DNA from: an uncultured bacterium
GTDB taxonomy: Bacteria > Patescibacteriota > Gracilibacteria > Absconditabacterales > Absconditicoccaceae
Assembly (NCBI GenBank): GCA_903904875.1
Contig: CAIVEC010000022.1
Location: forward strand, 1 to 36,432
Length of the DNA: 36,432 nucleotides
Reading direction: 5' to 3'
Below, piece after piece: positions 1 through 36,432 of the stretch. Numbering within the stretch: position 1 is the stretch's first letter; every line of letters begins with the position of its first letter. The notes beneath the pieces were generated by a model that did not search any database, was not told where the DNA came from, and saw only the letters and a program-made list of their open reading frames with translations. Made by a program: the position numbers and the translations under genes.

Positions 1-1120
<1,120 letters not shown>

Positions 1121-1218
1121 ATTGTTTTTTTAATACAACGTAATATATCATACTATTGTTAAATACCTACATCATAAACACTGCTTTTTTTTGTGTAAAA
1201 AAAAGTTGTGCAGGGTTC

Positions 1219-1246
1219 TTTATAGTAAATTCACCAGTCATTGCAA
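1219..1246 (-). promoter_or_regulatory. Candidate promoter of the 23S rRNA gene
   Basis: On the minus strand TTGCAA (1246-1241), a 16-base spacer and TATAAA (1224-1219) form a sigma70-like promoter about 95 bases before the estimated 23S 5' end. An A-rich tract lies just upstream of the -35 box, as in rRNA UP elements. This is read from the sequence; the transcription start is inferred. Confidence 0.5.
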
Positions 1247-1380
1247 GACTTTTTTGGGTTTTTTTACTGGATTTTTAGGGTAGTTATGAAGCTTCCAAAC
1301 TCACCAAAATGTACCACTTGCAAAAAGATTTTTGAAAAAGAGTCAATCCGTATTTTTTGCTGAGCGCAGGGAATTTCAAA

Positions 1381-1438
1381 ATACTTGAGACACAATAAAA
1401 ACTTGAAGTAGTGAAAGTTTTTATGATGTCGAAATTAT
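1381..1438 (+). repeat. Dyad element 1, copy a
   Basis: The outer arms are TTGAGAC and GTCGAAATTAT. The inner stem is a perfect ATAAAAACTT/AAGTTTTTAT hairpin. It closely matches the copies at 8038 and 31634. Confidence 0.75.
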
Positions 1439-1474
1439 GGTTTGCCAATTGAATATTTATTCATTTTGGCAACC

Positions 1475-1525
1475 ATATATTCTTCAATCAAAAATATTAA
1501 AACATATTTTTGAAGGAGAATATAT
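1475..1525. repeat. Dyad element 2, copy a
   Basis: The arms begin ATATATTC and end GAATATAT around TTCAATCAAAAATA and ATATTTTTGAAGGA. A second copy lies at 21859-21908, where the eighth base pair is changed from C-G to A-T on both arms. This compensatory change suggests that the hairpin itself is conserved. Confidence 0.7.
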
Positions 1526-1595
1526 ACCGACGATTTTTGACGCATAAAGTACAAGTATCAGCGAAGTAATTTATGAGGTCGAAATCAATCGGTAT
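1524..1595. repeat. Dyad element 3, copy a
   Basis: A 72-base inverted repeat with arms ATACCGACGATTTTTGAC and GTCGAAATCAATCGGTAT and a shared interior (AAAGTAC, then GAAGTAATTTATGA). A 73-base copy lies at 31689-31761. Confidence 0.7.
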
Positions 1596-1634
1596 GAAAT
1601 ATATTTCTGATCAGAATTAGACGATAAGTTTTTC

Positions 1635-1695
1635 ATAATTGAGACGCCTTGAAAATCTGATTATTTTTTGAGGATTTTCGAACGTCGAAATTATA
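1635..1695. repeat. Dyad element 1, copy b
   Basis: The outer arms are ATAATTGAGACGCC and AACGTCGAAATTATA. The inner stem is GAAAATC/GATTTTC, unrelated in sequence to the inner stem of the other copies. The outer arms are conserved while the inner stem changes but still pairs. Confidence 0.7.
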
Positions 1696-1800
1696 CTTTC
1701 TACAACAATAATTACTCGTTATACTTCGTAATTATTTGAGTAGAAAGTATATCACGTGCGGAAAAAAATTCACATATAGACATCGGTTTTTCCATGTATT

Positions 1801-1830
1801 AAAAAAAAGCTGGAGTAAAAAACTCCAGCT
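1801..1830 (-). terminator. Rho-independent terminator of the PorP/SprB-type operon
   Basis: A perfect 9-bp stem, AGCTGGAGT/ACTCCAGCT (1808-1830), with a 5-base loop is followed on the minus strand by eight T residues. It lies 10 bases after the stop codon of the last gene of the minus-strand operon. Confidence 0.85.
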
Positions 1831-1839
1831 CTAGATTAT

Positions 1840-3246
1840 TTAAAAATAAATTGTTTTATCGCCTATCAAAATCCGACAGGCACCGGTATATACATTGAAA
1901 TAGATAAGAATCCGTTGACCGGCTTTATCGTACACGGCGATGAATGCATCGCCTTGAATAATTTTGTATCGATTTGCTTGGTCGGTCTGTTGATAGACAG
2001 CTTGTTGCTGTCTGATAGCGGATTCTTTGAGGGTGGTGTACTTTTTATCAATCAAATATTTATATAATATTCCCTTTTGCGTTTGGATTTCTTCCACTAA
2101 GATTTTTGTGGTATCGAAAGCGGGATAATTAAATTTAAATTCATTGATTGATTGAAGATAATAGTACGCTCCTATCTGAACTTCTGCGTAATAGACATCG
2201 AACTTATGATTTTTCAAAGCAGAGTCGATGGCAATCAACTTCACATTACGTAAGGAGTCATATTTATCTTTATTTCCGAGAAAAACAATCGGTACAATTA
2301 CACTATCTTTGGGAAGAATATGTGGCTTAATATGCGCCAATTTCGTAGTATCCCTCGGATGTAATTTTGGAACTATATGTCCCCAGTAGATATCATCGCC
2401 GCCGGCACCGCCAGGACGAGAAGAAGAGAGGAAAAACATCGAATCACAGTTCATGAACCAGCGATCATCGACAGCAGAATTGATAGGTAATGCCTGTGGT
2501 TTTAACCATTGTCCATCCTTGTCTAGTGTACTGGAGAAGATATCATATCCTCCCTTTCCACCTGAACCATTGGAACTGAAATACAAAGTTTTTTTATCTG
2601 ATCCAAAACACACATCAACCTCATCACCGGATGTATTGATCATATCAAGCGGAACAAAAATTATATACTGACCGGCATCATTTTTACGCGACCAATACAA
2701 ATCATGTTCGCCACGTCCGCCAGGGCGTTCACTCGATATCACCATAATTCCATTCGCTTCGGCAACACTTTGTTCATGCGAATCTGAATTTACAGGAGGC
2801 TTCATCTGTCTAGGTGTAGACCAATGTTTCTTTCCACGTGTTGAACAATAAAGATCTCCATTGCCAAACGTTTTGTAGGTAAACAACTTCGGGCCTTCAG
2901 AAGAAAAACCTGCTAAAGCGGTATAGTCATCACTATTGAAAAAATAAAATTTCTTTGGTGGCGACCACACGCTATCAATAAAATGAGTAGTATAAATATT
3001 CTCATTAAATTGAAGATCCGCTTCATCGGTGTTCCGGTTTTTCCTAGAGGATGAAAAGTAGAGCATTCCATCGATGTAGATGGGTGAGTAATCATCTTTG
3101 GCACTATTAACATTGAGGGATTGAATAACTAAACTATCATTCTCTCCCAAAGTCTGCCAAGATGTGCTAGGTTTCTTTTGCCCGAAAAGGGTGGTAGTGG
3201 TCATCATACAGACAACCACCACCAAGAGAGAAATCAGTTTTTTCAT
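1840..3246 (-). CDS. PD40 beta-propeller protein with SPOR-like C-terminus (T9SS/gliding-associated)
   Basis: A 468-residue secreted protein. A signal peptide (residues 1-22, ending TTTTLFG) is followed by WD40-like PD40 repeats with the typical YFSS, ISSERPGG, LYFSSNG and FLSSSRPGG turns, each before a D-L/I-Y or D-I-F/Y motif (about residues 50-290). After a linker, residues 350-460 (YAEVQIGAYY, then AFIAVYDKAGQRI) resemble the SPOR-like module that follows PD40 repeats in many Bacteroidota proteins. The OmpA domain of PorE/SprE-type proteins is not present. It is the third gene of an operon with a PorP/SprF protein, overlapping that gene by four bases (ATGA). In Bacteroidota, such proteins sit at the inner face of the outer membrane next to PorP/SprF. 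About thirty glycines are all GGN; there is no in-frame TGA, unlike the genes from 8143 on. Confidence 0.8.
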   Translation of the reverse strand: MKKLISLLVVVVCMMTTTTLFGQKKPSTSWQTLGENDSLVIQSLNVNSAKDDYSPIYIDGMLYFSSSRKNRNTDEADLQFNENIYTTHFIDSVWSPPKKFYFFNSDDYTALAGFSSEGPKLFTYKTFGNGDLYCSTRGKKHWSTPRQMKPPVNSDSHEQSVAEANGIMVISSERPGGRGEHDLYWSRKNDAGQYIIFVPLDMINTSGDEVDVCFGSDKKTLYFSSNGSGGKGGYDIFSSTLDKDGQWLKPQALPINSAVDDRWFMNCDSMFFLSSSRPGGAGGDDIYWGHIVPKLHPRDTTKLAHIKPHILPKDSVIVPIVFLGNKDKYDSLRNVKLIAIDSALKNHKFDVYYAEVQIGAYYYLQSINEFKFNYPAFDTTKILVEEIQTQKGILYKYLIDKKYTTLKESAIRQQQAVYQQTDQANRYKIIQGDAFIAVYDKAGQRILIYFNVYTGACRILIGDKTIYF

Positions 3247-4160
3247 TTACTAGATCTCCCTTCGTTGAATATTTTTCTTATAAATACAGAGTTATTAACG
3301 GCTTTGTAGGTGTAGGCAGTTGCGTCAACCCATGATCCATAGGTACACAAATACCCGAAGGACCAGGACTGAGCAGTTACGCCCACATCAAATTTCAAAG
3401 CGCCAATACTGCGGTAGCCGACACCAAACCAGAACATTTTATTATACTTGAGATCAACACCTGCCTCCCATGCGTAGGCTTTTTCGCTCGCGAAAACTCC
3501 AGCGCCTGAAGGCTCTAAACCAAATTTTTCTCCCAAGTTGAAGGTATACGCTCCTACGAAATAATAGGTGCGCTGTCGGGCATTGTTCCATGTAGGATTA
3601 AGAAACGCATTCTTGTTTTCCAATAATTGATAGGACGACAAGCCAATATAATATTTGTCCTCGCGCAGAAATGCGAGTCCGGCACTGGCATTGCCATTTG
3701 GTTGAAATTGAGAAACATTACTTAATCCAGGATCATTAGGATCAATCACAATCGCATCATTGCCAGAAAACTTATCCTGCATAAAATGGCCTGCCAGAAA
3801 AAAAGATAGTTTATCACCTTTTTCTTTGGAAAGAAATACCCGATAGATAAATGCTAATTGGGCATCTAAATGCATGGATAAACCAGCTTGTTCGCGATCT
3901 AATTTAAATCCGATACCGACACCATCTGAAATGAAACCACTAGCTAAAATGGTGCCTTGGTTAGGATGACGATTGAATCCGTCGAGACGAGTACCTGCCA
4001 TGAAAGTAGCGGTGGGTACTGCGTTCATAGACATAAGTGCCATATTATGCACTTGTGGTGCCTTATGAAACCAAGGATTGATTCCCTGTCCCACTTGCAT
4101 TTGTGCTACGCTGGTGCTGATCATCCCGATCAACAAAACAGCAATTATATTTTTTTTCAT
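3243..4160 (-). CDS. PorP/SprF-family outer membrane beta-barrel protein
   Basis: A 305-residue protein with a signal peptide (cleavage near STSVA-QMQ). It has the PorP/SprF layout: an early block of MALMSMNAVPTATFMAGTR type, repeated aromatic beta-strands (YYIGLSSYQLLENK, YYFVGAYTFNLGEKFGLEPS) and strand-rich ends (FWFGVGYRS, WSFGYLCTYG). In Bacteroidota this family helps anchor SprB-type adhesins at the surface and is coded beside them, as here. The gene ends in TGA, which overlaps the ATG of the next gene (ATGA). If the cell reads UGA as glycine, translation would continue out of frame through the next gene for about 36 codons to a TAG. All its glycines are GGN. Both facts point to a donor with the standard code. 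Confidence 0.85.
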   Translation of the reverse strand: MKKNIIAVLLIGMISTSVAQMQVGQGINPWFHKAPQVHNMALMSMNAVPTATFMAGTRLDGFNRHPNQGTILASGFISDGVGIGFKLDREQAGLSMHLDAQLAFIYRVFLSKEKGDKLSFFLAGHFMQDKFSGNDAIVIDPNDPGLSNVSQFQPNGNASAGLAFLREDKYYIGLSSYQLLENKNAFLNPTWNNARQRTYYFVGAYTFNLGEKFGLEPSGAGVFASEKAYAWEAGVDLKYNKMFWFGVGYRSIGALKFDVGVTAQSWSFGYLCTYGSWVDATAYTYKAVNNSVFIRKIFNEGRSSK

Positions 4161-4166
4161 AGCTGA

Positions 4167-7100
4167 TTAATATTTGATATCAATACTCGATTTGAAGATA
4201 TACTCTTTGCCGTTTTCCGCTACACGAATATAATAATAATAAACGGTATTGGCAGCGGCTTTGTTATCAAGCGGATTCCAGGTGAAATTACAGTCCGAAG
4301 ACTCAAAAACTTTTTCACCCCAATCCGTAAAGATCTTTACGAGAAATTCCTGAAACTCACATCCACCCTGTACAGCGAAGACATCATTATAGCCGTCTCC
4401 ATTTGCTGTTACAAGATTTGGAATCAAAATACAATCATCCGGACCCTTACCCACATACAGTGAGTCCGTCGCCGAACAACCATACTGATTGATCAGAATT
4501 CCTACATAAAAACCCGAAGGAAGATTACCGATAGCTTGACCTGGTGAAACAGAATCGACCAGCACACCCAACGAATCATAGAGGTAAAAGGTATTGATGA
4601 ACGGAGACCAGTAAATGTCTTCCGTATGCAACACAACTTGTCCGTCATCTGATTGCTGGCAAGAAGTGCTCGTTATCGTGGGAAAGAATTTTATCCACTC
4701 ATACGGCTCTTCGACTTCATAGGTTTCATAAATAATACATCCAAGCGCATCGGTAATAGTTACATTATACATACCCGCGGGTATGTTAGTTATAGTTGAA
4801 GTTGTCATTCCGTTATTCCACAAAAAAGTATATGGACCCGTACCACCATGAACAGCGTCCAAGATGATTGAGCCTGTATTGTCGCCTTTGCAGATCACCG
4901 GAACAATATTAACCGTTCCTACAGTTATTGGTAATGGTTGTTGAAGTACTAAAGTAAACGTAGTATCACAACCGGTTGAAGATATTATTGTTACAGAATA
5001 ATTACCAGCGGAAAGTCCTGAAATAAATGGGACAGGAACAGTGTCGGTAGAGATAGTGTCTCCGGTTGAGAATATTACGGTATAAGGAGCATTAGGTCCA
5101 GTAATAGTAATGTACCAGGAACCAGTGCTTCCATTATTACAATATATCACATTAACCGAATCTTTGATAATTGTCGGCGCAGGTTGTGTAAGTGTAAAAC
5201 TCATCTGAGCAAAACACCCGACAGAATCCATAACCGTAATTTGATAAACCCCAGCAGGCACATTGATGATATCCTCAGTCACAGCAAAAACGTTTCCGTT
5301 GTGCAACCAAGTATATTGCAGTGGACCTTTTCCACCACCAGTAGTGATATAAATAGCACCATCGTTTCCGCCATTGCAGTGAATATTATTAAGCGAATCT
5401 AAGGTGATAGTGATTGCAGGTGGTTGAGTGATAGTTGCTGACGCGGTTATTGAACATCCTACAGAATCAGTTACGGTAAGCGTATATGTTCCGAAACCTA
5501 CACCAGTCATATACGGTGTTGTTGCACCGTTCGACCATTGATAACTCAGAGGACCAGTCCCGCCAGAATAAAAAGCTTCGGCGTGTCCCGTAGTGGTAGC
5601 ATTACAAAGAACATTTTCTGAAATCACATAACCTTGTAAGGGCATCAATGGTTCAATGCGAATAGTTCCTGTAACAGAGCATACACTATCATCACTGACG
5701 GTGTACGTATAATCACCCACCGCTAAACCAGTGATGGTGAAAGCAGTTGATGTGAATCCACCAGGACCCGTCCACGTGATGTGGTAGCCTGGCATAGGAT
5801 TACCTCCGGAAGCGGAAATCGCGATGCTTCCATTGTGATCACCATAACAGATATTATTAGTAACAACTTCATTCACAACAAGCGGCGTAGCAGATTGATT
5901 GATAGTAAAAGTATAATATGCCGAACATCCTGTAGCATTGTCAGTAATAGTAATGGTATATGTTCCTGCGATAAAACTCGTCGTAGCACTGAATACGGAA
6001 TCGTTAGATGTAAATGATCCTGTATTATACAGAGAACTCCAACTGTACGTAAAGTACACACCAGGAGCGGCATTTGTAGCTTGCACCGTTACGCTTCCTG
6101 TTGCTCCATTACACACGTAAGGAACAAGTGTTGCAGTAAACGGAATAGTAACCAAATTAGGAATCACCAGCGTGTCTATATATACACAGCCGTTTGCATC
6201 AGTAATGAGTAATGCATACGTTCCTCCACGGACATTCACTAAATTTTGAGTCGTGTACGTTGAATCAAAATTTATTTCGTGCCACAAGAAAGTGTAGGGG
6301 AAAACTCCACCACCAACGACAATCGAGATAGCGCCGTCATTATGGCCATCACACGAACTTGGTGTGATAGTTGGCACCATAGTGATCGCAAGTGGTTCGC
6401 TAACAGCAACTGAAGCAGTTATAGTGCAACCGTTTAGATCAGTTACTGTCACCGTATAGACTCCCATTGGAAGATCGGTAAGTGTTTGAAGAGTAGAACC
6501 GTTTGACCATGCATATGTATATATATTACCGACTCCACCACTAGCAGTTGCACTTACAGAACCATCGTTTCCACCATTACACGTAACGTTGTTTAATACC
6601 GTCGTATGCACATGGATAGGTGTTGATGGCCCGGTGATGATAACTGAAGCGGTAGTAGTGCATGCATTTCCATCAGTCACGGTTACAGTGTACGTCCCAG
6701 CAGGTAAATTAATGATTGTTGCGGTAACTCCACCGTTCGACCATGCATAGCTGTAAGGAGCGCTTCCACCACTTGCGTTAGCGGTTGCAGTACCATCACT
6801 AAAGCCGAAACAATTTATGTTGGTTGAAGTAATAGTTACCTGCAAAGGGAGCAAGGGTTGAGTGATAATAACTGAAGTGCTAGTAGTACAACCGTTTGCA
6901 TCAGTAACCGTCAGTGTATATGTACCAGCAGGCAAATTAGAAATGGTAGGCGTGATTTCGCCAGTTGGTGCCCACAAATAATTCAAACTTGGAACCCCAC
7001 CACTACCTGTAGCAGTTATCGTTCCATTATTTCCACCGAAACAACTTACATTAGTGGAAACCGTAGATACAGAAACAGCAAATGCTGGTTCTACAATTAC

Positions 7101-7817
7101 AATAGTTTGGATCTGAATACATCCGTTTGCATCTGTCACCGTAACTTGGTAATTACCAGCAGGTACGTTTGTAATAGCTGAAGTGGTAGCGCCAGTATTC
7201 CATTGATACGTATGAGCACCGGTTCCTCCAAAAGAGATAACTGAAGCTGCTCCGGTACTTGCACCGGTGCAAAGCACATCAGTTCTGCTTGCAATAACGG
7301 TGATAGGAAGTGGCGGTTCTGTAATAGTAACATTGTCAGTAGCAGTACACCCATTTCCATCAGTCACCGTGACCGTGTAATTTCCCGCAGTTAAGTTAAT
7401 GGTATTAGAAGTACCACTTCCATTCGACCAAGTATAGGTCAGAACACCAGTTCCGCCGACTCCTGAAGCGACCGCAGTTCCATTGTTTCCACCATTACAA
7501 CTTACGTTCGTGGAAACTATAGATACCGTCAAGGGCGGTGGATCAGGAAGATTCTGTGAATACACGACAGAAATCGACATTGCGTCAGTCACCGAAACAG
7601 AGTAAAGTCCGGCAGAGAGATTAGTGATGGTATTCGTCACTGCTCCTGTCGACCACAAGTAAGTATAAGGTCCGACTCCAAAACCTGGAACGACCGTCAA
7701 TTGACCGGTAGCATCGCCATTACAGAGAATGGGATTGTCAACGGTAATCTGTGCTTTAGTCACCCAAGAACAGGCGAGAAAAAACACGAACAATAATACA
7801 ATTTTTTTCGTTTTCAT
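4167..7817 (-). CDS. SprB-repeat adhesin with T9SS type B / gliding C-terminal domain
   Basis: A 1216-residue secreted protein. After a signal peptide (residues 1-22) come about fourteen SprB-type repeats of 70-80 residues. Each has a C-x-G-x-x-x-G start (NVSCNGGNNGT), a Y-x-W-S-N-G turn and a L-x-A-G-x-Y-T-V-T-V-T-D-x-x-G-C end. The last 90 residues (IPNLVTANGDGYNDVF, IFTDWGEKVFES, YYYYIRVAENGKEYIFKSSI) match the gliding-motility/type IX secretion C-terminal domain, type B. In Bacteroidota this would be exported by the type IX system and shown on the surface as an adhesin; no T9SS core genes (PorK-N, SprA) are in the window. Well over 100 glycines and not one TGA. First gene of the operon with the PorP/SprF-like and PD40 genes. 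Confidence 0.9.
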   Translation of the reverse strand: MKTKKIVLLFVFFLACSWVTKAQITVDNPILCNGDATGQLTVVPGFGVGPYTYLWSTGAVTNTITNLSAGLYSVSVTDAMSISVVYSQNLPDPPPLTVSIVSTNVSCNGGNNGTAVASGVGGTGVLTYTWSNGSGTSNTINLTAGNYTVTVTDGNGCTATDNVTITEPPLPITVIASRTDVLCTGASTGAASVISFGGTGAHTYQWNTGATTSAITNVPAGNYQVTVTDANGCIQIQTIVIVEPAFAVSVSTVSTNVSCFGGNNGTITATGSGGVPSLNYLWAPTGEITPTISNLPAGTYTLTVTDANGCTTSTSVIITQPLLPLQVTITSTNINCFGFSDGTATANASGGSAPYSYAWSNGGVTATIINLPAGTYTVTVTDGNACTTTASVIITGPSTPIHVHTTVLNNVTCNGGNDGSVSATASGGVGNIYTYAWSNGSTLQTLTDLPMGVYTVTVTDLNGCTITASVAVSEPLAITMVPTITPSSCDGHNDGAISIVVGGGVFPYTFLWHEINFDSTYTTQNLVNVRGGTYALLITDANGCVYIDTLVIPNLVTIPFTATLVPYVCNGATGSVTVQATNAAPGVYFTYSWSSLYNTGSFTSNDSVFSATTSFIAGTYTITITDNATGCSAYYTFTINQSATPLVVNEVVTNNICYGDHNGSIAISASGGNPMPGYHITWTGPGGFTSTAFTITGLAVGDYTYTVSDDSVCSVTGTIRIEPLMPLQGYVISENVLCNATTTGHAEAFYSGGTGPLSYQWSNGATTPYMTGVGFGTYTLTVTDSVGCSITASATITQPPAITITLDSLNNIHCNGGNDGAIYITTGGGKGPLQYTWLHNGNVFAVTEDIINVPAGVYQITVMDSVGCFAQMSFTLTQPAPTIIKDSVNVIYCNNGSTGSWYITITGPNAPYTVIFSTGDTISTDTVPVPFISGLSAGNYSVTIISSTGCDTTFTLVLQQPLPITVGTVNIVPVICKGDNTGSIILDAVHGGTGPYTFLWNNGMTTSTITNIPAGMYNVTITDALGCIIYETYEVEEPYEWIKFFPTITSTSCQQSDDGQVVLHTEDIYWSPFINTFYLYDSLGVLVDSVSPGQAIGNLPSGFYVGILINQYGCSATDSLYVGKGPDDCILIPNLVTANGDGYNDVFAVQGGCEFQEFLVKIFTDWGEKVFESSDCNFTWNPLDNKAAANTVYYYYIRVAENGKEYIFKSSIDIKY

Positions 7818-7912
7818 TTTAGTAGTTTTTATTTTTTTAGTTAGTTTTTAATTTATATATATATATGTTAATGATCACATCATAGTTTCTCGTGAAAAGA
7901 AACCATAAAACC

Positions 7913-7940
7913 CATATAATCATTTGCAATAATATTGCAA
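7913..7940 (-). promoter_or_regulatory. Candidate promoter of the SprB/PorP operon
   Basis: On the minus strand TTGCAA (7940-7935), 16 bases, TATATG (7918-7913). The 14-base stretch AAAAGTCTTGCAAT around the -35 box also occurs at the 23S promoter (1253-1240). The -35 box lies in the perfect palindrome TTGCAATA-A-TATTGCAA (7924-7940). No Bacteroidota-type TTTG/TAnnTTTG promoter is obvious. The rest of 7818-8014 is AT-rich non-coding sequence. Confidence 0.4.
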
Positions 7941-8014
7941 GACTTTTACATACTTTTTATGCTTTGTCAATAAATGAAAAGGTGGAAAAGAAATATTGGG
8001 AAAATAGGTTTTTT

Positions 8015-8043
8015 TTGACAAATAAGAGTTTTTAGAGTATAAT
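8015..8043 (+). promoter_or_regulatory. Perfect consensus sigma70 promoter
   Basis: TTGACA (8015-8020), a 17-base spacer and TATAAT (8038-8043) match the consensus at all twelve positions. The start point would be near 8050, 93 bases before the ATG at 8143. The TATAAT is also the left arm of dyad element 1 (8038-8098), so the transcript would begin with that element's inner hairpin. Confidence 0.85.
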
Positions 8044-8098
8044 TGAGATGCAATAAAAACTTGAATCTCTTTGAAAGTTTTTATACAGCGAAATTATA
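8038..8098 (+). repeat. Dyad element 1, copy c (fused to a promoter)
   Basis: The outer arms are TATAATTGAGATGC and GCGAAATTATA. The inner stem is ATAAAAACTT/AAGTTTTTAT, as in copies a and d. The right arm runs into a short hairpin, TATACC-TTTA-GGTATA (8095-8110), which looks like element 3 with its interior removed. Confidence 0.75.
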
Positions 8099-8142
8099 CC
8101 TTTAGGTATACTTAGTGTAAGCTTTTATGCTTAAGCAAGGAT

Positions 8143-9642
8143 ATGCACAAAAAGCTCATCATCACAATAAGCGTCATCTTAGGAGCACTCTATGCACTGG
8201 GAAATGTTTTTTCTATCAATTTATTTTTTCCCAACCTCAACAACCAGTCATTGCAAGATAAATTTTCTCTTGTTCATTTTATGGCACCAGGAAATAATTT
8301 CGGATGAAGCATATTCCGGTTAGCTACGAAATCGGTATGACCAAGAGTAATTAATACTCCTTCCGGTGATACGAAAACATGCACCAAATTAGTCAGAGGA
8401 TTATATTTCAATTCACAGAGAGGAAAAAGGCTACGACCGTTGGATAGCGATACGCTTACATTATTACAGCAACAGAATAGTTGATATAATAACCTTCAGA
8501 TGACATGAGGACTGTATACGACATGCGGTTCTGGATACGGCATTTTCGGATATATAGAATACACGCGATGAGGAGTAGTTTCAAAGATAGCAGCAGGAAC
8601 AAAATTAGATTACAACAATAATAGAATAATTGATTCTATGGCGAATAGTTTCCAATATTTTGACAATAAAGTTCCGTTGGGATACATCTACGATAGTAAT
8701 GGAGGGATAGGATATGTCGGAGGATATCTGACCGGTCATGATGCCCTGATAAGTTTTTTGAATAGTTGAGGATCGATAAATAGCGGATTCATGTATTCCT
8801 GAGACACTATCATTTCTCACGATCCCGGCCGGACGACAACGATAGAGAGTTGAAATAACGCAATGCAGACGATGCGGAATCTTATCATCCAATGAAGCGT
8901 AGGATTGTCCAAATCCATCGATGAAAAAGAAAGGATTTCGCTTCTCGGTAATTTCCAAAACAAAACAGTCATCTACAATGGAAGCGATATCAATTCATCG
9001 ACAGTGATAAATTTTGCAAAACAGAAAGCGCAAGAACTCTGTCAAGGCAAAGAAATTAATCTGCCGATATCAACCGATGAAACGATACTGTGTTACGAAA
9101 ATACTGATTTAAATATCGATTTGACTCAACCGACAACATATGAGAATAAAACCATTATCGTAAAAAGCGGTAACGTTATTTTACAAGGTGGAATGCAAGA
9201 AATTTCTCCATCACTGGATCTCTTTATAGACAAAGGAATACTTTATTTACCGGATCCATTCACCACACGACAGACATTCAATGAACAATGATTTCCAGAG
9301 ACAAGTGGAGTAATTGCATGACTCTATCTCAAAGGAAACTTCATCATCAACGGACTCATACTATGATGAACAACAGGATTCAACCATAAACTTCATCTCC
9401 AAGGAAAAATAACGACACTTAACACTCCACTCACTCCGAACCCAGGAAGAACATGACAGATTGAAAATATGTTTGGGTGATCTCTGTATGATAACTTCAT
9501 CAATCTCCAAAATGTATTCGTACGAACATGCGGATTTGATGGAACAGGCAGCGATGGCTCACAATGTATGACAGGGAATATTATTTCCAGTACACCGCTC
9601 GTTATCTTGAACGGAAATTATCCTTCAAATATATTACAATAA
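8143..9642 (+). CDS. Secreted protein of unknown function, UGA-rich
   Basis: A 499-residue protein read only when TGA is glycine; about fifteen in-frame TGA codons, including two TGA TGA/TGA GGA runs that fit turn-rich sequence. The N-terminus (MHKKLIITISVILGALYALG) is a signal peptide or membrane anchor. The rest is rich in G, N, S and T and probably beta. Residues 255-385 carry ordered strands (NKTVIYNGSDINSSTVINFA, KTIIVKSGNVILQGG), and the last 100 (GNFIINGLIL, NLQNVFVRTCGFDG) look like beta-helix or pilin-like surface protein. No family is recognised. The start is the first ATG after the consensus promoter; the stop TAA overlaps the start of the bidirectional terminator. Codon use differs sharply from the TGA-free operon just to its left. 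Confidence 0.8.
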
Positions 9643-9672
9643 AAAAAAGAAGAGCGATCGCTCTTCTTTTTT
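9643..9672. terminator. Bidirectional terminator between convergent genes
   Basis: A 30-base perfect inverted repeat centred at 9657/9658. The GC core is AAGAAGAGCGA/TCGCTCTTCTT, flanked by A and T runs on both sides. It serves the plus-strand gene ending at 9642 and the minus-strand gene ending at 9692. Confidence 0.9.
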
Positions 9673-9691
9673 AAATTAAAAAATAATATTT

Positions 9692-12600
9692 TTATTGAGT
9701 GAAATAGGTCGTAAGATCAATGGTTTGATTGAGTTTATTGCCAGCAGGATCTTGAGCAGTGACGACAACAGGACCTAAAACATCTATCTGGAAATCTGCT
9801 GTAGCGATGCCATTTTTGAATTCATACAATTTTGTTCCATTTCTGGTGACCATTCCTGAAACCACAGCAGTGGCATCTTTCAAAGGAATGATAATCGTGT
9901 AGGTACCATCAGCATTTTTGTTGACATTGATGCCAGCAGTATTTATCATAGGTGCAGTAGTATCTATAGTAGGTGTAGTACCAAGCGTCAGCTTGACTTG
10001 TGCACTTGCTTTATTGGAGAATCAGGCAAAATCGAAAGCGATAAGATCCAACGTATAGGTTCAGTTTTTGAATCCTGTTCAAGTAATAGTTACTTGTTTT
10101 GTATCAGTGATACTTTTGGTATTTCATTGTGGATATTCAAATGTTCCGACTTGCTGTTTGTCTAAGAGTACTAATACTCTCCTGATATTTTTTGGTCCAT
10201 TAACAGTATAAGAAACGGTGAATTGAGAATTAATAGTAGCATTGGAACTTGGGGTGTTCATGGTTACTTGGATATTGGTATCAGGTTTCTCTTCATTACC
10301 TGGACACATCTGCGTAGGTGCCTGGACAAAAATATTATTAAAGGTATACGTGACTTTTCCACTGGAGGATGATGTTCCTGTAGCAGGTATACCACCAGAC
10401 ATAAACGCTGTAGATTCATTCCATCGCTGGGTGATTTCTGTGAGATCCATGCCATTTGGCATGAACGTAGTCGGAGTGATCAAGTATCAATTCTTGATAT
10501 CGCCAGGCGCGGTAAACGGACTGACGGCACCATTACATCTGCCGTCGAATTGGATAGCGGTAGCTCATTCATCTTCAGAAAGTCCTGGAGAATCTTTGTA
10601 TTTTACGGTGCTTACCACAAGATCAGCAGGGGTATTTGGCCCAGCAGCTTTTCCGGAAATCTTATTGATGGATACGCTTGTCAAATCCACTTCAGGAATA
10701 GTTTCATTAGTGATATAATTGTTTTTCATCAGCCAAGAGAATATTTTTTTTACAGGAGTAGCATGGATAGTTCCACCAAAAGCATTGGTATTCATAGGTG
10801 TTCCATCAGCATTTCCAGCTCGGAACATCATAACCTTGCTTGGAGTATAGGCTGCTAACCAACCATCTCTTGCACGGTTTCCTCTATCAGTTTTTGCATT
10901 AGATGTTCATGTCTTCAATGCATATTTAAGTCCAGATACATTAAATTTAGTTTCCCGACCTGGAATCCTATTTGCAGGATCAGCAAGGATTTTCCACATC
11001 AACGAAATAATTCCTGATGGAATAAGCTGTTTCTGGAGATTTTCTCAGGTCTTCTGGTAGAGGATGGATCCATCTCTTGATCTGATTTCCAAGATAGGAT
11101 TGATGACGGCAGGGGTTGGAGTTGTCAAATATGAATATGCATTAGCGAATTCAAGCATAGTTATTTCAGCAGCTCATAAAGCCAATGGATATCAATATTC
11201 TACGTTATCTGAGATTCAGCTGAGTCCAAGGCTTTTAAGGAATGGTTTAGCGACCACCTCACCGCCAAGTGCAGTGAATATTTTTGCAGCGGGGATATTT
11301 CTACTATGTCCAAGCGCTTTTTTAAGTGGCAACATTCCTTCGAATTTGTCATCAGCATCATTTGGCTGATCAGCTCAGATTTTGAATGGAATATCGAAAA
11401 TCGGAGTGTCTATGGTCAATGGAAGTTTTTCCAATGCAAGCGAATAGATCAATGGTTTGATGGAAGATCAGGTTTGTCTTGGTCTTCTCACCATATCATT
11501 TTGTCACCCAATAGTAGTATTGAAATAATCGATAGAACCTACATAGGCAAGCACGTCACCATTCTTGGTATCTAAATAAATCATAGAACTATTGTTCGCG
11601 CCATTATCCTGAAGCACCGCATTATTAGAAAGAATAGCGTCTTCAGCTACTTGTTGGATCTTCATATCAAGGGTTGTCTTGACGACAAATCATCCCTTAG
11701 TCAACGTACCGGATCCATAGGTCTTTTCAAGTTCTTCGATAACCCATTGGACAAAGTGAGGAGCTTTGATATCGAAGACATTTTTGCGGAATACATAATT
11801 GATACCTTGGATGATAGCATCCTTGAGTTCTTGTTCAGTGATATACCCATCTTCATACATTCTATCCAAAGCTAAATCCTTTCTTCCGTTGGTATATTTT
11901 ACATCAAGACTTGTTCCTGAAACATTTATACTGAATGATCAGATACCGCCGATAAATTTTACGACAGCATTATTGCTTTTCTTATTTGATAAGTTTGCAG
12001 CATTAAGAATCTGGGTAAATTTTTCCGTCACCGCTTTCTGAACATCGCCGGAAAAGAGCACAGGATTACCATAGTTGTCTTTAACGGTAAATTCACCTAC
12101 GACTAAATCCCTATTTTTATAAGGATTGTAAAGTGAAGGTCCTTTAGGGATAGAGGCTAAAATAGAAGCTTCTAAGATATTCAAACCTGTTGCGGATTTA
12201 TCGAAATAGGTCTTGGAAGCAGCTTCTACACCATACGCATTATTCCCGAATGAGATATAATTGAGATACAATTCAAGCGTTCTTTTTTTCATTTCCGTGC
12301 GGAGTTCTGCAGCAGAAAGATTGCCTTTTTCTTGACGGATCATTTTTTCCAGCACACCGCTGAGCTTGCTGGTAAGAAGGATTTCTTTGATTTTTCTTAC
12401 GATGTTCCTGTCTTTGGTAAGCAAAAGATTTCTTACAAGCTGTTGAGGGATAGTAGATGCTCACTGGATTCTGGAACCAGGATTGAGCACAGCGCTGACA
12501 GCGGCTCTGACCATCGCCATAGGATCCAGTCCATTATGTTGCCGATAATTCTGATCTTCAAGTGCTACGATAGCATTAATCATATTCATTGAGATACCAG

Positions 12601-12907
12601 TATATCAGACATATTCCCTATTTTCTTCAAACAACTTATAAAGGACCTCTCCATTTCTATCTTCGATGAGCGTAGCTTCATTAAATACCATATCCTTGAT
12701 TTTGCTGACATCAGGAAGACCAATCAATATATTCCTGGTGAATCGGAATCCGAATACGACAACAAAGAAAATGAATCATGCAATCAACCGAAAAGCTATT
12801 TTCTTCTTCTTATTTGGCTGATCATAATTATACGATGATGGTGAAGATGTATATGATCTTCAGCTGAAATTCGGAGAATAGAGTCTCTTCTGATTGAAAT
12901 AACTCAT
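9692..12907 (-). CDS. Class A penicillin-binding protein (PBP1-type transglycosylase/transpeptidase)
   Basis: A 1071-residue bifunctional peptidoglycan synthase. A cytosolic N-tail and a membrane anchor (about residues 41-59) precede the glycosyltransferase domain (catalytic E117 in LEDQNYRQHNG; GASTIPQQ at 149-156). The transpeptidase domain has the S481-S-I-K motif in TGSSIKP, and KTGTS starting at about residue 665. The region beyond about 760 adds a long C-terminal part with Ig-like or fibronectin-like strands ending near the stop. Glycines of GAST, TGSS and KTGTS are all TGA codons, direct proof of the recoding. The start is the ATG in frame with the whole domain set. It is alone in its transcript; element 1 copy e lies just upstream and the terminator at 9643-9672 just downstream. 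Confidence 0.95.
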
Positions 12908-12925
12908 AGATATATACAAAGAATA

Positions 12926-12973
12926 TAAAATAAGATACAGAAAGTTCCACAAAGAACTTTCACATCGTTTCTA
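12926..12973 (-). repeat. Dyad element 1, copy e, upstream of the PBP gene
   Basis: On the minus strand it reads TAGAAACGATG, the stem GAAAGTTC/GAACTTTC with a TTTGTG loop, then GTATCTTATTTTATA. The ATG lies 19 bases beyond its end. The layout matches the copy at 36396-36432 (loop TTGTG, then GCGTCTTATTTTA, then ATG). Confidence 0.6.
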
Positions 12974-13003
12974 TTCAAATAAAGGTTATTTGAAAAAAAG
13001 AAA

Positions 13004-13026
13004 TCTACTGCATGTGACACAGTAGA
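13004..13026 (-). terminator. Terminator of the LysM/CHAP gene
   Basis: On the minus strand the stem TCTACTG/CAGTAGA is followed by TTTCTTTTTTT. It lies about 90 bases after the stop of the minus-strand gene that ends at 13115. Confidence 0.7.
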
Positions 13027-13114
13027 CCTCTTATAGAAATATATGATGTATTTTCAATGCGTAAACACAAAATAATTGAGGCATTTCTACCGACCAAAGA
13101 CTATCAGTTAAAGT

Positions 13115-14206
13115 CTATTTCCCATAGATATAACAGCTAATCTTGCTATTATTCGTATCCTCTCGACGTTCTGTTACGATAAATTTTCCTAAAAAGTTCA
13201 TATCTCTAATAATCATTTTTCAATCATCCGGATAATAATTAATAACCTTTCCTACATGTCCGGCAGAACTTGATTTCATTCTGGCATAGACAATCAATGC
13301 ACCTACTGATGGTTTTTGTCATACTCTAAATCCAGCTTTTTTCGCATTAGCACACCAATTTTTAGCGTCACCTCCAAATGGTCTATCCTGGGTTGTTTCA
13401 TTGATATACGGGAAGATATTCGGACTGATGATAGCGGCATACCATGTACAATATCACGCATAGAAACCATTGCTGATCTTCTTGGTGTATGTCCGTTTTG
13501 AGATAATGGTTCCCTTTACGTCGGTTCCATCTCCTTCATCATCTGCAGAAGCGATAATCGTTGATGTTTTCTTGGTAACCTTGGCGATGACCTTACCGGA
13601 TTTATTGATGGTAGGCCTATAGGTAATAGTGGATTTTGGGATGATTTCTGGCTTTGGTTTTTCAAGCAATCAAAGTTCATAAGCCTTGTCTTTGGTGATA
13701 TTGATGAAGATCTCCTGTCCGGGAGAGAATATCTCTGTTTCATCCTGAACATAGTTTAATGTCATCAGATCCTGAAGATTGAGATTGTATTTGTTGGCAA
13801 ACACTACCACATTTGTTTTTCATTTGAGCGTATAGAGGATACCATCAACCTGATTGGAAACCTTCAATACTTGTCCTGGTTCCACGGCATCCTTTTTGAG
13901 ATTGTTTTCTTTCTGTATACTAGAAACAGTCGTTCAGAAAACGCCTGCTATTTTGAGCAAAGTATCTCAGGTCTGGACAGTATACTCGATAATACCGTTG
14001 TTGTTAGTATCTACATCGATATTTATATTGTCCAGATTGATATCGTAAGAAACTCCATCATCACCTTGGATAAAACCTGAATTGATCGTCAATTGTTCTG
14101 GATTGTTTTCAAACAGGTCTGCGTTTGCAATCACAAAAATAAAGAACACGATAAAAAATAACGACAACACAAACTTGAAATAGTTCACGCGGTTAAATTT
14201 GATCAT
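13115..14206 (-). CDS. LysM/CHAP-domain cell wall hydrolase
   Basis: A 363-residue secreted protein. A hydrophobic N-terminus (FKFVLSLFFIVFFIFVIANA) acts as signal peptide or anchor. Two LysM-like modules follow (about residues 75-185; DTLLKIAG, VEPGQVLKV, FANKYNLNLQDLMTLN, FSPGQEIFI). The C-terminal CHAP amidase/endopeptidase domain has the catalytic Cys in YCTWYAA, the His in SAGHVGKV, and NWCANAKKAGF between them. It probably trims peptidoglycan; LysM binds the glycan. TGA codes for glycines in LysM and CHAP (for example before YCTWYAA). The start is the ATG at 14206; a TTG nine bases upstream in frame is possible. Between a tRNA-Ser and the PBP, on the same strand. Confidence 0.9.
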
Positions 14207-14228
14207 ACAAGACAAGAGTGATAAATGG

Positions 14229-14315
14229 CGGAGAGAGTGGGATTTGAACCCACGGTTCGGTTGCCCGAACGGCTGCTTTCAAGGCAGCTGCATTCAACCA
14301 CTCTGCCATCTCTCC
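14229..14315 (-). tRNA. tRNA-Ser(UGA)
   Basis: Acceptor GGAGAGA/TCTCTCC, a long variable arm, the T loop GGTTCAAATCC and the anticodon loop CTTGAAA with anticodon UGA (reads UCA serine codons). Long variable arm and D-stem fit serine. The CCA end is not encoded. Confidence 0.97.
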
Positions 14316-14516
14316 ACAGAGTCATATAATGGGTTTCTTACGTGGTTGAATACTTACAATAGAATATACTAGTGATTTGCTATCAATTTTCAAGAGAATG
14401 AACATACTGGACATTTTTCATATTTATTATATATTCGACCGCCAAAAAACATTGAATTCACATTATTATTAGTTATTAGTCTTTAGTCGATAGACTTTAG
14501 TTGTTAGTTGTTGATA

Positions 14517-15014
14517 ATGAATTATGCCGTGAAAAAGATCCAGACCGGAATGAACAATCCTATCCTTAGGAGTATTTCCGAGGAAATCCAGGAAATAAGC
14601 CAGGAACTGGTGGAATTTTGCAATAAGCTTCTCATGCTCATGTACCAGAACAAAGGGGTAGGGTTAGCCGCTCCTCAGGTAGGCGAGAATATCAGAGTTA
14701 TAGCTACCAGCCAACGAGATAAGAAAAAAACCAAAGATAAACTTCTCTGAACAACGGTCATGATCAACCCCAAGATTCTAGACAGATCCAAAGAAACGAT
14801 CCTCTGGGAAGAAGCGTGTATCTCACTGCCGAATTGTACTGGTATGGTCAAAAGACATAGAGCTATTACGGTGGAATTTCTGGATCTCAAAGGCAAGAAG
14901 CAGAACAAGAAATATAAGGAATTCAATGCCGTCGTCATCCAGCACGAAATAGATCATCTGGACGGAATATTGTTTATGGATAAAGTCGTGAAGCCGAAAC
15001 CAGGGAAAAAATAA
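14517..15014 (+). CDS. def: Peptide deformylase
   Basis: A 165-residue metalloenzyme that removes the formyl group from nascent proteins. All three family motifs are present: GVGLAAPQVG (about residue 51), EEACISLP (motif 2, with the metal-binding Cys) and HEIDHLDG (motif 3, two His ligands and catalytic Glu). One glycine (after KDKLL) is a TGA codon, so in the standard code the gene would be broken. The ATG at 14517 is preferred over upstream TTG codons. Upstream is an AT-rich stretch with repeated TTAGTTATTAGT-like words. Downstream, 23 bases on, is the HIT gene on the same strand. Confidence 0.95.
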
Positions 15015-15037
15015 TCTTTATTCTATTGTAAAATAGT

Positions 15038-15424
15038 ATGGCTAAAGAGTATTGTTTATTTTGTGATAGAGCAAATAATAAAGAACATACGATAATATAT
15101 GAAAATGAATTATTCTATGCGAGATGGGATAATTTTCCCGTATCAAAAGGACATGCAGAAATTATTCCAAAAAAACATATTGAATCATTATTTGAATTGA
15201 CCAATACTGAGATACTTCAGCTGTTTGATTTGCTTAACCAAGTAAAAGACGATATTCAAGAGAAATATAACCCTGACGCTTTCAATGTCGGAATAAATGA
15301 ATGAGAAGAGGCATGAAGGACTATTCATCATCTCCATGTTCATATTATTCCAAGGTATAAAGGTGATGTAGAAAATCCGAGAGGCGGAGTAAGAAACATC
15401 ATTCCAAAAAAAGGCGACTATTAA
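15038..15424 (+). CDS. HIT-family nucleotide hydrolase
   Basis: A 128-residue histidine triad protein. The N-terminal CLFCD motif (zinc-type C-x-x-C) and the H-x-H-x-H-x-x motif HLHVHIIPRY (about residue 94) are clear. The usual NxGxNxGxxAGxTxxH stretch appears as NVGINEGEEAGRTIHH, where two of the glycines are TGA codons. The family hydrolyses nucleotide phosphoramidates or dinucleoside polyphosphates; the substrate cannot be told from sequence. It follows def by 23 bases and may be cotranscribed. Confidence 0.93.
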
Positions 15425-15476
15425 CAAACATTATTAATCATATAATATAAGTGGCTTATAAAGCAGAAAAAATGTA

Positions 15477-15504
15477 TTGCTTTTTATAGAAAAATATGTA
15501 TAGT
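15477..15504 (+). promoter_or_regulatory. Candidate promoter of the AdoHcyase-like gene
   Basis: TTGCTT (15477-15482), a 16-base spacer and TATAGT (15499-15504). The start point would be about 10 bases before the first ATG at 15522, leaving almost no leader. Confidence 0.5.
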
Positions 15505-15521
15505 AATTGTTAATTATTTAC

Positions 15522-16718
15522 ATGTTTTTTCTTTATATGGGGGAAATTTTCACATTACTCGATACCGTTGACGAGTTTTATGGCAAAAAAAATAAACTTG
15601 AAAATACTCTATTGATAGCGAGCCAGCACCTTCTGTGAACACAGTTAGAGATGTTCAAAAGATTATTAGCTCGTAATTTAGAAGCAAAAGATGCATATAT
15701 TATTTGAAAAAATTATTCAACAAACAAGGAAGTATACGATACATTATACAAGGAGTGATTATACATAGATCCTGCAAGCAGGGAATTTGAGTATACCGAA
15801 AGTTTTGATAACCGATTCGATAATAAAATAGGAAAACTGTTAGATAAAGTAGAAAAAGAGCAGCAGCTTCAAGGAAAGAAAATCATACTTCTGGATGATT
15901 GATGACACCTGATACATGCAGCTCAAGAAAAAGGACGGAATGAAAAATATGATATCCTATGAATTGAGCAGACATCTTCATGATACAATAAGATCAAAGA
16001 TATGGAATTAGATTTTTTTAATGTAGCAAGATCAAACACAAAGCTTACCTATGAAACGCCGCATATAGGCGATTTATGCATAGAAAGAATGATACAAAGC
16101 ATTGAAAAGAACGAAATAGGTAGTCCGAAATGTTTAGTTGTCTGATGTTGACCTATAGGAGAAGCGATAATACTGAGATGCAAGAAAATATGAATTCCAT
16201 GCACATGATTCGATAACGCACAGAAGCAGTTGAAAACACTAGCACAAACGTGCAATATGGATATATCTGAAAAACATTTTATGGATTTCTATCAGGAAAA
16301 GATAAAGGATTTCAATATCATAATATGAGCGACAGGAGCAAACATACTTAGCTTTGAACAACTTGAGAAACTCTGATCAAAAGTACTCTTGATGAGTGCG
16401 TCATCTTCAGACAGGGAATTTCCATCAGCAGAGATAAGAAAACATGCTGATATCAAAACACCAGAAATACACAGAGATCGAGAATACAAGAATGTTGTCT
16501 TAATAAATAGCGGATTTCCAATAACATTTCATGGAAACTATCATGAAGTCTCTCAGAAAACAATAGAATTAACGATAGCTTTATTATATTGATGAGTGCT
16601 TCATCAAGCCTTTAAAGACCAAAGAGATAGTGAAGAACAACCACTCAACATAATAAATTCAAGATTATTAGAATGATTCAAAATTAGAATGATTCAAAAA
16701 AAGAATATAAAAAAATAG
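15522..16718 (+). CDS. S-adenosylhomocysteine hydrolase-like NAD-binding protein
   Basis: 398 residues, or 393 from the ATG at 15537. The order of blocks follows AdoHcyase: ASQHLLGTQ (family LHMT histidine) at about residue 34, LLDDGGHLIHAA near 125, IEQTSSG (family EETTTG), NVARSNTKLTYE (family NVNDSVTKSKFD, with the Lys kept and Asp replaced by Glu), the NAD loop VVGCGPIGEA (from 206) and IIGATGANILS. The GxGxxG glycines and the DDGG pair are TGA codons. It is shorter than the usual ~430 residues and lacks the C-terminal Lys/Tyr tail motif. It may hydrolyse AdoHcy or a related substrate, or have lost activity. The C-terminus was altered by a 16-bp tandem duplication at 16668-16699. Confidence 0.7.
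16668..16699 (+). repeat. 16-bp perfect tandem duplication at the 3' end of the AdoHcyase-like gene
   Basis: TTAGAATGATTCAAAA occurs twice head to tail (16668-16683 and 16684-16699). Sixteen is not a multiple of three, so the second copy shifts the frame. Without it the protein would end EGFKKRI; with it the end is EGFKIRMIQKKNIKK. Confidence 0.9.
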
Positions 16719-16738
16719 TCCGCATTCGCGGGCTTTTT
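16717..16738 (+). terminator. Terminator of the AdoHcyase-like gene
   Basis: Stem AGTCCGC/GCGGGCT with loop ATTC, followed by TTTT; it begins within the stop codon. Confidence 0.85.
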
Positions 16739-16785
16739 AGAAATTAGAAATTGCGAAGTCCAGAAAAATCTGGGGAAATTGGAAA

Positions 16786-17175
16786 TTAGTTGATTACGTC
16801 GTCAACCGATAGAAATCCGAGCTGTACACCATTCGGGATTTTCACGATTTCCGCACTCACATCGACGACATCTCTCTTGAAACTTGAAGATGCAACAGCA
16901 TTCCGGTTTTGTTGTTTATAGTCAAGAAGTTTGGTTTTAAGGATTTCGTATTTAAAGGTGATAGCAGTCATATTTTGGTTTGCTTGCTTGAGAAAGTATC
17001 CACGAGTAGAAGACAAATTCACGAAGTAGAGATAGAAAAATGCACAGATTGCAAGGAAAAACACTAAAGATGAAACCTTAAAAAGTTCAACGATACTATC
17101 GTAGCGTTTGTATTTGCTGATGATTCCTGTATAGACCTTATTTACTTGGCCAGGGATAAAAGCGAATGTTTTCAT
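16786..17175 (-). CDS. FtsL-like divisome protein
   Basis: A 129-residue protein with one membrane segment (about residues 33-53, VSSLVFFLAICAFFYLYFV), preceded by a basic cytosolic tail and followed by a short coiled-coil region and a proline/glycine end. It starts 20 bases after rsmH on the same strand, the place of ftsL in the mra/dcw cluster. Short, single-pass and poorly conserved, as FtsL/FtsB-like proteins are. No TGA codon. The call rests on position and topology; there is no diagnostic motif. Confidence 0.6.
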   Translation of the reverse strand: MKTFAFIPGQVNKVYTGIISKYKRYDSIVELFKVSSLVFFLAICAFFYLYFVNLSSTRGYFLKQANQNMTAITFKYEILKTKLLDYKQQNRNAVASSSFKRDVVDVSAEIVKIPNGVQLGFLSVDDVIN

Positions 17176-17195
17176 ATACCTTGTCGAAATAAAAA

Positions 17196-18080
17196 TTATA
17201 TCCTTTCGATGATCCTTAATTTAGCGCTTCTCGCAGCTCTATTAGCAGCCACTTCCTTGTAACTGGGTTTGATAGGTTTTTTGGTCACGAGCTTGTATTT
17301 CCAGGTTTCAACCAATTCATTGAAAGATTGTTTTACTAACCTATCTTCGATGCTATGATACGTAATTACTAAACATCTTCAACCTGAATTCAATGTTTCC
17401 GGGAACGCAGACAAGAATGTTTTCAGATTATCCATTTCTTTATTGGTTTCGATTCTTAACGATTGGAAGATAACAGTACATGCCTTATCTCCGAGCCCGC
17501 ATTCATTCAAAACGGTTTTGAAATCATGGGTAGTGATGATCGATTTTTGCTTCCTGGTAGTAACAATATGCTGAGCAAGTTCAAGGGCTTTTGGCGAAGA
17601 AAAATCTGCATAGATTTCAAAGATGTTTTGAAGCTGATCGATAGAATATTTGTTGACGATATCAGCTGCGGTTGTGGCTTGTGTAGTATCGAATCTCATA
17701 TCTAGGGGAGCCATTCATCTGATGCTGAATCCGCGTTCCACGGCTTTGAAATGCTCCAGATTGACGCCCAAGTCATTAAGGATAAAATCCGCTTTTTTTC
17801 ATCAAAGAATATTTTGGATATCAGTATAATTGCCACGAACATATTGTATTCTTCCAGAAATCCTCGTCCCTTGTTCCTTGTCCTTCGTCCCAATTATTTC
17901 TTTGGCCTTATTCATCATATGCTCATCTACATCGATACCGATCAATTTTGCGTTCTTTGCCAACGCCAAAAGCGCCATGGCATGTCCACCATGTCCAAGC
18001 GTACAGTCGACGATAAGCTTGCTTTCCGGGTCCAGAAACGAACACACCTCATGAAGCAAAACCGGCGTATGGATAGTCAT
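17196..18080 (-). CDS. rsmH: 16S rRNA m4C1402 methyltransferase RsmH (MraW)
   Basis: A 294-residue SAM-dependent enzyme that methylates C1402 of 16S rRNA. Motifs: PVLLHEV at the start, VDCTLGHGGHA (SAM loop, residue ~24), LIGIDVDE, RGFSIR..PLDMRFD in the middle, TYHSIEDR (family FHSLEDR) and the end NRAARSAKLR (family NPRSRSAKLR). TGA codons supply four glycines, including a tandem pair before KKADFILNDLG. The ATG at 18080 begins MTIHTPVLLHEV. A candidate promoter (TTGCAA, 16 bases, TAATCT) lies about 35-70 bases upstream on the minus strand, back to back with the plus-strand promoter of the next gene. It heads a two-gene unit with the FtsL-like gene. Confidence 0.96.
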
Positions 18081-18159
18081 ATATCAGCGATAATTACATA
18101 ATTAAACACAAAGAGATTAAGCATTAGAGATAAGTTTGCAATTCATAAAAACAAGAAGA

Positions 18160-18187
18160 TTGACTTTTCACGAAGGATAAATACATA
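18160..18187 (+). promoter_or_regulatory. Candidate promoter of the 33-residue ORF
   Basis: TTGACT (18160-18165), 16 bases and TACATA (18182-18187), 22 bases before the ATG at 18210. Confidence 0.5.
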
Positions 18188-18209
18188 TTTTATATAAATA
18201 AAAATCTAT

Positions 18210-18311
18210 ATGAAAAGAACACAAACCGATGTTATTCGTGAAATTGAGGATGAAGATAATGGAACAGTATCTATCATTGAAGGAATTATTCTTCTTGGTT
18301 CATGTTTATAA
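18210..18311 (+). CDS. Small protein, 33 residues
   Basis: ATG to TAA, reading MKRTQTDVIREIEDEDNG and ending IIEGIILLGSCL: charged front, hydrophobic tail. It has its own promoter-like sequence (18160-18187) and a terminator nine bases after the stop, which makes a real transcription unit likely. No family is recognised and there is no Shine-Dalgarno sequence. It could also be the marker of a small non-coding RNA. Confidence 0.5.
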   Translation: MKRTQTDVIREIEDEDNGTVSIIEGIILLGSCL

Positions 18312-18320
18312 CAATAAAAC

Positions 18321-18346
18321 ATCCGCTGCATTAGCGGATTTTTTTG
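18321..18346 (+). terminator. Terminator after the 33-residue ORF
   Basis: Stem ATCCGCT/AGCGGAT, loop GCATT, then TTTTTTG. Confidence 0.85.
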
Positions 18347-18373
18347 TTTCAAAACAACATCAGAGAACAGTAC

Positions 18374-18401
18374 TTGACTTTTTATAAATAATAAGTATAA
18401 A
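18374..18401 (+). promoter_or_regulatory. Candidate promoter of the 210-residue gene
   Basis: TTGACT (18374-18379), 16 bases, TATAAA (18396-18401). The ATG is 29 bases further on. Confidence 0.6.
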
Positions 18402-18429
18402 GACAGTATACAAACCAAAAAAACAAAAT

Positions 18430-19062
18430 ATGAAAACAGTAAAACTTTGCGGTCCAAACCTAAAAACCCAGTTAACAATAGCAATTACTGGAAGCGAAAA
18501 CGCCTCATTATCAGTTGCTATTGAAGTAAATTTCGTTGAAAATGGCGAAAGTCAAAAGGGGAAATTACTCCTGCACACAAAAAATCCATTACATCACAAA
18601 AGTATGACTGACAATATCCTTTGTTTTACAGGGACTATTGTGAACAACAATTTCCGTCGTCCTTGTATGGGATGTTATTATACTAAAGATGTAATTGAAG
18701 AATGCTGGATGACCATCATCGAAATGGAAACCGAAATCTTCAAAGTCTACATCGGAAAAACGGAATTTATCAAGCAGTGCAAAGAATATTATCGCAGCCA
18801 AGGATTCAAATTCACTGAAGACGGAAATTTGGTAGACGGATTTCCATCATTCAGAAACATGCCCAAAGAAGGCGATCTGATTGGAGTACTGATAAACAGA
18901 AAAGAAATAGAAGTTTCTACGGAAATGTACAAAAATCTCTTCCCTATAGTAAGGAAAAAAGGGGAAATAAAAGAGATCATCTTCGGCGAGTTCATTGAAG
19001 AACACATGATAAAAACTTACTCTGCAGAAGAAGCAAAAATCAGAGGAGTGATTATCAAATAA
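18430..19062 (+). CDS. Hypothetical protein, 210 residues
   Basis: A soluble protein with no signal peptide or membrane segment. It has a cysteine pair in RRPCMGCYYT (about residue 80) and an earlier ILCFTG, and a mixed alpha/beta C-half. No family is recognised. It has its own promoter and terminator. Fifteen glycines are all GGN; without a TGA it reads equally under both codes, which is mildly unusual here and allows recent acquisition. Lies between two single-gene units. Confidence 0.8.
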   Translation: MKTVKLCGPNLKTQLTIAITGSENASLSVAIEVNFVENGESQKGKLLLHTKNPLHHKSMTDNILCFTGTIVNNNFRRPCMGCYYTKDVIEECWMTIIEMETEIFKVYIGKTEFIKQCKEYYRSQGFKFTEDGNLVDGFPSFRNMPKEGDLIGVLINRKEIEVSTEMYKNLFPIVRKKGEIKEIIFGEFIEEHMIKTYSAEEAKIRGVIIK

Positions 19063-19080
19063 TCATTCATGATACTACAA

Positions 19081-19109
19081 AAGCTCCACGGTGTTCGTGG
19101 GCTTTTTTT
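19081..19109 (+). terminator. Terminator of the 210-residue gene
   Basis: Stem AGCTCCACG/CGTGGGCT with one bulged base, loop GTGTT, then TTTTTTT. It lies just beyond the stop of the convergent minus-strand gene at 19123. Confidence 0.8.
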
Positions 19110-19122
19110 ATAGAAACTATAT

Positions 19123-19860
19123 TTAACAATCCATACTATAGACCAAAAAAACGTTTTTGTAGAGATTTAATTTAATAAATCATGTAAGGATCTTATTGAG
19201 GTCTTCATGCCTTTTTATTTCTCTTCCAAGAAAATGTAGTTCAGCGGTATCATACATCGACTTCCTGAATTCATTGCCTAAAAGACTATAAGAGATCGTT
19301 CATCTTACAGCTTCCTTAAGTCATTCTTTTCAATTGCTATAATGGTGATCTCATAGCCAGAGAGTTCTTTCGAAGATTTTATCGTTGTCTTGTTCATATA
19401 CATAATTTGCCACATCTTCAGGAAGATCCCATCTAAATTCTTTCATTCAAAGGAATGCTAATTCTTTGAATTGCATAATAAGATGTCCTGGATATTTTCG
19501 TTCATCCATTGTGACATATGAAGTACCGAACGATATATCATCAGTTCCCTTCGAAAATTTCTGGAGTTCTAAATCATAGTTGGTGGAATATCCGGATGAA
19601 AAAAGCTCTGATAGGGTAAGACTATATTCTTCTATGGATTTTGACAACATAAGGGAATTCTTCTTTATCTTCAGAGAAAGACAATCTGCAAGGGATTCAT
19701 GAATGACGCCCAATTCTTTTGCAAGCAATTTCTGTTCTTTTTCCTGCAGACTCGCAACAGCAGCTTCTGATTTTCCTTGTATATTCTGGTCTTTGACGAA
19801 TTGCGAAAATTCTTCTTTGGTCTTTTTATATCTTTCAATAAACGATTTTATCATATCCAT
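19123..19860 (-). CDS. Hypothetical coiled-coil protein
   Basis: A 245-residue protein that needs TGA as glycine in four or five places (for example after ELAFL and in the C-terminal half). Residues 1-70 are strongly helical and charged (IKSFIERYKKTKEEF, LQEKEQKLLAKELG), probably coiled coil. The rest is mixed, with WDLPEDVANYVYEQDNDK and LHFLGREIKRHED. No family is recognised. The ATG at 19860 is chosen; an in-frame ATG at 19887 would add a hydrophobic nine-residue start. The stop TAA at 19123 follows an unusually AT-rich tail (after LNKILT), reached by reading TGA as glycine. Confidence 0.7.
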
Positions 19861-20050
19861 GATGTTTATGAAAATTTTAAAGTACATAGTACTTATATAA
19901 AATACAAACAAAGTCAAGATATAGAGAAAAGCCAATGATGAAGCATTTTATCAGCTATGAAAGCATTGTGATTGATTTCTCAGAAGTTTTCTATACAACT
20001 ATTTCAACGTTTTCGAATTCAAAATTTCAAATTATAAATTCAAATTTAGC

Positions 20051-21421
20051 ATGAACATTTGATTAGTCGGCGCCACCAATGTCGGGAAATCTACGCTCTT
20101 CAATAGGCTTATCGGACAATTCAGAGCGATAGTGACGGACATTCCTGGAACCACCAGAGATATTATAGAACACGAGACTTTGATCGACGACATCGGCAAG
20201 GTGACGTTTCTCGATAGTCCGGGCTTGATGGATTTCAAGGAAGAGGAAGTGCTCATCAAACAAATTATAGATTATTCTGATCTTATCCTCTTTGTGATCG
20301 ATGACAGCGTCGGTATTACCGCCAAAGAACAGCATATCTATTCTTATATCATCGAAAAACATAAGATGAAGAATACCATATTGATAGTGAATAAGATCGA
20401 TGTCAAACATAAGGAAAAAGAATACGACCTCGCAGTGAATGAGTATTATAGCTTAGGTTTTGACCATATTTTGGGTATCAGTGCAAAGAAGCAGAAGAAT
20501 TTAACGGAGGTCAAAGATCTCATTACTAAAATAATAAATACTTCGTCATTGAAAGAGAAAACAAAAGAGATTTTAGTTACGAGTGAAAAAAAAATCCAAG
20601 ACAATAGGATTCACATGGCCATTATCGGAAAACCGAATGCAGGGAAGTCGACACTGCTCAATACATTTATGAAAAAAATAGTTGCGAAAGTGGAAAGCAT
20701 TCCTGGAACTACTCGCGATTATATCGTAGGAGAATTCATCGTAGACAAGAAAAAATATGTAGTCTATGACACCGCAGGCATTAGGAAGAAATGAAGTATC
20801 CACGGCATAGAAAAGATAGCCAACGACAAGACCTTGGAGATGCTGAAATATATCAGACCGATTATTTTATTTCTCGTCGACGGAGTTGAAGGGCTTTCAC
20901 ATAGGGATATGACCTTGATCCAAGAGATAAACAATCAAGCATTGCCGATGATTTTGTGCGTAAATAAAGTGGATTTGCTGGATGCGAAGCATCAGAAACT
21001 GCTCGTAGCGAAGACGAAAGCGATGATGGATTTCGCAAAATACATCCAAGTATTTCCTATCTCAGCCAAAACAAAAAAAGGAGTCAAAGAGATATTCGGA
21101 GTTTTAAGCGCTATCAAAAAAGAAGCCGAAAAAAGGATAGATACGGGAAAGTTGAATGATATCATAGGAAAAGAATTTATCAGCAGACCGCCGAGATTCC
21201 CGAAAAATAAAATCTGTAAAATTATGTATATCACCCAAATAGATATCAATGCACCGACTTTTATCGCCTTTGTAAATCACAAAGAAAGAGCCAACTTCGC
21301 ATTCAAAAGATGGCTGGAAAACAGTATCAGGAAGCACTTTGGCTTCATGGGAACTCCCCTTGTGATCAGGTTCAAGGAAAGGCAGGATTCTAGATTACCA
21401 AAAGATGATGAAGAGAAATAA
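20051..21421 (+). CDS. der: Ribosome assembly GTPase Der (EngA)
   Basis: A 456-residue protein with two tandem GTPase domains and a KH-like end, needed for 50S assembly. Domain 1: G1 GATNVGKS (residue 7), G2 PGTTRD, G3 DSPG, G4 NKID. Domain 2: G1 GKPNAGKS (about 193), PGTTRD, DTAG, NKVD. The KH-like end has RPPRFPKNKI and AFKRWLENSIRKHFGFMGTPLVIRFK. TGA codes for the glycine before LVG in G1 and the one after DTAGIRKK (family RR-G-K). The ATG at 20051 lacks a Shine-Dalgarno sequence. Its end overlaps the start of lspA by 17 bases, which suggests translational coupling. Confidence 0.97.
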
Positions 21422-21836
21422 CATACTGCTCATTGCAAGCTCGGCTTTCTTTATAGGACTCGATATGTTGTCCAAATATTTTTTCTATAATATGAAATAT
21501 CTGGAACATACTTCACTGATTCGACCGGTATTGAATACAGGAATCTCCCGATCACTGCCCGTACCGTTTATCTTGATTCTGGCAATAAGCATAATTGGAA
21601 TCTGAGCATTCATCCGGTTGTTCGCGATAAAGAAAATCAATCGGTTTATCACCGCCTTTTTGATTGCAGGAACCGCAGGAAATTTGATTGACAGACTCAT
21701 CTACGGAGGCGTGAGAGATTTCATCAATGTGGGAATATTCAACTTCCCTATCTTCAACTTCGCAGACATAATGCTGAGTATCGGAGTAGCTGTACGAATT
21801 ATAGTTCAACTGACAAATAATTCCGAAAAAAAATAA
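21405..21836 (+). CDS. lspA: Lipoprotein signal peptidase (LspA)
   Basis: A 143-residue, four-segment membrane aspartyl protease that cuts lipoprotein signal peptides. Motifs: LDMLSKYFF (family DxxSK), NTGISRS (family NxGxAFS), GTAGNLIDRLIYGGVRDFI with the first catalytic Asp, and FNFADIMLSIG with the second. A TGA codes for glycine in the second membrane segment (after SIIGI). The first of two adjacent ATG codons is chosen; it lies within the der 3' end. With the Lgt-like protein at 24845 it suggests that lipoproteins are processed. Confidence 0.95.
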
Positions 21837-21858
21837 GGAATTTTTGTATCGTTGAACT

Positions 21859-21908
21859 ATATATTATTCAATCAAAAATAAGAAAAATATTTTTGAAGGA
21901 TAATATAT
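21859..21908. repeat. Dyad element 2, copy b
   Basis: Same hairpin as 1475-1525, here with arms ATATATTA and TAATATAT and further pairing AACTA/TAGTT outside. It lies in the lspA-ssb gap, followed by five CGTTT-type words (21961-21995) that form a weak hairpin before a T run, a possible lspA terminator. Confidence 0.7.
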
Positions 21909-22032
21909 TGTAGTTATGCTTGAAAAAAAAAATTAAAAAGCTAGAATTCCACTATAGCAATCGTTTGAACGTTTCATCGTTTCATCGTTTCAACGGTTTT
22001 TTTATAATGTTTTATTCGTTATTATATATAAA

Positions 22033-22374
22033 ATGCAGTACACAGGAACCGTAAAATTCATTTGACCAAAGGAGACTATTGGAGCAAATGCATTAGAAAA
22101 GCAGACAATCGTTTTGGAGGAAGAGACTGACAGAGAGTTTAAAGGCGGATTGGCAGTAGATTTTTTCAAGGAAAAGACAGAATTGCTCAGCAACATCAAA
22201 GTCGGCGATCTTATCACCGTCTACATCAACACAAGAGTGAACGAATCTAAGACTCAGCCAGGAAGATACTTCAATAGTATCACCGGACGGAGATTGGAAC
22301 AAGGAGCTGGAAGCGAAAGCAAGCCAAGCGGAGGAAAGAAAGAAAAAGAAGAAAGTGACGACTTACCATTCTAA
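22033..22374 (+). CDS. DUF3127-like single-strand-binding-type protein
   Basis: A 113-residue OB-fold-like protein. The order GTVKFIGPKETIG, VDFFKEKTELLSNIKVGDLITVYI and PGRYFNSITGRRLE matches small DUF3127/SSB-like proteins, and the end (EESDDLPF) is an SSB-type acidic tip that recruits replication partners. TGA codes for a glycine near the start (KFI-G-PKE). The ATG is preceded only by an AT-rich leader. It may be the cell's SSB or an accessory one. Terminator at 22395. Confidence 0.8.
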
Positions 22375-22394
22375 ATAGTTCTTTCAGTGTAAAC

Positions 22395-22422
22395 AAAAAA
22401 TGGCCTGTATGGCCATTTTTTT
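22395..22422 (+). terminator. Terminator of the SSB-like gene
   Basis: TGGCC/GGCCA stem with A and T flanks that extend the pairing to ten or more bases, then TTTTTTT. The A/T symmetry would let it act on both strands. Confidence 0.85.
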
Positions 22423-22440
22423 GTATAAAAAATATTTTTA

Positions 22441-22540
22441 TTTACCTATAATACTCTGAACTCGATCTGGAAGACTCTTAATATCAATTACTTTACCTTT
22501 GTGGAATAACTCGATCTGGAAGACTCTTAATATTAATTTT
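22441..22540 (-). repeat. ~50-bp tandem duplication at the 3' end of the DKNHE-type gene
   Basis: Two units of about 50 bases (22441-22491 and 22492-22540) share CTCGATCTGGAAGACTCTTA and flanking words. The stop of the minus-strand gene lies in the right unit, so the left unit is an untranslated relic of its end. Confidence 0.8.
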
Positions 22541-23080
22541 TTTTGTGTCCTCGTATATGTTTTTTGCATCCTGGGAATAAATAGGACCTATTTTGTTGTT
22601 ATATTTGTTATTATAACCCAATATTTTGAAAGTTTTAGGATCTGCTCATTCGATTTTACCATATAAATTATACCAGACATTTTTCACATCCTTTGAAAAA
22701 TTATCACCCAACACTTGGAAAGTTTTAGGATCTGCTCATTCGATTTTCTTTCCTATCCAATAAATGTTTTTTGCGTCTTTTCAATAATTATCACCCAACA
22801 CTTGGAAAGTTTTAGGATCTGCTCATTCGACTACAGAACCATACTCAGTATAGACATTTTTTGCGTCTTTTTCATATCATCAAGCCTTCTCACGACCATT
22901 TTCTCATTTTTCCCATTTAAGTGGTTTTCATGACGATTGATAAGCTTTGTCCAAATCAGGTAGTTCGTCTTTTACTTCATCTGTAATTTTTTTAAAAGGT
23001 TTGTAGGTTTTTACCTCTTTTTTATCTGATGCTGACTTTTTGACATCTTCTAGAGCAGCATCTTTTATTAATTCAACCAT
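22493..23080 (-). CDS. DKNHE-type repeat protein
   Basis: A 195-residue protein without signal peptide. After a charged N-terminus (residues 1-60) come three repeats of about 30 residues, each with a D-A/V-K-N-V/I-Y/W core and an EGADPKTFQVLGDN loop; they resemble DKNHE-type repeats, known in short beta-rich proteins of unknown role. The repeat DNA is nearly identical (see 22621, 22710, 22797), so expansion is recent. The glycine of EGADP is a TGA in every repeat. The stop is TAA. A consensus promoter lies upstream. Confidence 0.75.
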
Positions 23081-23111
23081 AGCGATAGATTAAAGGATAA
23101 ATTTTTTACTT

Positions 23112-23145
23112 ATTCTAATTATAATTAGAATTTTTTATTTGTCAA
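23112..23145 (-). promoter_or_regulatory. Consensus promoter with -10 inside a 20-bp palindrome
   Basis: On the minus strand TTGACA (23145-23140), 16 bases, TATAAT (23123-23118). The -10 sits within the perfect palindrome ATTCTAATTATAATTAGAAT (23112-23131), a possible operator. The ATG is 38 bases from the -10 box. Confidence 0.8.
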
Positions 23146-23232
23146 ATATTTCATGCAGTCCTTTAGGGCAAATTTTAGAATATATAAAAAAACCACCTTT
23201 CTGTAAGTCAAAAACCTTATTTTAGTCGATTT

Positions 23233-24777
23233 CTAATGCTTTATCGTCTTCCCGTTCACATAAACATTGATTCTGGACTTCAGCCTGGAAACGGTCGTAT
23301 ACCGAGGCGGTCTGATGGTTATGGTGAAGGATGATATTTCTGGATAGGAGAAAAGGACTTCTCTGGCTTTATCTTCGCTCAATCCGACAATACGTTCTTT
23401 CATATCAGGCAAAATACTATTTATGTCCTTTGAGAAATCGTAAGATTGTTTGATATCCACTTTGGTAGGGATGACAAAGATACCTCAGGTTTCATTGGTC
23501 ATATCTTTGAAGAAGACTATCGAGGAATTATCCACTTCAAAGACCTTCATCTTATCATACAATCTCTGTTTGACATATTTATCTACGACAGCAAGCAAGT
23601 CAGCTTTTTTGATATAACTGAAAATGAAATGAACGATGATTGATCATTTAAGCAGTGGTGTTTTTTCACCAGGAACGTTTTTGATCTGGATATCTTTGAT
23701 CTGAGTAGAGATTAATGGATCAAAGCTTAGAACCATATTATCAGGAGATTTGAAATTAGCGAAGACAATGTTTTTCTTTTGTTTATAGATTGCATCTACA
23801 AGTTTTCCTGAAAGGATAGCGATATCTTTGACCGAAACTGCTCACTGAGATTGTAAGTTACCGCCGGTGAAATCATCAATCACTTGTCCGTAGATATTTT
23901 GCGCATAATAGCTGTTCTTCATGTTTTTGATGAATATATTGGTTCATTTGGTGATATTTCACCTGGATCCCATAAGCACTCATTGGATATCGGTTTCCAT
24001 AGCTTTGATGACTACAAGCACTTTACCAGGATTTCTATCAGTTCCTTGAGGTACGAGAAAATCTTTTACTGCAACAAACTGGAGTCCATCATCAGTCACA
24101 AATCTGGTATCCTTGATAAATGAATAATCTTTCGGGATTTTATTGATAAGTTCAATCGTTCCTTGAGAAGGCTGTTGGATATATTTAATATTTGCAGTAC
24201 TGATGGTCATATCATATTTGTAGTCGATATATCAGGAATAATACGGTATCGTAAGATATCTCGAATCTTTTTGAAATTCTGTATCAGAAAATGGGTAGTA
24301 ACGGAAGTTATAGATAACGCTTTCTATTTGGCTGGTAGGGATGATATTCACACGAGTGCTGGGGAGAATAAGCGAATAGAGGAGATAGAGGATCACGAGT
24401 ACAAACAGGACTTCGAAGCCGAACACCACGTAGAAGATATAATTTTTCTTGGTATAGACCTGGAGATGGAATTTTTTGATATTAAAGAAAAAATCGTAAG
24501 CAAGTCTCAGATATTTGACGATTTTATGTTTTTCCTGGTGGAGAACGGTAAGCCCCAAGCTCGAAAAGAAGTATTTGGATTTTTCCGTCTTGGTGACGAA
24601 CAATGCATTCAGATTTTTTTTCTGGAGCAATTCTTTGATCTCTTTTCCTCGCCGTTCGTTGTCGAAGAACGAATGTTCAGGATCGATATAAATATAGATA
24701 GTCCTTCAGTTAGGCACTTTCTCTATGGTTTTGAATATTTTGTATAAACTATGTTCTTTGAGAAAAAACAACTTCAT
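23233..24777 (-). CDS. Baseplate-J-like membrane-anchored protein
   Basis: A 514-residue protein. Residues 1-130 are cytosolic; one membrane segment follows (IFYVVFGFEVLFVLVILYLLYSLILP, about 130-155). The outer part (from about 160) reads as a Baseplate J core: GTIELINKIPKDYSFIKDTRF, then VPQGTDRNPGKVLVVIKAMETD, GVLMGSRGNI and IFIKNM, the order of the phage baseplate family (N..T, T.F, G..V.A, GN). The end (YPEISSFTITIRPP) is compact. CPR genomes carry such single-pass baseplate-J proteins; the role is unknown, possibly a wall-spanning structure. At least eight in-frame TGA codons. It is on the minus strand with the Lgt-like protein and RNase Y. Confidence 0.75.
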
Positions 24778-24844
24778 ATATACACACCTACAAGCTATAA
24801 AATTAATTTTTTATTTTGTACGATTATTCGTAATTCGTAATTAA

Positions 24845-25624
24845 TTATTGCAAGTCCGGGACTTTCTGCCACCTGCTATACGTAAGATAGCAAATGAAAG
24901 CGAGGATCCATGCAGAATATTGTTTTATATCAAACATGACATTTCCCAAGGAGAATACCGCATGTCTGGAATATTGTTGTAAGAGCAAAACAAGACTGAT
25001 AAAAATCAAAATTACCGCGAAACCAAGCATTCCATAACCGAATTTCTTCTTCTTGAGAACCTTGATATAGAGCGTAACAAAGAGTGATCACAAAGAAAGG
25101 AAAAGCCCTATAGGATAGATGAGATTAAATTTATTTCGTTGGCTATCGGAGTGAAGCGATTTGATACCCAGCCGGGAAGTAGTTGTCATACCTATGAAAT
25201 TATCGCCCATCAAGAGGAACAATCATAAGGGGACTAATGATAACGCTAAAGAAAAAAATAATATATCTGACCAAACTTTTTTATTTTCCACTCTCGTGAT
25301 CTTCTTGAGGAAGATATATATCGAGATGAACATCCCTATCAACAGCCCCATAAAATGAAATTTATATCCATAGGGCGAAAGCAAAGTGACAAAATCAGAT
25401 CGATTGGTGGGAAATACTCCTACATCAAAGATAAAATTAGTATACGATCAGATGAAATACGTCAATACAATCAAGAAAGGCAACCGGTAAAAAAGTTTCC
25501 AGAAGTTTTGATGGTATTTTTTGGTAAGATATCGGGCAATACCCAGAAATACAAGAAAGGAGACGATAATACCTATTCCTGTCATATAAAATTTAGATCA
25601 CCATAAGATGAGATACGGATACAT
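24845..25624 (-). CDS. Polytopic membrane protein, Lgt-like
   Basis: A 259-residue protein with about seven membrane segments. The layout follows prolipoprotein diacylglyceryl transferase: FYMTGIGIIVSFLVFLGIAR, FIGSYTNFIFDVGVFP, PYGYKFHFMGLLIGMF (family GGxSFHGGLIG), then LVPLGLFLLMGDNFIG (family PLGxxxGRxGNFxNGE) and a YPIGL block (family HPSQLYE). The family's catalytic His/Arg positions are not clearly kept, so activity is doubtful. Four TGA codons as glycine. Another polytopic family cannot be excluded. Next to RNase Y on the minus strand. Confidence 0.5.
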
Positions 25625-25672
25625 CTAAGTATATAAAAAACTAAAAATCCATGTCAACGTACGAATTTCCGA

Positions 25673-27175
25673 TTATCTTAAGAATTCTATTATCTTTGTC
25701 TCTCTGATACCTGTCACTCTGATGATACCAGGGTAATCGAGTTTCTCTTCTATCTTCTCGCCGATAGTCTTGAGTAATTTTTCTAATTCGTTATCTGAGA
25801 TTTCTTTTGGATTGACGTAGACCATTATCTCCCTGCCGGCTTGCATGATATGCACTTTATCGATACCAGGGATTTCATAGATAAGCTTCTCAAGTTCTCA
25901 CATCTTTTCGATAAAGAGCTCTTTGGTATTGAACCTTGCACCAGGTCTGGAAGCAGAAATAGCATCTGCCGCAGCCACGATCCAAGCGATAGGATTGTTG
26001 ATAGGCACGTCATAGTGATGTGATTCAGCAGCATTGATGATCACGGGATCCATACCGAGTTTTTTCAAGACTTCAGCTCCGATGGCGGAGTGAGATTGTC
26101 AGGTAGTCGCTACGATTTTTCCGATATCATGGAAAAGTCAGGCTTTCTTGGCCAGGATAGGATCAAGTCATAATTCAGTCGCGATAGCTTCGGAAATCTT
26201 GGCTACTTCGATACTGTGCTGCCGAAGATTCTGTCCATAACTGTATCTGAGATAATACTGTCCAATCATTTTGACCAACTCAGGTTTCATCATCGGGATA
26301 TTAAGGAGAGCGAGTGCTTCTTTACCTTTTTCGGCAAGCAAGTTCTGGAGATCGGCAACCACTTCATTGTACGTCTTTTCGATATAGAACGGATTGATCC
26401 TTCCATCCTTGATCAGTTTTTGGAGCATAGTAGAAGCGATATATCTTTTTTCACTGTCAAAAGATGATACTCTGACCGTCAATGGCGTGTCGTCCACGAT
26501 AAGTTCCACACCCGTCATCTTTTCAAAGAATCAGATATTTCTTCCTTCTCTTCCAATAAGTTTTCCTTTGATATCCTCATTTGGTAAATCGATGCTTCTC
26601 GTAGTGAATTCATCCACACTATTCACAGCAACTCTTGGCAACGCCTGAGCAACAATCTGGGCAGCTTCTTTATCTGCCTCTTCTTTGGTGATCGTCTTGA
26701 GTTTTTCTATGAAAACGACCATATCTTTCTGATATTCCTTCTCTACATTGGTAAAAAGTTGTTGTTTAGCTTCTTCTCTGGTGAGTTTAGCGACTTCAGA
26801 AATCTTGTTCATTTGCTCTTGGATAGTAGCATCCATTTCTTTCTGTTTCTCCGTAAGTTTCACTTTCTCCTGTTCCAGCTTTTCAAGTTTCTCGTCCATT
26901 TTCTCTTCTCTAGCCAGAAGCCTGTTTTGAATGACTTCCATCTTTTCCAACCTTTGGGTTTCGATTTTTTGTGCTTTTTCTTCAGCGGTTTCAACGACTT
27001 TTTCAGCTTTTTTCTTAGCGGTTTCGAGCATTTCTTCCTCGATTTCCTTCACTTTTTCCATCCTTTTCTTGAAATCTAGCGCTTTCTGGGTCAGGGTTTT
27101 CTTGTATCCATAGAACCCACCCAGTCATCAGGCCCCAAGGGCCACGATAATCAGGATAATACTTAGTATATTCAT
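25673..27175 (-). CDS. rny: Ribonuclease Y
   Basis: A 500-residue membrane-bound endoribonuclease that starts mRNA decay. N-terminal membrane segment (MNILSIILIIVALGAGGLGG, where TGA TGA codes for GG), a long coiled coil (about residues 25-190), a KH domain (GREGRNI) and an HD domain (GLFHDIGK, catalytic His-Asp; SHSAIGAE) with the C-terminal fold (SHHYDVPINNPIAWIVAAADAIS). The glycine before LFHDIGK is TGA. The start ATG at 27175 keeps the membrane segment, as in the family. A candidate promoter lies 46 to 73 bases upstream. Confidence 0.97.
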
Positions 27176-27220
27176 TGTGATAAAAAAATTTATATGATAA
27201 AAAAATCATGTCTGGGTTTG

Positions 27221-27248
27221 AGTATACTATTTGTTTTATAAGTTTCAA
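27221..27248 (-). promoter_or_regulatory. Candidate promoter of rny
   Basis: Minus strand TTGAAA (27248-27243), 16 bases, TATACT (27226-27221). Confidence 0.6.
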
Positions 27249-27306
27249 CCGAAAAATGCCCTGGATGGTCGCCAAAAATGAAAAAAACGGTTTAAAATTG
27301 CATATC

Positions 27307-27312
27307 AGGAGG
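27307..27312 (+). promoter_or_regulatory. Strong Shine-Dalgarno AGGAGG before hflX
   Basis: AGGAGG is 8 bases before an in-frame ATA (27321) and 44 before the first ATG (27357). Most other genes here lack such a site, so its position argues for a start at or near 27321. Confidence 0.5.
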
Positions 27313-27356
27313 TTTTCACTATATTCAAGCCACATTTAGCTGAAATTTCACGGAAT

Positions 27357-28478
27357 ATGGAAGAAAAGGGCAAACAATTGAGAGTATTTCTCGTCGATGT
27401 AGTGACCAAAGACACGAATACGGCGCTTTTGGTAGATAGGATGCGCGAACTGGAATCATTAGTCGACACCTACGGCGGTATCGTGATTTTGCAGAAATAT
27501 CAGAAAAGGCAGGAACCTGACCATAGGACGTATGTCGGCAAAGGCAAATTAGAGGAAATCATAGCAGATATGCAAAGGCTCGGGGCGAACACCCTGATTA
27601 TTTGAAATATCCTGAAATCGAGACAGATTTTCTATATCCAGGAAATCCTCCGCCCGTACAATATCGACATCCGGGACAGAGTGGATCTGATTCTGAAAAT
27701 CTTCGACAAGCACGCGACCAGCATGGAATCGAGATTGCAGGTGGAATTAGCGGCTATCAGGCATATGGGACCGAGGATTTTCGGTATGGGAATCGAATTA
27801 GGCAGACAGTGAGGATGATGAAGCGGAGCGATGAGAGGACTCGGAGAGACCAACACCGAAAGGATGAAAAGGCACTTGAAAGAAAAGGTCCTGAAAATCG
27901 AAAAGGAATTGAAACAATACGAAAACATGCGTAAACTCCACAGGGAATCGAGAATCAAGAAAGGGATGCCTACAGTGTGAATCGTGGGATATACGAACAC
28001 GGGAAAGTCTTCACTTTTGAACGCTATGACCAAAAAAGGTATTCTCGCAGAAAACAAATTATTCGCAACCTTAGGAACCCATGTAGGAAATCTCTATATA
28101 ATGACAGATTCTGAAACAGGACAAGGCAAAGAAGTACTTTTGAACGACACCATCGGGTTCATCCGCGATTTGCCTCCGAAACTTATCAAATCATTCTCCT
28201 CTACTCTCGAAGACAGTATAGAATCAAATTTATTGCTCCATGTCATCGACGCTTCCGATCCATTCATAGAAGAAAGAATAGAAGTCGTAAACCACATTTT
28301 AGATGAAATCTGAGCTAAACAGAAGAGGATTCTAGTTTTCAATAAAATAGATTTGATAGATAAAATACAATTGGCAGAATTGAAAAAACATTTCCCGGAA
28401 AAGGGAAATGTCTGGATATCGGTGAAAAATATAGAATGATTGGACCAGGTCAAACTCGCCATCATGGAAAATCTATAA
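27357..28478 (+). CDS. hflX: Ribosome-associated GTPase HflX
   Basis: 373 residues from the ATG; perhaps 385 from an ATA at 27321. HflX is a GTPase that rescues or splits stalled ribosomes. The N-terminal domain has RTYVGKGKLEEI and NIDIRDRVDLIL. The loop GRQGGGGSGAMRGLGET matches the family SRQGGGGIGTRGPGET and is written TGA GGA TGA TGA. GTPase: GIVGYTNTGKSS (G1; the first G is TGA), DTIGFIRDLP (G3), NKID (G4). The end is short. Candidate AUA start: an AGGAGG eight bases before it and the residues FKPHLAEISRN in frame before the ATG. The stop TAA overlaps that of the convergent kinase gene. Confidence 0.95.
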
Positions 28479-29096
28479 TTTGCCGGATTTAAAAGCAACA
28501 AAAGCGTCCATAATCATATCAATATTCTTTTGAGAAGTTGAATATATAGGCGCTGAACCTGTAGTATTAACCAGTAAATCAAAATAAACAGGAAGAGAAA
28601 TATCTATACGGTACAATTTTAAGAATCTCGATATATCTCATTCATTCCTTTCTTGGATCGCTCTGACAAATTCTTCAATGGAATCACACTTTTCTATAAT
28701 CCTCCTTTTTTCAAAAGTTCTTCTCGCCGCTTCCATTGGGTCGACAATCAATCAAACCTTAAATGACTCTGGTTGACAAAAAAATCCAAGCCTGCTATCC
28801 AAGACTATTTTTTCTCTAGGATCAAGCGCCCTTTGAATTTCTTCATATTGAAGATCAAATTCCCATTCATTTCACGGCAATTCACCGAGTTTGTTAAATT
28901 CTGTAATATTCTCTATCCCTTTTTTTTTCGCTGCTTCTCTTCTCATCTCACCGATAGAAATATGCTCATATCAAAATTTCTCAACAAGTAATCTGCTGAT
29001 TGCGCTTTTCCCACTGCCTATTAAACCGGAAAGAGTGATAAGATTGATATCTTTCCTGTCATATTTTTTATCAGTTATTTTTTCTGAAAAATGCAT
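28473..29096 (-). CDS. Cytidylate-kinase-like nucleotide kinase, paralogue 1
   Basis: A 207-residue P-loop kinase. An N-terminal extension (residues 1-22) precedes the Walker A GLIGSGKS and the (S)IGEMRREAA motif typical of the cytidylate-kinase-like family. NEWEFDLQYE, LDSRLGFFCQP and the LID-like arginines (ARRTFEKRR) follow. The substrate is uncertain. Three or four TGA codons act as glycine. Its stop TAG overlaps the TAA of hflX (CTATAA). Paralogue of the next gene. Confidence 0.8.
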
Positions 29097-29206
29097 AATA
29101 CCATCAGTTATCTATAAAGATAGATGATACTATAGATATTTGAAACAAAAAGTCAATAAAAAAATGAAACGAGCTCAAAAAAAAGCGATTATTAAGAATT
29201 TATAAT

Positions 29207-29755
29207 CTATTTCTGAACTTTTGTAAATACTTCGATAATCTCATTAGCTACCTGCTGAGGAATTTTCCCTGTCGTATCTACAACTAAGTCAAAATTCTTT
29301 TTATCAGTGATATCTACATTATAGAGTTCCTTATATCTTCTTTCATTATTTGCATTTCTTTGAATAGTCGCTTCCTTAACTGCTTCAAGCGAAGTATATT
29401 CGTCGCCTATTCTTTCTTTGTCGTTATAAATCCTTCTTGCTGCTTCATCATCACTAACATTCAAAAATATCTTAAAGGATTTTGGCTGACAATAAAATCC
29501 CATCCTGCTATCCAGGATAATACCATCATTTACATCCAGTTCTTTCTGATATCTCTCATATTGAAGATCGAATTTCTCTTGGTTTTCAGGCAATTCTCAT
29601 AAAACATCAAATTCGGAAATAGTGAGTCCCATGGCATGAGCGACTTCTCTTCTTATGCCACCTATGGAGATATGTTTGTATCATAACTTTTCTGCCAACA
29701 ACTCAGATACGGTGCCCTTTCCGCTCCCATTTTTTCCCGAAATAGTGATAATCAT
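29207..29755 (-). CDS. Cytidylate-kinase-like nucleotide kinase, paralogue 2
   Basis: A 182-residue P-loop kinase: Walker A GKNGSGKGT (residue 8), HISIGGIRREVA, LGELPENQEKFDLQYERYQ, LDSRMGFYCQPKSFKIFLNVS and a LID region (AARRIYNDKERIG). It shares these blocks with the first gene, from which it lacks the N-terminal extension. TGA codes for two glycines. Belongs to the cytidylate-kinase-like (AAA_33/CMP kinase-like) group. Lies 110 bases from paralogue 1 on the same strand, 55 bases from the ArsR-like gene. Confidence 0.85.
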
Positions 29756-29809
29756 GACAGCAAAAATCTAAGAATAAAAAAAACCATAAATTATCGGTTG
29801 TTGTTAAGT

Positions 29810-30067
29810 TTACACCAGCAAATTAAGTATCATATTCACGCTTTCTTCGAAAACCGGTTGGTTGAGCGAATAGAAGACGAATTGTCCTCTCCTCTCATCC
29901 AGGACCAGATTCGATCTTTTGAGGACATCCAGATGATGAGATAAGGATGCCTGGGTGATGTCGAAATGCGTCAATAATTCAGAAACCGTCATTTCCTTCT
30001 GCTTCAAAAGCTGGATTATTCTTCTGCGATTCTTGTCAGACAAGGTCTTGAAGATGGTATCCATCAT
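29810..30067 (-). CDS. ArsR-family winged-helix repressor (SdpR-like)
   Basis: An 85-residue ArsR-type protein. Helix-turn-helix: LSDKNRRRIIQLL, MTVSELLTHFDITQASLSHHLDVLKRSNLV, then the wing DERRGQFVFYSL. The metal-binding CxC motif of ArsR is missing, so it is closer to the SdpR-like autorepressors. No TGA. Either of two adjacent ATG codons starts it. A 16-base palindrome lies between promoter and start. Upstream, TTGACA (minus) with a weak -10 (TTATGG) may drive it. Confidence 0.9.
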   Translation of the reverse strand: MMDTIFKTLSDKNRRRIIQLLKQKEMTVSELLTHFDITQASLSHHLDVLKRSNLVLDERRGQFVFYSLNQPVFEESVNMILNLLV

Positions 30068-30083
30068 TTGATGATATGGTTAC

Positions 30084-30099
30084 ATAGATAAATATCTAT
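30084..30099 (-). promoter_or_regulatory. Candidate ArsR-type operator
   Basis: ATAGAT-AAAT-ATCTAT, an AT-rich palindrome 16 bases before the ArsR-like start codon, fits an autoregulatory operator. A related inverted form (ATCTAT-AAAG-ATAGAT, 29110-29125) lies upstream of the first kinase gene. Confidence 0.5.
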
Positions 30100-30285
30100 A
30101 TACAAGGAAGATACTATGATTTAAAGATAAAAATACAAGAGAAATCGACAAAAAAACAAACCATAAATATATTCTAATTAAAATGTCAACCTTAAGTGAT
30201 TTAGACATACATTTTATTGTCACAAATTGTCCACTTATTCGTATATATAGGTGTAAGAATGCTATATTTCACAAATTATTGGATT

Positions 30286-31626
30286 ATGAAACTTCAAGAA
30301 TTCTTCGACACACAAAAACATACCAACTTCACTGATGTAGATAAATTAGATCTCTATCAGAATTTTTTGTATAAGAAGACAAAAAAGACGACAATCAAGA
30401 GATCATCATTTGTCCATGCAAAATATTTCATCTATAGCATGATTTTTGTTATCTTGATGATCGGAGTCTATGGAGTATATTTTATAAACAACAACAATCT
30501 GCAAGATTATAACTGGTTCGCTATCAGGTCAAATATTACCAATACCGCACAAGCGGATTATATAGCGCAAGTGATAGATTTCAACGGTAACTTCTTCATC
30601 GAACACAATGGCGTCTTAGTCCAGACCAATAATATCGGAAACGGCGACACTATCTTGCTCAAGGAATGAGCACAATTAGTCTTTGAAATCAATAGCGGCA
30701 CCCAGTCCAAAATCATTGGACCGGCGAAATTAACCATCCAAAAAACTCATACAGACAATTATAAGCTTAATCTGATCTATGGAAACTTCATTCAGATGGA
30801 AGGAAACGAACGGAAAACACAGACGATCGAACTCGCCATCAACGATCTTACCGTCAAACAAGAAGATAAATCCAAACCGCTCAACTTCAAATTCATAAAA
30901 AACGGTAGCAATCAGATATTCCAGAACAATGGAGCGAACATCATCGTCACCAAAAGCAATGGAGAAGATAAGACGACTACCATAAGTAATAATCAGGTGG
31001 TAGCCATCCAAAGCAACGACATCAAGATATTCGCAAATATCGACACCTTCACCAAAGCAGTCCAAGAAAAAAATATTTCTCAGACATTCTCGTTAGCAGA
31101 AGCAACAAATTCAGGAACTGTGGCTTCAGGAACAGCTGTCAAGGAAGTAACCGCATTGCTTAGCTTGTTAAATACTCCGCAAATCACAGAAAGCAATCAA
31201 GAAATCACCAAGAATATCTCTTCGACATTAAGCGATGAAAAAAAGATTTTAGATCCAAGCCAAGATGAGCAAGTAAATTCTATCCTTTATGAATGATTCT
31301 TCACTCCAGAACTCAAAGACATAGAAACAAGTTTTATAGCAGGAGATGGAGGCGCTTTTGATAGCGCATATACCAAAATAGAAAAAAGTATCCAAACTCT
31401 CTATCAGAGTTTTGGCATGACATATACTAAACTCTCAGGAGATCCGACTCAGAAGCTTCAAGGGTTGAAATCAGCTATCGTAAGCTTAAGAGAGAAAATC
31501 ACTGCTGAATATACTATTCCGCCAAAATACATTGAAAGCCTTCAAACGATAGAGAAATGAATAAGCAATATCATCGTAAAAGGATATGGAAGTAGTTCTG
31601 TACAAGATGCACCATCAGAACAATAA
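30286..31626 (+). CDS. FecR-like membrane-anchored protein
   Basis: A 446-residue protein: cytosolic 1-45, one membrane segment (about 46-68, FIYSMIFVILMIGVYGVYFI), then a FecR-like domain (about 85-170; YIAQVIDFNGNFFIEHNGVLVQ, GNGDTILLKEGAQLVF, KIIGPAKLTI, NLIYGNFIQM). The rest is threonine- and serine-rich, with a coiled-coil-like end. FecR domains are periplasmic or surface folds found in iron-signal regulators and in other wall proteins; here no sigma factor is near. TGA codes for at least three glycines. The ATG at 30286 is preferred over upstream starts. Partner: the similar protein at 32120. Confidence 0.8.
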
Positions 31627-31633
31627 GAGATTC

Positions 31634-31691
31634 TAATTGAGACACAATAAAAACTTAAAGTATTGAAAGTCTTTATAATGTCGAAATTATA
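31634..31691 (+). repeat. Dyad element 1, copy d
   Basis: TAATTGAGACACAATAAAAA start and GTCGAAATTATA end; the interior stem is as in copies a and c. It runs directly into element 3 copy b (overlap ATA). Confidence 0.75.
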
Positions 31692-31761
31692 CCGGCGATT
31701 TTTGATACAGAAAGTACGAACCCAAGTGAAGTAATTTATGATTTCAAAAACAAATCGGTAT
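31689..31761. repeat. Dyad element 3, copy b
   Basis: Arms ATACCGGCGATTTTTGA and TCAAAAACAAATCGGTAT; matches 1524-1595 in arms and interior. The order element 1 then element 3 is the same at both sites. Confidence 0.7.
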
Positions 31762-31791
31762 TCAGTTTTTTAAAAAATAAACAAGAGAACA

Positions 31792-32034
31792 ATGCTTATT
31801 TTTTTTTATAAGAATGATGGGAGAAAACTCAAACATATAATCACCTGATTACTCAAATCATGAGCAGCTACCAACATCAGGAGACTCAATTATATCCAGT
31901 CATATTCCCTTCACGAAGACAAAATCCAAAAAACCGAAGAGAAGGCAGTCATAGTAGAATTCACCGCGGAGAATAAATGAAAAATAGAATCGTTATTGAA
32001 AAAATCAGATATAAATAATTATCAGATACTTTAA
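31792..32034 (+). CDS. Small CutA-like protein
   Basis: An 80-residue protein with three TGA codons as glycine. IITGLLKSGAATNIRRLNYIQSY and KTEEKAVIVEFTAENKGKIESLLKK resemble the CutA/PII-type fold (family LLxxxLAACVNI..S.Y, then a K-T block and a helix). Shorter than CutA (about 105) with no copper ligands visible. Moderately sure. Terminator follows at 32058. Confidence 0.5.
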
Positions 32035-32057
32035 AGTTTCTATGATACAACATAAAC

Positions 32058-32082
32058 AACCCTTTGCAAAGGGGGTTTTTTT
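32058..32082 (+). terminator. Terminator after the CutA-like gene
   Basis: Stem CCCTTT/AAAGGG, loop GC, then GGTTTTTTT. Confidence 0.85.
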
Positions 32083-32119
32083 GTATATAGTGGTGATGTT
32101 TTAGTTTTTAAATAGTTTC

Positions 32120-33256
32120 ATGATCAAAAAACTATTCACTGGTATTTTGATATGATTGGTAGCTTTTTGAGCTCTCTCTCTCTATTTCTTCTATGCTGGC
32201 AGTCCGAGTGTACTGCGAGATCGGGTACAAGCTCACCTACTCTATACGCTGATTTTTTTCGCTTCCATAGTGATAATCTCTATGCTGCAATGAACCAATA
32301 AATTATTCAATTTCCTGATATTCGTCATTATCCTGATCAACGTATTTCTTCTGGGAGATCTTTTTTTCAGGAATAATATCGGGCTCAATAGCGGCCAATT
32401 CATCACCTTATTCGGACTTATCATCTTAGCATTGGCCGTCACATATATCACGCACTGGATACGTTATCTTTTCATGATTATCATAGGCATTGGCATCGTT
32501 TTCGTCCTATTGACGGGAGTGCTTCCTCTCTATGAGAACATGCCGAGTATCAGTGATTTTATCCAATCGCAAAAAGCACAAATCATCAACCAGTGAGTGG
32601 AAGAATGAACATTGATTATCAAGAATGCATTAGGGACCAAAGAGATACCGCTCAACGAACTCAACAAAAACGATATAGATCTTTCTCAGAAGACACAGAT
32701 AAGTTTTACATCCAAAACAAAGACAGGACTAGAAAAACTGTTCATCGATCTCGGAAATGGTTCATTCGTAAACATCAATCCACAATCAGCTATTACATTG
32801 GAGCAATCAGGAGAAAACACGATAATGCAGATCTTACAGGGAAATGTAGAATATTATACACCTCCGGAGCTTTCATGAGCGCTTCATCTCATAGGAAAAT
32901 ATAAGGGAAAAAACATCCAGGATATCCAGGATACTCTGCGATCGAATTTAGTCAGCCAATTCGAGCAAAAAAAACAAGATTTTTTTATCAATCAGATAGG
33001 CGGTAGCATGGTTCTCAATCCGGTTATAGATAATGTCATCAAATTTTTCATCAATACTTTGTATAGCATCAGTCCAAAAACATATCAGAAAAATCTGACT
33101 AATTACAACACTATCCAACAATATTTCGGAAAATCCATAACAGGAGATGTTAGTACAGCAACCACAGGTGAAAGCCTCAGAAGCATGATCGACGATATCA
33201 TGTTCCAAGTAAAAAAATGAGCTTGAGAAACCAAGATCAACCAGCGATTACAATAA
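32120..33256 (+). CDS. Polytopic membrane protein with FecR-like extracytoplasmic domain
   Basis: A 378-residue protein with five membrane segments in the first 150 residues, then a soluble part with a FecR-like core (NALGTKEIPLNELNKNDIDLS, FVNINPQSAITLEQ, IMQILQGNVEYYTP) and a helical end. The FecR-like part resembles that of the protein at 30286. At least seven TGA codons as glycine. Unknown role; perhaps a two-part sensor or wall-linked complex with the other FecR-like protein. Confidence 0.75.
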
Positions 33257-33264
33257 CAAAAAAA

Positions 33265-33292
33265 ATCCGAACTGGAAAACCAAAGTTCGGAT
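33265..33292 (-). terminator. Terminator of the 30-residue gene (minus)
   Basis: Perfect stem ATCCGAACT/AGTTCGGAT, then eight T residues on the minus strand. It lies 38 bases after the stop at 33330. On the plus strand no T run follows, so it does not serve the gene ending at 33256. Confidence 0.85.
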
Positions 33293-33329
33293 CTAGCTGA
33301 AAACACCATTAATAACGTCTTTCATTTTT

Positions 33330-33422
33330 ATTACTCCTCTTTTTTTTTGATTTTTTCAATTTTTTTTTCTTCTGTTGTTCGATTGCCCTTTGTGCTTTTT
33401 TTCGGGCGTTGCACGATCTCAT
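33330..33422 (-). CDS. 30-residue lysine-rich basic protein
   Basis: ATG to TAA; MRSCNARKKAQRAIEQ, then lysine-rich helix and KKKEE end. Not seen as a known family; a ribosome- or nucleic-acid-linked helix is possible. A complete unit: promoter TTGCTT-N16-TATATT (33490-33463), AGGAGG six bases before ATG (strongest Shine-Dalgarno in the window), terminator at 33265-33292. A second site GAGGAG before an ATG at 33324 overlaps the stop and would read into the terminator. Confidence 0.65.
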
Positions 33423-33462
33423 AATAACCTCCTTTCTGGTGATTTAGTTTATATTTCCAGTG

Positions 33463-33490
33463 AATATACGGTTTAGATGTTTTTAAGCAA
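33463..33490 (-). promoter_or_regulatory. Candidate promoter of the 30-residue gene
   Basis: Minus strand TTGCTT (33490-33485), 16 bases, TATATT (33468-33463). The -35 box overlaps the stop codon of the upstream large gene. Confidence 0.6.
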
Positions 33491-35708
33491 GATTTTTGTC
33501 TAAGCCTGTAAAATCTTTCTGAGCAAGATCAGTATAGAGAGTTTGAAACTTTTTTCCTATAGCGGGATAGGTTTTGATATATTTTGATGTAAGAAGTTTT
33601 TCGTGGAGACTTTTAAAATCTTTGGTGGATAAACTATTCAAAACATCCTTTGCCCATGTAGTTCATGCATTCTGCATATAAGAGTAATAAACAATCATCG
33701 CAGGGTCTGTGATACCATGATCAGTAGCATTGGTAATATATTGTTTAATATCAGTTTCCAAGAAATCATCCATAATCTTTTGAAATTTATCAGCTTTCAT
33801 GAGCGTCTGGAATTTTGTAATCTTATCAGTATCCCGTTTGGTAGTCCACAAAGTAGCAGCAGTTAAATCCTTAAAATCATTTCCCATAATGGTAGCGAAA
33901 TCAGTAGGATATGTTGTCTGCATTTTTACAAGAAGCTCTTTCGCCCTGACATCATGCCACTGCAAAAGTCATAAGGAAACACCACTCACATCATAAGGAT
34001 TGACAGCGCCATATTCGCCGGCACTTTCTCAGGTAGTAATAATTTTTTTGATATATGAGATAAACTCTTTCTTTGTTGATATTTCTTTTCCCGCTTCTGG
34101 AATAGTAGTCGTATCAGCTGATTTTTTTACATCAATAAAATCCGTAGTGGAAATCAATCAGATATTCACTCATTCGATGAAATACTTATCTCATACCAAT
34201 CCTCCCATCACCGCCAAAGCGAATGAACTTGGATCAATCTTTTTCGAGGTGATGAAATCGTCTTTAGTATCAGCGAGTAAAGGAATGATATATTTCAGAT
34301 ATTCATCTACGAAAGCATCCTTATCAGTGATTTTATTTAGATCAACAACATCTTTGCTTACAGCATCTTTAGCGAATTTATCCACCATAACAGGATTTAA
34401 TTTCGTAGTAGCAAGATTATCTACGATAGATTTTTTGAGTCCGGCATAATCAGCTGGTATTTTCGCTTTCATGGCAGGTTCTGATTTTTCATCCGGCGCA
34501 GCCAAACCGCAGATTTTCCATGTGCTGGTTTCTGAATCATTTGTCATGGCAGCATCAGCATTTTTTTGGAAGGCAGTATAAGCTGCAGCTACAAAAGCAT
34601 TGTCTATATGTAAATCATCTAATTTTTCTTTGATATACTCTCTATGGAGTCACTTGAGTCCTCCACGGAAACCAAGCACACCGAAGACAAAATTCAAAAG
34701 TTTATTATCTTGTCTTTTTCATAGTATATCTGCAGGAAATTCCATTCAAATAAGACTACCAACAGTTCCCAACCAAGGAATATCCATACCTAAAATTCTA
34801 CCAACCTTATCTAATAATGTAGTGGCTTGGTTTTGGAATTTTCCTCTATTATCCAAAAGCTTGTCAGCCGATTTTAGAGATTTTTGTATAGCATTAATGC
34901 TTTTTTCAGTAATTGCTTTTTCTATTTCAGGATTGTTCACTATTTGTTTCAATTCGTTTTCACCTTCTTTTACATCAACAGCTGTACTTGAATTCAAAGT
35001 AAGAATAGTATTGATATCAAGTTTATCTATCTGAGCTTGATTAGACCAGACAGGGTCATTCAAAAGTGTTTTAAATTTAGCTGGATTCATGAGTTTAGGA
35101 ATATTTTTGGATGCGGTAATAATGTTTTTTTTATCAGAAAGATATCGAGTTATGTTTTGGACCTTATTAGCTAAAACAAAGAATTCATTAGCTGATCATA
35201 ATTTGCCGAAAGAGTTATACAATCATTCAAAACTTTTTTTTGCTGAAGTTGATTTGGTCTTGGAAAACGCATCGAAAAATTCTGTGGATCATTCAGCTCA
35301 TTTAGCTCATTGTTTAATAAGTGTCTCCATCATAGCGAATTGGATACCGACGCACATACTGTTTTTGATGTTATTGGAAAATCATTCCAATTCCTGATCA
35401 AGGAATTTTCTTACCACTTTATCTATTTCCAAAGCAAAAGATTCCACTTTGCTTTCAGATCATAAAATCGTAAATAACTTTTCATGCATCGTACTGTCTT
35501 TTATGAGTTCGTATGCCCGAAGTTTTTTTGCTTCCACATCATCAGGAGCTACTTCTTTTTTGAGATTAGTTTCATCTATCTGAGTTTGTAATGTAGTTAA
35601 ATTTTTCTTTATAGGGAAAATATCAGTAGTAGATTCCTCTTCTTTGATTTCTGGGGTTATCGGTTTCACTTCTTTATCGACCATATATCCCTCAAATATA
35701 TAAAACAT
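33483..35708 (-). CDS. Large protein with C-terminal lysozyme-like domain
   Basis: A 741-residue protein without a clear signal peptide; many TGA codons as glycine (at least a dozen). Residues 1-280 are helical and charged; the middle is of unknown fold. The C-terminal region from about residue 540 has TTGESAGEYGAVNPYDVSG and SLGLLQWHDVRAKELL, like the phage and clostridial lysozyme-like domains with ESxGxY.AVN and G.LQWH.xRA; E561 is the likely acid. It may act as an endolysin-type hydrolase. Start ATG at 35708 follows GGAG ten bases upstream; a second ATG at 35684 is possible. Confidence 0.7.
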
Positions 35709-35741
35709 AATAATTATACTCCTTTTTTCTAAAAAAGCAAA

Positions 35742-35763
35742 AATCTGACTATAAAATCAGACT
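35742..35763 (-). terminator. Terminator of tRNA-Gly
   Basis: Minus strand stem TCTGA/TCAGA, then ATTTTTGCTTTTTT, 20 bases after the tRNA end and before the large gene. Confidence 0.6.
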
Positions 35764-35779
35764 CTTTTTACTTACAAAA

Positions 35780-35856
35780 TGGAGCGAGTGGCGGGACTCG
35801 AACCCGTAACCTCTTCCTTGGCAAGGAAACGCTCTAGCCAATTGAGCTACACCCGC
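35780..35856 (-). tRNA. tRNA-Gly(GCC)
   Basis: Acceptor GCGGGTG/CACTCGC (one G-U), anticodon loop TTGCCAA with anticodon GCC, T loop GGTTCGAGTCC and an encoded CCA end. It reads GGC and GGU. It cannot read UGA; the tRNA-Gly with a UCA anticodon needed for the recoding is not in the window. Confidence 0.97.
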
Positions 35857-35961
35857 AGATTATATAATCTCCTTAGAAAGAATTTTTTATTCTTTTTATT
35901 GAAGATTATGTAATTAACAACTCAATACTTCTTTATTATTTCAGAATTATTAGGTTGTTAA

Positions 35962-36372
35962 TTATACTTCAATGACTTGTACATTTTTTTCTTGTTTTTT
36001 CTTTTTTACTTTATCGGTGATAAGTACATTTGTCCACGCTAATAACGTCAAAATCACTCATAATACCTTAAAAATATCCCCTACATAGACATATGTGTTT
36101 ATATCATTAAGGAGAACCGTATTTCAGATAACAATCAACGCCAATCCCATCACAAACAACGTAGCTTTAGTCATTTTGAAATGAATAGGATAAATCCCAA
36201 AAAGGATAAATAAAAATAAACAGATAACTACCAAAACCAGATAATATAAGGTATTATATTCAATAAAGCCTGATTGGACTATAATGGTATTTTGAAAAAA
36301 AAGATATGCTAAATACCCAAGAAATAATCACGAAATTATACTTATAATAATTCTTTTAAATATATCTTTCAT
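35962..36372 (-). CDS. Small polytopic membrane protein
   Basis: A 136-residue protein with four predicted membrane segments and a lysine-rich C-terminus (KVKKKKQEK). TGA codes for three glycines (for example after IIS and LIVI). No family is recognised. Element 1 copy f lies 24 bases upstream of its ATG. Confidence 0.75.
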
Positions 36373-36395
36373 GGTTTTAAAGGAAAGAGATTAAA

Positions 36396-36432
36396 ATAAG
36401 ACGCCGAAACTTCCACAAGAAGTTTAACGTCG
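36396..36432 (-). repeat. Dyad element 1, copy f (cut by window end)
   Basis: On the minus strand: CGACGTT, stem AAACTTC/GAAGTTT with loop TTGTG, then GGCGTCTTATTTTA. Same structure as the PBP-upstream copy. The outer left arm is beyond the window edge. Confidence 0.65.

Follow-up and report, generated by a model that had tools for sequence, protein, structure and literature searches.

Palindromic elements that invade genes are best known from Rickettsia, where the Rickettsia palindromic elements (RPE; Ogata et al. 2000, 2002) are small, lie between genes and also in frame inside unrelated protein genes, and have no known transposase (PMC10969869). In pneumococci, the BOX, RUP and SPRITE elements form clusters in which elements are inserted into one another (PMC10969869), and genes hit by the QMITEs of Coxiella gain in-frame residues or a stop codon (PMC5896051). 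In open-access full text, no report was found of in-frame palindromic elements in SR1 bacteria or in other members of the candidate phyla radiation. The locus described here is a chain of palindromes at positions 1382-1752 of the window, the whole stretch of 36,432 nucleotides analysed, which is contig C22 of the host genome. With a probability of roughly 0.8, this chain is an accumulation of small palindromic elements that are mobile but not autonomous, belong specifically to an SR1/Gracilibacteria-type lineage and insert at TA or T-rich sites.

The chain and its relatives in the window

At least five abutting dyads had been claimed for these 370 bases. Six are present, namely two E1, one E2-type palindrome, one E4, one E3 and one further palindrome, in the order E1, E2-type dyad, E4, E3, short gap, second E1 and another dyad, and the abutment is broken by the gap at about 1598-1635 (Table 1). 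Neighbouring dyads do share arm ends as originally described, TA or TAT being common to both at the junctions, and the view that this is more than random AT-rich folding agrees with the predicted energy of the single-stranded DNA of 1382-1752, which is -64.3 kcal/mol, whereas shuffled sequences give -30.3 +/- 3.8 (z = -8.9). At the C11 locus given in Table 1 the order of the first three modules is kept, with E2 and E4 together 96% identical to those of the chain. A search of the window against Rfam at the gathering score returned only LSU rRNA and two tRNAs, and the chain matches no known RNA family.

Most of the recurrences listed in the original prediction stand, including two of E1 (8040 and 31634), that of its element 2 (E4 here) and that of its element 3 (E3 here). 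The second E1 inside the chain, found with covariance model R1, is additional to them. Two E1 copies proposed at 12926 and 36396 are not supported, as they reach only 9.8 and 4.3 bits by R1 with filters off and the latter overruns the contig end. The short palindrome behind the 8040 copy had been taken for an internally deleted E3, and similar deleted E3s, such as TACCGAGACAATCGGTA, indeed adjoin several other E1 copies.

Table 1. Palindromic modules and a predicted promoter in the window
Feature	Position	Strand	Evidence
E1 hairpin, copy 1 (TACTTGAGACACAAT...ATGATGTCGAAATTAT)	1382-1438	+	R1 76.7 bits, E 2.2e-15
E2-type palindrome GGTTTGCCAAT...TTGGCAACC, adjoins E1	1437-1475	+	sequence; E1-E2-E4 order recurs at host C11:58632-58723
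E4 palindrome ATATATTCTTCAATCAAAAA...TTTTTGAAGGAGAATATAT	1473-1528	+	>20 copies in host genome, mostly away from E1
E3 palindrome TATACCGACGATTTTTGACGCATAAAGTAC...GTCGAAATCAATCGGTAT	1526-1596	+	12 matches in host genome, E < 0.01
E1 hairpin, copy 2	1636-1694	+	R1 63.5 bits, E 2.9e-12
Further palindrome ATACTTTCTAC...GTAGAAAGTAT, adjoins E1 copy 2	1694-1752	+	12-bp closing stem in DNA fold
Predicted promoter TTGACA-N17-TATAAT of gene 8143-9642	8016-8043, +/- 1-2 bases	+	sequence, spacing test
E1 hairpin at -10 box of gene 8143-9642	8040-8097	+	R1 66.8 bits, E 5e-13
Mini-E3 TATACCTTTAGGTATA, adjoins E1	8095-8112	+	sequence; comparable mini-E3s behind other E1 copies
E2-like palindrome TATAGTTCAACTG...GTTGAACTATA, ahead of E4	21800-21861	+	inverted repeat I11
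E4 palindrome without E1	21855-21908	+	89% identity, E 8.6e-14
E1 hairpin about 7 bp past stop of ORF 30217-31626	31634-31690	+	R1 74.3 bits, E 8e-15
E3 palindrome adjoining E1 (canonical E1-E3 unit)	31688-31761	+	92% identity to E3 query

The minus strand at 1840-7817 carries a Bacteroidota-type gliding/T9SS cluster that is open under the standard code and encodes a PD40 protein, PorP/SprF and a 1216-residue SprB-repeat protein with a CHU_C type IX sorting domain. In genome G008 only about 280 bp separate the end of the 23S gene from the orthologue of gene 8143, and the block thus looks like an insertion, more probably due to horizontal transfer than to misassembly. It is flanked by E1 copies on both sides.

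Structure and distribution of the E1 family

All genomes compared are metagenome or single-cell assemblies, and the host genome was covered by searches and by reading the regions around their hits. The host assembly (965,715 bases in 49 contigs, 87% complete) contains about 31 distinct E1 copies in its 0.97 Mb at E <= 1e-4 by R1, far beyond chance, which bears out the expectation of further copies across the genome. By the same model, E1 is present in 9 of 9 genomes of the genus, with 3 to 47 matches each, and in four further genomes of the family, inside which its occurrence is patchy, while 23 genomes from other families of the class gave no E1. Among 84,980 species genomes, the exact E1 pattern was met only in SR1/Gracilibacteria-type records and in a few MAGs whose names are unspecific or doubtful; it had no match in IMG/VR or in phage records, where a viral origin was sought. 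A short contig of a MAG labelled delta proteobacterium (CAIPVD010000181.1) also carries an E1 match and is probably mis-binned SR1 sequence. In-frame TGA codons in genes of the window, together with related records named candidate division SR1/Gracilibacteria, indicate that the host uses code 25, in which TGA is read as Gly.

The compiled set of 129 distinct copies has the form TANNT-GA-GACN-CA-AT..loop..AT-GA-NGTC-GA-ANNTA, in which the stems covary with their partners and both internal loops (GA/GA and CA/GA) are constant. In an alignment of 22 copies with a hand-written hairpin, 95.7% of cells were paired and 44 were compensatory, a result equalled by no shuffle. With about 124-128 copies aligned to the model, an alignment that leans to structure, 94.4% were paired and double-changed cells numbered 354 against 91 +/- 17 in shuffles, a value reached by 0 of 500. 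Reverse-strand scores are far lower, and the hairpin is therefore strand-asymmetric. The conservation of the internal loops alongside freely covarying stems suggests that an enzyme acting in trans may recognise the folded single strand and that the unit may move in this form.

A palindrome starting directly to the right of E1 is enriched relative to control positions (p = 6e-20). This partner may be E3, a mini-E3, a chain of E2, E4 and E5, or a unique short dyad such as TCCCGAGGGA, and the unit measures about 124-140 bp with E3 and about 69 bp where E3 is deleted. At one orthologous site of G000 and G002, E1 is retained and the neighbouring hairpin is different; E4 and E3 are also found without E1. 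The basic unit would accordingly consist of a conserved hairpin E1 of about 57 nt and an abutting hairpin (E3, deleted E3, or E2/E4/E5) joined through a shared TA, and insertion of such units beside existing ones could generate chains. A second module pair, independent of E1, was also seen, with E4 often behind an E2-like dyad that has a core of the AATAATTCCGAAATATAATGAGGAATTAT type (L190-L192, L198-L200, L202). A string resembling TTTTTGTCCTAACTTTGTCCATTTTTTTC recurs around several of the E1 copies and around other repeats (L098 767-4900 in G006, L138, L095).

Insertions in genes and positions at terminators and promoters

When TGA is read as Gly, E1 units lie in frame inside open reading frames whose orthologues in sister genomes are uninterrupted, and the families of the interrupted genes were confirmed by Pfam. 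In the PD-(D/E)XK nuclease of G001, an insert of about 42 codons (residues 191-231) is missing in eight genomes, and residues 1-190 and 232-400 of the G001 protein are contiguous in the orthologues. The LeuRS of G005 and G006 carries a 23-codon insert and reads KKYNSRHNESSKQ(S/G)ESFHDVEII(P/Q)RDNLPI there, against KYNLPI-like sequence elsewhere. The host rsmG has 45 codons inserted after codon 3 (MEK-45 aa-QRKELID versus MEKQRKELID), with a predicted insert-junction peptide of KADRGQRKELID when Gly is placed at TGA, and a PrsW-type protease of G001 has 43 (VTIF-43 aa-RNRYK versus VTIFFRNRYK), the G008 gene bearing a different insert at another position. Common to the insert peptides is the motif FHDVEI or FYDVE, behind which stands IP or a similar pair of residues. 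Further E1 copies, recognised by the open frame, lie in a glycosyltransferase gene and in a RAYT-like gene of G006. At the LeuRS junction (KYNLPI versus KYNSRHNESSKQSESFHDVEIIPRDNLPI) there is an apparent TA duplication, which is clean only at this gene, the junctions of the nuclease, rsmG and PrsW being ambiguous. In G006 the LeuRS gene (L147 4473-5672) also encodes a NUDIX domain behind the editing-domain match, in one reading frame, and beyond the insertion point LeuRS diverges strongly between sister species, as if recombining or domain-swapped.

Several of these frames are open only because TGA is Gly: the nuclease insert contains four such codons, that of rsmG three and the glycosyltransferase copy two, while those of LeuRS and of the G001 PrsW contain none. 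The recoding may therefore be part of the reason why units persist in genes as in-frame inserts of 23 to 45 codons, and loops tolerant of insertion would be more numerous where TGA is sense. A bolder reading takes the whole as a protein-invading palindromic system dependent on UGA = Gly, whose folded single strands, moved by an enzyme, enter post-terminator sites, -10 boxes and, in frame, conserved genes, and some of whose promoter copies were adopted as 5' hairpins; it is put forward tentatively and is rather less probable than its opposite.

Outside genes, the positions of E1 are also far from even. A T-rich left flank (>=5 T in six bases) precedes 49 of the 129 copies, against a background of 3.2% at TA and none at the inner end, and 36 of these 49 have a GC stem upstream, as in intrinsic terminators predicted from the sequence. 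The polarity is not strict, and a rule of one orientation only was rejected, as about seven units abut a terminator of the opposite strand with the outer end of their second hairpin. In 14 copies the TAAT of E1 completes a TATAAT box, always 16-17 bp from the -35 box of the predicted promoter, and wherever a gene could be called downstream (13 cases) it is co-directional. The 14 include the window copy at 8040: the final four bases of its TATAAT are the first four of E1, and the G008 orthologue has the promoter TTGACA-N17-TATAAT without E1. In some copies the ORF upstream takes its stop codon from the first three bases of E1 (TAA or TAG). Insertion would thus take place at TA or T-rich sites beside earlier units, past the T-tracts of terminators, at -10 boxes and stop codons and within ORFs, and selection would purge the harmful insertions, leaving as survivors those past terminators, in -10 boxes that were rebuilt, at the ends of genes and in loops that tolerate them. 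Of this picture, the dispersal of E1, the selection on its structure, its entry into sequence that already existed, the retention of reading frames and the uneven positions are shown by the data.

These positions may also be read as function. A unit of E1 and its partner would then be a structured functional RNA or regulatory element, a 5' UTR hairpin at promoters and a 3'-end element after terminators, selected for gene control and mobile only in the past. Some intergenic sites that are orthologous between species have E1 in each of them, with compensatory differences and no broken pairs (terminator-adjacent pairs were tested). The exact -35/-10 spacing of the 14 copies and the orientation bias at terminators also fit this explanation, as does the promoter of a TrmB-like regulator gene, which has an E1 in G001 and again in G008. 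A single role nevertheless fits poorly with the copies in LeuRS, the nuclease, rsmG and PrsW, with the patchy presence in sister genomes and with the exchanged neighbour hairpin, and an element behind an efficient terminator would hardly be transcribed. Regulation as the general explanation is thus considered unlikely. Within the mobile-element reading, a host role at some sites, or repeated insertion, is possible, because orthologous E1 pairs keep their pairing through compensatory changes. Other orthologous intergenic comparisons (e.g. C11:4392 and C2:7980) are too diverged for clean empty sites.

The two TrmB-like regulator genes with E1 at their -10 box (L113 4791 in G001; L071/L105 in G008) are apparently orthologous, and domestication is possible there. 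Tandem E1 arrays with a period of 70-72 nt were observed between a promoter and its gene, with four copies in G006 (L099 3514-3782, on G006:C63) and two in G001 (L097 4038-4168, on G001:C15).

Candidate enzymes and comparison with known systems

The junction TA, the TA duplication at LeuRS and the palindromic ends would suit a classical DDE-type MITE (IS630/Tc1-mariner-like, with TA duplication) whose transposase was lost or lies in unsampled sequence. Insertion of Correia-type MITEs creates promoters, as E1 appears to do. Against this origin, the IS630-type transposase (PF13358) was found in 0 of 9 genomes of the genus, the strong covariation and the constancy of the asymmetric internal loops speak for recognition of a folded strand and not of duplex ends, and T-tracts are met by the left end of E1 far more often than by the right. 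A DDE-type origin is therefore about as improbable as a purely regulatory one.

The REP-associated transposase suggested by the original prediction fares worse. REP/BIME elements moved by a RAYT (Y1) transposase would be consistent with a palindrome mosaic that is mostly extragenic and structure-based, and Y1 genes do exist in some E1-positive genomes. Y1/RAYT genes were, however, undetected in the E1-carrying host assembly (with its 87% completeness) and in G002, G004 and G007, and RAYT-like genes are also present in E1-negative genomes, their distribution not tracking that of E1. The Y1 genes inspected have no E1 directly adjoining and are flanked by other repeats (CACCCGGGTG and CGTCCCGCTGGGAC), and the RAYT-like gene of G006 mentioned above is interrupted by E1, not flanked by it. 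Mobilisation by RAYT is accordingly regarded as very improbable. Among the IS630 and Y1/RAYT types sought, no cognate transposase was found. The repeats at the Y1/RAYT-type genes are GC-rich palindromes of their own, distinct from E1 (CACCCGGGTG at L095, L102 and L111; CGTCCCGCTGGGAC at L101 and L104). The oriented, imperfect hairpins also brought integron attC sites to mind, which were set aside as attC core boxes were not seen by eye.

The claim of a modular family of mobile or regulatory palindromes was thus right in outline, in view of the further copies and of the in-frame inserts absent from sister orthologues; the in-gene insertions, the terminator and promoter positions and the dependence on TGA = Gly go beyond it. 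Gene-invading palindromes are here found in recoded bacteria, which raises the testable question of whether stop-codon reassignment makes genes more tolerant of selfish DNA. For LeuRS, RsmG and an intramembrane protease, the inserts also amount to naturally occurring insertion data. The E1 system offers a tractable case for finding the enzyme behind such elements.

Among described systems, E1 units behave as RPEs do, a kinship claimed for behaviour and not for sequence. Both lie between genes and also in frame within conserved genes, here those of the nuclease, LeuRS, RsmG and PrsW, whose orthologues lack the insert; both are of similar size (about 124-140 bp for E1-E3, roughly 100-150 bp for RPE) both occupy small-genome, host-associated bacteria, and neither has a known transposase. 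The sequences appear to differ, with no E1 match in the Rickettsia genomes of the collection, and in NCBIfam, which may not include RPE models, three host proteins matched no palindromic-element family. Unlike RPE, the E1 system has two abutting hairpins with a shared TA and forms multi-family chains, several of its frames need TGA = Gly, and it strongly prefers terminator T-tracts and -10 boxes. With BIME/REP-RAYT it shares mosaic palindromic arrays outside genes and a structure conserved with mismatches, but its hairpins are longer, it has in-frame gene copies and it shows no linkage to the Y1 genes present. TA ends and promoter formation upon insertion recall the TA-inserting MITEs (Correia/NEMIS, RUP), and the insertion of one element into another, in clusters, recalls pneumococcal BOX/RUP/SPRITE; E1 is set apart from both by a genus without IS630-type transposase, by folded-strand conservation and by repeated in-frame coding insertions. 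The QMITEs of Coxiella are alike in adding in-frame residues or stops, whereas their architecture and lineage differ and their host uses the standard genetic code.

Follow-up and report, generated by a model that had tools for sequence, protein, structure and literature searches.

A UGA-free SprB/PorP/PD40 operon in a UGA=Gly genome belongs to a conserved gene class that may be translated in a Bacteroidota partner

The gliding and type IX secretion (T9SS) cargo operons of Bacteroidota, which combine SprB, PorP (SprF) and PD40 genes, have the same domains, signal peptide and C-terminal domain as the operon that we analyse here. Its gene order is also that of Aureibacter plasmid pAT2, and the SprB/PorP junction of a Bacteroidota locus (L150) has the same ATGA coupling with a TGA stop. 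The operon differs from its Bacteroidota counterparts in that it lies in a genome in which UGA encodes glycine and in which sprA was not found, and in that the gene class to which it belongs has sigma70-type promoters instead of TAnnTTTG. The nearest published idea is that of the code-11-compatible phages of Gracilibacteria and Absconditabacteria (Liu et al. 2023, PMC10746230); spacers from other bacteria also match nine putative Gracilibacteria phages, and in five of these cases the spacers are from Bacteroidetes (PMC10746230). These phages resemble the operon in having no in-frame TGA and being readable in both codes, whereas the genes described here are stable and chromosomal, with secretion tags and with start signals of the type of a putative partner. 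In Flavobacterium johnsoniae, the determinants of translation starts are A at −14 to −11, −6 and −3, with no Shine–Dalgarno sequence (Baez et al. 2019, PMC6847099). The class has A at the same positions but, unlike in F. johnsoniae, these Kozak-like starts are found on a subset of genes and are lacking from the carrier's other genes. A full-text search of the open-licence literature found no paper that links type IX secretion to Gracilibacteria or Absconditabacteria, and none on BD1-5 with sorting domains.

The window is the whole stretch of DNA analysed, a complete contig (C22; 36,432 nucleotides) of a 966-kb genome from an uncultured bacterium. Its features are as follows.

1..1122, minus strand: 5' part of the 23S rRNA, native left flank (Rfam RF02541, 871 bits; 94–95% identity in congeners)
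1382..1751, no strand: native intergenic repeats that form the insert's left border (48 matches across the own genome; same family at this site in congener G003)
1801..1830, minus strand: intrinsic terminator of the operon, a AGCTGGAGT/ACTCCAGCT stem followed by a minus-strand T run
1840..3246, minus strand: PD40 beta-propeller protein, 468 aa, TAA stop (Pfam PF07676)
3243..3246, minus strand: ATGA overlap, with the PorP TGA stop (3243–3245) within the PD40 ATG start (read from the sequence; the PorP/PD40 junction of relative G754 is alike)
3243..4160, minus strand: PorP/SprF-type outer-membrane protein, 305 aa, TGA stop (Pfam, tree)
4167..7817, minus strand: SprB-repeat/CHU_C adhesin, 1216 aa, TAA stop (Pfam and codon count)
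7818..7837, minus strand: translation start region, rich in A (75%) and Bacteroidota-like (base composition)
7965..7970, minus strand: TTGACA, a possible −35 element of the operon without a clear −10 (promoter search)
8015..8043, plus strand: native promoter (TTGACA-N17-TATAAT) driving the next gene, with the right border of the insert to its left (sequence)
8143..9642, plus strand: native gene with 15 TGA-Gly codons; its synteny with the 23S gene is shared by congeners
18374..19062, plus strand: second candidate class member, with a TTGACTTTT promoter at −56, an A-rich start, 210 aa and no TGA at 15 Gly

The adhesin has a signal peptide ending in KAQ, 11 stretches of SprB repeats (PF13573, 2.5e-94) and a C-terminal T9SS sorting domain (CHU_C, PF13585, 6.5e-15) at residues 1131–1212, and the PorP/SprF match (PF11751) scores 88.3 bits against a cut-off of 22.3. 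These Pfam domains agree with a preliminary description of 1840–7817 as three Bacteroidota-type genes, SprB, PorP and PD40. An outer membrane, in which a PorP/SprF protein would sit, is not expected in this lineage. The overlap of the PorP TGA at 3243–3245 with the next ATG, also described earlier, is seen as ATGA in the sequence, and we accept this TGA as an intended stop; reading it as glycine would indeed lengthen the protein, by 38 residues instead of the approximately 36 first given.

Native genes of the carrier have in-frame TGA at glycine sites and exchange GGN and TGA at conserved glycines, a code (UGA=Gly, code 25) from which we infer that the carrier belongs to the Gracilibacteria/Absconditabacteria. 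No RF2-like protein was recognised in the sampled, partial genome stretches. The operon uses 194 GGN codons and no TGA, whereas 26 other ORFs of the window have TGA at 152 of 581 glycines (26%), so that its description as UGA-free within a UGA=Gly window holds; the probability of finding no TGA among 194 glycines by chance is about 3e-26. TGA is absent from the 130 glycines of the adhesin and the 33 of PD40, and does not occur internally in PorP.

The operon also has a GC content of 39–43%, compared with about 36%, and deviating codon use, as would be expected of an assembly chimera in which a Bacteroidota fragment had entered the contig. However, both flanks are native and syntenic, which makes a chimera unlikely. 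Homology to congeners on the left extends to 1347, native repeats continue to 1751 and the right-hand promoter begins at 8015, placing the insert, with its own terminator, at about 1.8 to 8.0 kb. The repeat at 8039–8097 is of the same family as the elements at 1382–1751, which match dozens of copies, bearing out the earlier observation of native-family elements on both sides of the operon. In three congeners (G003, G006 and G008) the 23S gene is followed, after a few hundred nucleotides, by the orthologue of 8143–9642 with the operon absent, supporting the view that the integration is real. In addition, there are no N, PorP and CHU_C each occur once in the genome, and the same kind of island recurs on many long contigs of independent assemblies, one of them a 1.18-Mb single-contig genome. 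We consider a chimera, which had been raised as an alternative, extremely improbable.

The short intergenic repeats (1382–1751, 8039–8097, 21855 and 31634) form an abundant family with dozens of copies in the genome. At the insertion site of the operon, G001 (L011 3059–11308, G001:C23) has a native, repeat-rich, secreted-looking protein of 2749 aa with 105 TGA-Gly codons, and the large surface protein encoded upstream of the 23S gene seems to vary from species to species. A Pfam scan of proteins near the operon revealed no recognisable phage gene.

When relatives were searched with SprB repeats, additional carriers came to light within the family. Two of them, G033 (a single contig of 1.18 Mb) and G754, possess all three genes of the operon at a common position next to a dnaJ-like gene, with identities of 66, 78 and 59% between them. 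All 96 conserved glycines of these two operons are GGN in both genomes, whereas neighbouring genes exchange GGN and TGA freely, and the G754 PorP likewise ends in a TGA stop within an ATGA overlap. The window PorP is 31% identical to its orthologues in this UGA=Gly family (f1), and PD40 is 30% and 29% identical to its G754 and G033 orthologues. The window PorP scores about 100 bits to G033 and G754 and about 74 bits to Bacteroidota, and in the PorP tree the window, G033 and G754 sequences group as a single clade (100/99) within the Bacteroidota sequences, with the window on a long branch. The operon's closest kin lie within the host's own UGA=Gly family. Plasmid and phage collections contained no close relatives. 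An evenly drawn phylum search had made PorP look unique to this genome, a notion discarded because the draw had missed G033 and G754, later found through SprB. A recent Bacteroidota donor was also rejected: a PorP scan of genome contigs gave no relative, and the best Bacteroidota PorP matches, at about 30% identity, are weaker than those to family members.

Of 49 family genomes, 31 encode Por_Secre_tail domains. Among 78 T9SS-type genes picked by homology from sampled genome stretches, with codons ignored, 69 have no internal TGA (3,544 GGN codons, 27 genomes) and nine contain it; for 61 of the 69 TGA-free genes, the log10 probability of UGA absence is −670. In G753, one T9SS-type gene has no TGA at 76 glycines and one neighbour has TGA at 82 of 92. 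Orthologue pairs of the class (a three-gene operon beside rpsL and families of 515 and 705 aa, among others) share 829 conserved glycines with 544 third-base changes and not one GGN/TGA exchange. Control pairs, mostly of neighbour genes, show 94 GGN/TGA, 66 TGA/TGA and 191 GGN/GGN sites (94 of the 191 with a third-base change), so that half of the synonymous glycine changes in the controls gave UGA; the pairs are non-independent, but we judge the contrast between class and control to be far beyond that effect. TGA has thus been excluded despite ample time, pointing to selection or non-decoding and not to short residence. The other synonymous codons of the class follow its own genome, which likewise indicates long residence and led us to reject general codon usage as a partner signature, although there are weak shifts at codons such as AGA and TGT. 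In the TGA-free class, TGA occurs solely at the expected protein end, as judged by domain or operon overlap, in seven genes (one each in the window, G754, G015, G008 and G010, and two in G014); the stop follows codon 417 in L264 of G014 and codon 659 in L322 of G008. Selection against UGA is well supported, and the class has very probably been selected for readability in the standard code.

The other origin offered in the preliminary description was a very recent, unadapted transfer. A related scenario is repeated arrival from Bacteroidota, with loss or replacement before TGA builds up, and it is consistent with the Bacteroidota type of the gene families and with insertion sites that vary in content among genomes. 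However, orthologues that share positions, have diverged by vertical descent and are saturated at synonymous sites are still free of UGA; the window PorP groups with family members, the f1 PorPs forming one clade (100/99), away from a Bacteroidota donor; the other synonymous codons have already shifted to those of the host genome; and the promoters are of symbiont type. Short residence does not account for the absence of UGA, very recent transfer is disfavoured and repeated arrival seems improbable to us.

Several further loci touch on the class. The UGA-free operon beside rpsL (L204 3873–8284, G000:C11; L267; L266), with PKD, Ig-like and Por_Secre_tail domains, has orthologues across three species of the genus. 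A few T9SS-tagged genes (L307, L308, L311 and L271), a minority, contain TGA and start like native genes, as though they had been domesticated so that the carrier can translate them. Adjacent guaB and purA genes in a UGA=Gly genome (L295 7688–10557, G000:C18) have no TGA at 91 glycines and A-rich starts; they are either plain transfers or class members acting on purine supply. At L293 (14118–15956, G000:C25), a secreted-looking 304-aa gene is followed by an isochorismatase-family gene, both UGA-free and with A-rich starts. The window gene at 18374–19062, for which no signal peptide and no Pfam match was found, may belong to the class as a cytosolic protein.

Start regions, taken from first-ATG calls, contain 60% A in the class and 34% in native genes (p=2e-18), which are T-rich there and have a Shine–Dalgarno sequence in 3% of cases. 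The class has A maxima at −14 to −11, −6 and −3 (p=2e-5), the positions also seen in sampled Bacteroidota genes, whereas the native profile is flat. TGA absence is associated with an A-rich start in two genome samples (p=5e-7 and 1e-3), and the nine TGA-containing T9SS-type genes have native-like start regions (0.34 versus 0.57 A, p=6e-4), indicating that code and start signal change together. Sigma70-type promoters resembling TTGAC(TTTT)-17-TATAAT are present in 46% of class leaders, compared with 1–2% of shuffled sequences, 11–13% of native genes and 1% of Bacteroidota genes. The Bacteroidota promoter TAnnTTTG is enriched in Bacteroidota only and not upstream of the class, and we therefore rejected Bacteroidota-type promoters as its drivers. 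Gln follows the signal peptide in 75% of the class versus 11%. SprA_N, marking one T9SS component (the translocon protein SprA), was found in none of 20 family genomes (the carrier's own, 87% complete, and 19 relatives) and in all five Bacteroidota controls, so that the carrier has no evident use for the sorting tags.

Translation in a Bacteroidota partner is the simplest single account of these findings. The operon would be one of a conserved class kept readable in the standard code, with products made in such a partner, a reading to which we assign a probability of roughly 0.55. Transcription would start from the carrier's own sigma70-type promoters, and the translation start, the code with its stop, the signal peptide and the sorting tag, all of Bacteroidota type, would serve translation by Bacteroidota ribosomes in the putative partner or host cell and export by the partner's Sec and T9SS machinery to the partner surface. 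There, the SprB-like adhesins and PorP/SprF would function, probably by helping the symbiont to attach or to be attached. The combination of symbiont-type promoters with partner-type translation signals fits delivery as mRNA best, DNA transfer being the alternative, and we put mRNA delivery forward tentatively. Equally speculative is a fuller version, in which symbiont mRNAs written in the partner's dialect (standard code, Kozak-like start, TGA stops) are delivered across species, the partner makes and exports adhesins, and perhaps nucleotide enzymes (guaB, purA), to the benefit of the symbiont, and the recoded genome keeps two gene sets for two translation systems. It counts against this explanation that no pathway is known by which the symbiont could pass mRNA or DNA to a partner.

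The main rival is that the carrier translates these genes itself, TGA being avoided because the UGA-reading tRNA-Gly is limiting while the regulon is expressed, at a stage of starvation or attachment. Very high expression in the symbiont would likewise be consistent with A-rich starts and strong promoters, the promoters are of symbiont type, cytosolic enzymes belong to the class, and weak shifts are seen at AGA, TGT and other codons. Several TGA-free genes are ordinary enzymes (guaB and purA) that could be plain transfers, and TGA stops are fewer in the class (7 in about 70 genes) than in a Bacteroidota control (138/672), both of which speak against translation in a partner. Against translation by the carrier, EF-Tu has TGA at 2 of 34 glycines and ribosomal proteins, EF-Tu and secY together at 54 of 267, so that high expression alone is an insufficient cause of TGA avoidance and is weakened as a candidate. 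Moreover, rpsL of G022 has TGA at 5 of 11 glycines and the T9SS genes of the same genome at 0 of 106, native giant secreted proteins are rich in TGA (105 in 2749 aa), and the TGA at the exact end of seven genes and the Bacteroidota start-site pattern are left unexplained. We regard translation by the carrier as less likely, though a serious competitor.

On the preferred reading, of translation in a Bacteroidota partner, the difference in genetic code is a natural reporter of the place in which a gene is translated. If selection holds chromosomal genes in a foreign code, they point to the molecules whose production a candidate-phyla symbiont leaves to its partner. Host-directed genes of uncultured symbionts, and their likely host phyla, could then be found from sequence alone, and mRNA or DNA would have to pass regularly from one bacterial phylum to another.
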